DNA of 64,000 nt from Verrucomicrobiota bacterium JB023 (GTDB lineage: Bacteria > Verrucomicrobiota > Verrucomicrobiia > Verrucomicrobiales > Akkermansiaceae): contig JAUTCR010000017.1 of NCBI GenBank assembly GCA_030673895.1, forward strand, positions 1 to 64,000, given 5' to 3'. Under the pieces are notes generated by a model, which saw nothing but the letters and a program-made list of their open reading frames with translations, was not told where the DNA came from and did not search any database. A program made the position numbers and the translations under genes. Shown one piece after another: positions 1 to 64,000 of this stretch (position 1 is the stretch's first letter; each line of letters begins with the position of its first letter).

Positions 1-426
1 GAGGTCATCATATTGATACTGAATGCCCGGGCCGGAAGCCGGGGTAACCTCGACCAGACGGTTCTCAGCATCCCAGATGAGGGTGGCATTGCCGGCCCCG
101 GCGGGAAGAGGGCCGTTGATGAGATTGCCATCGTCGTCATATGGGGTGGTGGGGAGCACGACGTTATTGGCGGTGGTGTATTGGTTGAGGGCGTTGGCGA
201 CGTAGTTGGGGGTGGACGGAAGCGTCAAGGAGTCTGCGGCTTTCTCGCGATTTCCGATGGCATCGTATTGGTAGGCACGGTCGTCGCCCGCGGAGCTGGT
301 GTCGTCGGCAGCGGTGAGTTCACCCCGGTCGTTGTAGGTCCAATCGTAGGAAGGTCCGTTGGCGCTGGTGTCGGCGAAAGCGGGATCAGAATCAGTGCCC
401 GGATCAAAGGCGGAACCCGTGGTGCT
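1..426 (-). pseudogene. RHS/YD-repeat protein fragment, headless and cut by the window edge
   Basis: Read on the minus strand, this stretch codes for RHS-type YD repeats. Recognisable pieces in order are YDWTYNDRGELTAADD, YQYDAIGNREKAAD, ALNQYTTAN, YDDDGNLINGPL and LIWDAENRLVEV. RHS proteins are large secreted or surface shells that often carry a C-terminal toxin. The reading frame is closed upstream by an in-frame TAG at 427-429, and no start codon or signal peptide lies between that stop and the first repeat, so the normal N-terminal part is missing. A perfect palindrome begins four bases beyond the stop, at the break. The other end runs off the window, so any toxin tip cannot be judged. 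The repeat identity is seen directly; that this is a broken remnant is inferred, since an undetected frameshift could give the same picture. Confidence 0.75.
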
Positions 427-432
427 CTAGGC

Positions 433-453
433 GGATGCCTCGGCGAGGCATCC
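433..453. repeat. REP-like perfect palindrome
   Basis: GGATGCCTCG, one central G, then CGAGGCATCC form a perfect 10-bp stem with a single-base centre. It is followed by a direct duplication of CTACCGGGG (455-463 and 466-474). It lies just upstream of the broken RHS frame. Palindromes of this kind are typical of chromosomal REP elements. No second full copy is visible in the window. Confidence 0.75.
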
Positions 454-591
454 CTACCGGGGTCCTACCGGGGAGGAGGAAGGTGGTCCAGCGACTCGTT
501 TTCCGAAAGGAGGCGCGCATTTGGGGGCCGGCTGCCTTACTGCGGTCAGGAGCCCTTTGAAATGCGAAGACAGTGCTTCTGCCGAGGCATG

Positions 592-623
592 AAAAAAGCG
601 TCGACTTGATTGAGCCGACGCTT
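592..623 (-). terminator. Intrinsic terminator of the vWA-protein gene
   Basis: AAGCGTCG (596-603) pairs with CGACGCTT (616-623), with a short mismatch below the loop. On the minus strand the hairpin is followed by a run of six T (592-597 read as AAAAAA on the plus strand). It sits about 50 bases past the stop codon of the gene at 673-1749 and separates that gene from the RHS remnant. Confidence 0.7.
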
Positions 624-672
624 GGTAGAAGCTTAAAAAGGTGATGGGGGTAACTGCCGTAAGGAGAGTTGC

Positions 673-1749
673 CTAGTCCAAGGAGACAGGCACGTGCTTG
701 CCGTCCTTGTTGACGACGGAGAACTGACCGCCAGTGCGCTTGGCAAGCTCCTTCATCGCTTCGTGAGCTTTGGGCTCCATCATGGCGACGCAGTTGATCT
801 TGATGCCGCGGCTGCTGGCCTTGGCTCCCACGGTGCGGGCAATCTTCATGGCTTCGCCACCGGTCGAGCCGTCGGTCATGAAGTAGACGACTTGGGGAGC
901 GGGCTCCATGTCGATGGCCATCTCCAGCGCATACTTCCAGCGGGTGCCCCAGACAAGAGGGGTATTCTTAACGACCTTCTGGCTCTCGCGGAGTTGGACC
1001 TTGTTGGCGGTGAGCCATTCCGCCTTTTGCTCCTTGCCCCGGGGCTTCCAATTGTGAGCGCCGCCACTGGTGCGCCATTCGTAGACGGTTCCATTTTCGT
1101 CTTCGATGAAGTTGACGTCCTTGGCATTCTTGTCTTTGACCTCGCTACCGGCGACCCAGACGGGACCGGCAAAGAAAATCATTTGATACTTCATGCCTCC
1201 ATTGAGGCCGGAAATCGATTTTTCCAGCTCTTCTTTCATGATGCCGACGCGGTCATTGGCTCTCATGGAGGCGGAGTAATCGATAACGAAAGCAACACGC
1301 TCGCCGGTGGAAGGCTGCCCGAAGAAGGTGGTGCCACCACCACCGCTGCCGGATCCGCTGCCACTTCCCCAGCCAGCTCCGAAGTCGTCACCATCGCCGA
1401 AGTCGACGGATTCTACATCGACAACGACCTCAGGCACAGGGATGGCCGTGGGGCTGGTGGTATTGGCGGCGATGACCTTGGCCATGGCACTGGATGGAGC
1501 GGAGGGCTTGCGCTGGACGGCGGGATTGAGCTGCTTCTGCTCGATCTCATTGTCCTCCACTGCTGCGGCTTGGTAGGTGATGATATCAGTCTCATTCACG
1601 AGGATTCCGGGAATGAGAACGAAGGCGAGAATCAAGCCGAGAAGGACGATGACCAGGAAGGAGATGATCACGCTGGAGATCGTCGCGCGAGCTCTCTGCC
1701 GCTTCAGTTCCTGCTGGGCTTCTTCATCATATACGAGACTGGTGGCCAT
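673..1749 (-). CDS. Membrane-anchored von Willebrand factor type A domain protein
   Basis: A 358-aa protein. Residues 1-25 are basic and cytoplasmic, and one membrane helix follows at about 26-50 (IISFLVIVLLGLILAFVLI), so most of the chain lies outside the inner membrane. A linker rich in Asp, Gly and Ser at about 117-142 leads into a vWA fold. The fold starts at FVIDYSASMR, which carries the DxSxS metal-ion-dependent adhesion site, and continues to a second acidic loop at YFMTDGSTGG. vWA domains bind ligands through a divalent cation. In this phylum such proteins are common, but the partner is usually unknown, and nothing beside this gene names it. It has its own terminator. Family assignment is firm; role is not. 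Confidence 0.8.
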   Translation of the reverse strand: MATSLVYDEEAQQELKRQRARATISSVIISFLVIVLLGLILAFVLIPGILVNETDIITYQAAAVEDNEIEQKQLNPAVQRKPSAPSSAMAKVIAANTTSPTAIPVPEVVVDVESVDFGDGDDFGAGWGSGSGSGSGGGGTTFFGQPSTGERVAFVIDYSASMRANDRVGIMKEELEKSISGLNGGMKYQMIFFAGPVWVAGSEVKDKNAKDVNFIEDENGTVYEWRTSGGAHNWKPRGKEQKAEWLTANKVQLRESQKVVKNTPLVWGTRWKYALEMAIDMEPAPQVVYFMTDGSTGGEAMKIARTVGAKASSRGIKINCVAMMEPKAHEAMKELAKRTGGQFSVVNKDGKHVPVSLD

Positions 1750-1754
1750 AACGA

Positions 1755-1760
1755 ATTATA
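1755..1760 (-). promoter_or_regulatory. Candidate -10 element of the vWA-protein gene
   Basis: TATAAT on the minus strand ends five bases before the ATG at 1749. No good -35 hexamer is found at 16-18 bp. If used, transcription would start at or very near the start codon and the mRNA would be nearly leaderless. This rests only on the perfect hexamer and its position. Confidence 0.3.
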
Positions 1761-1900
1761 CTGTATGGAACGGCTTTGGTGGGAATTTCTTTGATGTTTC
1801 CGCGATTTTGCGGCTCGACTTGCCAAAACCCAAATGAGGCCTGCGATTTGGGTCAAAAACGGCGGACATCCTTGGCCGGCAGACGGTTCACCGCTGTTAG

Positions 1901-3208
1901 TCAGTCATCCAAAAGGCCCTTCAGGAAGCCTTTTGCCTTCTCCTCCAGTTCATCGGCGAGGGGCTTGGCCTCGGGCAATTGGCTGAGGAAATCGATCTCA
2001 GGATTGGATAGATTACCGGTCGACTGAGCCCGCAGGACGAGTTGGTCGTCTTCGAAGAAGCGATCTCCGGCCAAATCACGAACCTCCTCCGGCAGCTCGC
2101 CAACCCATGAGCCCAAGGTCTGGCTAATCTGGTCTCCGATGAGAAACTCGGCGATGAGCTCGTGCTCTCCATCGTGAGTGGCAATCCAGGAATCGGCGCC
2201 CAAGCCGAGCTGCCATGAGCCCATGGCCAAGCCGAGGGGCTTGTCCAGATGGATGACGCCCTGCTGGTAGGTGCCCTCGAGGCGCTGGCCACGACCGAAT
2301 CCGATGCGCTCGGGCAGGGGCCCAATGGAGAGCCCGACGCGATCTAGCTCGCGGGCCTTCTCCCAGACTCGGCGGACGACCTTGATGCCGGGATTGACGA
2401 AGGAGTCTCCCCCGATGGCAAACTCTGCCTGCACGTCGGGAGCGAACTCCCCGCTTTGACTATTGAATAGTTGCCCGGAGATGGGGCCTTGCAAGGATAA
2501 GCCGACAAGCTTGACCTCCTCCTCGTCGTAAAGCGCGGCCCGAGCAGAGGCCTGCATGCGAACGGTGTTGAGCGTCTCCAGATGATGGGGATCGAAGCGT
2601 AACTCTTCGATCTCAACCTGAAATTGGTCCACGAAGACGACGAGGTCTTCCTTCTCCAGAAGGATGCTCACCTCGCCATCAATGAAGCGAGTCTCCCGCA
2701 GACGAGCTAGCCAGGAATCCTCACGGGCATCGAGGGCACCGGAGGGAGCTCCTTCTCCTGATCCTTTTTCACTCTCCTCCTCGGTGGAACCGGGTTGATC
2801 GAAGAGTGGGACGAGGGAATTACTCCCCTCCGCATCGATGCGCATGGCCACCTTGGGCTGGAAGAGGACGAGGCGCTTGACCTCCAGCTCCCTGCGGATG
2901 AGAGGCAGGAGGCCGACGCCCAGCTCTAGCTCGCCGGCCGCGACCCTTGTCCAATCATCCTCCCCAAGGGCCCGCAACTCGACTCCGCGTGCCCTGACAT
3001 CGCCTGCCAAGAGCGAGATCGAGACCCTTTCGACCTGCGCCTCGCAGGCCAGATTTTCCTCCAGGATCGACTCCAGCCAAGTGGCTGAATAGACCATCCC
3101 CAGAGCGACTCTGGCGGTCAACGAGAGACCCAAGAGGACGAGGCCAACGAGAACGGGGCGTTTCCACTTCACTAGAGGAAGCAAAGCCCCGCGCCTCCCC
3201 GGGGGCAA
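1901..3208 (-). CDS. AsmA/DUF748-like envelope protein
   Basis: A 435-aa protein with an N-terminal membrane helix (PVLVGLVLLGLSLTARVALG, about residues 18-37). A long extracytoplasmic part follows, built of short beta-strands in the pattern seen in AsmA-like proteins: SISLLAGDVRARGVELR and LELGVGLLPLIRRELEVKRL. AsmA-like proteins are thought to help lipids or outer-membrane proteins across the periplasm. The chain is shorter than full AsmA, and its C-terminal half has no feature I recognise. It begins 12 bases after the FmdB-type gene on the same strand, so the two are probably co-transcribed. The start is uncertain: a GTG at residue 13 would give a more usual N-terminus. Family call is moderate and rests on topology and strand pattern. 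Confidence 0.6.
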   Translation of the reverse strand: MPPGRRGALLPLVKWKRPVLVGLVLLGLSLTARVALGMVYSATWLESILEENLACEAQVERVSISLLAGDVRARGVELRALGEDDWTRVAAGELELGVGLLPLIRRELEVKRLVLFQPKVAMRIDAEGSNSLVPLFDQPGSTEEESEKGSGEGAPSGALDAREDSWLARLRETRFIDGEVSILLEKEDLVVFVDQFQVEIEELRFDPHHLETLNTVRMQASARAALYDEEEVKLVGLSLQGPISGQLFNSQSGEFAPDVQAEFAIGGDSFVNPGIKVVRRVWEKARELDRVGLSIGPLPERIGFGRGQRLEGTYQQGVIHLDKPLGLAMGSWQLGLGADSWIATHDGEHELIAEFLIGDQISQTLGSWVGELPEEVRDLAGDRFFEDDQLVLRAQSTGNLSNPEIDFLSQLPEAKPLADELEEKAKGFLKGLLDD

Positions 3209-3220
3209 GCTTGCAGCCTC

Positions 3221-3505
3221 TTAATCGGATGAGCCTGCGGAGGACTTCCCTTCGCTCTTACTCTCCTTTTTCGGCTGGGAGGCCTCCTTTTCTTTCTTCG
3301 CGCCTTCCTTGTAGGAGGAAGAGCGGTAGTCGGTCTCATAGAAGCCTCCTCCCTTGAAGATGAGGCCCGCGCCGGTTCCAAGCAAGCGCTTGACCGGACC
3401 GGCGCACCCCTCCTCCGGGCAGTCTGTCAGCTTGGGGTCGCTCATCTTTTGAAAGACCTCGAAGACGTGGCCACAGGTGTCACAACGGTAATCGTAGTTC
3501 GGCAT
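3221..3505 (-). CDS. FmdB-type zinc-ribbon protein
   Basis: A 94-aa protein beginning MPNYDYRCDTCGHVFEVFQK, the standard opening of the FmdB/CxxC_CxxC_SSSS regulatory-protein family. The four zinc ligands are visible as Cys8-x2-Cys11 and Cys29-x4-Cys34. The GGGFYETDY stretch near residues 52-60 is also typical. The tail from about residue 65 is a low-complexity Lys/Glu/Ser run. The family was first linked to regulation of formamidase and amidase genes, but its biochemical role is still unclear. The ATG at 3505 was chosen because it gives the exact family N-terminus; an open frame continues upstream without family similarity. The gene is divergent from the one at 3593 and precedes the AsmA-like gene. 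Confidence 0.85.
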   Translation of the reverse strand: MPNYDYRCDTCGHVFEVFQKMSDPKLTDCPEEGCAGPVKRLLGTGAGLIFKGGGFYETDYRSSSYKEGAKKEKEASQPKKESKSEGKSSAGSSD

Positions 3506-3592
3506 TGCTAGTTGAAATTCGTGCAGGGGAATTATCACGGAATCGTCACTGCGCAAGCTCTGCTTGACCCCGGCATTGCGACCAAGTGCACT

Positions 3593-4870
3593 ATGAGTGT
3601 GAAATCTCCTTGGCTCATCATGGGCTCCTTCTTGCTCGTAGCCATTTGCCTCCTTCTCTGGAGGCAGGAGAGCGGACGGGATGAAGTGGATAGCCTCCGT
3701 CCGCCCACCAAGTCGGAGAATACCCAGGCACCTCGGGATGCATTCCGGACCCAGTCCGGCCATCTGCTGGTGGAGGCCCCGATGTGCGAGCTTGCTCCTT
3801 CCCCCGGTTTCCCTCCGGACGGGAAACACCGTGCCAACGAGCTCAAGGACTTCCATCTCCCTCAGGTTATCTGCTCCGAAACCACGCTGGCAGAGGCGGT
3901 GCAGAACCTGATCGCCACCTACAATGAGGTCTGCCTCCGGACGAATCAGGAGCCCTTGGAATTCTATCTGAAAGTGCCGGATGACGAGACGCGGAGACTT
4001 ACCTTTCACCTCAATGGGCAGAGCCTCCCCTCGGCCCTGCTCTCCTTGGCCACCCGATATGAGTGCGTCGTCGAACGCGAAGGAACGAAGCTGACCTTCC
4101 GTAGGCCAGCCGAAGCGGTGTCTGAGAAGCTGGAAACGAAGGAGTGGAAGACCTCCAAAGAGTTCCTCTTCCATCTCGGTTATCATCTCCTGACCAACGA
4201 CGACGCTCCCTTCCGGGCCTTTCCCAGCGACAAGTCGTCTCACGAACTTCTTGAGGAAGTGGGCTTCCTGCGGGCAGAAGGCACGAGTGCGCGCTTCGTT
4301 CACTCCACCACCACTCTCATTGTCCAATCGAGTCCCGAAGAACTCCGGGCCATCGATTTTCTCGTCGAGAATCTGGATGGAACGAGGGCTCACCATCGTG
4401 CTGAGACGGTCATTCTCGTCAGTGAAGAGAAGCTCACGAGTGAGGGAGAACTGACCGCGGAGGACTTCGGAGACCGTCTTGAAGAGTTCCGCAATCAGGA
4501 CGGAGTGATGGCGGAATTCCTACCGCCAACCGAGTTCTCCGCTCACAACATGGGAGTCTCCTCTCTAATGAACGAAATGCCGAACGAGGCGGAGGATCCA
4601 ACGGGTTTTATCACCTCGCCCAGATGGAGCGGACTCCAACTCAGCATCGGCCGGACCGGCTATGGTTTCGGCTTTGAGCATTATTTGGACTTTCTAGTCA
4701 CAAAGGATGACGAGATTGAGATGCCGGCCCGCGTGACGGAGCTCTTCGATGGAAAAGTCCACGTGACCGAAAGCGCCATTGCGCCCGAGACTGCCCGCAG
4801 TTTGATCACTCTTGCAGGCGAGGATGGCGGCTATCGCTTTCTTTTTACGGAGGTCGAGCGGGTCCGTTAG
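3593..4870 (+). CDS. Single-pass membrane protein resembling secretin N-domains
   Basis: A 425-aa protein with an N-terminal membrane helix (WLIMGSFLLVAICLLLW, residues 6-22). The region around residues 95-175 resembles the STN/N0 fold of secretins: TLAEAVQNLI, then RRLTFHLNGQSLPSALLSLA, then a short strand pair ending LTFRRP. A second segment (TTTLIVQSSPEELRAIDFL, about residues 239-257) looks like an N1-type repeat. No secretin channel domain follows; the last 120 residues are an unassigned beta-rich part. It could be a partner of a type II or type IV pilus-like machine, but no such genes lie in the window. ATG 3593 was chosen over an upstream in-frame start because it places the signal anchor at the N-terminus. 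Similarity is by pattern only. Confidence 0.5.
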   Translation: MSVKSPWLIMGSFLLVAICLLLWRQESGRDEVDSLRPPTKSENTQAPRDAFRTQSGHLLVEAPMCELAPSPGFPPDGKHRANELKDFHLPQVICSETTLAEAVQNLIATYNEVCLRTNQEPLEFYLKVPDDETRRLTFHLNGQSLPSALLSLATRYECVVEREGTKLTFRRPAEAVSEKLETKEWKTSKEFLFHLGYHLLTNDDAPFRAFPSDKSSHELLEEVGFLRAEGTSARFVHSTTTLIVQSSPEELRAIDFLVENLDGTRAHHRAETVILVSEEKLTSEGELTAEDFGDRLEEFRNQDGVMAEFLPPTEFSAHNMGVSSLMNEMPNEAEDPTGFITSPRWSGLQLSIGRTGYGFGFEHYLDFLVTKDDEIEMPARVTELFDGKVHVTESAIAPETARSLITLAGEDGGYRFLFTEVERVR

Positions 4871-4950
4871 CCTTCCCTTGATGCTGTCGACTTACAATTC
4901 CGCGACCCGATTCTCATTGCCCTCCACGGGCAACGGGAGAGGATGACGGG

Positions 4951-5967
4951 GTGAACAGGACCATCGACGTCAATGACCGACCCGACCCGCGCGAACTTTT
5001 GCGGAAATTGGGAAAAATCGGCATCATACCCATTATCATCCTTCTCTTTGCCTTAACCGGCATCTTCTCCGCGTTCTTCCAAGTCCCGACGGAAGCGAAT
5101 GCGGTCATCCTCCGCTTTGGCAAGTATCATTCCACTGTCGGACCGGGTCTGCACTTCAAGATCCCATGGGGAGTGGACCAGCACGATATCGTGCCGGTAG
5201 AGCGTCAGCTGAAGATGGAATTCGGCTTCGGAGCGACAAATGGCGCTACGAACCGCTTTCAGGCTTCGAGCCGTTATGAGCAGGATCTTGAGCAATCGAT
5301 GATTACCGGCGACCGCAATGCCGCCCTCGTGGAATGGGTGGTGCAATACCGCATCTCCAATCCCCAGGATTACCTCTTCCGTGTCCATGAGCCGGAGCAA
5401 ACGCTGCGCGACGTCTCCGAGTCCGTGATGCGGGAAGTGGTGGGAGACCGCACCGTGGATGAGGTCATCACCATTGGCCGCCAAGGCATTGAGGTCGAAG
5501 CGCTCACCAAGCTCCAGGAGGTGGTCGATTCCTATGGCCTCGGCTTCTCCATCACCCAGATTCAGCTTAAGGACGTCAATCCTCCCCGCCCGGTGCGAGC
5601 TTCCTTTGATGAAGTCAACCAAGCCCAGCAAGAGCGCGAGAGCCTCATCAATGTGGCCAAGGGCCAATATAACAAAGCCGTCCCGAAGGCGCGTGGCCAA
5701 GCGGACCAAATCGTCGCCCGAGCCGAGGGCGAAGCCAAGAAACGAGTGAATGAAGCCACGGGTGATGCCGAGCGCTTCAATGCCGTCTACCTCGAATACG
5801 AGAAATCGCCCGAAGTGACCCGCAAGCGCCTCTACCTCGAACGCATGGCCGATGTCCTGCCACGCTTGAAGAACAAGGTCGTCGTCGAGGATGGCGCCTC
5901 GAGCCAGCCCGTCCCTCTCCTCCACCTCGGAGATTCTGCCCTCAACCCTACCCAATCAGCCCGATGA
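4951..5967 (+). CDS. hflK: SPFH-domain protease modulator HflK
   Basis: A 338-aa protein with a cytoplasmic N-terminus, one membrane helix (IGIIPIIILLFALTGIFSAFF, about residues 23-43) and an SPFH/band-7 domain. The domain starts at VPTEANAVILRFGKY and includes GPGLHFKIPWGVD. A long Ala/Glu-rich helix follows (VAKGQYNKAVPKARGQADQI). HflK and HflC form a membrane complex around the FtsH protease and limit its access to membrane substrates. The start is GTG, with purine-rich GGGAGAGGA upstream. The stop overlaps the start of hflC by four bases (ATGA), the classic coupled arrangement. FtsH is not in the window. Confidence 0.92.
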   Translation: MNRTIDVNDRPDPRELLRKLGKIGIIPIIILLFALTGIFSAFFQVPTEANAVILRFGKYHSTVGPGLHFKIPWGVDQHDIVPVERQLKMEFGFGATNGATNRFQASSRYEQDLEQSMITGDRNAALVEWVVQYRISNPQDYLFRVHEPEQTLRDVSESVMREVVGDRTVDEVITIGRQGIEVEALTKLQEVVDSYGLGFSITQIQLKDVNPPRPVRASFDEVNQAQQERESLINVAKGQYNKAVPKARGQADQIVARAEGEAKKRVNEATGDAERFNAVYLEYEKSPEVTRKRLYLERMADVLPRLKNKVVVEDGASSQPVPLLHLGDSALNPTQSAR

Positions 5968-6917
5968 AAAAGCCCGTTACCATCCTCATCCTCGGAGTTC
6001 TCCTCCTCATCTTCCTCGTCGTCAGCGGCGCGATCTACACCGTGCGCGAAGACAAGCAGGTCATCCTCACCCAATTCGGCAAGCCAGTTGGCCAGCCGGT
6101 TACCAAGGCTGGTATCCACTTCAAGCTCCCCTTCATCCAGACGGCCAACGAGCTGGAGAAGCGGGTCGTCGCCTGGGACGGAGCCAGCACGCAAATGCCG
6201 ACCCGGGACAAGCTTTTCCTTGAGGTCGACACCTTCGCCCGCTGGCAGATCGAGGATCCCCTCGCCTATTACCAGAAGATGAGGGATCTGCGCAGCGCCC
6301 TCTCCCGCCTGGATGACATCCTCGGCTCGGAGACCCGCAATGCGGTCGCCAAGCACGACCTCATTGAAATCATCCGCACCGACAAGGATCGTCAGCCCGA
6401 GCAGCCGGAGGACATCAGCGAGATCCTCGGCGAACAAAGCCAACTCGACCCCATCCGCATCGGTCGGAGCGCCATCGAGAAGGAGATCTATGACGAAGCC
6501 AAGGGCAAGCTAGCCGCCTTCGGCATCAAGCTCCTCGACGTGCGCTTCAAGCGCATCAACTACACCAGCCAAGTGGAGTCCCGCATCTTCGAGCGCATGA
6601 TCTCCGAGCGTAAGCAGATTGCGGAACGCTTCCGCTCCGAAGGCGCGGGGGAGGCTGCCCGCATCAACGGGAACATGGAGCGCGATGTGCAAACCATCGA
6701 GTCCGAGGCCTACAAGCGCGTCCAGACCGTCCTCGGTAAGGCGGAAGCCGAGGCCACTAAGATTTACGCCGACGCCTATGGAGGTTCCCAGGGTCGGCAG
6801 GATTTCTATCAGTTCACCAAGACCCTGGAGTCCTACGACTCGATTCTCGATCAAGACACCACCGTCATCCTCTCGACCGGAAACGAGCTCTTCAAGCTCT
6901 TGGAAGGCGAACCGTAA
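5964..6917 (+). CDS. hflC: SPFH-domain protease modulator HflC
   Basis: A 317-aa partner of HflK. A short cytoplasmic start is followed by a membrane helix (ILILGVLLLIFLVVSGAIY) and then the SPFH domain (REDKQVILTQFGKPVG, KAGIHFKLPFIQ). A helical stalk follows (ISERKQIAERFRSEG) and the typical end AYGGSQGRQDFYQFTKTLES. The domain order and lengths match ordinary HflC. It overlaps hflK by four bases and is followed by a strong terminator, so hflK-hflC form a two-gene unit. Confidence 0.93.
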   Translation: MKKPVTILILGVLLLIFLVVSGAIYTVREDKQVILTQFGKPVGQPVTKAGIHFKLPFIQTANELEKRVVAWDGASTQMPTRDKLFLEVDTFARWQIEDPLAYYQKMRDLRSALSRLDDILGSETRNAVAKHDLIEIIRTDKDRQPEQPEDISEILGEQSQLDPIRIGRSAIEKEIYDEAKGKLAAFGIKLLDVRFKRINYTSQVESRIFERMISERKQIAERFRSEGAGEAARINGNMERDVQTIESEAYKRVQTVLGKAEAEATKIYADAYGGSQGRQDFYQFTKTLESYDSILDQDTTVILSTGNELFKLLEGEP

Positions 6918-6989
6918 GACCGGGATGTCGGCGGCCTCGTCGCCGTCGGGAATAGATTGCCGGAAACCTTTTCAAGTTTTCCACAGAAG

Positions 6990-7027
6990 GCGAAGCCGCA
7001 CGGATGCCCGTTCGGCTTCGCTTTTTT
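6990..7027 (+). terminator. Intrinsic terminator of hflKC
   Basis: GCGAAGCCG (6990-6998) pairs with CGGCTTCGC (7013-7021). One mismatch and a further ACGG/CCGT pairing lie toward the loop, and a run of six T follows. It lies about 70 bases after the hflC stop. Confidence 0.85.
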
Positions 7028-7156
7028 CATGCCCTGAAAGGGGGCATTTGTCGCCGTATTTTCCTAGTCTTGAAAGGTTGGGACGCCCCGATAGCGTTCC
7101 TTTGGCTCGAGTCGCTCACCCGACCCGTCTGTTGAGCCCCAACACCCCTATTCTGA

Positions 7157-10147
7157 ATGATACATCGTCTCGCGTTCTTCGTTATTGGACTGCTGGCTTC
7201 AGCCTCGCTCTCGGCAGCAAGAAGCCAAATGAATCTCGATTCCGGTTGGCAATTTCAGCTGAGCCAGGATCCGCCAGCTGCTGGGGATTGGGAGAAAGTC
7301 ACCATCCCCCACGATTGGTCATGGGAAGCGGGGCCCCGCAAGGGTGGCGCTCAAGCCGGAGGCGGCGGCTTCCGTATTGGCGGAATCGGCTGGTACCAGA
7401 CGGAGTTTGAGCTGCCGGACTCCTTCGCAGGTCAGCGGGTCCTGCTCCACTTTGACGGTGCTTTTCGCAATGCCACCGTCTTCCTTAACGAGCATGAGTA
7501 TGAGACCCAGCCCTACGGCTACCTCTCCTTCACCCATGATGTGACCGAGCAATTGACCAAGGGCCGCAATGAACTGCGGGTGAGGCTCGATTGCAGCCAG
7601 GAGCCTGCCTCCCGTTGGTATCATCCCTGCGGAATCTATGCCCCCGTCCATTTGGAGGCGACTGCGGCGGACAGCTATCTCGTGCAGGACGGCATCGCCA
7701 TCACCACGCCGGAGGTCTCGGAGGAGGAGGCCACGGTCAAGTTCGCCAGCGAAATCAAGGGCGCGGAGGGCCATCAGCTTCGTATCCGCATCCACGACCC
7801 GGCGGGCAAGTCGGTGGCGACAAGCCAGCGGGACGCCAGCGCCTTGACCCAGAGTACGCTCACTGTCTCCCGCCCGGCCCTCTGGTCTCCGGACACCCCC
7901 GCGCTCTATACCGCTACCGTCGCCCTCGAAAAGGGCGGAAAGATCGTCGATGAAGTTTCTCTCCCTTTCGGGATTCGCTCCATCAAATGGGAGGCCAAGA
8001 CCGGCTTCCACCTCAATGGTGTCCCCACCAAGCTGCGGGGCGTTTGCGAGCATTTGACCGGTGGCCCCGTTGGAGGAGCCTGGACCGAGGAATTGCTCGA
8101 GTGGAAGCTGAAGAAGCTGAAGGCGATGGGCTGCAATGCCATCCGCACCGCGCACAATCCGCAGGTGCCCGCCTTCTACCACCTCTGCGACCGACTCGGC
8201 ATCATGGTCATGGACGAGATCTTCGATGGTTGGCTCCGCAAGGCGCCCAAGGACTACGGGGCCCTCTACTTCGATGAATGGTGGCAGCGGGACCTCGCCA
8301 CCTGGGTGCGCCGGGATCGCAATCACCCTTCCATCGTCATCTGGTCCGTGGGGAATGAGACCCACGGAAAGGTCGCTCCCGACCTCGTCGCCGCTGTGCA
8401 TGAGCACGACGAAACCCGCCCCGTGACCTCGGGAGCCTCCGGCCGTGAGCACATGGACGTCATCGGCATCAATGGCGCGTCCGAGAAGAAGAGCTTCTTC
8501 GAGACCGGCCCCTTGGACCGTCCCTTCGTCGCCACCGAGGCGACGCACACTTGGCAGGTCCGGGGCTTCTACAAGTCCCGCACCTGGTATCGCGACGGCT
8601 TCCCCAACAAGCGGCAAGATCCCTTCCTCATCCCCGATCTCACGGAGAGAGAAATCTTCCATCAAGCGCTCATGGCCCGCGAGGAGATGGCCAATCGCAA
8701 GCAGATCTTCCTCTCCTCCTACGACAACGCCACCGTCCGGGTGAATGCTCGCCAGCATTGGGAGAAAGTCCGCGACTTGCCTTGGATTGCCGGTGCCTTC
8801 CGCTGGACGGGATTCGACTACCCCGGTGAAGCGACCTACGTCCATGGCGGTCTGCCCTTCCACGCCTTCGCCGGAGGAACCCATGACTTGGCGGGCTTTG
8901 AGAAAGACCTCGCCTTTTTCTATCAGAGCCAATGGACAAGCGAGCCCATGGTCCACCTCCTTCCCCACTGGACCCACCCGCAGATGGAAGAAGGAACCCT
9001 CATTCCGGTCCACGCCTATTCGAACGCGGAAGAAGTTGAACTCTTCCTCAATGGCCAATCCCTCGGCATCGACAAGCCGGGCTCCAAGGCCCTCGAGATG
9101 CAATGCGAATGGATGGTGCCCTGGCAACCCGGCACGCTCTTGGCCATCGCCCGTCGTGGGGGACAAGAGGTCGCCCGCCATGAATTCCAAACCGCCTCCG
9201 CCCCCCAGTCCCTCGCCGTCGAGACGGACACCACCCTCCCCGGCCACGCCATCATCACCGTCGACACCGTCGATGCGCAAGGCGTGCCCTACCCCTATGG
9301 CGAGAACACCCTCTTCGCCTCCCTGGAGGGTGAGGCCCGCCTGCTCTCCTTCGAAAACGGCAATCCCGCCGACCCCAGCCTGCCCGTCGCCAAGGAACGG
9401 CGCGCGTTCATGGGCAAGGCCCGCCTATTCCTCGAGACCGGAGAGAGCCACTATGACCTCCTCCTCGGCTCCATCCTCGGCGAGCGCCGCCAGCTGACCT
9501 CCGACCTCGTCGCCATCGAGGTGAAGCGCTTCCAAGGCGCTGCCGAGGGCGACAGCAGCGCCCTGACCATCCGCTACACGACCGACGGCTCCGAGCCGAC
9601 CTTGGAGAGTGAGCTCTACGAGTCTCCCTTCCAAGTGCCCGCCCAGTGCGTCGTGCGGGCGAAAGTTTACGAGGGTGAAAGCGAGCTCCTCGCAATGGAG
9701 GAGAGCTTCGGCCCGGACAAGGGGCTCCACTGGGGCCAGCCGGATAGCTCCGGCGACACGGGCTCCCCCACCGCGCTGCAGGCGGAGACCGCGGACTTCG
9801 AAGCGGCCCAAGTCGCCACCAATGGCCAAGGCTACCACGGCGAGGGCTATCTCGACTTCAAGGGCAAGCAGGACACCATCGAATTCTATCAGGAAAACGA
9901 TGGCCCCCCCGGAAAGGCCGACCTGGTCATCCGATACAGTCATGCGGACCCCTCGGGCCAGCGCCAGCTCGCCGTCATCCTCAACGGAAAGAAGGTGACC
10001 ACTGCCAACTTCGCAGCCACTGGCTCGTGGGATTCTGACTGGAAGGAGATCACCATTCCCGTCCAAATCCAAGCAGGTGCGAACCACCTGCAGCTGAAGA
10101 CGCTGAAGAAAGCGGGACCCAACCTGGATGAGGTCGACTTCCGCTAA
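7157..10147 (+). CDS. Secreted glycoside hydrolase family 2 enzyme with added C-terminal domains
   Basis: A 996-aa protein with a signal peptide (LAFFVIGLLASASLSAA). A GH2 sugar-binding domain follows (IPHDWSWEAG, VLLHFDGAFRNATVFLN), then an immunoglobulin-like domain (GIRSIKWEAKTGFHLNG) and the TIM barrel. The likely acid/base is Glu401 in IWSVGNETHG and the likely nucleophile is Glu461 in FVATEATHTW. After a further GH2 beta-domain, residues about 805-845 resemble the CHB_HEX_C module (IRYTTDGSEPTLESELY). The last 125 residues resemble a CBM6/35-type carbohydrate-binding module. Family members are mostly beta-galactosidases, but the substrate cannot be fixed from sequence; plant or algal polysaccharides are plausible. 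It stands alone between a terminator and a convergent gene. Confidence 0.88.
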   Translation: MIHRLAFFVIGLLASASLSAARSQMNLDSGWQFQLSQDPPAAGDWEKVTIPHDWSWEAGPRKGGAQAGGGGFRIGGIGWYQTEFELPDSFAGQRVLLHFDGAFRNATVFLNEHEYETQPYGYLSFTHDVTEQLTKGRNELRVRLDCSQEPASRWYHPCGIYAPVHLEATAADSYLVQDGIAITTPEVSEEEATVKFASEIKGAEGHQLRIRIHDPAGKSVATSQRDASALTQSTLTVSRPALWSPDTPALYTATVALEKGGKIVDEVSLPFGIRSIKWEAKTGFHLNGVPTKLRGVCEHLTGGPVGGAWTEELLEWKLKKLKAMGCNAIRTAHNPQVPAFYHLCDRLGIMVMDEIFDGWLRKAPKDYGALYFDEWWQRDLATWVRRDRNHPSIVIWSVGNETHGKVAPDLVAAVHEHDETRPVTSGASGREHMDVIGINGASEKKSFFETGPLDRPFVATEATHTWQVRGFYKSRTWYRDGFPNKRQDPFLIPDLTEREIFHQALMAREEMANRKQIFLSSYDNATVRVNARQHWEKVRDLPWIAGAFRWTGFDYPGEATYVHGGLPFHAFAGGTHDLAGFEKDLAFFYQSQWTSEPMVHLLPHWTHPQMEEGTLIPVHAYSNAEEVELFLNGQSLGIDKPGSKALEMQCEWMVPWQPGTLLAIARRGGQEVARHEFQTASAPQSLAVETDTTLPGHAIITVDTVDAQGVPYPYGENTLFASLEGEARLLSFENGNPADPSLPVAKERRAFMGKARLFLETGESHYDLLLGSILGERRQLTSDLVAIEVKRFQGAAEGDSSALTIRYTTDGSEPTLESELYESPFQVPAQCVVRAKVYEGESELLAMEESFGPDKGLHWGQPDSSGDTGSPTALQAETADFEAAQVATNGQGYHGEGYLDFKGKQDTIEFYQENDGPPGKADLVIRYSHADPSGQRQLAVILNGKKVTTANFAATGSWDSDWKEITIPVQIQAGANHLQLKTLKKAGPNLDEVDFR

Positions 10148-10167
10148 GTCGAAGCGCCCGGGTCCGC

Positions 10168-11541
10168 TCAATTCGGGTAAGCCACAACGCGAAGGAACTG
10201 GCTTTCGTCGGAGGCGATGTCCTCGCTGGTGGTCACGCTCATCAGCGTAACCTCGTTCACGATCGAGTAGCTGACCTGCACACCCTCGACGAGCACGACC
10301 GGGTCGCTACTGCCGACCACTTCAAGCAGCTCGACCCAAGAGCCATTCTCAAGGGTCGGGCTCCCCTCCACTACCAGCCGGACTCCGTCGGCTCCCCCCT
10401 CGAAGGGGAGTCTCACGGCGAGGCGGTCGCCAAGAATTTCACTGCCCAACAGACCGCGCTCGGCCACCGTGGGATTCGTCCCCGCCGCGTACTCGATCAG
10501 ATTGGCCAAGCCATCTTGATCGAAGTCAAACGCATCTGCGGCGACTCCCTCGTTCGCTGTCGAGCCAAAGTTCGCCAAGCGCCAGGCATCGAGGGGATCC
10601 TCAGTCTCCCCAGCAATGACAGACCATCCAATGTCCTCGAGCGCAGCCACTTCCACCGTCGTTACCTCGAAGCGCCTCTTGCCATTGGTAAAGTTTGCGA
10701 TCGGCTCCATCAGCAGATCCTGGGGCTCTCCTTCACCCACCGTGCCCACATAGACTGGGTCTCCGGCGGGAAAGATGGGGGCTTGGTATTCGGCATCCTT
10801 CCAATGGCTATCCGAGGTCGAGACCATGCTCAGCGAGGTGACTTGTGTCCCATTGGCCTCATTGTAGGCAGCCGCTGCTGCCGCCCCATTGAACGCCGTC
10901 GAGGATTCCAGATCTTCCCAATCGTCCCAATTCGTCGACAGACCAAGGACGTGACCGATCTCATGGAGGGCGATGGAGTAAAAGTCGAGATCCCCGTTCG
11001 CAGCCGCGCTTTCCAGATCGAAGTGCCAATTCCGGTCGGTATCGAAGGTCACAACCCCGCCCCAGACGGGAAGGGTGCCAAAGCCAACGTTGAAGCCGCG
11101 GTTATGAGGCCCCGATGGATCATCAAAGACAGAGGTGTAGTTCAGCCCCGTGCCCGTGCCGCCAAGACCGGCACTGGTGATATTCCGGCCGCCAGCGTAG
11201 ATCACCAGCGTATCCGCCGGGATGGACCACGGTCCGCGATACTCATCCGCCTCACGATTGGAGGCCAGCCGGTCACTTGCCGCAGAAGCCGCCGCACTGA
11301 TTTGATAAGACGAACCGGTGCCGGGATGCGTGAAGCTGATGCGGATATCCTGATTATTGTCCTCGAAGGTGGCTGGGAGAAGCTCCTGATCAATGATCGC
11401 GCTCCAACGGGCAGCAGCTGCCTCCATCGCGTCGCGGCTACCCGGAGCATCAAAGAAGCCATTGGTGTCGTAACGGTAATCAATCTCGATGGTGAGAGCC
11501 GACAGGCTTGCCGGAAAAAGACAAAGGGGAAGAAGTCTCAT
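10168..11541 (-). CDS. Secreted zinc-metallopeptidase-like protein with a calcium-type and FYxL-like C-terminal tail
   Basis: A 457-aa protein with a short signal peptide (LLPLCLFPASLSA). The catalytic region carries ALHEIGHVLGLSTNW, with His193, Glu194 and His197 as the usual HExxH. The metzincin third ligand would be expected at residue 203, where there is a Thr, so zinc binding must use another residue or the enzyme may be weak or inactive. Some PEP-CTERM-type bacterial metalloproteases show similar HEIGHxLG motifs. Residues about 325-360 (DAWRLANFGS, then DFDQDGLANLIEYAAGTNP) are a calcium-binding-type motif common in this phylum. The protein ends ESQFLRVVAYPN, close to the 'FYxL' tail of other secreted proteins here. 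It converges with the GH2 gene and is divergent from the cytochrome gene. Confidence 0.7.
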   Translation of the reverse strand: MRLLPLCLFPASLSALTIEIDYRYDTNGFFDAPGSRDAMEAAAARWSAIIDQELLPATFEDNNQDIRISFTHPGTGSSYQISAAASAASDRLASNREADEYRGPWSIPADTLVIYAGGRNITSAGLGGTGTGLNYTSVFDDPSGPHNRGFNVGFGTLPVWGGVVTFDTDRNWHFDLESAAANGDLDFYSIALHEIGHVLGLSTNWDDWEDLESSTAFNGAAAAAAYNEANGTQVTSLSMVSTSDSHWKDAEYQAPIFPAGDPVYVGTVGEGEPQDLLMEPIANFTNGKRRFEVTTVEVAALEDIGWSVIAGETEDPLDAWRLANFGSTANEGVAADAFDFDQDGLANLIEYAAGTNPTVAERGLLGSEILGDRLAVRLPFEGGADGVRLVVEGSPTLENGSWVELLEVVGSSDPVVLVEGVQVSYSIVNEVTLMSVTTSEDIASDESQFLRVVAYPN

Positions 11542-11637
11542 GGGGGTGGGGATCTGCGAGGGAGAAGAGCAGATGACACGATTTTTTTCAAAAACTATTT
11601 AGCTTTTATTAACGAACGAAACTGAAAACAGGCAAAG

Positions 11638-13935
11638 ATGTCCACTTTGGGCCACGTAGTCTTCCTCGTGCGCGCCCTGCTCCTCTCTTTACTTTCACTC
11701 CCTTTGGCAGCCGCTCCGATGCCGGACGAGATCGATGAGATCCTCGACTTCTACTGCTACGATTGCCATGGCTACGGCAAGAAGGAGGGCGACATCCAGC
11801 TCGATAGCCTCGACACGGAAACCCACCGCGAGCACTGGGAGCGGGCATGGCTCAATGTGCGCACCGGCATGATGCCGCCGGCAGACGGAGAGCCTTGGAT
11901 GGAGAAAGACCGGAAGGCCCTCCTCAATTGGCTGGAGCGAGGCCCGCTGGGCATCGATCGGGAAAATCCCGACCCGGGCCGAGTGACCATCAGAAGACTC
12001 AATCGCCAGGATTATCGTCACACCATCAGAGACTTACTGGGCATCGACTTCAATACCGCCGAGGAATTCCCACCCGACGACACGGGTTATGGATTTGATA
12101 ACATCGGTGACGTCCTGACCATCTCTCCCCTTCTGGCCGAACGCTACTTGGAGGCCTCACGCAAGATCATGGACACCGTCATCCCTGACCAAGAGGCCAA
12201 ATTGCCGGAATACACCATCCGCGCGCCCGGCTTCGTCTCGTCACAGGACAAGACCCAGACCGGTCGCTTCATCGAATTCAGCCTGGCCCAGACGGTCACC
12301 GCGACCCGCTTCCTCCCGGAAGAAGGCGACTATCGACTCGACTTGCGATTTGCGCTCAAAGGACCGGCCGAAGCGAGCCAGCAGAGCGGGACGCTAATTC
12401 TCCGCATCAACGACGACGAGGTCGCGCGGAAGACCCTCGAAGGAAATTCCAAAAAGAATCACCGCTTCCAGAAGACGGTCTCTCTCCCCAAGGGCGAGCA
12501 TCGCTTCTCTCTGGAGATGCTGCCCGGACGAGCGGCAGCCCCCGGCACCGGCGAGTTGGGAGCAGTCATTGAGCAGCTGAGCCTGCGGGGCCCGGCCGGC
12601 AGCACCCGCCGCACCTACCCCCAGCCCTATCTCCGCGTCATTCCACGCGAGCTGCAACCTGCTCACAAAGAAGAATGGTCGCTGAAATCGCGGGAGGTCA
12701 TCAAGCGCTTCACCCTGCTCGCCTGGCGTCGCCCGGCTGATGCGGAATTGATCGACCGGCTGACTGCCATTGCCGATGAGGCCGCGCGCCGGCACAACTC
12801 CTTTGAAGCCGGAATCCGGCAGGCTGGCACGGCCATCCTCACCTCCCCACGCTTCCTGCTGCGGAAGGAAACGGCCCTCCCCCTGAGAGAGGGAGAAACC
12901 TATCCTCTGATTGACGAATGGTCGCTCGCCAATCGCTTGTCCGCCTTCCTCTGGAACTCCATGCCCGATCAGGAGCTCCGTCAGCATGCCGCGCAAGGCA
13001 CCCTGCGGGAGAATTTGACGCAGGAGGTCAATCGCATGATCGCGAGCCCGAAGAGCCAACGCTTTGTGCGGAACTTTGTCGGCCAATGGTTGCTCGCCCG
13101 TGATGTCGAGAGCATCGCGATGCGCCCCGAGCGCGTCCTCAAGATCAGCTTCGGCGAGGGGCAAAAGCTCTTCAACCGTAACCTCCGCAAAGACATGCGG
13201 CGGGAGACGGAAGCCCTCTTCAATCACGTCCTGCAGGAGAAGCTGCCGGCCATCGAGCTGGTCAGCGGCAACTACACGTTCCTCAATGAGCGGCTCGCCA
13301 AATTCTACGGCATCTCCGGCGTGCGGGGTGAGGAGCTCCGCAAGGTCGAGGGCTCACGCGGGGGGCTGCTCACCCAAGGCACCTTCCTTGTCGCTACCTC
13401 AAATCCCACCCGGACCTCGCCCGTGAAGCGCGGCCTCTTCGTCCTCGATAATCTGCTAGGCACGCCTCCTCCCCCCGCCCCACCCGACGTGCCCGAGCTC
13501 GAGGAAGCCGGCCACGGAAAGAAGAACCTCAGCATGCGGGAGCGGATGGTCGAGCACCGTAAGAACCCCGACTGCCGCTCCTGCCACCAGCGCATGGATC
13601 CCATCGGGCTGGCCTTTGAGAACTTCACCGCGATCGGCACTTGGCGAGACAGGGATGGCAAGGCGGAGATCGACCCCAGTGGCGAGCTCGTCACCGGCGA
13701 AAGCTTCAGCGGAGTCGATGAACTCAAGCAGATCCTGGCGACCAAGAAGCGGGCCGACTTCCACCGCTGCCTCGCGGAGAAGCTGCTCACCTACGCCCTG
13801 GGCCGTGGAGTGGAATACTACGATGCACCCGCCATCGATGAGATTGTGCGCCGCGTGGAAGCGAAAGATGGCGCCCTCCATGAGGCCATTCACGCCATCG
13901 TCGATTCCGTGCCCTTCCAGCGGACCAGAGGGTAA
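11638..13935 (+). CDS. Planctomycete-type cytochrome with DUF1587, DUF1592, DUF1588 and DUF1585 domains
   Basis: A 765-aa exported protein with a signal peptide (ALLLSLLSLPLAAA). A haem-binding CYDCH follows at residues 40-44. PSD2/DUF1587 is seen as VTIRRLNRQDYRHTIRDLLG. Next comes a carbohydrate-binding-like insert, then PSD3/DUF1592 (LANRLSAFLWNSMPDQEL) and PSD4/DUF1588 (RTSPVKRGLFVLDNLLGTPP). A second CRSCH motif follows with MDPIGLAFENF, and then PSD5/DUF1585. The order and length are normal for the family. Such proteins are abundant in Verrucomicrobiota and Planctomycetota, usually beside a DUF1552 partner, which is absent here. The function is unproven; a periplasmic redox role in polymer breakdown is often suggested. 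Confidence 0.9.
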   Translation: MSTLGHVVFLVRALLLSLLSLPLAAAPMPDEIDEILDFYCYDCHGYGKKEGDIQLDSLDTETHREHWERAWLNVRTGMMPPADGEPWMEKDRKALLNWLERGPLGIDRENPDPGRVTIRRLNRQDYRHTIRDLLGIDFNTAEEFPPDDTGYGFDNIGDVLTISPLLAERYLEASRKIMDTVIPDQEAKLPEYTIRAPGFVSSQDKTQTGRFIEFSLAQTVTATRFLPEEGDYRLDLRFALKGPAEASQQSGTLILRINDDEVARKTLEGNSKKNHRFQKTVSLPKGEHRFSLEMLPGRAAAPGTGELGAVIEQLSLRGPAGSTRRTYPQPYLRVIPRELQPAHKEEWSLKSREVIKRFTLLAWRRPADAELIDRLTAIADEAARRHNSFEAGIRQAGTAILTSPRFLLRKETALPLREGETYPLIDEWSLANRLSAFLWNSMPDQELRQHAAQGTLRENLTQEVNRMIASPKSQRFVRNFVGQWLLARDVESIAMRPERVLKISFGEGQKLFNRNLRKDMRRETEALFNHVLQEKLPAIELVSGNYTFLNERLAKFYGISGVRGEELRKVEGSRGGLLTQGTFLVATSNPTRTSPVKRGLFVLDNLLGTPPPPAPPDVPELEEAGHGKKNLSMRERMVEHRKNPDCRSCHQRMDPIGLAFENFTAIGTWRDRDGKAEIDPSGELVTGESFSGVDELKQILATKKRADFHRCLAEKLLTYALGRGVEYYDAPAIDEIVRRVEAKDGALHEAIHAIVDSVPFQRTRG

Positions 13936-13938
13936 CGC

Positions 13939-14736
13939 TCAGCAGCGGAAGAACTCGCCGACCACCTGCTCGGTGGCCGCAATGAAGTCCTCGAAGTCCA
14001 TCCCCCGGGCCTCCGCGATGGCCTTGGCCGTCTCCCGCACGTAGGCAGGCTCGCAGCGCTTGCCCCGGTGAGGCACCGGCGCGAGATAGGGAGAGTCCGT
14101 CTCCACCATCAGACGCTCCAGAGGCACCTTGCGCGCGGCATCGACGGCATCACGGGCATTCTTGAAGGTGACGATGCCGGTAAAGGAGAGGTAGCCCTCG
14201 TTCATCAAGACCTTCTGCGCTGCGGCATAAGGGCCGGGGAAGCAATGAAAGACAGCGCGGACGGAATCCTGATAATCGGCGTAGATTTCCAGCGCGTCAT
14301 CGAGCGAGGCGCAACCCTTGCGATCCCGGGTATGGATAACGACGTTGAGCTGGGCCTTGGAGGCCAGCTCGAAGTGCCGGCGGAGGAAATCCCGCTGACG
14401 GGCGTGATAGTCTTCCTCACTCCATCCCTCCGGTGCGGGATGGTAGTAATCGAGACCAGTCTCTCCCAGTGCCGCCACCTTGGGATTGGAGAGATGGGGT
14501 TCCAGCAAGGTCTCGAAGTCGTCCCGGCAGGTGTGGACATCGCAGGGATGGATCCCGATGCACGCGTGGACCTCCGGGAAGCATCCCGCAATGGCGAGAT
14601 TCCGCTCAAGATCATCCTCCCCTGTCGCCAGAGTGATGAGTCGCTTCACCCCAGCCTCCCGGGCATTTTCGATAAGGGCGGGAAGCTCTTCATCAGTGAA
14701 GCGGGACGAACCCAGATGGCAGTGCGTATCAGTCAC
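13939..14736 (-). CDS. TatD-family metal-dependent hydrolase
   Basis: A 265-aa protein of full family length. All metal-site motifs are present: DTHCHL near the N-terminus, GETGLDYY in the middle, VIHTRDR, VFHCFPG and ETDSPYLAP near the end. TatD enzymes are cytoplasmic 3'-5' exonucleases or deoxyribonucleases that act on damaged DNA and RNA. The gene converges with the cytochrome gene, with only three bases between the stops. It is divergent from the lipoprotein hydrolase. Confidence 0.93.
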   Translation of the reverse strand: MTDTHCHLGSSRFTDEELPALIENAREAGVKRLITLATGEDDLERNLAIAGCFPEVHACIGIHPCDVHTCRDDFETLLEPHLSNPKVAALGETGLDYYHPAPEGWSEEDYHARQRDFLRRHFELASKAQLNVVIHTRDRKGCASLDDALEIYADYQDSVRAVFHCFPGPYAAAQKVLMNEGYLSFTGIVTFKNARDAVDAARKVPLERLMVETDSPYLAPVPHRGKRCEPAYVRETAKAIAEARGMDFEDFIAATEQVVGEFFRC

Positions 14737-14852
14737 GAGCTCCCTTTAGCAGCAAGCGCCGGGAGACGGGAGAAGATTCCCGCCGGGTTGACTTTCAATG
14801 GAGAAAGAAAAGGGACCTACCCAAGCGGCCTGTTTTCTGCCAGCTTCCCGGC

Positions 14853-15776
14853 ATGAACCACGGGGTTTTGCTCGCAATAATCACCGCCCTGCTCGTGTCC
14901 TGCTCCGGGTCGGCGCAAGAGCTACTCCCCGTCACCCCGCCCAAGTTCGCGGCCTCAGACGGCAAGGAATTGCCCATCCGGTATTGGAATCTCAAGGAAA
15001 AGCCACGGCGCGTCATCATCGGTCTGCATGGCATCTCGGGGGCAGCCAAAGACTTTGAAAATCTAGGCAAGAAGCTGCAGGAAGACTCCACCCGCACCAC
15101 GCTCTACGCTCTCAATTTGCGGGGACAAGGCCTGGACCCCGCACCGGGGGAGCGCGGGGACATCGAGGACGAAGATCTCTGGAAGCGGGATTTGCGGGAA
15201 TTTCACGAAGTCATTCAGCAGCGGCACCCGGAGGCCAGCATCGTCTGGATGGGCGAATCAATGGGTGCATTGATCGCCCTACATACCGCCGCCGGGGGCG
15301 AGACCCAGCCCCGGGGCTTGATTCTCGCTTCCCCCATTGTCTCTCTCGACAAGGTCCCGCGAAAGCAACAAACCCTGCTCCGCAGCGCGGCCAAAATTTG
15401 CCCGATCTGCCGAGTCTCGCTCAAGACACTCGCCGGAGGAAGCTTCGAGGCCATCAGCGGAGGAAATCACTTCGACCAAGCGGAGAAGAACCCCTACCAG
15501 ATTGAGGAATTCACTTTTCGCCTGCTGGATACCGTCGGTTCCTTGGTCACCCGCATGCCTGAGCAGGCTCGGCAGATTGCTTTGCCCGTCCTGATCCTTC
15601 ACGGCGGTCAGGATCCGCTCAGCAACCCAGAGAAGGTGAAGCAATTTGCTGACAACTTCGAAGGACCGGTAGAGCGAGTCCTTGCACCAGAGTCCCATCA
15701 TCTTCTCTTCTACGATATCAGCCGTACGACGATGATACACAAAACTCTGCAGTGGCTGGATCAGGCCAATTTCTAA
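14853..15776 (+). CDS. Alpha/beta-hydrolase lipoprotein, lysophospholipase-like
   Basis: A 307-aa protein whose N-terminus (MNHGVLLAIITALLVSC) ends in a lipobox, so it is probably a lipoprotein. The fold is that of Serine aminopeptidase S33/monoglyceride-lipase-type hydrolases. The oxyanion region is IIGLHGISGAAKDF, the nucleophile Ser is in WMGESMGAL, the acid is in LHGGQDPLS and the His is in ESHHLLFYD. Family members cut monoacylglycerols or lysophospholipids; the substrate here is unknown. It has no co-directional partner. A weak hairpin (15802-15818) follows the stop. Confidence 0.85.
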   Translation: MNHGVLLAIITALLVSCSGSAQELLPVTPPKFAASDGKELPIRYWNLKEKPRRVIIGLHGISGAAKDFENLGKKLQEDSTRTTLYALNLRGQGLDPAPGERGDIEDEDLWKRDLREFHEVIQQRHPEASIVWMGESMGALIALHTAAGGETQPRGLILASPIVSLDKVPRKQQTLLRSAAKICPICRVSLKTLAGGSFEAISGGNHFDQAEKNPYQIEEFTFRLLDTVGSLVTRMPEQARQIALPVLILHGGQDPLSNPEKVKQFADNFEGPVERVLAPESHHLLFYDISRTTMIHKTLQWLDQANF

Positions 15777-15828
15777 CAAGCACCAAGAGAATCAGAAGAT
15801 TCCAAGAAATAATCTTGGGATTAAGTTC

Positions 15829-15857
15829 TTGTTTTTCTTGTCATAAATCAGTGTTAT
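15829..15857 (+). promoter_or_regulatory. Candidate sigma-70 promoter for the giant exoprotein operon
   Basis: TTGTTT (15829-15834) and TGTTAT (15852-15857) are separated by exactly 17 bases, 131 bases before the ATG at 15988. It is the best match in this AT-richer gap. The same -35 hexamer and spacing occur at the promoter proposed for the glycan cluster at 58000. Confidence 0.35.
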
Positions 15858-15987
15858 CGGGGCGGATATTGGGGGAGCAACAACCGCTATCTGTCCGGCT
15901 ATTCATGGCCGCAGGCATTTCTAGGCGAACTTCTTTCAATTCCGTGAAAAACCGGATCGGGCACTCCGGTTGGAACCCATCAGAGCT

Positions 15988-21666
<5,679 letters not shown>

Positions 21667-21729
21667 GGGCATGGCCGATTCCTCCGCAAAGCAACCTAGT
21701 TTTAGAAAACAACGATATCGACCACGGTT

Positions 21730-25452
<3,723 letters not shown>

Positions 25453-25474
25453 GCAAGCTCTTCCCCTAACGACC

Positions 25475-28400
25475 ATGAAAACAAACCTTCTCAACGCTTT
25501 GGTCAGCATCGGCTTCATCACCGGAGCCGCTGCCGCTCCCTCAGTCGAACTGCCTGCCGAGTGGGCCGTTCCTCTCGAGACCGCAGACGGCTTCGCCCTT
25601 GTGGACAAGGCCACGGGCCAGACCCGAATCATGATTCACAAACCAAACGGCAACCTGGTGGAAGCCGGACCCTTGGTCACGAATCTAACCGACGTGAGCG
25701 GCCTCACCTCCGGCTGGGCCACGGCAACGCAGGAGAAGGTTGTGCTATCCTCCGCCTCGAACAATCGCCTCGCCTTCGTGCCGATTGATGCGTCGGCCTC
25801 GTCTCTCTATCAGCCACCCAAGGCCGGGCCGCAGATGGCCCTTCCTCTTCGCGAGAACCCCGGCGACCCCGATGCTCTGCTCATTCACCATCTCTATGGC
25901 GATACTGCTGGCGAGGCCATGGAGCTCATCGAGACACCCGATGGTTCGCCCGTTCCCCTTGATGATTACGATAACAACTACGGGCCCTTCTCTTCCCTCC
26001 AGCCGGTCGTTAATACCTCCACCGGTGACCTCATGGCGATCGGCATTTGGCATCACTTCTCGCCACCCCGGCTGACGGAATTCTACCGCTCCGGCGACAC
26101 CATCTTCCGCTCGATCAAGCCACAGACCGTCTCCTCACAAGCCACCCTCGCATCCGGCATCATCGGGAACGATGGCCGCACCTGCACCATCGCCTTCGTC
26201 CCCGGAGAGGAAAAGGTCCACATCTACACGCACGGCTTCGGCGGCTTCTCTGCCGGCATCGCGACCTCCAATGCCCTGCCCTTCCCTGTGGGGTCGATCA
26301 TCACGGTCGGCACCTCCATTCCCAACGCTCCTCACGGAGCTATCTTCATTGCCGAAGACGGCTCCAGTGGTGTCTATGGCCAAGTCATCGGAGGCACGAC
26401 GATCAACGTCATCTCAACCTTCACGCCCTCCGGAGGGCAAGCGCTTGCCGGCATCCTCCCGGTACCGAATCTTGGCCTGACGGTGCTGGAGGGCTCGCCC
26501 CTCGACCGCTCCGCCAGCGACTGGCGTCACCTCCAGAACAATGGGCTGGGATGGCAAACCGTGGCGAAAGACTCCCTCTCTCCCTGGTTGCCCGCCTCCG
26601 CCAGTTTCGCCACCCTGTTTTGGTACGATAGCACCCCTCTGGTCGATCCTTATGCCCGCCTGCTCCAGCTTGACATCGTTCCGGACTGGACAACGCAGGG
26701 AGGAGCCATCCCGGTCTCTCTACAAAGAGAAACCTATGGGGGCATCGCGCAGGGACTCGACAATCCCGTGGCCATCACCCCCACCGCACCTGCCGGCGCC
26801 ACTTATGTGATGTCCAGCCAGTATGGTGAGAACGCCTCGGTCTCAGCCCTCTCCGACAATCTCACTCTCTCCACACCCTCCGTCTCCATCTTACCCGCCT
26901 CCGATACCTATAGTAGCTCCGTCACAGTCAATGCGCTTTATGATGAGGAGACGGTCCAGGTCTTCTATCGTGACGCGACCAATGGCGGCACTTGGAGCTT
27001 GTTCGACGAGCCCTTCACGGTGGGCTACCCCACCGAGTATGTCTTCTATGCCCAGGATATCGCGAGTGGCTCCACCGGCCCTATCATCTCCCGCTCCTAC
27101 GATTTCTCCGTCGACTTGAACGAGATCGACAGCGACGGAGACGGTGTGCCCGACTATGTGGAGATCGAGAAAGGGCTCGACCCCTCCGCCGGCCCCGATA
27201 CCGACTTCGACTTTCAATCCGATCTCGAAGAACTCTTGGAAGGCACGCTTGCCGACGACCACACCAGCACTATCCCGGAGAGCGCTCGCAACCCCCGCTT
27301 TATCGGGCAAGGCTTCTACCTCTACGCGCAAGCCTTCAATCACACCACCGGCCAAGCGACTCCCTTTGATGACGGAGGCACCCCTGTCGATCCGAGTGAA
27401 ATGGATGAGTCCGTCGTCGCCGGCCAGCGCGAGGACGACCGCCCCGGCGTCGTCTTGAGCACGTCCGACATGGCCGGACTACTCCTTGCCACTGGCGAAG
27501 TCGCCCCCATCACGGAAGCCCCCCTTGGCGGGCAGTACGGTGCCCGCATTGAGGTCAACAATCTCATCGCCGAGCGAGAGTGGCTCATCCTCTCCAGCCC
27601 GGACAACTTCACCCTGGGCACCGGCGTGAGCCCCTTGCCCAATGGCCGGGAAACCATCCGCGTGCTCCAGCGCCCGTCCTTCGAGCTTCCCACCGTCACT
27701 TACAGCCCGAGCGGCACCAATCGCGCGGGCGATGCCGCTCAATGGCTCGCCGCCGCCGCCACGGCGTGGAGCAACTTCCAACCCATCTCCGCACTCACTC
27801 GCATGGAGCCCGAAGACATCGCCATCGCCGTGCTGGCCGAGCAAGCGATCTTCGATTCCTTGGAAAGCCTTCCGAATGCCCTCCAGAGCCAGCTCGGCGT
27901 CCCCGCTTCCGTCGAAGACTTCACCCTCTTCCCCTTCCGCGATCCGGCGCTCACCCCCCTGTCGCGCGACATGATTGAAACCCTTCTCGCCAATGGCTGC
28001 GACTTTTCCGCCCTCATTGAGCTACTCGATAGCGATGCCCGAGCCTCCACGGACATCGTCAGTATGGCGAATTCCATCTACGCGCGCCACGTCGCTGTCT
28101 CCGCCAGCAATCCCGGCATGTCTCTGCCCTTGGACGCATTGCGCTCCTTACTGCGTGATGGCGCCATCACCGACCCCGCATCCACCGTCGCGCTGACCTA
28201 CGATGAGAACGGTGACATCACCTCCTCCACCACACGCGCCAATCCCTACCAGACAATCACCAACGCTGAGATCAATGCCACCCGCACGGCCATGCTGGAC
28301 ATCCTTGCCGATGTGGCCTCGACCAAGCGTCCGACCGAAACCTGGACCATCGAGATTCAGCCCTCCACCACTGCTGGCCACTCCTACAACTACAGCCGCA

Positions 28401-29029
28401 CGTCTAACAACAACCTCGTCTGGCTGGTTGATTCCTTCGGCGAGCGCTTCATCCTCGAACAAGGCCTTGGTCTCAACCTCGGCACCCTGTTCACCGTTAC
28501 CGGTTACACCGATGTGACCGCCCAACCAGGCTTCGACACCATGGAAATTCTTTCCGTCGACATGGTGGTCATCCCGGCCGCGTCGGATTCGGACAGTAAT
28601 GGCAACCTCCTTGATGACGAGTGGGAGCTCTTCTTCTTTGGTAGCCTGGGAGCCGTGGATGCCTTCGACCTGCATCCCACCTCCGGCCACAGCTACCTGC
28701 AGTATCACTTGGCCGGGGCAGATCCCCGGGCCGGCGATCTGGATGAAGATGACGTCATCCTGGCTCCTGCCAATCCGACCATCGAGTGGGACGAGGGTGC
28801 CGGTGCCTACATCATTTGCTGGGACTTTCCCGACGATTATGTCGATGCCTTTGAATTTGCGGTGATTTCGTCCACTGATTTGGGAGAAAGCGACCCCTTC
28901 GATGTCTCGGCCAATGCTGGCTCGGTCTATCAAATCGAGCCCGGCCGCTACGGCATCCAGGTCGCTATCGCCGAGTCGGAGCTTCCCGCGAATTTCTTCC
29001 AGATCCAGATGTCTCTGGGAAATCCGTGA
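25475..29029 (+). CDS. Giant exported protein with thrombospondin-3-type calcium motif and shared C-terminal tail
   Basis: A 1184-aa protein with a signal peptide (LLNALVSIGFITGAAAA). The first 450 residues are beta-rich, possibly propeller-like, and unassigned. At about 545-590 there is a thrombospondin type-3/calcium repeat (EIDSDGDGVPDYVEIEKGLD). A helical middle part follows. Near the C-terminus come SDSNGNLLDDEWELFFFGS and a segment ending LPANFFQIQMSLGNP, matching the arrangement of other secreted proteins in this window. It is the last gene of the three-gene unit and converges on the TPM gene with only six bases between the stops. The function is unknown; a surface or matrix role is likely. 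Confidence 0.82.
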   Translation: MKTNLLNALVSIGFITGAAAAPSVELPAEWAVPLETADGFALVDKATGQTRIMIHKPNGNLVEAGPLVTNLTDVSGLTSGWATATQEKVVLSSASNNRLAFVPIDASASSLYQPPKAGPQMALPLRENPGDPDALLIHHLYGDTAGEAMELIETPDGSPVPLDDYDNNYGPFSSLQPVVNTSTGDLMAIGIWHHFSPPRLTEFYRSGDTIFRSIKPQTVSSQATLASGIIGNDGRTCTIAFVPGEEKVHIYTHGFGGFSAGIATSNALPFPVGSIITVGTSIPNAPHGAIFIAEDGSSGVYGQVIGGTTINVISTFTPSGGQALAGILPVPNLGLTVLEGSPLDRSASDWRHLQNNGLGWQTVAKDSLSPWLPASASFATLFWYDSTPLVDPYARLLQLDIVPDWTTQGGAIPVSLQRETYGGIAQGLDNPVAITPTAPAGATYVMSSQYGENASVSALSDNLTLSTPSVSILPASDTYSSSVTVNALYDEETVQVFYRDATNGGTWSLFDEPFTVGYPTEYVFYAQDIASGSTGPIISRSYDFSVDLNEIDSDGDGVPDYVEIEKGLDPSAGPDTDFDFQSDLEELLEGTLADDHTSTIPESARNPRFIGQGFYLYAQAFNHTTGQATPFDDGGTPVDPSEMDESVVAGQREDDRPGVVLSTSDMAGLLLATGEVAPITEAPLGGQYGARIEVNNLIAEREWLILSSPDNFTLGTGVSPLPNGRETIRVLQRPSFELPTVTYSPSGTNRAGDAAQWLAAAATAWSNFQPISALTRMEPEDIAIAVLAEQAIFDSLESLPNALQSQLGVPASVEDFTLFPFRDPALTPLSRDMIETLLANGCDFSALIELLDSDARASTDIVSMANSIYARHVAVSASNPGMSLPLDALRSLLRDGAITDPASTVALTYDENGDITSSTTRANPYQTITNAEINATRTAMLDILADVASTKRPTETWTIEIQPSTTAGHSYNYSRTSNNNLVWLVDSFGERFILEQGLGLNLGTLFTVTGYTDVTAQPGFDTMEILSVDMVVIPAASDSDSNGNLLDDEWELFFFGSLGAVDAFDLHPTSGHSYLQYHLAGADPRAGDLDEDDVILAPANPTIEWDEGAGAYIICWDFPDDYVDAFEFAVISSTDLGESDPFDVSANAGSVYQIEPGRYGIQVAIAESELPANFFQIQMSLGNP

Positions 29030-29035
29030 GCCGAT

Positions 29036-29773
29036 TCACTTGTCTTCTTCCTTGAAAGACATCTCCCTGACCATCCCGCCTCCATAAGGTGCACCGAGTC
29101 GTTCGCTCACCTCAAGATCCGGGAACTGCCGGGCAAGGAGTTCACGCTCCTTGCCTCTCCCGATCCATCTTCCCCCGAACCAGAAGATGGCGGTCACCAG
29201 AAGGGCGGTGAGCCCCATGGCGAGGAAGAGTCCCACCCCGGCACCGCCGGACGAGGCTGACCGCTGTTCATCAAGAAGGCGCTCCAAATGGTCGGCCAAT
29301 GCAAAACCAAGGCGCTCGGCATAATCCGCGCTTGAGCCAGCATCAGGCGACACGTTTTCTCTTAAATTAAGAACCATCTGCTGCAGCCGGTCATCCGGCA
29401 GTTTGGCAGGCTCCACGTCACCCGGGGCGACGGAGGCCTGAAGGACAGAGAACGACGTCGCGAAGCGGCGCTCATCCGTATCACACACGAGGACGAGACC
29501 GGCCTCGCCCTCGCCGAGCCACTCGTCGCGGAACTCATCGGCCTTGTCGGCCACGGTTCCCCCGATGATTCCCCCATAAACGATGAAGTAGACGGCAAAG
29601 CCTTTCTCCTCCTCCAGCGCCTTGAGCCTGCGGGTCAATTCATCATGCCCACGACCATCGAAGGAGAAGATGCCCCCCTCATCCAAGACGTGGCTCTCAG
29701 GCTCCGCGGCGACAGCCACCCGGCACATGAGCAAGAGGAGGGAGAAGAGACGCAGAAACCACATCGCCCTCAT
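29036..29773 (-). CDS. TPM-domain membrane protein (YgcG/TPM_phosphatase family)
   Basis: A 245-aa protein with a signal peptide (MWFLRLFSLLLLMCRVAVAA). A TPM domain follows, recognisable from HVLDEGGIFSFDGRG, ELTRRLKALEEEKGFAVYF, ADEFRDEWLGEGEAGLVLV and TDERRFATSFS. A membrane helix lies at about 187-206 (LFLAMGLTALLVTAIFWFGG), with a short basic cytoplasmic end. TPM proteins sit in bacterial envelopes and, in photosynthetic organisms, assist photosystem II repair; their bacterial activity is unclear. It follows gluQ by 56 bases and may be the end of the moaA-gluQ unit. The start could be ATG 29773 or 29764. Confidence 0.82.
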   Translation of the reverse strand: MRAMWFLRLFSLLLLMCRVAVAAEPESHVLDEGGIFSFDGRGHDELTRRLKALEEEKGFAVYFIVYGGIIGGTVADKADEFRDEWLGEGEAGLVLVCDTDERRFATSFSVLQASVAPGDVEPAKLPDDRLQQMVLNLRENVSPDAGSSADYAERLGFALADHLERLLDEQRSASSGGAGVGLFLAMGLTALLVTAIFWFGGRWIGRGKERELLARQFPDLEVSERLGAPYGGGMVREMSFKEEDK

Positions 29774-29829
29774 TCCGGCTCACATTCCCCCTGACCGCGA
29801 GCAAATACGGTGCCAGCAGACTCCCCTGC

Positions 29830-30678
29830 TCAAGACTCGAGAGCGCCGATCGCCATCTCCTTCACTTCGTCTGGCGAGCATCCCTCCTCACGCAACTTCC
29901 GGATCGAGAGCGAGTCGTGGCGCTTGGCGAGGCGCTTGCCTTCCTCATCCACGACCAGACGATGATGATAGTAGCTCTGCCCGGGCAAACCCAGGAGGGC
30001 CTGCAAGACCCGATGCACATGGGTCGACTCCAGCAAATCCTCTCCCCTCGTCACCGAGGTGATGCCCTGGTAGGCATCATCCACAACGACGGCAAGGTGG
30101 TAAGAGGTCGCCAAATCCTTACGCGCCAGCACGACATCACCCAAGAGCTCCGGCTCGACCTGGACCTCCCCCAAGCACTGATCGTGAAAGGTCAGCGGAC
30201 CGGCTAGCTGCGCGGCCTTCTTCATATCGATCCGCCACGCATGGCTTTCTCTCGCAACTCTTTCGACCCGCTCCGACTCGTTAAGATTTCGGCAAGTTCC
30301 GGGATAGACCAAGGCTCCGTCTCCCTGCTGCGGTGCCGCTAGCGCAAGGTCCTTGCGGGTGCAAAAACACGGATACAAGACGCCCAGGCTCCGGAGTCGG
30401 CCAAGTGCCTCCTCGTAAGCGGTCATCCGCTCCAATTGTCGCAGGGGCTTGCCCTCCCAATTGATCCCGAGCCACTTCAAGTCTTCCTCGATGGCCGGGT
30501 AGAAGTGCTCCCGCACCCGGGTGTGGTCGATGTCTTCAAAACGAAGAAAAAATTGCCCTCCGGCTTCCCTCGTTTTCTCGTATGCCAAACAGGCTGAATA
30601 GGCATGCCCCAGATGGAGCCACCCCGTCGGAGAGGGAGCGAACCGGGTGATCAACGGAACTGAAGCCGATGCTGCCAT
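29830..30678 (-). CDS. gluQ: Glutamyl-Q tRNA(Asp) synthetase
   Basis: A 282-aa protein with the catalytic core of glutamyl-tRNA synthetase but no anticodon-binding domain, which is the definition of GluQ-RS. The HIGH motif is HLGH in SPTGWLHLGHAYS. The KMSKS region reads RLAKRHDSLSI, as in this family. The zinc site CxC-Y-C is present (LYPCFCTRKD and VYPGTCRNL). The enzyme charges glutamate onto queuosine in tRNA(Asp). It is 14 bases downstream of moaA on the same strand. Confidence 0.93.
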   Translation of the reverse strand: MAASASVPLITRFAPSPTGWLHLGHAYSACLAYEKTREAGGQFFLRFEDIDHTRVREHFYPAIEEDLKWLGINWEGKPLRQLERMTAYEEALGRLRSLGVLYPCFCTRKDLALAAPQQGDGALVYPGTCRNLNESERVERVARESHAWRIDMKKAAQLAGPLTFHDQCLGEVQVEPELLGDVVLARKDLATSYHLAVVVDDAYQGITSVTRGEDLLESTHVHRVLQALLGLPGQSYYHHRLVVDEEGKRLAKRHDSLSIRKLREEGCSPDEVKEMAIGALES

Positions 30679-30692
30679 CTCCCTAACAGGTT

Positions 30693-31682
30693 CTAACCGC
30701 CAAGATAACTCATCTCCGCTTTCTTTACGGTCACTTCGCCCCGCTCTTCGGAATACCGGTCACGGCGACCGCTCCAGATGCGGGCCAGGGTCTCTTGCAA
30801 TTCCTCCTCGGTCGCCCCTTTGCGAAGAAGCGACTTCACATCCAAGCCTTCACCCGTGAAGAGGCAGGTAAAGATGCGCCCCTCTGCCGAGACCCTCATC
30901 CGGGTGCAATCTCCGCAGAAAGGACGGGTGACAGACTCAATGACCCCCATCTCCCCACCATCCGCAAACTGCCATCGACGGGCCACTTCACCGCGGTAAG
31001 AGGGGATGGACTCCTCCAGGGCGTAGGCTTCGCCCACTCGCTTCACAATCTCGGCCCCGCTCAGGACTTCATCCATCTTCCACCCGTTACTCTCCCCCAC
31101 ATCCATGTATTCGATGAAGCGCATGGTCACTCCCCGCTCCCGCGCCCAAGTGACCAAGGGCAGGATCTCTCCCTCGTTGACGCCCCGCTGGATGACCGCA
31201 TTGACCTTGACCGGGAAGCCCTGCATCAACGCGGCGTCAATGCCGCGCAGGACCCGCTCCACCTTGGCGCCCACCCCATTCATCTTCGCAAAAACCTCCG
31301 CATCGAGCGCATCCAGACTCACGGTGACCCGATCGAGCCCCGCCAGCCGCAGCCCCTCGGCATGATGCGCCAGCAGGACCCCATTGGTCGTCAACGCCAG
31401 ATCCTCAACGCCATCCACCGACGCCAGGAGAGCAACCAGATTCTCAACCCCATTCCGCAGCAGCGGCTCCCCACCTGTCAACCTCACCTTGCGCACCCCA
31501 AGCCGGACGGAGGTCCTGACCAAGGTTTCAATCTCTTCGAACGACAGAATCTCTTCCCGCTCCAAAAATCGATAGCCCGGCCCGAAAACCTCGATCGGCA
31601 TGCAGTAGCGGCAGCGAAAATTGCAACGGTCCGTCACAGAAATCCGCAAATCGCGCAACGGTCTTCCCAAAAGGTCCCTCAC
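30693..31682 (-). CDS. moaA: GTP 3',8-cyclase MoaA (molybdenum cofactor synthesis)
   Basis: A 329-aa radical-SAM enzyme that catalyses the first step of molybdopterin synthesis from GTP, together with MoaC. The N-terminal cluster site is CNFRCRYCM in LRDLRISVTDRCNFRCRYC. The LTGGEPLLR motif follows, and the C-terminal cluster ligands are in FCGDCTRMRVSAEG and IFTCLF. I chose the GTG at 31682, preceded by AAGGTGGG, because it gives the family start (LLGRPLRDLRIS). A longer in-frame start at 31796 would add 38 residues without family similarity and overlap the divergent GNAT gene. moeA lies 3.2 kb away on the other strand. Confidence 0.95.
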   Translation of the reverse strand: MRDLLGRPLRDLRISVTDRCNFRCRYCMPIEVFGPGYRFLEREEILSFEEIETLVRTSVRLGVRKVRLTGGEPLLRNGVENLVALLASVDGVEDLALTTNGVLLAHHAEGLRLAGLDRVTVSLDALDAEVFAKMNGVGAKVERVLRGIDAALMQGFPVKVNAVIQRGVNEGEILPLVTWARERGVTMRFIEYMDVGESNGWKMDEVLSGAEIVKRVGEAYALEESIPSYRGEVARRWQFADGGEMGVIESVTRPFCGDCTRMRVSAEGRIFTCLFTGEGLDVKSLLRKGATEEELQETLARIWSGRRDRYSEERGEVTVKKAEMSYLGG

Positions 31683-31761
31683 AAACCCACCTTCGCGCCT
31701 ACCGGCAGGGTCGGCAACGCCAAAAAGCGACCCCGACTTGCCAACTCCTCCCCAGCTGTCG

Positions 31762-32211
31762 ATGCTCCATCCCGTGATCATCCAATTCCGAGCCATCGAG
31801 TATGGGACTGCGGATTACGAGGCCGAATACCGCTTGCGTAATGCCGTGCTCCGCCACCCGCTCGGGATGGATCTTTCCGACGAGTATCTTGGTGCCGAGA
31901 GGGATCAGCTGCACTTCGGCCTCTTCTCCGCCAGCGGCGATCTGCTGGCGACGGTCATCGCCGTTCCGGGAGAGGAGAATACCGCCCGGATCCGTCAGAT
32001 GGCGGTGACCATGGAGTGGGCAGGGCGAGGCCTCGGGAGCCACCTCATGAGAGAAGTCGAGAAGCAGCTGATCCAGCAGGGCATGCGGCGTATCGAGCTG
32101 CACGCCCGTCGCTCCGCAGAGAGATTCTACCTGAAGCTCGGGTATCGGCCGGAAGGAACGGAATTTCAGGAGATTGGCCTCCCTCACATTCTGATGGTCA
32201 AGGAGCTCTGA
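31762..32211 (+). CDS. GNAT-family N-acetyltransferase
   Basis: A 149-aa protein of normal GNAT length. The acetyl-CoA-binding motif A is visible as [19 protein letters not shown] (R/Q-x-x-G-x-G/A), and the following helix and final strand are [20 protein letters not shown]. The acetyl acceptor cannot be told. ATG 31762 was chosen because sequence upstream of it lacks family similarity and would read into moaA. It is divergent from moaA (79 bases apart) and is followed by csaA after 68 bases. Confidence 0.87.
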
Positions 32212-32279
32212 GCGAATGGTTGGCTCCATCCACTTGTTTCCCTTGGCCCCGGCTGCGTCTCCATTCAACTTCATGCCGT

Positions 32280-32618
32280 ATGGAACAGATTCAATGGGAG
32301 GATTTTGCCAAAGTTGACCTCCGCGTCGGCACCATCATCGAAGCCTCGGATTTTCCCGAGGCCAGACGTCCCGCCTACAAGCTGAAAATTGACTTTGGAG
32401 AGGCCATTGGCATCCGGAAATCGAGCGCTCAAATCACCGCGCTCTACGAGAAGGAGGAACTCGTCGGTAAGCAAATCCTTGCCGTGGTGAACTTCCCTCC
32501 CAAGCAAATCGGCCCCTTCATGTCCGAATGCCTGGTCACCGGCTTTGCCCGGGAGGATGGCGCGGTTGTCCTGATCTCGCCTGATAGCGAGACCCCCAAT
32601 GGGACCAAGCTGAGTTGA
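32280..32618 (+). CDS. csaA: tRNA-binding protein CsaA
   Basis: A 112-aa protein that is wholly a CsaA/EMAP-II-type OB fold. The landmarks are [60 protein letters not shown] and the end [12 protein letters not shown]. CsaA is a dimeric tRNA-binding protein, also described as an export-linked chaperone in Bacillus. The ATG at 32280 gives the exact family start, although an open frame extends upstream through the GNAT gene. Confidence 0.94.
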
Positions 32619-32731
32619 GGCAGTCCACAGCGGGTTGGGTGATTACCCGACTGACCCGCCAAGCGGTTTGGTCCCGTCAGCATTCCCGCTCGAAATGCTC
32701 ACCATCCGATGTAGGAGTGACTCATCATTCC

Positions 32732-34813
32732 ATGAATCCATTTCTCATTTTAATGACCTCCACCACCTTACTCTCCGCCCTCGATTATCCAGAGTCCCGC
32801 AAGGACGATACCGAGGACGTCCTCCACGGGGTGACGGTGTCCGATCCCTATCGCTGGCTCGAGGATGACAACTCCGAAGAGACAAAAGCCTGGGTGAAGG
32901 CTCAGAACAAAGTGACGGAAGCTTACCTTGGGCAGCTCACCAATCGAGAGGAAATCCGGGATCGCTTGACCGCAATCTGGAACTACGAGCGCACCGGGCT
33001 CCCCTCCGAGTATGGAGGCAAGTGGTTCTTCTCCTACAACTCCGGCCTCCTCAATCAACCTCTCCTCAAGGTGATGGAGTCCCTTGATGGCGAGCCCCGC
33101 ACCCTGCTCGATCCGAACACGCTCTCCGACGATGGCACCGTCTCCCTCGGCTCTTATGTGCCGAGTGAAGATGGCAAGCTCCTCGCCTACTCCATCTCCC
33201 GGGGAGGCAGCGACTGGCGTGAGATCTACGTCCGCGACGTTGCCACCGGAGAAGACCTGGAGGACAAACTGAACTGGGTAAAATTCAGCCCCATCTCTTG
33301 GGCCAAGGATGGCAGCGGCTTCTACTACAGCCGCTACGATGAGCCTGCCGAGGGCGAGGCCATGACCCAGACGAATGAGAACCAGAAGATGTGCTTCCAC
33401 CGCCTGGGCACACCCCAAGAGGAAGACCTCATCATCTATGAACGACCGGATCAGCCCCGGTGGGGGATCCGCGGCGGCGTCAGCGAGGGCGGGAAGTATC
33501 TCCTCATCAATATCAGCGAAGGCACCGATCCCAAGAACCGCTTCTTCTATCGCCCCATCGACAGTGACGAGGTCATCGAGCTCTTGCCCGAGCCGGATGC
33601 CCGCTACGAGTTCGTGGGCAATGTCGGTCGCCAATTCTATTTCCTAACCGACCTGGACGCTCCCCGGCTCCGCTTGATTGCCATCGATATTGAGAAGCCG
33701 GAACGCGCACATTGGAAGGAAGTGATCCCAGAGGGCGACCATCTGCTGGAAGACGTCTCGATGGTGGGCGGCCAGCTCATAGCGGCCTATCTTCAGGATG
33801 CCAAGAGCGCCATCACCGCCTTCGACTTGGAGGGAAAAAAGATTCGCGAGGTCGAGCTGCCGGGCATCGGCAGTGTGGGAGGCTTCTCCGGCAGATCTGA
33901 CGACGAGGCCACTTTCTACCGCTTCACCAGCTTCACGGATCCGGGCGCCATCTATCGCTACGATATCTCTAGTGGAGAGAGCAGCCTGTGGAAGGATTCC
34001 GACGTGGCCTTCGCGGGGGACGATTACGAAACGAAGCAATACTTTGCGACGAGCAAGGATGGCACCAAGGTCCCGTTTTTCCTCATCCACAAGAAGGGGC
34101 TGAAGCAGGATGGCAGCCATCGCACCCTCCTCTACGGCTATGGTGGCTTTAATATCAGCCTCACGCCAGGCTTCTCCATCAGTCGCGCCGTCTGGCTGGA
34201 GCGGGGAGGCGTCCTCGCAGTCGCCAATCTACGGGGAGGTGGCGAGTATGGGTCGGAATGGCACCAGGCCGGCACCCGTCTGCAGAAGCAGAACGTGTTC
34301 GATGACTTCATCGCCATTGCGGAATGGCTCGTCGCGGAGAACTACACCTCGGAGGAGAAATTAGCCATCCAAGGAGGCAGCAATGGCGGCCTCCTCGTCG
34401 GCGCTTGCCTCACGCAGCGCCCCGAGCTGTTCGGCGCTGCCCTGCCGGCCGTGGGTGTGCTGGACATGCTGCGCTTCCACAAATTCACCATTGGATGGGC
34501 TTGGGAGAAGGACTACGGGAGCGCGGAGAATCCTGAAGAGTTTGAGGCGCTGCTCCGCTACTCACCCTATCACAACCTGAAGGATGGCACGACCTACCCA
34601 GCCACCATGGTCACCACCGCCGATCACGATGACCGCGTGGTCCCCGCCCACAGCTTCAAGTTCGCCGCCCGACTGCAGGAATACCAGGCCAGCGATGGCC
34701 CGCCCGTTCTGATCCGCATCGACACCAGCGCGGGACATGGAGCTGGCACCGCGCTCTCGAAGGTCATCAATCGGGTGGCTGACGAGTGGGCCTTTCTCGA
34801 GAGCGAGCTTTGA
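32732..34813 (+). CDS. Prolyl oligopeptidase family protein (S9A)
   Basis: A 693-aa serine peptidase of standard family length. The N-terminus has a short hydrophobic stretch (NPFLILMTSTTLLSA) that could be a signal peptide. The S9 beta-propeller begins at YPESRKDDTEDVLHG and SDPYRWLEDDNSEETKAWV. The catalytic domain has the nucleophile Ser in IQGGSNGGLLV, the Asp in ADHDDRVVPAHS and the His in TSAGHGAGTA. The enzyme cuts short peptides after proline. ATG 32732 was chosen because residues upstream do not fit the family. Confidence 0.93.
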   Translation: MNPFLILMTSTTLLSALDYPESRKDDTEDVLHGVTVSDPYRWLEDDNSEETKAWVKAQNKVTEAYLGQLTNREEIRDRLTAIWNYERTGLPSEYGGKWFFSYNSGLLNQPLLKVMESLDGEPRTLLDPNTLSDDGTVSLGSYVPSEDGKLLAYSISRGGSDWREIYVRDVATGEDLEDKLNWVKFSPISWAKDGSGFYYSRYDEPAEGEAMTQTNENQKMCFHRLGTPQEEDLIIYERPDQPRWGIRGGVSEGGKYLLINISEGTDPKNRFFYRPIDSDEVIELLPEPDARYEFVGNVGRQFYFLTDLDAPRLRLIAIDIEKPERAHWKEVIPEGDHLLEDVSMVGGQLIAAYLQDAKSAITAFDLEGKKIREVELPGIGSVGGFSGRSDDEATFYRFTSFTDPGAIYRYDISSGESSLWKDSDVAFAGDDYETKQYFATSKDGTKVPFFLIHKKGLKQDGSHRTLLYGYGGFNISLTPGFSISRAVWLERGGVLAVANLRGGGEYGSEWHQAGTRLQKQNVFDDFIAIAEWLVAENYTSEEKLAIQGGSNGGLLVGACLTQRPELFGAALPAVGVLDMLRFHKFTIGWAWEKDYGSAENPEEFEALLRYSPYHNLKDGTTYPATMVTTADHDDRVVPAHSFKFAARLQEYQASDGPPVLIRIDTSAGHGAGTALSKVINRVADEWAFLESEL

Positions 34814-34825
34814 GCCCGCCTCGCT

Positions 34826-34846
34826 CCCCGCCCTCCCCGGGCGGGG
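34826..34846 (+). terminator. Strong GC hairpin after the prolyl oligopeptidase gene
   Basis: CCCCGCCC (34826-34833) and GGGCGGGG (34839-34846) form a perfect 8-bp stem with a five-base loop, 13 bases after the stop. There is no T run, so it may only pause transcription or protect the mRNA end. Confidence 0.5.
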
Positions 34847-34927
34847 TGCTCAAGAGAGAGTCTCCTCTTCCTACAACTCATTGGAAAAACCAATCGCACC
34901 TTTGCGGATTCCGTTCACATTAAGCCC

Positions 34928-36151
34928 GTGAACGAGCTCATCACGCCTTCGCAAGCGGACCAAATCATCCGCGAGTCCATCGATCCTCTGCCGGAAGAAC
35001 TGCTCTACTTTCTTGATGCCACCGGCTTCGTGCTTCGGGCCCCTCTCGTCGCCGACCGTCCCTTCCCCCCTTACGATCGGGTGATGATGGATGGCATTGC
35101 CTGTCGCTCCCAAGACCTTCCCGGCCCCTTCGAGATCGAGGGCCTTCACCCTGCAGGAGCGCCCGCACCCCGCCAGCTGCGGGCGGGGCATTGCTGGAAG
35201 ATCATGACGGGCGCCGTCCTGCCAGCGGATTGCGATACCATTATTCCGATCGAAGAACTCGAGATTAACGACAAGAGCGCCCGACTCGTCACCGACTTCA
35301 AACCCGAGCCAGGCCAGTTCATCCATCGGCAGGGATCAGATTGTGAGGAAGGTACGGCCCTCGTCTCAGTGGGCACCCGCATCGGTCCGGCCGAGACCAG
35401 CATTGCCGCCACAGTGGGGGCGACCACGCTATCGACCTCACGCTTTCCACGGGTCGTCATTCTCACCACTGGAGATGAATTGGTGCCTCCCCACCACACT
35501 CCGGAGCCTCACCAGCTGCGGCAATCCAATGGAGCCACCCTCTTCTCTGCCCTCATTGAATACGGGCTGCCTCTCACCTCGATCCGCGACTTTCACGTCC
35601 ACGATGATCTCGCCCAGACCAAGCGAGCCCTCGAGGACATCGTCGGCGGACAAGCTCCCGACATCCTGGATGACGATGGCGAACATGCCGACTTGGTCCT
35701 GATCACCGGAGGCATCTCCAAGGGCGAGCGCGATCATGTGCGGGCAGCCCTGGAGGACCTCGTCGGCGAGCCCGCCTTCCATGGCGTCAAGCAACGCCCC
35801 GGCAAGCCCCTCGCCTACTGGAAACCCAGTAAGAAAAATCCAGCCATCTTCGCCCTGCCCGGTAATCCCAATTCCGCGCTGACCTCCTTCTACCGCTACG
35901 TTCTCACCGCTCTCGACCTTCTCTCCGGCGCCACTCTCATCAAGCCCGTCACGCTTCCCCTTGCCGAGGCATTCCAACCCCATCCGGAGCTGACCCTTCA
36001 TCTCCCGGCAAGCCTGGACGAGGAAGGGAGGCTGGTGCTTCACCGCCCTCAAAATTCCGGCGACATCCCCGCGACCCTCAAGGCGATAGGCTACGCGGAG
36101 ATCCCTCCCGGCGAGGCACCACTCGAGCGGGTCGCCTTCCGGCTCGCTTGA
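34928..36151 (+). CDS. moeA: Molybdopterin molybdenumtransferase MoeA
   Basis: A 407-aa protein of full length. MoeA inserts molybdate into adenylated molybdopterin. Domain landmarks are RPFPPYDRVMMDGIACR, GAVLPADCDTIIPIEE, GQFIHRQGSDCEEGTALVS, VVILTTGDELVPP, LITGGISKGERDHV and FHGVKQRPGKPLAYW followed by FALPGNPNSAL. The start is GTG at 34928. With moaA nearby, it shows that the organism makes molybdenum cofactor; other moa/mog genes are outside the window. Confidence 0.95.
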   Translation: MNELITPSQADQIIRESIDPLPEELLYFLDATGFVLRAPLVADRPFPPYDRVMMDGIACRSQDLPGPFEIEGLHPAGAPAPRQLRAGHCWKIMTGAVLPADCDTIIPIEELEINDKSARLVTDFKPEPGQFIHRQGSDCEEGTALVSVGTRIGPAETSIAATVGATTLSTSRFPRVVILTTGDELVPPHHTPEPHQLRQSNGATLFSALIEYGLPLTSIRDFHVHDDLAQTKRALEDIVGGQAPDILDDDGEHADLVLITGGISKGERDHVRAALEDLVGEPAFHGVKQRPGKPLAYWKPSKKNPAIFALPGNPNSALTSFYRYVLTALDLLSGATLIKPVTLPLAEAFQPHPELTLHLPASLDEEGRLVLHRPQNSGDIPATLKAIGYAEIPPGEAPLERVAFRLA

Positions 36152-36184
36152 TGGGCAAGCAGGCTGCGGCTACCCTTCCGCTCC

Positions 36185-39100
36185 CTAGGGCTGGACGAGC
36201 TGATAGAACCCCGTGGGCGAGTCCGCCCGATCCTCATCCGTGACCACCTCGCTCCCACTGCCCAGGGTCAAGGTCTCCACCGAAAGCCAGCTGCCCTCAG
36301 CCAAGTCCGGCGACCACTCCAACCGGACCAAGGCTCCTTCGGGCCCCGTGATGGAAAGCTGGGGCGCGCCCACTCCGGTGAATCCTTGGAGAGAAACGAC
36401 GAGAGGTCTCGTATCAACTGTCGAGGTACCATCGTAGGCGAAGTCACCATTCCCTTCGCCCACGCCAGCAAGGACATTACCTCCACCATCCTGAATGGAG
36501 TCGTCATCAATGAGGCTGAAGTAGGTTGGCACTCCGCTCACCTTGACCAACCAGTTTGTCCCCTGACGCTCAGTAGAGAGAATCTCCAGCTCACCATCTG
36601 CATCCAGGGCGAGGAAGTCATCGGCTCTCACCCCCGATACGGCTTCGTCAAAGCGAACAACATAGGAGGTGACAACGCCATTACTGCCCGCGAGGTCGAG
36701 AGCGATATCCTGCACCTCGGCAGGGTCGGTATCGCCCACATATTCATAGACCGCGATGAAGCGCTTGTTCTGATTGTTATCCACCTCGAGAGTCCGGCTG
36801 TCCTCCGTCCCCTCGGTCGACGGACTCTTCAGGTAATCACCAAGGGAATTGGTGTAGCCCTCACTCTCGTGACGAATTCGTCCTCCGGTCTGGGAGATCC
36901 AATGCGAGAAACGAAATCCGTTAGGCTGCTCATCATCGACGGTTAGAATCTCGCCATAGAATTCCTGCGGACGAATCTCAAACTGTCCCGAGGAAAAAGA
37001 ACGGGTCACCCAACCAATGCCATCCCGTCGAAGCCAAGCCTCATTCGGGGCTTCCCCATTGGGCAGATCGAAGTAGAAGCGGGGCAGAATCTCCAGTGGA
37101 TTCCCCTCCGTATCCTGCACTTGAATCTCGGTCTCCGGCACACCGGCGGATTGGAAGTAATCAATCTCAGCACAGAGCCTCAGGTTCTCGATGGTCACCC
37201 CGAGGTCACCCTGAGCGACGCCACCTTCCCATTTCGGACTCGGTGGCAAGACCTTGATCTTGAGATCCGCCACCGCACCGGGTCGGGAGAAGCGCTGGAT
37301 ATCAAGCCGACCATCATCACCTAACAGCGCAGTGAGCAGAGACTGGCTGGCATAGCTGGGAGGATTGGGATCGACCTCTCCCGTTTTCAGATCCAGGTCG
37401 AAAACCCACTTGATGGGATTGTTCTCATCGCTCTCGTTGACATAATGATTGAAGACGTAGCTACGCCCGTTCTTCGTGATTATGGAGCGGCCGGAGTGGA
37501 TGACTTGAATTTCCAAAATCGAACCATCCGCCAAATCTTCCGCGCTTGCGGGTGAGCCATCAATGGTCAGGGAGAAGTCGAGATTCTCCAGAGAAAGCGA
37601 ACGGATGCGCTGCATCTCCCGACCGACGTCGAGCTTGCCTGCAGTCTTCAAATTGACTGATATCTGCCGCTGGTTTCCGTTCAGGGTCGCCAGCTCCTCT
37701 TCATCGAGATCGAGTGGACGGCAAGCTTGTTCCAACTCGGTGCCAAGAGGTCCGTAACTTGTTAGAATTCTCTCAGAGAGGTTGGAAAGCTCTGTCTGGA
37801 AGACGCCCTTGAGCTTCTCGAAGCCCGTCGCATTGATGATGTAGGGTGTGCCTCCGTCCGTGGCGTCATCATCAGCGTTCGCGTTCGGATCCTCGGCGGC
37901 CTCAATGATATCGGTCATCTTTTTGAAGACGGCCACCGCATCGAAGGCCTCGCTTCCACTATGTCGGTAGGACTCGACCATCCGGTACTCGTAGGCCTTT
38001 GCGAGGAGATAGAACTGCTTCCGGAGGCGGTCCTTGGCTCGCCGCTCCATCTCACGCACCACGGAGAGCGCCTGGGGATCGAGGATGCTACCCAGCTCGG
38101 TGGCATTCTGGTCCAGAAGCTCGATAGCGAGAGCGTTCTTCATCACCAGGCCGGGGATTTCGCGCAACTCATTCTGAGCGGCAAGCAGCCGCGCCGTGAA
38201 GGACTGCTTCTCGACCATCAATTCCCCAATCTCTGTCGCAATACGGGCGAACTGAGGATCGCTCGCCTTCAGTTGCTCCAGCTTGGCCGCGATTTCGTCC
38301 GAAGGAGCCTCATTGCTCGCTAGAAAGCCTTGCAAGCCATCGGAGGCTTGCTGGAGACCGCTGAGCCCGGTCTCAATGTTGTTCGCTTGCGAGTGGTAGG
38401 CTTCTTGCTTGGTTTCGTGTTCGCCAAGAGGTCCATAAGTCGGCGGGTTGATTTTCTCGTTAAGCTCTTCGGCATCCTCGCGCAGAGAACTCACTTTGTA
38501 GGTGCCGACGATGGTGGCGGCCTCCACCACGGAGGTGAGGGGATCTTGCTCGTCGATGCGGGAGACGAGGTCCAGCCCGGCACCGGCCGCTGCCAAGGCC
38601 GGTTGGGCGATGGGGACGACCTGCATGATGGCACCCAGCGTACGGGCGGTCTTCTTCCAAGCCTCTTTCTGGTCCTCATTCTCTTGCAGATCCTCCGCCC
38701 GTTGCAGTAGCCCTGCCTCCACTTCCAGCAGACGCTCCTGCTGCACCTCGATGTTGGCCTGGAGCTCCAGCTCGGTCTGCTCGAGCCGCGCAATCTCTCC
38801 GATATCACCGGTTTCCTCATTGCCAAGCAAGAACTTCATCCGGTCTTGGAGGAGGATATTTTCCTTGGTGACCTGATTCTCGGCCTCAACCAAAGCCTCC
38901 TGTTGCGCATCAAGATACTCAGAACTTCGATTAATCCAGTAGCTCACGTAGAGCGCATCCATCGCTTGTTCGATCAAATCATCGGTGAGAAGAAACGTCG
39001 TCTCAAAAGACAGCAGGGGCACCCAACCCGCCGGATTGCCATAGTAGTCCAACTTGTTCGCCAGTCGGGCGACGTGGCGATTGACATCGTTTTCCAACTC

Positions 39101-42100
39101 GGCGAACTCAAGGGCGGCATCCGAAGTATCGGCCAAATCGGGCAAGGTGAAATCGCCTAACAACTGCAGGTACCGTTGATAGGAGAGAAACTCATGCTCA
39201 GCCTCGGTGAGGAAGCCGAGGAAGTAGAGGTCCTTGGCATAAGCCAAGGTGGAGCGGACGGTGATGGGATGGAGCCAACAGTAGTCGACTGGAAGCCCTC
39301 CATCCTGAAGCAAGACAGCAGGAAGAGTCGCCTTGCCCGCGTCTCCATTGCCCCCGAGGCTTTCGCTAAAGAGGGACATCCCTTCGTAGGGAGTGGAGAG
39401 TTGGCCCGCCAGCCCGCCTTCACCCACCCCGGAGTCCCCTCCATTGAGGACAAAGCGGGGTAATTCCGCCGGCACCCCGGTAATCTCCTGAGCATGAATC
39501 GTGATGTCACCCCCATCGTAGCCATGCCCATTCGGGTTCGTCACCGGTGTGGTGATGAGCTGGCCGACTTCATTGGGGAAGTTCACTGTTTTAGCGTGGA
39601 TGGTCACGCGGGTCCCTGGGAGATGGAGGGCGGATTCGATAGTGACGGTCTCCGCATAGATCTTCAGCTCCTCTACTGCGGAATTGCCGGTCTCTTCCTC
39701 GGCGTCATAAGCAATCTCGGAATAGAAGCGGTCCGCGCCCGATTGTGAATCCGGGTGAACAAGCCGAATCTCCTTTCCTGACAAGGTGACGATGCGGGTG
39801 TTGGAATTGTCCGGATGGCGGTTCATCACCGCCTCGCCCTTCACCTGATGAATCTGATTGTAGTCAAACCCAGTAGGGTCGGGCAGACTCTCCGGCTGGG
39901 GTTGCAGAGCGAGAATTGTCAGCTCATCGGACAAATCCGGTTCGGGGGTGATGGTCACCAATTGGCTCGTTCCTCCGAAGGAGAATTCGACTTCGAAGGC
40001 TTCGCGGTCCGATTCACTAGGCTCATAGTAGAACCAGCCTCCCGCCGTCATGAAAAGAGAGCCTGAGGGAGAACCGGACACCAGTGACACGGTCGTTCCC
40101 GGAGCAAAGGTCATCCCCAGGACATCGCCGCTCCCGACCGTCTGGGGAGGGATGGAACCAATCACGCCTTCTGCTGCCTCATCGAAAGTGACCGTCACCG
40201 TCGTTGTCACGCCTCCCGGCATGACATCGACGAGCACCTCGCGGGGAGGCAGCCAACCAGCCACGGTGGGAAAGGAAAGCTCCTGCAAGCCCAGGGAAAC
40301 ATTGGCCACGGGGGTGCCGCTCTCAAAAACCCCTCCGAGGGAACTCACCTGCCAGCGAGCCCCGGCCGCCACGGCCTCGGCAGGCTCGATGAACACCTGC
40401 AATTCTCCCGTGGAGATGAAGGCGAGCGGGTCTCCGCTTTCCGGATAGCCGGGGATTTCAAAAGCGACTTCAACAGCCTCGGGAATCTCTGTCGCGACCG
40501 AGTAACCGGAGGTTCGCAAATAGGCGACTTCGCTCGTTCCAATCACCGGAGTGGCCGAAGCCTCCAACAGAAGCTGTCCGTTCTGGAACCCCCAATTGAC
40601 GGTCGTAACCGAGGATGGAATAAGGGTCGCGTAAACTCGATGAGCCTGCAGCTCTGTATGGCTGGTGGCTCCCCCACCGCCAAAAGTGGCCTGTGTGGCC
40701 AAGCCACCATCAATCAATCCCGAGAACCAACCCTCGTCACCTGCTCCCAGGACAGGCGCGGTCAGATCGCTTGCCGTCAGATTAACAAGGAAGAGCCAGT
40801 CATGGCCCGGATACGTCACGCCCTGGAAGGTGGCCATCCGCTGGATGCCCAACACGGCATCAGCAGGAGCGGCCGCTTTCATCGCCGGGAAGTCCGCCGC
40901 ATTATAGCCATTGAGGAGGCCGCCAACCTCGGCTCCTCCTTCGAGATCCGCCAGATAAGGAGTCTCGATATAGGGACTCACGTGGGGATTAACCGAGACG
41001 AACCCATTGAAGGTCTCCTGCTGGCTTCCGTAATCCAAGCCCGCATAACCATCCGGAGAACCTTCCGAGAGGATCAATCTCCCCGTCCCGCCACCAGCCG
41101 ATCCACCCGTCAGCATCAAACGGGAACCTGCCGTGACAACCTCCGGAGCCTCGAACTTGAAGGTGCCTCCTGCGCCCGCTCCCCCTTCGCCCCCAAAGCC
41201 ACCATTCCCCCCGGCTCCGCCATCTCCCCCAGTACCGCCCCGACCACCGTTGCCACCTTGGTCACCAGTGGAGCCCCCGATTCCAGCGGCTCCACCGCTC
41301 CCTCCTTGCCCGAAATTCGCCGAAACACGGTCGATCCCGCTCCCGCCATCACCTCCCATGGAGATGAAGGTTCCCCGCGCTTCCAGGGTGCGAAACGCGG
41401 TCAGGCTCACTGCACCGCCGCCAGCACCACCGAGCCCGCCGTCGGTGCCATCTCCACCGTCACCCCCGCTGCCACCTTTTCCTCCGCTCCCTCCGGCCGC
41501 GCCTCCGTCCCCATTCTGACCAATACTGCGGGCCTCGCCACCGCCACCACCGCCGCCGCCACCGCCTTGGCCCATCGAGCCACCGCCGCCGCCGCTGCCA
41601 CCATAACCGCCGGAGCCTCCCGCTCCCCCGGATATCTGCCGACCCACTCCCGTATTGAGACCGCCCGCGCCAATCCCACCACCGCCACCGGCTCCGCCGG
41701 GTCCCCCGTCATCGCCATCACCTCCATTGGAGCCATTGCTGCCATTTTGGCCTCCGGGATAAAAGTAATCACCTCCCGCGCCCGCACCGCCCCCATTCGT
41801 GGTCTCCCGATAATAACCTGTCGCACCTTGAGCTCCCGGCGAGCTAGCCGAGGCGTCCCCACCTCCACTGGCGAGTCCAAACCCTAACATCCCGTCTCCT
41901 CCCGCCGCACCAAAGCCGCCCAAGGAACCAATATTTCCGATTCCTGTTTTGTATCCTGTCCCGCCAAAGACGCCTCGCTTCCCGTCGGGGCTGGAGAACG
42001 TGCCCCCGCTCCCTCCAGAACCACCAACTCCTCCATAGGAGGCGGAGTTCGAGCCTCCCGCTCCCCCGGCTCCTCCTCCACCGCCACTCCCTCCCCAGCC

Positions 42101-43483
42101 ACCACCAGGCCCGGGGGTGATGCCATCAGCCGAGGCATCAAGGATAGCCCCCTCAGGAATAACCAGGTCCCGCGCGGAAACGAGAGAGATAGGATAAGCT
42201 CCTCGGCAAATCACCCGGTCAGCCTCCCCGAGGATAAAATCCTGGCCGAAGGTGAACTGCATGATCCCATCGCGAAGCGCGACCTCGTAGGGCATCTCTT
42301 CCCGAAAAACTCCCTCCGCATCGACAAAGATTCCATCACCCTCGTCATCCACCGATATCGTGCGGGCAGTGGAATCAATGACTACGGTAGTCGGCCGAAC
42401 CTCCCCGGTAAAAAAGGCAAAGCTAAAGACGTCCTCATCTGCGATAGCCTGTTGGAAATCATCGTTCGTATCGTAGCTCTCGATATTCCACCGCTTGTTC
42501 TCTTCATCCCACTCGGCCGCGACCCGGTTGTCGAAATTCCGACTCTCGCCCCCTTCCGAACTGACGAGGAGAGTTCCCGTCTCCGCAGTGTGCTTGATGG
42601 TCTTCGCCGCGTCCTGATAGATTTCGAGATGCCAGATCTCGGAGTCGGTCGCGACCGAGGTCTTGCTCAGAGTGTAGTAGCCGCCCGCCACCTCGGAGGT
42701 GAGATTTCCCTTCACCCGCCCCATCGCTGCCAGGCCCTTGGTGCCGACGGCATTAGCAGGCAGATAGACGAAGGAGAAGGGATCGCGCTCATAGAGGTAG
42801 CGCGGATCATGGATGAAGATATCAAATGCACCATCGGCCCGGTCCCGGGAGAGAACGTGATTGCCCTCATTCTTCGCATGATTGACGAGCAAGATGCCAT
42901 CCGCCGAGGAAGCTCCCAGCGACGTCAAATCGACGATTCCCTGTCCTCCCAAATCTTGAATTTGCGAGCCCATCTCGATTCCCTCGCTTCCGGTCAAGAT
43001 GGAGAGCGCTCCGCCATTTACGGCATTGGTCGTAATCGCTCCCAGCCAATCCTGATAAGGAAAGCTGGCGAAGGAGAGGGAGGCATTCTTCTCTCCATTG
43101 ACCATGTTGTGGGTCGAAAAGACGCAGCGTTCGCCGACACCGTAAGAGGCAGTCATCGCCCCCGAATTCAAGGTCGCAATCGAACTGATGGGCACCCCGG
43201 TGCTGATGTCATCCTGGTATGGAAAATTGAGGAAGTAGTCCGCCCGCCCGCTCGCGCCGCGAGAGACCCTGACGCCTTGGCTGGTGACCGGGCTGAGGGT
43301 GAGGGACACCGAGGAAGAGTGATTGGATGCCGCGTCGTGCTCCTCGACGAGCAGGGTTCCCGCTATCGTCTCATCTTGCGCCAGAGCCAAATTCCCCGTG
43401 CTCCAGCCGAGGAGCATGGCAAGGTAGTAGGTTGGGAGTCCCCAGAGATTCCCTGCAGTAAAGAAGGCGCGTTGTTTGTTCAT
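36185..43483 (-). CDS. Giant exported protein: glycine-rich domain, PEGA-like domain, coiled coil and FYQL tail
   Basis: A 2432-aa protein with a signal peptide ending near ALAQ (about residue 36). Residues 40-450 are an unassigned beta-rich domain. Residues about 455-775 are glycine-rich, with runs such as GGSGGSGGTF and GGAGGGGGIGAGG. At about 1018-1090 there is a PEGA-like beta-domain (LQVFIEPAEAVAAGARWQV). Residues about 1510-1780 are a long coiled coil (QTELELQANIEVQQERLLEV). The end carries an Ig-like segment (VVRFDEAVSGVRADDF) and the tail WSPDLAEGSW to SPTGFYQLVQP. No enzyme motif was seen. It lies 253 bases downstream of the ECF sigma gene on the same strand, which suggests joint regulation. 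It is probably a surface or matrix structural protein. Confidence 0.85.
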   Translation of the reverse strand: MNKQRAFFTAGNLWGLPTYYLAMLLGWSTGNLALAQDETIAGTLLVEEHDAASNHSSSVSLTLSPVTSQGVRVSRGASGRADYFLNFPYQDDISTGVPISSIATLNSGAMTASYGVGERCVFSTHNMVNGEKNASLSFASFPYQDWLGAITTNAVNGGALSILTGSEGIEMGSQIQDLGGQGIVDLTSLGASSADGILLVNHAKNEGNHVLSRDRADGAFDIFIHDPRYLYERDPFSFVYLPANAVGTKGLAAMGRVKGNLTSEVAGGYYTLSKTSVATDSEIWHLEIYQDAAKTIKHTAETGTLLVSSEGGESRNFDNRVAAEWDEENKRWNIESYDTNDDFQQAIADEDVFSFAFFTGEVRPTTVVIDSTARTISVDDEGDGIFVDAEGVFREEMPYEVALRDGIMQFTFGQDFILGEADRVICRGAYPISLVSARDLVIPEGAILDASADGITPGPGGGWGGSGGGGGAGGAGGSNSASYGGVGGSGGSGGTFSSPDGKRGVFGGTGYKTGIGNIGSLGGFGAAGGDGMLGFGLASGGGDASASSPGAQGATGYYRETTNGGGAGAGGDYFYPGGQNGSNGSNGGDGDDGGPGGAGGGGGIGAGGLNTGVGRQISGGAGGSGGYGGSGGGGGSMGQGGGGGGGGGGEARSIGQNGDGGAAGGSGGKGGSGGDGGDGTDGGLGGAGGGAVSLTAFRTLEARGTFISMGGDGGSGIDRVSANFGQGGSGGAAGIGGSTGDQGGNGGRGGTGGDGGAGGNGGFGGEGGAGAGGTFKFEAPEVVTAGSRLMLTGGSAGGGTGRLILSEGSPDGYAGLDYGSQQETFNGFVSVNPHVSPYIETPYLADLEGGAEVGGLLNGYNAADFPAMKAAAPADAVLGIQRMATFQGVTYPGHDWLFLVNLTASDLTAPVLGAGDEGWFSGLIDGGLATQATFGGGGATSHTELQAHRVYATLIPSSVTTVNWGFQNGQLLLEASATPVIGTSEVAYLRTSGYSVATEIPEAVEVAFEIPGYPESGDPLAFISTGELQVFIEPAEAVAAGARWQVSSLGGVFESGTPVANVSLGLQELSFPTVAGWLPPREVLVDVMPGGVTTTVTVTFDEAAEGVIGSIPPQTVGSGDVLGMTFAPGTTVSLVSGSPSGSLFMTAGGWFYYEPSESDREAFEVEFSFGGTSQLVTITPEPDLSDELTILALQPQPESLPDPTGFDYNQIHQVKGEAVMNRHPDNSNTRIVTLSGKEIRLVHPDSQSGADRFYSEIAYDAEEETGNSAVEELKIYAETVTIESALHLPGTRVTIHAKTVNFPNEVGQLITTPVTNPNGHGYDGGDITIHAQEITGVPAELPRFVLNGGDSGVGEGGLAGQLSTPYEGMSLFSESLGGNGDAGKATLPAVLLQDGGLPVDYCWLHPITVRSTLAYAKDLYFLGFLTEAEHEFLSYQRYLQLLGDFTLPDLADTSDAALEFAELENDVNRHVARLANKLDYYGNPAGWVPLLSFETTFLLTDDLIEQAMDALYVSYWINRSSEYLDAQQEALVEAENQVTKENILLQDRMKFLLGNEETGDIGEIARLEQTELELQANIEVQQERLLEVEAGLLQRAEDLQENEDQKEAWKKTARTLGAIMQVVPIAQPALAAAGAGLDLVSRIDEQDPLTSVVEAATIVGTYKVSSLREDAEELNEKINPPTYGPLGEHETKQEAYHSQANNIETGLSGLQQASDGLQGFLASNEAPSDEIAAKLEQLKASDPQFARIATEIGELMVEKQSFTARLLAAQNELREIPGLVMKNALAIELLDQNATELGSILDPQALSVVREMERRAKDRLRKQFYLLAKAYEYRMVESYRHSGSEAFDAVAVFKKMTDIIEAAEDPNANADDDATDGGTPYIINATGFEKLKGVFQTELSNLSERILTSYGPLGTELEQACRPLDLDEEELATLNGNQRQISVNLKTAGKLDVGREMQRIRSLSLENLDFSLTIDGSPASAEDLADGSILEIQVIHSGRSIITKNGRSYVFNHYVNESDENNPIKWVFDLDLKTGEVDPNPPSYASQSLLTALLGDDGRLDIQRFSRPGAVADLKIKVLPPSPKWEGGVAQGDLGVTIENLRLCAEIDYFQSAGVPETEIQVQDTEGNPLEILPRFYFDLPNGEAPNEAWLRRDGIGWVTRSFSSGQFEIRPQEFYGEILTVDDEQPNGFRFSHWISQTGGRIRHESEGYTNSLGDYLKSPSTEGTEDSRTLEVDNNQNKRFIAVYEYVGDTDPAEVQDIALDLAGSNGVVTSYVVRFDEAVSGVRADDFLALDADGELEILSTERQGTNWLVKVSGVPTYFSLIDDDSIQDGGGNVLAGVGEGNGDFAYDGTSTVDTRPLVVSLQGFTGVGAPQLSITGPEGALVRLEWSPDLAEGSWLSVETLTLGSGSEVVTDEDRADSPTGFYQLVQP
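41160..42120 (-). repeat. Glycine-rich low-complexity domain inside the 2432-aa protein
   Basis: About 320 codons in which glycine is the main residue, in irregular GG-S-GG, GG-A-GG and GG-D-GG units with a few aromatic residues between. It resembles the PGRS type of glycine-rich domain in composition. The DNA is correspondingly rich in CC-N-CC triplets on the plus strand and may be prone to slippage. Confidence 0.85.
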
Positions 43484-43706
43484 AAGAGATAGAGCGCGAG
43501 GTTGATGCGCTCCCTTTCTATAGAGACATTGGGAAACCTATTCCCCTTCCTTACAATATAATTTACAAAAGTTCGGTCAGACGAGCTCCCAGGTCGCCCG
43601 AAAGCCCGCAATTCCCATGAATTGCGACCACCTTTCGATCCTTCCTAACTATCAGGCAATCTGCATCGTTGCGAAGGTTTGGCGAAATCTCTATCTTCCC
43701 TAGCTC

Positions 43707-43727
43707 GCCCGCCAAAGGGAGGCGGGC
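43707..43727 (-). terminator. Hairpin after the ECF sigma gene
   Basis: GCCCGCC (43707-43713) and GGCGGGC (43721-43727) form a perfect 7-bp stem nine bases past the sigma-factor stop. No T run follows on the minus strand, so read-through into the giant gene remains possible. The rest of the gap (43484-43706) is AT-richer and should hold the promoter of the giant gene; I could not choose one with confidence. Confidence 0.4.
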
Positions 43728-43736
43728 ACGGGAGGT

Positions 43737-44459
43737 CTATCGCAAGACATCCATCAGATACCTCAACTCACCTTCCACCTCTTCCTCTGAGTCCAAGGTT
43801 GCGATCACCTGACGCCTCATCAGTTCGGCAAATCGCTTGCGGAGCCGATAGATTGCCACCCCGACCGCATTTTCGGTGATTCCCAACTTCTCCGCCACCG
43901 TTTGATAACTTTCCCCTGCCGCATCCGGAGTCAGAAAGCTCGCCAACTCGCGATAGATTTCTTCTTTCCCTTTCTCAACATATTCGGCTTGGAGACGTTG
44001 CATGGCAGCTTCCAGAACGGCTAGAGCCCACCGGCGCTCGAACAAGCGCTCGGGAGAATTGCCATCCAAGGACAGCGTGTCTTCGAGGGATTCGGCATCC
44101 AGTGGAATCAGCTTGTCGTTGCCACCTCGCTTGGCGGCCTGCTCACGACGCCATTCATCGCGGATGTAGCGCTTGAAGCAAGTGAGGAGAAAGCTGCGGA
44201 GCTTGCCCTTTTCCCGCTTGGCTCGATCGAGGTAGCGGCCCTCGATCAGCTTCGCAAAGAAGCCTTGGGTTCGGTCCATGGCGTCCTCACGGGAACATCC
44301 CGAGCGACGGGCGAAGGCATAGAGCGGCTGCCAATAGAGTTGGCAGATCGTCTCCAAGGACTTGAGGGATTCCTCTCCCTCGCCTCCAGCCTGAACGATC
44401 ATCGTCCATGCGGTGGAAGGGAAGTCCGCGTTTCCCATGCCGGTTCGCTCAAGGCTCAT
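43737..44459 (-). CDS. ECF-type RNA polymerase sigma factor
   Basis: A 240-aa protein. Region 2 is visible as ICQLYWQPLYAFARRSG, DAMDRTQGFFAKLIEGRYL and KGKLRSFLLTCFKRYIRDEW. Region 4 is SYQTVAEKLGITENAVGVAI with YRLRKRFAELMRRQV. The FPSTAWTMIVQA opening is typical of ECF factors in Planctomycetota, Verrucomicrobiota and Acidobacteriota. These are often linked to Ser/Thr kinases and lack a separate anti-sigma gene. No anti-sigma gene is adjacent here; instead a membrane TPR protein is divergent and a kinase lies beyond it. The start could be ATG 44459 or 44438, or GTG 44477. Confidence 0.88.
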   Translation of the reverse strand: MSLERTGMGNADFPSTAWTMIVQAGGEGEESLKSLETICQLYWQPLYAFARRSGCSREDAMDRTQGFFAKLIEGRYLDRAKREKGKLRSFLLTCFKRYIRDEWRREQAAKRGGNDKLIPLDAESLEDTLSLDGNSPERLFERRWALAVLEAAMQRLQAEYVEKGKEEIYRELASFLTPDAAGESYQTVAEKLGITENAVGVAIYRLRKRFAELMRRQVIATLDSEEEVEGELRYLMDVLR

Positions 44460-44675
44460 GCTGAACAGTTCTCTCACACATTCTACTCTCCTCCAAGCTC
44501 CCTAACTCATTGGAAAGGCTTAGGAGTGAGGCCGTGAAGCTGCGCCGGTTTTGCGTCGCCAGCGCAGCGGGCAGGCATCCGCGATGGGCGGGTTGTGCGC
44601 CTTCTTGCTCTCGTATCACCCCGGTAGCTGCCGGCGGGCCGAGATGGTGGTTTAGTCGGCGATAGCGCTGGCTTG

Positions 44676-44731
44676 GAGCACGGGCTCGTTCCAGCAGGCT
44701 GGAACTGATCGAAGCGTCAGCAGGCTGACGC
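44676..44731. repeat. Row of three short palindromes, two with a shared core
   Basis: The first is GAGC-ACGG-GCTC (44676-44687). The second is GTTCCAGC-AG-GCTGGAAC (44688-44705), perfect with an 8-bp stem. The third is GCGTCAGC-AG-GCTGACGC (44714-44731), also perfect with 8 bp. The second and third share the core CAGCAGGCTG but differ in the outer stem bases, with the differences compensated on both arms. Confidence 0.75.
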
Positions 44732-44807
44732 AGTCCGGGGAGGGTTATCACCCTCGCTATCCTAGCAAGGCACCGAAGCGCGGTCACGTAGCAGCGGCCA
44801 CGAGCTC

Positions 44808-44891
44808 ACCTTCCACCTTCCACCTTCCACCTTCCACCTTCCACCTTCCACCTTCCACCTTCCACCTTCCACCTTCCAACTTCCAACTTCT
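44808..44891. repeat. Heptamer tandem array (ACCTTCC)n
   Basis: Ten perfect ACCTTCC units (44808-44877) are followed by AACTTCC and AACTTCT. The array ends 45 bases before the GTG start of the TPR gene, where the promoter or leader should lie. A unit length of seven is typical of short tandem repeats seen in some cyanobacteria and other bacteria, and copy number can change by slippage. Confidence 0.9.
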
Positions 44892-44936
44892 CCTTTTCCC
44901 ATATCCTCGGCCTTCCATTTCCGCTTTAATGGCGTT

Positions 44937-47240
44937 GTGCCTCGTCTCTTCCAACGACAGCGTCGCTACCGTCGCTTATTCCATGTCGCGCTCGTCGTGG
45001 CTGCCACTTTCCTCATCCTGCTGCTGATCCAGAGGCACCAATTATCTCTCCTTCAATCCACCTTATCCCAAACCCAGACTTTTCTTGCCGAAGCTCGTCG
45101 CACCGCCAACCTTGGCAACCGCGCCCGCGAGCAAGCAGAAGACCTCACCTCTTTCATCCTTGATGACCTCCGCTTCGAACTCATCGCGCTCGGCCGAACC
45201 GACATCTTGGGCGAATCCGCGCGACGCTCGCTCGACTACTTCGAGAATCTCCCGCCCGAACTCAAGGGGCTGACTACTACCGACGCCCTCGCCACCATCC
45301 ACAACACCCTCGCCAACGTCCACTATGCCGAGGGTTCCTTCGACGAATCCGTTGCCGCTTGGCAGGCTTCCCTCCGTAACCTCGAGCATCTCCATCGCGC
45401 CGAACCAGACAACGACTCGCACCTCTATCATCTCATCGAGACCCACAATGAGCTTGCCATCATCTTGCGCGAAGCAGGCCGTGTGGAGGAGGCCATGGTC
45501 GCCAGCCAGCAGGCTCTCAAGCGACTCGATTCCTTAGCGCCCGACTCGGATAATAACCAATACCGCATCAATCGGGCAGCCTCCCTTTTCAGCCTCGCAG
45601 AGAACCAACGCTTCCTCGAGAACTACGAGCAAGCAATTCCCTTCTATCAAGAGGCCCAAAAGGCCTTCGCGGAGGACATCCCCAAGGAGGTCATCGCCTT
45701 GCAGATCCACATGACCTCCTTCAACAACGAAGGATACTGTCACCTCTGTCTTGGCGATATCGACGCTGCGTTGAAGGCCTATCTTGCGGCCCTGATTCCC
45801 AACCGGGACCTCATTCAACTCGAGCCAGGCAACAGGCATTGGCAAAAGGAGATCGCAACCGTGCTCAATAATATCGGGACGATTCATGATGAAAACGAAG
45901 ATGCTGACCTCGCCTTCCGATACCTTGATGAGTCCCTCGCTCTCCGGGAGAGCCTCGTCCTCTGGGACCCGGTCAATACCCGTTGGCAACTCGATTACGC
46001 CACCTCTCTTCACAATCACGCCTCCCTCCACCTCGACCTGAATGCGGTCGAGAAAGCCCTTCCCTACATCCGGAAAACTTTCGATGTCTATCAGCTCCTC
46101 ATCTCCCGGGAACCCGAGCAAGAGAACTGGCTTCGCAGACTCCAAGACACCCTTCGCCACTTCAACGATAGACTGGTGCACGACGTAGGCCGCCCCGATC
46201 TCGCGAAGAAATTGAGCACGGAAGTGACCGATGCCCTCGCCGAGCTACCGCGAGACGCCGTCACCTCTCCAGCTTGGAATCTCTTTCTCTCATCACTCTA
46301 TGGCGAGCTTGGCAATGCGACGATAGCCAGCACAGAAGAGGCTATCGAAAGTCGCCTCAAAGCGACCAGCCTCCGAGCCAGGAATCTACAGCTCGAACCC
46401 GAGAATCCCGAGCGAGCTTATGAACTTGCCACCGCTTACCTTGATCTTGGTGAAGACTATCTAGCAGCCTCCGAGCCTCACTCTGCTCGAGTCTGCATCC
46501 AGCTTTGCCATTACCTGCTCGCCAGGCATACGCCCCCTCTCCTATTTCGCCGAGAGCCCCTGATCGACATCTGTCACCGCCATCAGCAGTCGCTATCGCC
46601 CGATGCCACGATGACCCTGGTTCCAAGTGATGCCATCTGGAACTACGAGGACCGTCGTTATCCACCCGCTGAGGATTGGAATACCCTTTCCTTCGACGAC
46701 TCAGCCTGGAAGTCCGGGCCCGCGAAATTGGGCTACGGTGACTCCGATGAGGCCACCCTCATCAACTTCGGAGGCGATCCCGACCGGAAGAACCTGACCG
46801 CTTGGTTCCGGCACCGCTTTGAGGTCGATACCCTCTCCGGACTGACTCCTCTTCGTCTCAGCCTGCTTTGCGACGACGGCGCGGTCGTCTATCTCAATGG
46901 CGAGGAAATCATCCGACACGGCCTCCCTCCGGGGCCCATCACTGCGACCACAACCAGTAGCATCATGAAGAGTGGCTTTGAGGAAGACGTCTTCCGCATC
47001 TTCATGTTTTCAGCAGAAGAGCTCCCGCTGATCATGGGAGAAAACGTCCTCGCAGTCGAAGTTCATCAAAACGAACCGCAAAGCTCGGACCTCGCTCTCG
47101 CCCTGGAGGTCCTTGGCGGGGCTCCCTTGCGAGACCCCCTCGACTCCTTCGATCAAGAATTGGCTGAGCAGGTTCTCGGAGAGGCGCTTCCTCCCATTCT
47201 CCGCACTTGGCTTTCTGCACCCGAGCACACACTCGACTGA
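44937..47240 (+). CDS. Membrane TPR protein resembling the sensory half of a receptor Ser/Thr kinase
   Basis: A 767-aa protein with a basic N-terminus and one membrane helix (LFHVALVVAATFLILLLI, about residues 14-31). A helical linker follows (LAEARRTANLGNRAREQAED). The segment LTSFILDDLRFELIALGRTD is a pattern I know from the extracytoplasmic parts of planctomycete and verrucomicrobial kinases. Tetratricopeptide-type repeats run from about 110 to 415 (ATIHNTLANVHYAEGSFDES). Residues about 564-740 resemble a galactose-binding jelly roll (FDDSAWKSGPAKLGYGD, YLNGEEIIRHGLP, GENVLAVEVHQ). There is no kinase domain. The start is GTG; an upstream ATG at 44929 is out of frame. It is divergent from the ECF sigma gene and convergent with the kinase gene. 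Confidence 0.8.
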   Translation: MPRLFQRQRRYRRLFHVALVVAATFLILLLIQRHQLSLLQSTLSQTQTFLAEARRTANLGNRAREQAEDLTSFILDDLRFELIALGRTDILGESARRSLDYFENLPPELKGLTTTDALATIHNTLANVHYAEGSFDESVAAWQASLRNLEHLHRAEPDNDSHLYHLIETHNELAIILREAGRVEEAMVASQQALKRLDSLAPDSDNNQYRINRAASLFSLAENQRFLENYEQAIPFYQEAQKAFAEDIPKEVIALQIHMTSFNNEGYCHLCLGDIDAALKAYLAALIPNRDLIQLEPGNRHWQKEIATVLNNIGTIHDENEDADLAFRYLDESLALRESLVLWDPVNTRWQLDYATSLHNHASLHLDLNAVEKALPYIRKTFDVYQLLISREPEQENWLRRLQDTLRHFNDRLVHDVGRPDLAKKLSTEVTDALAELPRDAVTSPAWNLFLSSLYGELGNATIASTEEAIESRLKATSLRARNLQLEPENPERAYELATAYLDLGEDYLAASEPHSARVCIQLCHYLLARHTPPLLFRREPLIDICHRHQQSLSPDATMTLVPSDAIWNYEDRRYPPAEDWNTLSFDDSAWKSGPAKLGYGDSDEATLINFGGDPDRKNLTAWFRHRFEVDTLSGLTPLRLSLLCDDGAVVYLNGEEIIRHGLPPGPITATTTSSIMKSGFEEDVFRIFMFSAEELPLIMGENVLAVEVHQNEPQSSDLALALEVLGGAPLRDPLDSFDQELAEQVLGEALPPILRTWLSAPEHTLD

Positions 47241-47251
47241 ATCGGTGCCTA

Positions 47252-48745
47252 TCAATCAGGCGGCTCGCTTTCCCCACCCACTTTCTCCGCCGAGACCCGT
47301 TTGCCGCGCAGTGCGGCGCGGGCAACAATCTCCTCATCATCGCCTTTCCTCCCCCACACGACCCAGGCCCCATCGACCCGGGCCGCTGACCAAAACTCAC
47401 CTGCCGCTACTTCTGTTGCCTGCCCCAGGTTGTTCGGGACCCTGACTTGCCCATAGCTGTCATCACCCCAAGCCACCACCTGCCCATCCCTCCCCAAAGC
47501 CAAGGCATGCGCAGCCCTTCGACCGTTACCTACCACGATATCAATGTAGTGCGTTCCGCCGGGCGGTGAAGCCTGCCCATAGGTATTCGCCCCCAGCCCC
47601 CGGAGTGAACCGTCTGCCAAAAGAGCGACGCCGAATTCCTCGTCAGCATTGCTCAATACCACCTTACTCACGCCGCCAAGACGGGCAGGAAAGTTATCTG
47701 GCAAATCGCCTTCTGCGACGGTGAATCGCCAAGTCTCCCCTTGCTCCTTGGATTCTCCGCCCGCCCATAGCCACCAGCCAGAAAAGATCACCAACATGAC
47801 CAAAAGGCCTGACAGAAGAAAGGTTCTCCAACTTGTTCTTCTCTCAATAGATAGTAGGGCCTCGCGAAATTCGACTACGGAGGAGAAGCGGTCGGCAGGA
47901 TGATCACTCATCGCCCTTAGGACGAACTCATCGACGCGCTCATCCAGGCCCAAGAGCTCCGACGGCAGGGCAAAGTTTCCTCCCGGCGGCCTGCCGGCGA
48001 GCAACTCATAGAAGACCACGCCCAGCGCGTAGACATCAGTCCTCTCATCCACTTCGGCACCTTCAAGTTGTTCTGGAGCCATGTATCGCGGGGTCCCCAT
48101 GCGTGCCTGCGTCACGGTCAGGCCCAGAGAGCTGGCTTGCCCCACCTCCTTGGCCAAACCAAAGTCGGCGACGCGGACGGAACCAGCCTTATCTAACAAG
48201 AGGTTCCCCGGTTTGAGGTCTCGATGAAGGATGCCCTGCCGATGAGCCTCCTCCATACCAAGGCAAGCTTCCTGCAAGACCCGGACGGCCTCCCCCAGCG
48301 GCAGCCGCCCCTCCTTGGCGAGCAGGCCAGCGACATCACCGCCTTGCACGAAGTCCATCGTTAAGAACATCAGGTGATTCCGCTCACCCCAATCCCTCAC
48401 CCGAACCAGATTCTCATGGCGGAGGGCCGCCAGCACCCTCGCCTCGCGACGGAATCGCTCGCCAAACTCAGGATTCTCCGCCAATGCCGGAGCGAGCACC
48501 TTGACTGCCACTCGCTGCCCGCTTTTTTTCTCAATCGCCTCATAGACCGCACCAGTCCCCCCGCGGCCGAGCTCACCGACAAACTGAAAATCCTCAAGAT
48601 AATCCTCCATCCGATGCCACTCCGGCGCGTCACCCAAGCTCTCCTTGGTCAACTCGACCAAAGCCGTTCCGAAGAGACAGCGCGGACAGTAGCCGCTTCC
48701 GTCATCCGGAAGCTCCGCCTCACAAGTCCGGCATTGTTGACCCAT
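47252..48745 (-). CDS. Receptor-type Ser/Thr protein kinase with N-terminal zinc ribbon and RCC1-like repeats
   Basis: A 497-aa protein. The N-terminus has a two-knuckle zinc ribbon (CRTCEAELPDDGSGYCPRC, residues 5-23). The kinase domain spans about 53-300: glycine loop GELGRGGTGAVY, catalytic lysine in VAVKVL, active site HRDLKPGNLLL (about 174), DFGLAKE, and the MGTPRYMAPEQ activation segment. All catalytic residues are present. A membrane helix (FLLSGLLVMLVIFSGWWLW, about 309-327) leads to an outside part. That part has RCC1/BNR-like repeats (LLADGSLRGLGANTYGQ, LGRDGQVVAWGDDSYGQ), probably a seven-blade propeller fragment. It converges with the TPR gene and probably signals to the ECF sigma factor at 43737, as known for kinase-linked ECF families. 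Confidence 0.92.
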   Translation of the reverse strand: MGQQCRTCEAELPDDGSGYCPRCLFGTALVELTKESLGDAPEWHRMEDYLEDFQFVGELGRGGTGAVYEAIEKKSGQRVAVKVLAPALAENPEFGERFRREARVLAALRHENLVRVRDWGERNHLMFLTMDFVQGGDVAGLLAKEGRLPLGEAVRVLQEACLGMEEAHRQGILHRDLKPGNLLLDKAGSVRVADFGLAKEVGQASSLGLTVTQARMGTPRYMAPEQLEGAEVDERTDVYALGVVFYELLAGRPPGGNFALPSELLGLDERVDEFVLRAMSDHPADRFSSVVEFREALLSIERRTSWRTFLLSGLLVMLVIFSGWWLWAGGESKEQGETWRFTVAEGDLPDNFPARLGGVSKVVLSNADEEFGVALLADGSLRGLGANTYGQASPPGGTHYIDIVVGNGRRAAHALALGRDGQVVAWGDDSYGQVRVPNNLGQATEVAAGEFWSAARVDGAWVVWGRKGDDEEIVARAALRGKRVSAEKVGGESEPPD

Positions 48746-48900
48746 GCCTCACTTCCCTAGCCCCATCGTCGCCCAGCGAACAGAGTTTTTCATTTCTCCC
48801 GATTGAGGAGACAAACTCTTCCAGGGTTCATGGAAAGAATGAGGGACGAGGTTCGTCTATCCAGATTGTCCGGACTTCGCTAGAATGCCGGTGAAGCCAT

Positions 48901-49239
48901 ATGAGCCCCATCGAAACCCTCGCCGAGAAGCAGCTGACCGCCTATAACAATCATGACCTAGATGCCTTCGTGGCCTGCTATCATGAGGAAGTCGTCGTCC
49001 TTGATGCCGATGGCAAGGTGACAGCGAAAGGTCATGAGGAGTTCCGCAGCCGTTATGAAGGAATGTTCGCGCGCGGCAATTTCGGTGCCCGGGTCGAGCA
49101 GCGTCTGCAGCATGGGGACCACTGCGTCGACCTGGAGCATTGGCATCGCTTTCGCGAAGGAGAGGAAGTGAATGGAACGGTCCTCGTCCGCTACCGCCTG
49201 CGTGACGGACTCATCGGGACGGTGCAATTCCTCAAGTGA
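48901..49239 (+). CDS. NTF2-like (SnoaL/steroid-isomerase-type) protein
   Basis: A 112-aa protein of the NTF2-like fold. The N-terminal helix is LAEKQLTAYNNHDLDAFVAC and the strand region is YHEEVVVLDADGKVTAKGHE, followed by a typical curved sheet ending VRYRLRDGLIGTVQFLK. Members range from isomerases to ligand-binding proteins, and no catalytic residue can be assigned. It is divergent from the kinase (155 bases apart), and its stop lies three bases from that of the convergent gene. Confidence 0.8.
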   Translation: MSPIETLAEKQLTAYNNHDLDAFVACYHEEVVVLDADGKVTAKGHEEFRSRYEGMFARGNFGARVEQRLQHGDHCVDLEHWHRFREGEEVNGTVLVRYRLRDGLIGTVQFLK

Positions 49240-49242
49240 GGC

Positions 49243-49728
49243 TCATTGACCGGATTTCTCCTTCTTAATGAGCGGCCAGATCTGGCCGAAAACAACAGCG
49301 AAGGCTCCCGGGAGGATGAGGGCCTCGGCCCCCTTCTGGAGCGTGCCTGCAAAACCTAGCCAGAAAAGGTCTCTCGATTCTGCGGCTTCGTGGGCAAAGG
49401 ATCTGAAGAGGAAGTAGGCCAGCAGGGCTCCGCAAAGAAATCTCAGGCCGATATCGGTGATCGAGGCCGTCGGTGGCTTTGCATCGATCGAGGAAGCTGC
49501 AGATTCCCACCGTCGTCGCAAATCCTCGGCTCTTTCTCTCGAGAGTTCTCCCAGCAAGGTCGGGTTGAGCAAGAATTCTTTAATCGTGACCGCAGATTCC
49601 GGCTCCCCCTGAGGAGAGATCAACCAATTCTCATCGATATGACCCCGCTTCAGGCGTTCGATAACCTCTTCTTCGCTCAGTGAGGTCTTCCACAACTTCG
49701 CATGGGCACTTTTAATCGCGTATTGCAT
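49243..49728 (-). CDS. Small membrane protein, possibly GYF_2-like N-terminus
   Basis: A 161-aa protein of unknown function. The first 55 residues (LWKTSLSEEEVIERLKRGHI, then an Asp/Glu loop and a final VTIKEFLL) resemble the GYF_2-like domains that precede membrane helices in many bacterial proteins. The GYF residues themselves are absent. Two hydrophobic stretches follow: LRFLCGALLAYFLFRSF and ALILPGAFAVVFGQIWPLI. It is the gene next after lepA on the same strand, 54 bases away. Confidence 0.6.
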   Translation of the reverse strand: MQYAIKSAHAKLWKTSLSEEEVIERLKRGHIDENWLISPQGEPESAVTIKEFLLNPTLLGELSRERAEDLRRRWESAASSIDAKPPTASITDIGLRFLCGALLAYFLFRSFAHEAAESRDLFWLGFAGTLQKGAEALILPGAFAVVFGQIWPLIKKEKSGQ

Positions 49729-49782
49729 GTTCTCTATAAAAGAACATCTAGCAACATTTCACTGCGAAGAGAAATTAAATCG

Positions 49783-51582
49783 TTAATCTCCGGTTTTCAG
49801 CACCTTGATGAAGGCTTCCTGCGGAATGTTTACTTTGCCGATGGCCTTCATCTTCTTTTTCCCTTCCTTCTGCTTCTCAAGCAGTTTGCGCTTCCGGGAG
49901 ATATCACCGCCATAGCACTTGGCAGTCACATTCTTCCGCATCGCGGAGATGGACTCACGGGCGATGATTTTGCCACCGATGGCAGCCTGGATGGCGACGA
50001 CAAACATTTGCTGGGGAATCACTTCCTTCAGCTTGGCAGCCAACTGGCGACCCTGATACTCCGCCTTCTCACGGTGGACGATGGTGGAGAAGGCCTCCAC
50101 GGGCTCGCCCGCAATGAGCATGTCCATCTTGACCATATTGGCGGCGCGGTAGCCGGCATGCTCGTAATCCATGGAGCCGTAGCCCCGGGTCATGGATTTG
50201 AGGCGGTCGTTGAAGTCGACCAGGATATCAGCAAGAGGAACGGTGGCGGTGAGGAGGACGCGGAATTCGTCAATGGTCTCGGTATTTTCAAGCTCGCCGC
50301 GCTTCTCCATGATGAGCTGCATGACGTCACCAATGTTATCACCGGGGATCATGATGAAGACGCGGACCATGGGCTCGCGGACTTCCTGAATGATCTGCTG
50401 CTCGGGTAGGTAGGTCGGATTGTCGACAATCATCTCCGAGCCATCGGTCTTGGTGACTTCATAAATCACCGAAGGATAGGTGGAGATGACGTCCATATCA
50501 AACTCCCGGCGAAGACGCTCCTGGATGATCTCCATGTGGAGAAGGCCGAGGAAGCCGCAGCGGAAGCCGAAGCCGAGAGCGGTCGAGGACTCGGTGGTGA
50601 AGGAGAAGGCCGCATCATTGATCTGCAGCTTGCCCATCGCGGTCTTCAAGCCCTCGTAATCCGACGAGTCGACCGGATAGATGCCTGCAAAGACGAGAGG
50701 GCGAATCTCCTTGAAGCCCGGAAGGGCCTCGGTGCAGGGGTTGTCCTTATGGGTGAAGGTGTCGCCAATCTTAACCTCGGCGGAGGACTTCATGTTGGCG
50801 ATGAGGTAGCCCACGTCCCCGGTGTGGAGGTCGTCGGTCTTGGTCATCTTGGGGGTGAAGACGCCGGTCTCCTTCACCTCGTAGGTGTTGTCGGTGTGGA
50901 AGAGCTTGACCTTGTCCCCCTTCTTGACCGTGCCGGAGACCACGCGGACGTAGGAGATCACGCCGCGATAGGCATCATACAGGCTATCGAAGACGCTGGC
51001 CCGCAGAAGGCCGTCCTCATGCTCTGGCGGTGGAGGGACATGCTCCACGATGGCCTCAAGGATGTCCTCGATGCCGATGCCGTTCTTGGCGGAAGCGGGA
51101 ATGGCAACCTCGCCGGGAATGGCGAGAATGTCCTCCAGCTGCTGGCGACACTTGTCGACATCAGCGGCAGGGAGATCGATCTTATTGAGAACGGGGACGA
51201 TGGTCAGGTTCTGGTCGAGAGCGAGGTTCACGTTCGCCATCGTCTGGGCCTCCACCCCTTGCGCGGCATCAATGATGAGGATGGCCCCCTCACATGCGGC
51301 TAGACTACGAGAGACCTCGTAGCTGAAATCCACGTGACCGGGGGTATCGAGGAGATTGAGCTTGTAGGTCTTCCCGTCCTTGGCGGGGTAATACATCGTC
51401 ACCGGGTGGCTCTTGATGGTGATGCCCTTCTCGCGCTCAAGGTCCATGGCGTCGAGGAGCTGGGCCTGGGCCTCCCGCTGGGAAACAGTCTGGGTGAACT
51501 CAAGCAAGCGATCGGAGAGCGTGGTCTTTCCGTGATCGATGTGAGCGATGATGGAGAAATTTCTGGTGAGGTTCGTGTCCAT
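49783..51582 (-). CDS. lepA: Elongation factor 4 (LepA), ribosome back-translocating GTPase
   Basis: A 599-aa protein of exact family length. G motifs are AHIDHGKTT (G1), DTPGHVDF (G3), NKIDLP (G4) and SAKNG (G5). The LepA-specific C-terminal domain is present (TAKCYGGDISRKRKLLEKQK and GKVNIPQEAFIKVL). LepA binds ribosomes and helps them under stress. ATG 51582 (MDTNLTRNFSIIAHID) gives the family start, although the frame is open upstream. Confidence 0.96.
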   Translation of the reverse strand: MDTNLTRNFSIIAHIDHGKTTLSDRLLEFTQTVSQREAQAQLLDAMDLEREKGITIKSHPVTMYYPAKDGKTYKLNLLDTPGHVDFSYEVSRSLAACEGAILIIDAAQGVEAQTMANVNLALDQNLTIVPVLNKIDLPAADVDKCRQQLEDILAIPGEVAIPASAKNGIGIEDILEAIVEHVPPPPEHEDGLLRASVFDSLYDAYRGVISYVRVVSGTVKKGDKVKLFHTDNTYEVKETGVFTPKMTKTDDLHTGDVGYLIANMKSSAEVKIGDTFTHKDNPCTEALPGFKEIRPLVFAGIYPVDSSDYEGLKTAMGKLQINDAAFSFTTESSTALGFGFRCGFLGLLHMEIIQERLRREFDMDVISTYPSVIYEVTKTDGSEMIVDNPTYLPEQQIIQEVREPMVRVFIMIPGDNIGDVMQLIMEKRGELENTETIDEFRVLLTATVPLADILVDFNDRLKSMTRGYGSMDYEHAGYRAANMVKMDMLIAGEPVEAFSTIVHREKAEYQGRQLAAKLKEVIPQQMFVVAIQAAIGGKIIARESISAMRKNVTAKCYGGDISRKRKLLEKQKEGKKKMKAIGKVNIPQEAFIKVLKTGD

Positions 51583-51662
51583 CTGAAGATGCGTGGCGGG
51601 GAAGTAACCGCGAAATGCGAGAATTTCACGAAAAATCGCCACTTGCAAGAAGTGTCGGGCGG

Positions 51663-51684
51663 GCCGCCAGCGCATCCTGGCGGC
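51663..51684 (-). terminator. Hairpin after the metalloprotease gene
   Basis: GCCGCCAG (51663-51670) and CTGGCGGC (51677-51684) form a perfect 8-bp stem with a six-base loop. A second short GCGCC/GGCGC hairpin (51703-51716) lies nearer the stop at 51724. No T run follows. The pair probably marks the end of the unit reading leftward, before the lepA promoter. Confidence 0.4.
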
Positions 51685-51723
51685 GGCCCTCGCTCTGACC
51701 AGGCGCCCTATGGCGCACCGGAC

Positions 51724-52707
51724 TCACCGCAGGATGGCGTCATCCCGCCATTTCATCCAGACATGAGGGGTGGAGAAGACCGCCCCGTCAGTCACCTCGA
51801 TGGTGCCATCGATCAGGATGACGTCATTGGATGAGGTCGACTTCGAGACCGCATTCTCAAGCGTCTTGAGACGCTGAGCATAGGTCCTGCCAGAAAGTTG
51901 AACTCCGAAGATGCTGTCCGCGCCGTCATCGGCGAGGAAGAAGCCTTCACCCGAGGCCTGGGGATCGCGCTCGTCATTCATCACCTCGATCATCTCCTGC
52001 CGCTGCTGCCAGACGAAGCGGTCCTGCGGTTGATGGTAGGACATCACGTTGAATATCAGGTTGTCCCGCGTCTCTTGGGTGGAGCCGGGATATTGGGCAT
52101 TGATATCGGCCGCCGAGGCATCGGCATCATCGGGCAAGGTCTCCGAGAGCCCGTCGCCATCCGCCCAGTCGTCCGCATTGCCATCGCCGTCGCCACTGTG
52201 CGTGTGGCTCAGATTGAAGAAGTGCCCAATCTCATGGAGGATGAGCTCCTCGTAAGCACCAGCCCCCACCGTGATGGCGCTGCGCCCACCTGTGGGCCGC
52301 GAGCAGTAGCCTGAGCGGGTGTCATTGATGTAGATATTGATGGAGTCGTCATGCCATTTCCAAGTGGTCTTGTCGTCCAGAGCGGCATCTTCGATGGCAT
52401 TCCGAGTCGCAGAGGACCGGGCATCCATCGTATAATAAGGGTCTGCCTGCCCGGAGATGGTGTAGACGGTATCCTCCCGGAGAAAGAAGCGGAAGGGGTA
52501 GCGCTTCTCCCTCATCACGCTGTTCATCCAGTCCACATTATCGCGGACGGCGGTCTCGCTATTGAGATTCACCCCGGTGGAGCCGATGGTATTGGTATTA
52601 CTCGGCCAACTGCCATTCGAGCTGAGAATGGCCTTAATCGAGAGCCGGACCTGAATCTCCGCCGCAGCTGGAGCCACCAGGAGAAGGGAGAGAATGAATC
52701 GTTTCAT
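51724..52707 (-). CDS. Secreted pappalysin-like metzincin metalloprotease
   Basis: A 327-aa protein with a signal peptide (RFILSLLLVAPAAA). The zinc site HEIGHFFNLSHTH has all three His of the metzincin HExxHxxNxxH pattern. The Met-turn follows (FNVMSYHQP), as in the M43/pappalysin group. About 60 residues after the Met-turn form a short tail without a recognised sorting motif. Such enzymes cleave extracellular proteins. ATG 52707 was preferred to an upstream GTG because AAAGG lies seven bases before it and the signal peptide starts there. It follows the beta-repeat protein gene by 23 bases and is probably co-transcribed with it. Confidence 0.85.
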   Translation of the reverse strand: MKRFILSLLLVAPAAAEIQVRLSIKAILSSNGSWPSNTNTIGSTGVNLNSETAVRDNVDWMNSVMREKRYPFRFFLREDTVYTISGQADPYYTMDARSSATRNAIEDAALDDKTTWKWHDDSINIYINDTRSGYCSRPTGGRSAITVGAGAYEELILHEIGHFFNLSHTHSGDGDGNADDWADGDGLSETLPDDADASAADINAQYPGSTQETRDNLIFNVMSYHQPQDRFVWQQRQEMIEVMNDERDPQASGEGFFLADDGADSIFGVQLSGRTYAQRLKTLENAVSKSTSSNDVILIDGTIEVTDGAVFSTPHVWMKWRDDAILR

Positions 52708-52730
52708 AATATAACCTTTCACATTCGGAC

Positions 52731-54830
52731 TTACTGAAGAGAGACAAGAACGAGAACGAGGCCGGAATCTCCCTCCAGCCGGGTCATGGCCTTGCCGATG
52801 ATGGCTCCGCGCGCTTGCTCGTGGTCGACCACCTTCATCCCATGACCGGGCGTATCCGAGGTCGTGATCAGATCGCCGGGAAGAATCTCTCCATTGGAAT
52901 CATCAACCATGCAGTAAACCCGCCCCGTGAGAGCGACGGGGTGCTCGCCATCGGCGATGGAATCAACCTGGCCCATCAGCATGCCGGGATTGATGCCGCC
53001 CGCGCCCGAGATGATGCCCGCCACGGTGCGGTCGTGGGCGCGCGAGGACGGCTTGAGAGCACCGGGATTCTCTGGATCGATGCACACCAGCATGCCGGGC
53101 TCTGGCGCGATTTCGCTCATTCCGTCGGATATTTCGAATTGCTCGGAGAGATCCGAACCGCCGGTGATCTGGACGGTGCCTGTGGTCACCCGGGAGGCTC
53201 CGCCGGCTCCAAACTCGCCATCCAAGGTCAGCGTCGCCGCCCCCGTGGCATCCCGCAGAACAATCTGTGCACCATCCTCGCCCGACTCGGACGCCTCCAT
53301 ATCAATGCGGCTATTCCCATCCCCATCGTAGAGGATGATCTCGCCGCCGCGCTCGCTTCCGGTGTCTTGCCGGAGAGCGACGGTGGCTGAACCGTCATCC
53401 TCGTAAAGGGTCAGGCTCCCACCCTTGCCAGAGGCTTGCGCACCAAGAAGACGGACTGTCTGGGTGCCGGTCTCGTCATCAACGACGATGCTGCCTCCAT
53501 CGTTGAGACCCTCCCCATCGATCGCAACTCGAGTACTGCCGGTGTTGTTCCTTACCGAAAGATAGCCGGCGCCCGAGCTTTCCCCATCGATCAGCACACC
53601 GATACTGCCATCGTCGGCATAGTAGGTGGTCGAATTCCCTGAGCCTGAAATCGAGACTGCGGTCGTGCCATCGGAATCTCTTACTGAAATCGCGCCGGAA
53701 CTGGCCGCCGTCAGCCTGAGACCGATATCGTCATCGTCCTGATAGAAAGTGATATCGTTGCCATTGGCATCGAGCTCGATCCCCGGCTGCTCATCGGCCT
53801 GATAGAAGGTGCCGAAGCCACCCCCATTGGCATCACCCTGGAGATTGACCCCGTTCTGCCCATCCAGCTGATAGAGCGATAATATCCCCCCATTGGCCGA
53901 AGAGGCCTTGGCGTAGAGATGGAGATTGTCCTCATTGCTCAGTCGCAGGGCTCCGCCAGGTATTTGCAAGGCCAAGAGGCTCTCTTGAGAGGAGAGACGC
54001 ACCGTATTAAAGTTATCCTCCGAGGCATCATAAAGCTGCACCTCCCCGTAGCTGGGCCCCCACAGCCTGGTCTGGAGCAAGCCGTCGGCTCCATAAGTCT
54101 CGATGCGATGATTCCCCCCATCCAGCTTCACCGATTGCAAGCCATAGCTACTATCCCAGACGTTGACGGTGCCGTTCTCATCCGCAGCCCCCACTTCGAG
54201 GGGATTGGCCAATGCGGAGCCCATGATGGAGCCCTCGGCAAAGTCCTCGCCCAGCAAGGTTCCATTGACGATCTTCGTCGTATCGATGCTATTGCCGGAA
54301 ATTTCGGATGAGGTCACCGAGCCTGCAGCCAGCTGGCCGGAGGTGATGGAATTGGCCGCAATCTTCGATGGCCCGATGGCTCCATCTTGCACATTGGCCG
54401 CATTCAACGCGAAGGCCGTGGAAACGAAGCGGCGGTCAGGGCTGAGCTGCTGGGAACCATTGACTCCATCATCAAACCAAATGCGCAGCGCGATATTTTC
54501 CTCCTCAAAGACCGAGGCGGGCAGAGCATCCATATTGGTCAAGTCGGTATCACCAAGATGCACGCTGTAGTGCCCGTTGGTGACGGGGATGGTCACCCCG
54601 GAGGTCGGCTCACTACCGGCGACGCTGGTGCCATCATGGCTCCAGTGGGTGGTTGCTCCAGATAGACTCACGATGGCGAACTTGAAGGTTCCGTCTCCAT
54701 CGTAATTGAGGCCATCGACATCGATACGCCCTTGGACATTCAAGAGTTCGGGCACATCGGCCCGAACTTGAGCGGATGAACCAAGAGTGATTGCAGTAGC
54801 GGCAAGGGCAGGAAGCACGTTGTTTTTCAT
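52731..54830 (-). CDS. Exported tail-fibre-like beta-repeat protein
   Basis: A 699-aa protein with a signal peptide (ALAATAITLGSSAQVRA). A small globular domain of about 110 residues follows (LNVQGRIDVDGLNYDGDGTF). Next come decapeptide-like repeats at about 150-210 (SITSGQLAAGSVTSSEISGN), as in phage tail-fibre-like proteins. From about 215 to 545 there is a regular series of beta-units of 20-25 residues, such as ISVRDSDGTTAVSI, SLTLYEDDGSATVAL and QIVLRDATGAATLTL. The C-terminal 150 residues (LSEQFEISDGMSEIAPEPGM, MTRLEGDSGLVLVLVSLQ) form a compact domain seen at the ends of many exported bacterial fibre-like proteins. The chain probably forms a trimeric fibre or solenoid on the cell surface. 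It precedes the pappalysin-like protease gene. Confidence 0.78.
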   Translation of the reverse strand: MKNNVLPALAATAITLGSSAQVRADVPELLNVQGRIDVDGLNYDGDGTFKFAIVSLSGATTHWSHDGTSVAGSEPTSGVTIPVTNGHYSVHLGDTDLTNMDALPASVFEEENIALRIWFDDGVNGSQQLSPDRRFVSTAFALNAANVQDGAIGPSKIAANSITSGQLAAGSVTSSEISGNSIDTTKIVNGTLLGEDFAEGSIMGSALANPLEVGAADENGTVNVWDSSYGLQSVKLDGGNHRIETYGADGLLQTRLWGPSYGEVQLYDASEDNFNTVRLSSQESLLALQIPGGALRLSNEDNLHLYAKASSANGGILSLYQLDGQNGVNLQGDANGGGFGTFYQADEQPGIELDANGNDITFYQDDDDIGLRLTAASSGAISVRDSDGTTAVSISGSGNSTTYYADDGSIGVLIDGESSGAGYLSVRNNTGSTRVAIDGEGLNDGGSIVVDDETGTQTVRLLGAQASGKGGSLTLYEDDGSATVALRQDTGSERGGEIILYDGDGNSRIDMEASESGEDGAQIVLRDATGAATLTLDGEFGAGGASRVTTGTVQITGGSDLSEQFEISDGMSEIAPEPGMLVCIDPENPGALKPSSRAHDRTVAGIISGAGGINPGMLMGQVDSIADGEHPVALTGRVYCMVDDSNGEILPGDLITTSDTPGHGMKVVDHEQARGAIIGKAMTRLEGDSGLVLVLVSLQ
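53196..54188 (-). repeat. Beta-strand repeat array in the tail-fibre-like protein
   Basis: Codes for residues about 215-545. Ten clear units start near residues 317, 340, 360, 381, 401, 424, 447, 472, 497 and 522, so the pitch drifts from 20-23 to a steady 25. Each unit reads roughly strand, D-x-x-G turn, strand. The spacing suggests one turn of a beta-helix or trimeric fibre per unit. Confidence 0.8.
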
Positions 54831-55002
54831 CGGTTTGGTCTGGTTGAAGAAAGATCGCTTTCAGAGAAGATAACCGTAGATGATTGAAACATTTTCCCAC
54901 AAGATTTGAAGTTCATTCATTGTCCGCCCTCAATGGGCCCGATGGCCCCGAGAAAAGAGTTTCTTGAGAATGGCACCGGTTTCGATACGGTAGAAGAAGT
55001 TG

Positions 55003-55917
55003 ATGAAGTCGACCCCACTCATTTATCTTTCTCTTCTCACCGCAATACCCCTTGCCCATGGCGAACGGGTTAGCACGAATTATACTCTCTCCCCGGAGAT
55101 CCTCGACGCGGGAGGAGGGCAATCGAGCAGCAGTGATTACACGAATGACCTCTCGACTGGAGGTCAGGCGACGGGCATTTCATCATCTGTCAATTACACG
55201 GACCGCGGAGGCTATACCGGCCAGTTGTTCGATGTCGTCAGTCTGGCAATCACCGCGACTCCTTCCTCGGTCAACGAGGGGGAGACCACCCAGCTCGAGG
55301 GCCAGGCCCTCTTGGACGATGGCACCACGCTCGACGCCAATCAGAGCGACATCATCTGGAGCCTGGTGGGTGCGAACAATCCGCTTGAACAAGTCGATGA
55401 GAATGGGCTCGCCACGGCTGGCCCGGTCTATGAGAGCACGCCAGCGACCGTGTCCGGGAGCCTGGGCGATATCACCGGGGAGCTGATGCTGACCATTCTG
55501 AATAGCAATACCGACGACTTCGGCGATTATGCGGGAGACGGGCTCGATGACTTCTGGCAGGTCGAGAACTTCGGACCGCCGCCCAATAGCGAGGCCGCGC
55601 CGGAGGAGAACCCGGACAATGACTCGGCATCTAACGAGTGGGAATACCTGGCGGGGACCAATCCGCTCGATAGCTCGGATTTCTTCGCTCTCACTCTCCT
55701 CGCGAAGACCGGATCCACCGCCCAGCTAGCCCTGAGCCAAGTCATTCCCAATCGCACTTATTCACTCATGGCCGGGACCGATCTTGAGAACCTGAATGAT
55801 GAAGTCACCCAATTCACCGTAGCGAGCGAGGCCACCGACCATCTCGTGGAAGATACCAGTGCCAATGAGGCGGCGAAGTTCTATCGCATTGAGATCTCCA
55901 TTCCCTCGGACGAGTAA
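55003..55917 (+). CDS. Small secreted protein with Ig-like domain and FYRI tail
   Basis: A 304-aa protein with a signal peptide (STPLIYLSLLTAIPLAHG). An N-terminal segment (NYTLSPEILDAGGGQSSSSD) resembles openings of verrucomicrobial exported proteins. A Big2-like domain follows (ITATPSSVNEGETTQLEGQA). Residues about 172-220 carry the calcium-type arrangement DGLDDFWQVENFG to EYLAGTNPLDSSD. The protein ends NEAAKFYRIEISIPSDE. This end matches the tail of the metallopeptidase at 10168 and of the giant protein at 25475. It is divergent from the beta-repeat gene at 54830. Confidence 0.75.
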   Translation: MKSTPLIYLSLLTAIPLAHGERVSTNYTLSPEILDAGGGQSSSSDYTNDLSTGGQATGISSSVNYTDRGGYTGQLFDVVSLAITATPSSVNEGETTQLEGQALLDDGTTLDANQSDIIWSLVGANNPLEQVDENGLATAGPVYESTPATVSGSLGDITGELMLTILNSNTDDFGDYAGDGLDDFWQVENFGPPPNSEAAPEENPDNDSASNEWEYLAGTNPLDSSDFFALTLLAKTGSTAQLALSQVIPNRTYSLMAGTDLENLNDEVTQFTVASEATDHLVEDTSANEAAKFYRIEISIPSDE

Positions 55918-56080
55918 TGTCCGAGCCAAAACTCGGAACTCGAGCAGGGTAACAGCACCCCGCTCCGCACCTTTCGAGCGAGACCCTCCTTCGCGCGGAA
56001 ATCGGAGGGCAACACGACGAATCTTCTTGCTTGCCACCTCTCCCGGACAGATCATGTGAGAACTCGGAAGAAGTTTTGAC

Positions 56081-57883
56081 ATGAATTGGGAGACTTATCA
56101 GCTCGCCATGTCCCTCGCGGTCATGCTGGGAGCCCTCGTGTTCTTTATGCGCGGTCGCCTCCCGGGGGAGCTGATTGCCTTGAGCGGAATGGCTCTCCTC
56201 CTGATGACCGGCGTCCTGCAAGAGAGCGATCTCAAGCAAGTCTTTGGTAATACCGCGCCGCTCACCATTGGGGCCATGTTTGTCTTGAGCGCGGGCCTCA
56301 CCCAGACCGGCGCCGTCGATTGGCTGGCCGAGATGCTTATCGGCAAGTCCAAGGGCAGCAGCCAACGCTTCCTCATCTTGCTCGCGATCATCGTGATGCC
56401 CCTGTCGGCCTTTCTCAATAACACGCCCGTCGTCGTCATCCTTCTTCCGGTCGTGATGGCCTTCTGTCGCCGGGAGAATGCCAAGCCCGGGAAGTTGCTC
56501 ATCCCTCTCTCCTTCTTCTGCATCCTCGGAGGCACCATCACCCTCATCGGCACTTCCACCAATCTCCTCGTCGATGGCGAAGCACGCAAGCGAGGGCTGG
56601 AGCCATTCACCCTCTTCGAGATCACGCCGCTCGGCCTCGTCTATGCCGCCGTGGGCTTCCTTTATCTCTTCGTCGTCGGGCGGAAGCTCTTGCCCGATCG
56701 TGAAACCGTTGCCAGCCTCATCGATTCGGAGGATACGCGCCGCTTCAGTAGCGCGATGATCGTCACGCCCGAGTCTGCCTCCATCGGCAAGCCCGTCTCC
56801 TCGCTGCCCGGCTTCGAGGATCCCAAGAAGGCCATTCTCTACGAGGTCACTCGTAACGGGGAACGCCTGCGAGGCATTCCCCTTAACAAGCTGGAACTTG
56901 CCGAGAACGACATCCTCTGGTTCCGCGCCATGCCCAAGCAACTCGCCGCCATCCGCAAGGCCAAGGGCCTGGAAATCTGGTCGCGGGCTGAGGCCGATGA
57001 CGAACAAGGCCGCGAAGTCAAAATTGTAGAGGCCATCATCGGCCCCCGGAGCCCCCTCGTGGGGCAGACCATCCGGGAATTCGGCTTCCGCAATCGCTAT
57101 GGCGTCTTCGTGGCCGCCATTCATCGCCAAGGGGTCAATGTCCGCCAGCAATATCAGGATCTCCCCCTCGCTTTTGGAGACACCCTCCTCCTGGAGGGCC
57201 CGGTCTCCAACCTTACCGTCGCCCGCGAGGAGTGCGACTTCCTGAACCTGAACGAGAATCCCCTCCATACCGAGCTGCCCGCCAGCGCACCGATTGCCCT
57301 CACCATCATGGCCGCCGTCGTCCTGGTGGCAGCCTTCGGGATTATCCCCATCACTAGCGCCGCCCTCATCGGCGCTCTCGCCCTCATCCTCACCAAGTGC
57401 CTCTCCCTCGCCCAAGCCTACCGGAGTATCGAGTGGAACATCCTCTTCCTCATCTACGGCATGCTCGGCATCGGACAGGCCCTCGACAATTCCGGCGGTG
57501 CGGCCTGGCTGGCGAACATCGTGATCACCTTGACCCAAGAGAGCCCGATCCAGCATCTCGGTCCCATCGCGATCCTCGCAGCCATCTATCTGCTCGCCTC
57601 AGTGCTCACCGAGATGGTCACCAACAATGCGGTGGCCATCCTCTTGCCCCCCGTCGTCATCCCGATTGCAGCCGCCCTCGATGTCGATCCTCGCCCATTC
57701 ATCGTAGCCATCATGTTCGGCGCCAGCGCCAGCTTCATGACGCCCATTGGCTACCAGACGAATACTTATGTCTACGGTGCCGGGGGATACCAGTTTGGTG
57801 ATTTCATGAAGATTGGCATTCCCCTCAATCTGATTCTTTGGGTTCTCGCAACGCTCCTCATTCCCATCTTCTGGCCTTTCTAA
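56081..57883 (+). CDS. SLC13/DASS-type transporter with RCK_C domains
   Basis: A 600-aa integral membrane protein. The N-terminal half-transporter contains the SNT motif MPLSAFLNNTPVVVILLPVV and GTITLIGTSTNLLVDG. The C-terminal half repeats it with TEMVTNNAVAILLPPVVIPI and ASFMTPIGYQTNTYVYG. Between them, at about 220-390, are two TrkA_C/RCK_C-like cytosolic domains (ESASIGKPVSSLPGF, RSPLVGQTIREFGFRNRYG). Members move sulphate, dicarboxylates or other anions with sodium; the substrate cannot be told. It stands alone, with hairpins after its stop. Confidence 0.88.
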   Translation: MNWETYQLAMSLAVMLGALVFFMRGRLPGELIALSGMALLLMTGVLQESDLKQVFGNTAPLTIGAMFVLSAGLTQTGAVDWLAEMLIGKSKGSSQRFLILLAIIVMPLSAFLNNTPVVVILLPVVMAFCRRENAKPGKLLIPLSFFCILGGTITLIGTSTNLLVDGEARKRGLEPFTLFEITPLGLVYAAVGFLYLFVVGRKLLPDRETVASLIDSEDTRRFSSAMIVTPESASIGKPVSSLPGFEDPKKAILYEVTRNGERLRGIPLNKLELAENDILWFRAMPKQLAAIRKAKGLEIWSRAEADDEQGREVKIVEAIIGPRSPLVGQTIREFGFRNRYGVFVAAIHRQGVNVRQQYQDLPLAFGDTLLLEGPVSNLTVAREECDFLNLNENPLHTELPASAPIALTIMAAVVLVAAFGIIPITSAALIGALALILTKCLSLAQAYRSIEWNILFLIYGMLGIGQALDNSGGAAWLANIVITLTQESPIQHLGPIAILAAIYLLASVLTEMVTNNAVAILLPPVVIPIAAALDVDPRPFIVAIMFGASASFMTPIGYQTNTYVYGAGGYQFGDFMKIGIPLNLILWVLATLLIPIFWPF

Positions 57884-57909
57884 GTCCGAGCTACTTGGGA
57901 AGTTGTGTC

Positions 57910-57993
57910 ATTGCACTTGGCAACCGGCCTCATGCAATAAGCCAGCGACTCCATCAGAGAGAGGCCCCTGCAGCCAGCTTCGACATTCGCTGG
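57910..57993 (+). other. Two nested hairpins in the gap after the transporter gene
   Basis: ATTGCA (57910-57915) pairs with TGCAAT (57933-57938). CCAGCGA (57942-57948) pairs with TCGCTGG (57987-57993), and a T-rich stretch follows. They may be the end of the transporter mRNA, or a small structured RNA. The rest of the gap before the promoter at 58000 shows nothing else. Confidence 0.35.
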
Positions 57994-57999
57994 ATTTAA

Positions 58000-58028
58000 T
58001 TGTTTATAAGCACTTTATGAGATAAAAT
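58000..58028 (+). promoter_or_regulatory. Sigma-70-type promoter of the glycan cluster
   Basis: TTGTTT (58000-58005), a spacer of exactly 17 bases, and TAAAAT (58023-58028) form a good sigma-70-like pair. It lies 86 bases before the first glycosyltransferase start, in the most AT-rich stretch of the gap. Confidence 0.55.
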
Positions 58029-58114
58029 TTTCAATCACATCCGACTGGGCATGGATGCAGCGCAAGGGACGTTGGCCTTTCGGCCGATGACGAAAACCAC
58101 GACTCCCCTTCGCC

Positions 58115-59575
58115 ATGCCACCAACGCTGCAACATATTGGTTCAGATCTCCCCGCGGGAGTTGAAGTGATCCTCTCCATCATCCTCGCCCTTCTTCTTGC
58201 CCCCTCACTCGTTAAGGCCCTCATTCTTCTTTTCTCTCCCCGGTCCAGCTCCAGCAAGTCCTCCAGGCCCGCGCCAACGACGCGTTCCGAGCGGCCCTTC
58301 TTCTCCATCCACGTCGCGACCTACGACGAGCCGCCCGAGTTGGTCATCGCCACCCTTCGTAGCCTGGCCGAGCAAACCTCGCTCGCCGGACGATATGAGG
58401 TTCTCATCCTGGATAACAACACGAAGGACCCGCAACGATATCGCCCCGTCCAGCAATTCTGCCAGCGCATGGGTCGGCCATTCCGATTCTTCCACTTCGA
58501 TCAAGTGGCCCATGCCAAGGCAGGCGCATTGAACCTCGGGCTTGAGGAAGTCGATCAGCGCACCACCCACATCATCACCGTCGATGCGGACTATCAGGTG
58601 GAGCGAGGCTTTCTCAAGCGGGTCGAAGAGCTCCTGCAGGAAAGCGATCCGAGCCATCTCCAATTTCCCCAACGCTACCGCCAATTGGGCGAAAGCAACG
58701 CGGCCCTCAGCAATGAGTATGACCAGTATTTCAAAGCCTTTGCCCGCGCGAGCCAGGCCTCCGGCGAGATGCTGCTCACGGGGACGATGAGCGTCATCCG
58801 ATTGAAGGATTTGCGCCAGGCTGGTGGCTGGCCGACCGGCTCGGTCACTGAGGACGCCGCCCTGGGGCTCCGCCTGCTCAGTCAAGGAGGTAGCGGCCAA
58901 TACGTCGAAGAGACATGGGGTCGGGGCGTCATCCCCACCACTCTCCGCGACCTCTCCCGCCAGCGCCATCGCTGGGCTGCGGGCAATGCCCAAGTCCTGC
59001 GCGAGGCACTACATCGCCGACAGATCAGCCCCGCGACCCTGGGTCAATTGCTTGCCTGGTGCCAAGGTTCCCTCCTCACCTTCGGTCTCGCACTCCTTTT
59101 CTCCTTCTCCCCTGCGACCCGAGGGCTCGCTACCATTACCTTCGCCGTCTTCCTGGCCATCGTCATCCTGGAGCTTGGTTTGCATCTTGCGACTTGTTCG
59201 GGCTCTCTCTCCACGCGGATGAAGAGTCTCATGTTCCGGCTTGCACTTCTTCCCGAAGGTTGTGGCGGCTTCCTCAATGGCCTCCTCTCTAACAAAATCT
59301 CCTTCATCCGGACCCCCAAGACCCTGCGGGTCGCGGATTCGCCCCAGACTCTCGATATTGCGCTGGCCGCCGTCAGCTTCCTGTTAGGTCCGCTGCTCTT
59401 CCTGCTAGTCGGGCCCGTCGCCTTGTTCGCCTCTTGCTTCCTCTCCTCCATCTTTCTCGCCCGCATCTGGTGCGCCACAGCCCTAGCTGGGGCCTGCTCC
59501 GGCGAGGAAGAAACCACTCTCACCCCCCTCAGCCCTCAACTCCCGACACCAGCACAAAAGAAAAAAGCGGCCTGA
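58115..59575 (+). CDS. Membrane glycosyltransferase family 2 (cellulose-synthase-like)
   Basis: A 486-aa processive-type GT2. One membrane helix lies at the N-terminus (GVEVILSIILALLLAPSLVK). The catalytic domain follows with FFSIHVATYDEPPELV, the first Asp in LILDNNTKD, the DxD-like site TVDADYQVERG, the third Asp in TEDAALGLRL, and RQRHRW as the Q/RxxRW motif. Three or four membrane helices form the C-terminal part. Such enzymes build beta-linked polymers and extrude them through the membrane. It is the first gene of the cluster, 13 bases before the next. Confidence 0.88.
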   Translation: MPPTLQHIGSDLPAGVEVILSIILALLLAPSLVKALILLFSPRSSSSKSSRPAPTTRSERPFFSIHVATYDEPPELVIATLRSLAEQTSLAGRYEVLILDNNTKDPQRYRPVQQFCQRMGRPFRFFHFDQVAHAKAGALNLGLEEVDQRTTHIITVDADYQVERGFLKRVEELLQESDPSHLQFPQRYRQLGESNAALSNEYDQYFKAFARASQASGEMLLTGTMSVIRLKDLRQAGGWPTGSVTEDAALGLRLLSQGGSGQYVEETWGRGVIPTTLRDLSRQRHRWAAGNAQVLREALHRRQISPATLGQLLAWCQGSLLTFGLALLFSFSPATRGLATITFAVFLAIVILELGLHLATCSGSLSTRMKSLMFRLALLPEGCGGFLNGLLSNKISFIRTPKTLRVADSPQTLDIALAAVSFLLGPLLFLLVGPVALFASCFLSSIFLARIWCATALAGACSGEEETTLTPLSPQLPTPAQKKKAA

Positions 59576-59588
59576 CCGCACCTGTACC

Positions 59589-60602
59589 ATGAAAGTAAAA
59601 ATTGTCATCCCGACCTACAATCGAGCCCACTGCCTGCCCCAGGCCCTCGACTCCGCCTTATCCCAGACCTATCACGGCACCGAAGTCACCGTCGTCGACG
59701 ATGGCTCGACGGACAACACCCGCCAAGTCATCGAGCGCTACCTCGATGACCCACGGCTCACCTACATCCGTCTTAAAACAAACGGAGGTACCGCCGCGGC
59801 CAAGAACATGGGACTGGTTTTCGGCGACTACGATGCAGTCACCTTCCACGATAGCGACGACGTCGCGTCGCCGAACAAGGTGCTGCTTCAAACTCGGGCT
59901 CTCGCCCTCAAGGGCCATGCCGATGATATCCTTGATTGGCAGATGCTGGGGCACGAGCCCGGCTCCGAGCTGAACGTCGATGTCGCAGTCGGTGCTCACA
60001 AATTCATCAAGCTGGATGGCTCAGTCCATATCATCGACAAGCGCATCTCACTGGTTGACGACTTCTTCCCCACACTGCAGTCGCCCTCCAAGACCGAAGG
60101 CGACTGGGTCCTCATCAACAGCGGACTTTTCCGTCGGCGCTGCTTCTCCCGCCTTGGAGGCTACCTCGATAGCGTCGAGGAAGACCGGGAGCTGCGGAAT
60201 CGCCTGATTGCTTGCGGACACATCTTCCACTTTATCGCCGAGCCGCTCCTCACCAAGGTGGAGATGGCCGTCTCTCTCACGACCAATGACGACACCGGCT
60301 ACCGGGGAGAGAAGCGGAAGCAGGACCGCGACGAGGTCTGGCGACGCAATCGTCTCTATCGGAACGGTAAGTGGGGCAATGACGCCGTCGAGGAAAGCAA
60401 GGTCCCGATCGACCTCAATGGTGTCCAGATCGCCGAGATCATCAGCCACCAGCCACTGACCATCGGGCACGATCTTCCCCTTGCCGAAGGCACACGGAAG
60501 TTCCTCTCGCGCGAAGTGATCCGCAATACCCATTCCCTCGGAGGCCAGCGCACCCGCGGCCGGGATTCAATCGTGGAAGAACTCTTACCCCAAGCCGTGT
60601 AA
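59589..60602 (+). CDS. Glycosyltransferase family 2 (GT-A fold)
   Basis: A 337-aa soluble GT2. The nucleotide-sugar site is clear: VIPTYNRAHCLPQALDSALS, VVDDGSTDNT, GGTAAAKNMGL and the DxD region FHDSDDVASPNK. The C-terminal half has the acceptor-side motif SVEEDRELRNRL. The sugar and acceptor cannot be assigned. The stop TAA shares one base with the start of the next gene, so translation is coupled. Confidence 0.88.
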   Translation: MKVKIVIPTYNRAHCLPQALDSALSQTYHGTEVTVVDDGSTDNTRQVIERYLDDPRLTYIRLKTNGGTAAAKNMGLVFGDYDAVTFHDSDDVASPNKVLLQTRALALKGHADDILDWQMLGHEPGSELNVDVAVGAHKFIKLDGSVHIIDKRISLVDDFFPTLQSPSKTEGDWVLINSGLFRRRCFSRLGGYLDSVEEDRELRNRLIACGHIFHFIAEPLLTKVEMAVSLTTNDDTGYRGEKRKQDRDEVWRRNRLYRNGKWGNDAVEESKVPIDLNGVQIAEIISHQPLTIGHDLPLAEGTRKFLSREVIRNTHSLGGQRTRGRDSIVEELLPQAV

Positions 60603-61711
60603 TGAAAATTCTCTTTGTCGACAACGATTGTCCGGAGGCCTTGGATGATGACGCCCTCGGGCGGGGTCCCTTGGGCGGCACCGAAGCCAGCCTCTTCCGC
60701 ATTGCCCGCTCTCTTGCCCACCATCGCGGCCTGGAGGTTGCGGTCGCGCAACACAATCGCGACAAGGAGGCCCACGAAAGTGAGACCGGCGTCCGCTACC
60801 TGCACTATTCCCACGAGGAGGGCTTGTCCGAGCAATTCACTCCCGACGCCATCGTGGTCTTGCGCAAATACAAGATCCTGCCTCGCTTAAGGAAGCGTTA
60901 CCCCGCAGCGAAGCTCTTCCTCTGGATGCACTGCTATCCCGGCAAGCGCTGGCGGAACGCAGTTGATATCCTGAGGCGGACCCAGACCCGCGTCGTCGCG
61001 GTCTCCGATCACTTGCGGGACGAGATGATCAACCTCCTCCGCCCCCAGCTCCAGCCGTGGAAGTGCGAGCATCTCGTGCAGCGCATCTTCAATCCCGTCC
61101 ATGTGACCCCCGACTCCCTGGGCAAGGGAAGCTACGACCCAGACAAGCTCGTCTTCTTCTCCTCACCTCATAAAGGTCTGGAAGATGTGCTCGCCAATTT
61201 CGCGCACGTTCGCCGAGCCTTCCCCTCCATGCGCCTGGTAACAGCTGACCCCGGCTACTGGAAAGGCCCTCGGGCCACAGGAACTGAGGGCGTCGTCTCC
61301 CTCGGTGCATTGAAGCCCGACGAAGTCCATCGAGAGGTCGCGGACGCGCTTTGTGTCTTCTACCCACAGACGTGGTTTGCCGAGACCTTTGGCCTCGTCT
61401 TCGCGGAGGCGAACGCCTTGGGAACACCGGTCCTCGCCCACAACCTTGGCGCCGCCGGCCAAGTGCTCCCTCTCGGCGGCCCGGACCAGCTTTGCGACTG
61501 CTCTGATCCGGCTTCCATCGTCGAACGGATTCGCAGTTGGCGCGAAGGCTCACGCCCCCGGGTCAGCTTGAACCCCGCCTTCACCATCGAACAGGTGACC
61601 TGGGACTGGATCAACCTCCTCGCCGCGGGAGAGAGTAGCCTCATCCCGAAGGCGCGGCCTCTGGGAGAATTGCAACCAATCCGACCCCTCCTGGCAGGAC
61701 AAGCTGCCTAA
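60602..61711 (+). CDS. Glycosyltransferase family 4 (GT-B fold)
   Basis: A 369-aa enzyme of GT-B fold. The N-terminal part has FVDNDCPEAL and LGGTEASLFRIARSLA. The C-terminal donor-binding part has the GT4 signature QTWFAETFGLVFAEANALGT with VLAHNLGAAGQVL. It uses a nucleotide sugar in a retaining reaction. It overlaps the preceding gene by one base, and the next gene follows at once, so the three are one translational unit. Confidence 0.88.
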   Translation: MKILFVDNDCPEALDDDALGRGPLGGTEASLFRIARSLAHHRGLEVAVAQHNRDKEAHESETGVRYLHYSHEEGLSEQFTPDAIVVLRKYKILPRLRKRYPAAKLFLWMHCYPGKRWRNAVDILRRTQTRVVAVSDHLRDEMINLLRPQLQPWKCEHLVQRIFNPVHVTPDSLGKGSYDPDKLVFFSSPHKGLEDVLANFAHVRRAFPSMRLVTADPGYWKGPRATGTEGVVSLGALKPDEVHREVADALCVFYPQTWFAETFGLVFAEANALGTPVLAHNLGAAGQVLPLGGPDQLCDCSDPASIVERIRSWREGSRPRVSLNPAFTIEQVTWDWINLLAAGESSLIPKARPLGELQPIRPLLAGQAA

Positions 61712-63919
61712 GTGACGCTATCATTGAGTATGGGTGAACGTGTCCAAGACAAAGGCGAGGACCTTCTCGAAGTTTCCTTCGAAGATCCCGTAGCCTCCAC
61801 GCTGATTCTTAAGCATCGGTCCCTCTACGCCATCTTCGATAATCATGGAAACATCGATTCCGGGGTGGCCTCCGACCGTGGACTCTACTCCGATTGCACC
61901 CGTTACCTGAACCGCTACCGGCTCACCTTGGAGGATGGCCCGGAGTTCCTTTCGCTCAATGCCCAGGTAACTCCGGATAACGACCTCGTCGTCTCCGACC
62001 TCACCAATGCTCCCTTTCTCAACGGTGAAGAGACGATCGGGATGGGCGCCATCCACCTGCATCGGGAGGCCATCCTCTACGATCGGCAGCTGCTGGAGCG
62101 AATTACAGTCCATAATCACCGCAATCTGGCGCTCACCCTCCGGCTGCGCCTGGAGTGGGACGCTGACTTCTCCGATTTGTTCGGAATCCGCGGAGTTGAT
62201 AACCAGAACACCGGTCAGATTCTGAAAAGCAAGGAGCCTCGACTCGTTAGCTACCGGGGTGCCGACCAAATCGAACGGGCCACCCGTCTTGCTGTGCATG
62301 GTGACGTCGAGGTCGACTACCGACGCGGCGCGGCATTGATAGAGATCGCACTGGAGCCCGGCGAGGAGTCGGTCTTCGTCATCACCGCCACCTGCTGTCT
62401 CTCCGCCCCTTCGGAGGAATCCGCCTGCGAGCCCAGGGAGATCTCCTTTGGAGAAGCGCGCAAGGCGGCGAAACAATGGGCCAGCGAATTCACCGCTGCG
62501 ACCGCCCGCCTGCAAACACCCCGCGACCGCTTCCAGAAGTGGATGGATCAATCGTGGGCAGACCTCCGCATGCTCACCACGGAGACGCCTTGGGGACTCA
62601 TCCCCTACGCGGGGGTGCCTTGGTTCTGCGCGCCCTTCGGTCGAGATTCGCTCCTGGCTGCCCGCCAGCTGCTCACCTTTGCTCCCGAGGTGGCCAAGGG
62701 AACCCTCCGCTTCCTGGCCGCCCATCAGGCAGAAGAGTTCTGCGCCGAGACTGAAGCGGAACCCGGCAAGATCATCCACGAGATGCGGTCCGGCGAATAC
62801 GTGAATCTCGGCCGGGTGCCCTATGGGCGCTACTATGGCTCCGTCGATTCGACTTCTCTCTTCGTCTGGCTCCTCTCGGAGACTATTGCCCGCACCGCAG
62901 ACCAAGATCTCCTGATCGAGCTTGAACCCGCGCTGGAGGCTGCGCTCAAGCATCTCTTCCGCGAGATGAATGGCGACTCCTTTATCTACTACGACAACCG
63001 TTCCAAATCCGGCCTCATCCACCAGGGGTGGAAGGACGCCGACGATGCCGTCTTTCACCAGGATGGAAGCGATGGAGAAGCACCCATCGCCCTCTGTGAA
63101 GTGCAGGCTTACACTTACGCTGCCCTACGAGGTGCGGCCAGGCTCTACCAGCTGTTAGAGAATCATGGCGAGGTCCGCCGCCTCGAGGCCACGGCAACCC
63201 GCCTGCAGGAGAGGTTCCTAAGCGAGTTTTGGCTCCCTGAGCTGGGCTCCCATGGATTTGCCGCATTAGCCCTCGACCGTAACGGTCCCTGCCGGGTGAT
63301 GTCTTCCAACGCCATCCATTCCCTTCTTTTCGGAATCTATCCCGATGATATCGCCAAGCAGCTCATCGAGAGCTATCGCTCCAGCGATTTGTTCTCCGGC
63401 TGGGGGGTCCGGACTGTCGCTCCGGATACGATTCGCTACAGCCCACTCTCCTACCACAATGGATCGGTATGGCCGCACGACTCGGCCCTCTGCATGGCCG
63501 GCCTCTCGCGCTTCGGCGAACAAGACGATGCAGCCCGCATCTTCGCCGCTCTCTTTGACGCCTCCGAGAACTTCGCCTTCCGGCTGCCCGAGCTGATGTC
63601 CGGCTACCTTCGGCGGACCCACGCCACCACGCCCATCCGCTACCCCAATGCCTGCTCCCCTCAGGCCTGGGCCGCCGGCTCGGTCTTCCTCATGCTGGAA
63701 GCAGCACTTGGCCTCGAGATTGATGCCGCTGGCTTGCGGGTGATTTTTCATCGGCCCTGGCTGCCCGAATGGATTGGCACTCTGCACATCCATGACCTGC
63801 CGGTCGGCCCCCATCGCGTCTCCTTCCAGCTCAAGCACCGCGCCTCTTCGCTGGATCTTTCTGTCCTGAGTGGCAGCGAACCCTCCCCCGTCTCCTTCGA
63901 AGTGCACAATCAACCCTAA
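61712..63919 (+). CDS. Amylo-alpha-1,6-glucosidase/debranching-enzyme family protein
   Basis: A 735-aa protein. The N-terminal part is the bacterial 'GDE_N_bis' domain (LYAIFDNHGNIDSGVASDRG, GLYSDCTRYLNRYRLTL). The C-terminal part is an (alpha/alpha)6 catalytic domain of debranching-enzyme type (CAPFGRDSLLAARQLLTFAP, GRYYGSVDSTSLFVWLL, HNGSVWPHDSALCM). Members cut alpha-1,6 branches or trim other glucosides, and in clusters like this they are found with glycosyltransferases. The start is GTG right after the previous stop; ATG 61730 is an alternative. Its presence suggests that a branched glucan or exopolysaccharide is made and trimmed. Confidence 0.9.
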   Translation: MTLSLSMGERVQDKGEDLLEVSFEDPVASTLILKHRSLYAIFDNHGNIDSGVASDRGLYSDCTRYLNRYRLTLEDGPEFLSLNAQVTPDNDLVVSDLTNAPFLNGEETIGMGAIHLHREAILYDRQLLERITVHNHRNLALTLRLRLEWDADFSDLFGIRGVDNQNTGQILKSKEPRLVSYRGADQIERATRLAVHGDVEVDYRRGAALIEIALEPGEESVFVITATCCLSAPSEESACEPREISFGEARKAAKQWASEFTAATARLQTPRDRFQKWMDQSWADLRMLTTETPWGLIPYAGVPWFCAPFGRDSLLAARQLLTFAPEVAKGTLRFLAAHQAEEFCAETEAEPGKIIHEMRSGEYVNLGRVPYGRYYGSVDSTSLFVWLLSETIARTADQDLLIELEPALEAALKHLFREMNGDSFIYYDNRSKSGLIHQGWKDADDAVFHQDGSDGEAPIALCEVQAYTYAALRGAARLYQLLENHGEVRRLEATATRLQERFLSEFWLPELGSHGFAALALDRNGPCRVMSSNAIHSLLFGIYPDDIAKQLIESYRSSDLFSGWGVRTVAPDTIRYSPLSYHNGSVWPHDSALCMAGLSRFGEQDDAARIFAALFDASENFAFRLPELMSGYLRRTHATTPIRYPNACSPQAWAAGSVFLMLEAALGLEIDAAGLRVIFHRPWLPEWIGTLHIHDLPVGPHRVSFQLKHRASSLDLSVLSGSEPSPVSFEVHNQP

Positions 63920-63926
63920 CTAGTCA

Positions 63927-64000
63927 ATGCATCCAAACCCTACCACCTACGATCCCGAGCCTCCGACCTTACCCGAGGGCTTCCTCCTCGGGATCGCCGA
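63927..64000 (+). CDS. Start of a probable family-1 glycoside hydrolase-like protein, cut by the window
   Basis: ATG 63927 opens a frame reading MHPNPTTYDPEPPTLPEGFL, then LGIA, which runs off the edge. The LPEGFLLGIA string resembles the start of GH1 beta-glucosidase-type barrels. It lies eight bases after the debranching-enzyme gene. I recall similar neighbours in other bacteria, but only 24 residues are visible. Confidence 0.4.
   Translation, partial: MHPNPTTYDPEPPTLPEGFLLGIA

Follow-up and report, generated by a model that had tools for sequence, protein, structure and literature searches.

How large enzymes get outside the cell is little understood in Verrucomicrobiota, a phylum that counts Akkermansia, a gut symbiont, and major degraders of marine polysaccharides among its members. 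The 64,000-nucleotide stretch of the genome of Verrucomicrobiota bacterium JB023 analysed here (the window) gives this question a concrete form, namely whether several of its exported proteins, otherwise different, end in one common C-terminal tail, and what such a tail would do. The original prediction had listed four open reading frames, three with a full tail and one, of 2432 aa, with its last part only. The four frames were present as described, that at 10168-11541 being on the minus strand. For scoring we made a profile HMM of 37 tails that lie outside the window in this genome, so that no window protein contributed to it.

The first tail-bearing protein, or host (10168..11541, minus strand), is a secreted matrixin-like (M10) zinc metalloprotease of 457 aa with a signal peptide (hydrophobic N-terminus MRLLPLCLFPASLSA; Pfam Peptidase_M10, 5e-9). 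Its complete tail (10171..10596, minus strand) consists of a helix, a loop with the EF-hand/TSP3-like calcium-loop motif DFDQDGLANLIE (10492..10527, minus strand) and a beta half that ends in FLRVVAYPN before the stop, and it scored 62.4 bits (E 1e-19 over the 33 window genes). The second host (55000..55917, plus strand, start probably at 55003) is an exported protein of 305 aa with unassigned function and a signal-like N-terminus (MKSTPLIYLSLLTAIPLAHG). Here the complete tail (55540..55914, plus strand), ending in FYRIEISIPSDE before the stop, scored 50.3 bits (E 6e-16 over the same genes). In both cases none of 2000 shuffled sequences reached the score. The third host is a glycine-rich giant exported protein of 2432 aa (36185..43483, minus strand) in which no Pfam or NCBIfam domain was matched. 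It scored 6.8 bits as a whole protein and 15 bits over its last 75 residues (0/2000 shuffles), along profile positions 66-120, confirming that only the beta half is found there (36188..36409, minus strand; RLEWSPDLAEGSWL...FYQLVQP before the stop), without the W-helix or calcium-loop half. The remaining claimed tail (28613..29026, plus strand; WELFFFGS...AGADP...FFQIQMSLGNP), at the end of the protein encoded at 25475-29029 (plus strand), agrees in layout only and lacks statistical support, with 2.9 bits, 31 of 2000 shuffles scoring equal or higher and no match at E<1 in the genome-wide profile search; it could be a very divergent copy. A TSP3-like motif inside the same protein, at residues 550-575, is unrelated. 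No tail scored in the rest of the 33 window genes. A second, unrelated secreted metalloprotease, M43-like (51724-52722, minus strand; Pfam 9e-6), has no tail. From the leave-out scores and the shuffles, therefore, the layout is far beyond chance in two proteins; a third has half of it and for the fourth it is unproven, so that the earlier observation was right in kind and overstated in number. Pairwise BLAST of the window tails aligned mainly the first half (5e-7 and 43% over 40 residues for two of them), the beta half being strongly divergent.

The tail spans ~130 residues and is made of a W-containing helix, an EF-hand/TSP3-like loop (DxDGDGxxNLxEYAxGxxP) and a beta half ending in FxRLxV. 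Among 49 tails the conserved order is a D-x-D-G-D-G-x-x-N-L-x-E-Y/F loop, G-x-D/N-P and a divergent beta part with S-x-D-L-x-x-W and F-x-R-L-x-V, the latter placed 3-7 residues before the stop in most of them; the W of the first helix was kept in 35 of the 40 in which the position is present. AlphaFold gave three short helices followed by eight strands for the tail of the first host (pLDDT 61) and a pLDDT of 75 for an orthologous tail, the models overall having three short helices and 6-8 strands, and the beta half is predicted to be an Ig-like beta sandwich. With these models Foldseek found no significant fold match (best E 6e-3), the weak neighbours being mostly Ig/FN3/CBM-like. When PDB sequences were searched with the tail profile only EF-hand loops matched, weakly, including calmodulin. 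Of 23 tails, five had a loop matched by Pfam TSP3_bac (PF18884) at E<=10, the best at 1.6e-6; the tail of the first host is not among them. Dockerin, whose type I has two repeats versus the single loop of the tail, had no match in this set at the same cut-off. The beta half is covered by no Pfam or NCBIfam model, without any Pfam match above threshold in the 23 tails.

Judging from its motif the loop would bind calcium, although not universally. In most Akkermansia tails it reads PDACPAGDGITNLMKYATGLDPxKPCGSV, so that the calcium ligands are lost and a Cys (in PCGSV) is conserved. Several of these tails (L204-L213) have a second Cys, in DACPAGDG, suggesting that calcium is replaced by a disulphide or a modification.

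A genome-wide search uncovered a large family. With a profile of 23 tails, 106 matches at E<1 were obtained across the 4.03 Mb, and they fall in 78 distinct frames; about 55-60 tails are encoded, one per protein. The hosts were examined in the genome stretches flanking these matches. A match was counted as complete when it runs to the end of the beta half in a host of known end (n=54); 52 of these lie within 10 residues of the C-terminus, where about 1.3 would be expected under uniform placement. The seed consisted of terminal tails but the search was local, so internal copies were also found: complete copies are followed by 489 aa in L100 and by 139 aa in L131, and in L098 further sequence follows a complete tail, the host end not being reached. 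In L100 (G000:C58:116741-122545, minus strand) the sequence after the internal tail is an in-frame sulfatase (RPNIVLFYTDDQ), which looks like a fusion of two genes of the tail family.

Signal peptides, called by home-made rules and not by SignalP, were found in 38 of 55 hosts versus 23 of 110 control frames with the strict rule (p 2e-9), and in 47 of 55 versus 33 of 110 with the relaxed one (p 8e-12). Hosts are thus strongly enriched in signal peptides; several of the eight that fail the relaxed rule have plausible hydrophobic N-termini by eye. Their cargo includes enzymes (sulfatase, subtilase, matrixin, sialic-acid esterase, phosphodiesterase, PHA depolymerase) as well as adhesin-like Calx-beta, MAM and SdrD (SdrD-B) proteins; F5/8, LamG and further domains also occur, and the tail is often preceded by TSP3, BACON, PA14 or CBM modules. 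The top host families did not include the choice-of-anchor domains of NCBIfam. Within this genome the tails are about 20-35% identical to the window tail and form long branches in the tree. No published description of the tail was found in literature searches. We have hardly any doubt that it is a homologous, terminal, export-linked module, as the suggestion of a common C-terminal module on different exported cargoes had it.

As to its role, we put the chances at about even that, after Sec export, the tail serves for surface sorting or retention. Sorting or anchoring is the best single reading because of the terminal position, the single copy per host, the indifference to cargo, the homogenisation by lineage and the link to exosortase described below. 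Large Verrucomicrobiota proteins with one tail each would be exported by Sec, after which recognition of the folded tail, either in the periplasm or at the outer surface, would let unrelated enzymes and adhesins reach, or stay on, the same extracellular layer. This route would run parallel to that of PEP-CTERM and exosortase, the latter serving small proteins, both probably within the same exopolysaccharide-rich envelope. The targeting or anchoring of proteins by the tail, like the details of its fold, is what we infer from sequences and models. Against sorting stand the complete copies that are not terminal, the divergence of the tails within their own genome, which exceeds that of many recognition signals, the loss of the calcium ligands in most Akkermansia tails and the fact that no receptor or processing site was found for the tail.

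The membrane protein co-occurring with the tails, anticipated by the original prediction, turned out to be exosortase. We compared 289 Verrucomicrobiota genomes, of which 225 had some tail match and 108 a strong one (E<=1e-12), with a profile that is biased toward lineages near the window genome. Exosortase (PF09721) is found in 107 of the 108 strong-tail genomes versus 108 of the 181 others (Fisher 1e-16, post hoc and without phylogenetic correction). The single exception, G113, was discarded as a tail-bearing genome without exosortase: by gene order the expected locus falls in a 40 kb stretch, from about 1.736 to 1.776 Mb, that is masked as N (G113:C1:1736000-1776000; L247-L249), and absence calls there are therefore unsafe. 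The gene expected there is Amuc_1470, the published EpsH/exosortase of A. muciniphila (PMC3048395). In six exosortase-negative genomes (G253, G209, G227, G285, G071 and G239) the weak matches are only TSP3 repeats and never include the beta half, and a second model found no exosortase in them either. Among Akkermansia, exosortase is present in 11 of 11 tail-positive genomes (10 by PF09721, G113 from the published gene) versus 5 of 11 tail-negative ones. A pattern search with a narrower alignment returned 8 loci, all of them in Verrucomicrobiota.

Another possible partner was the pilus-like family of Amuc_1099 (NF042425), in which the EF-loop motif is also found; it was rejected, its presence not tracking the tails. 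It scores above the cut-off in 150 of the 289 genomes with a patchy distribution and is absent above the cut-off in the tail-rich G140, G085, G258 and G088. Loci of this family with an EF-hand/TSP3-like loop include L116 (G000:C35:31327-32268) and, in Akkermansia, L155, L156 and L164. Amuc_1099 is an inner-membrane pilus-like protein, and its loop resembles the tail's first half, with local profile matches at E about 1e-5 to 1e-8.

The genome of the window itself encodes 45 PEP-CTERM frames and 2 exosortases. Hosts of the tail are large (median 951 aa) versus a median of 261 aa for PEP-CTERM proteins. One cargo domain is found directly before the tail in L095 and before PEP-CTERM in L202 (and L183), and a second one before the tail in L063 and before PEP-CTERM in L174; these common domains have no NCBIfam name. 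Alternative anchors would be expected to exchange cargo in this way, although domain shuffling may give the same picture. For eight of the 45 PEP-CTERM genes a match to the tail profile is found on the same strand at no more than 2.5 kb (2.0 expected; 1 of 2000 shuffles reached eight), a post hoc statistic picked after seeing the list, in which some of the matches are weak or internal. Small PEP-CTERM genes are located immediately or closely downstream of tail genes, on the same strand, in C23, C20, C7, C59 and C64 of G000 (L075, L103, L133, L089 and L117). Adjacent tail and PEP-CTERM genes are perhaps functional pairs. Exosortase cannot cut the tail in the known way, because the tail has no PEP and nearly always no membrane segment: the last 60 residues of 49 tails contained no PEP motif, and only one of the 49 had a possible membrane-spanning segment (a 17-mer above 1.6 in hydropathy). 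The link is more likely to rest on an exopolysaccharide layer or an export route in common. The most specific version, in which the tail would be a second, folded, non-PEP sorting signal of an exosortase/exopolysaccharide envelope, displaying large enzymes and adhesins across the phylum, interchangeable with PEP-CTERM and having its own receptor, we consider rather unlikely.

According to the main rival to the sorting reading, the tail is a generic C-terminal domain: an Ig-like module, stabilised by calcium, for binding substrate or glycan or for shielding the C-terminus from proteolysis, which spread by shuffling among secreted proteins with no sorting machinery behind it. We rate this rival a serious candidate with a probability somewhat below one half. 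The weak Ig/FN3/CBM-like fold neighbours, the few internal copies and the high divergence of the tails agree with it, as does their frequent position after TSP3, BACON, PA14 and CBM modules, which are themselves spacer or binding modules. Yet a single copy in a nearly absolute terminal position would be unusual for such a domain, as binding modules repeat and sit anywhere; the hosts (proteases, lipid esterases, sulfatases, adhesins) have no common class of substrate, and strong tails are found only where exosortase is present. In a third reading, which we hold improbable, the tail would direct translocation through an outer-membrane export machine of its own, type IX-like in function and unrelated to type IX. 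Many unrelated Sec substrates sharing a beta-sandwich signal at the C-terminus are indeed the type IX design, and the T9SS translocon family SprA_N (PF14349) had no match in the 289 Verrucomicrobiota genomes (a search without positive control), so that any machine would probably be a different one. But no such machine was identified, and the one pilus/secretin-locus family examined, NF042425, does not track the tails.

Within the same family, one Akkermansia-like genus has 2-8 true tails in some genomes and none in others. Eight hosts are found in G082, including a sulfatase-PA14-BACON protein and its paralogue, a BNR sialidase-BACON, a GH18-LamG-BACON and a raffinose-synthase-like protein. 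Their N-terminal parts are unrelated, with the exception of the paralogue pair and small BACON regions, and their tails are 41-66% identical to each other, one more diverged copy being at about 30%. All ten Akkermansia tails in the tree form one clade (support 90/79), nine of them with support 100/99. Of the two tail proteins in G113, one is homologous to the sulfatase-BACON protein and the other is a GH18-BACON protein. The BACON proteins named in the A. muciniphila genome paper are exactly two, the sulfatase Amuc_0953 and the glycosyl hydrolase Amuc_2164; the paper describes this domain as C-terminally placed in them, the downstream tail not being noted (PMC3048395). By domain match, and not by locus tags, the two A. 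muciniphila tail enzymes are probably these proteins. The undescribed tail marks dozens of exported enzymes per genome, and its presence on two mucus-degrading enzymes of A. muciniphila makes the question testable in an intensely studied organism. With a tail profile many hypothetical surface proteins could be recognised as well, and the exosortase link is a concrete lead to a receptor or matrix.

Several known systems resemble the tail in part. MYXO-CTERM and GlyGly-CTERM are likewise many-to-one C-terminal tags on exported proteins; they are short and tripartite, with a membrane segment and a basic end, whereas the tail is a folded domain without these elements (PMC11980579, PMC3237569). The DxDxDGxxNxxE loop is common to TSP3_bac (PF18884) and to EF-hand/dockerin-type calcium loops, but in the tail there is only one, fused to a beta sandwich at the C-terminus, and its ligands are lost in most Akkermansia copies. 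The type IX CTD (Por_Secre_tail, PF18962, TIGR04183) is a C-terminal folded beta-sandwich on diverse secreted proteins, a design shared with the tail. In contrast to it, the tail has no match to the type IX sorting models: Por_Secre_tail, TIGR04183, TIGR04131 and any other Pfam or NCBIfam sorting model, PF07589 included, were without a match among 23 tails at E<=10, bearing out the view that the tail differs from both PEP-CTERM and the known type IX signals. The closest parallel in organisation is the PEP-CTERM/exosortase system (PF07589, TIGR02595; PF09721), also C-terminal, with many copies per genome on signal-peptide proteins of unrelated cargo and with lineage-specific expansion, from which the tail differs in being ~130 aa long, folded, free of the PEP motif and carried by large hosts.
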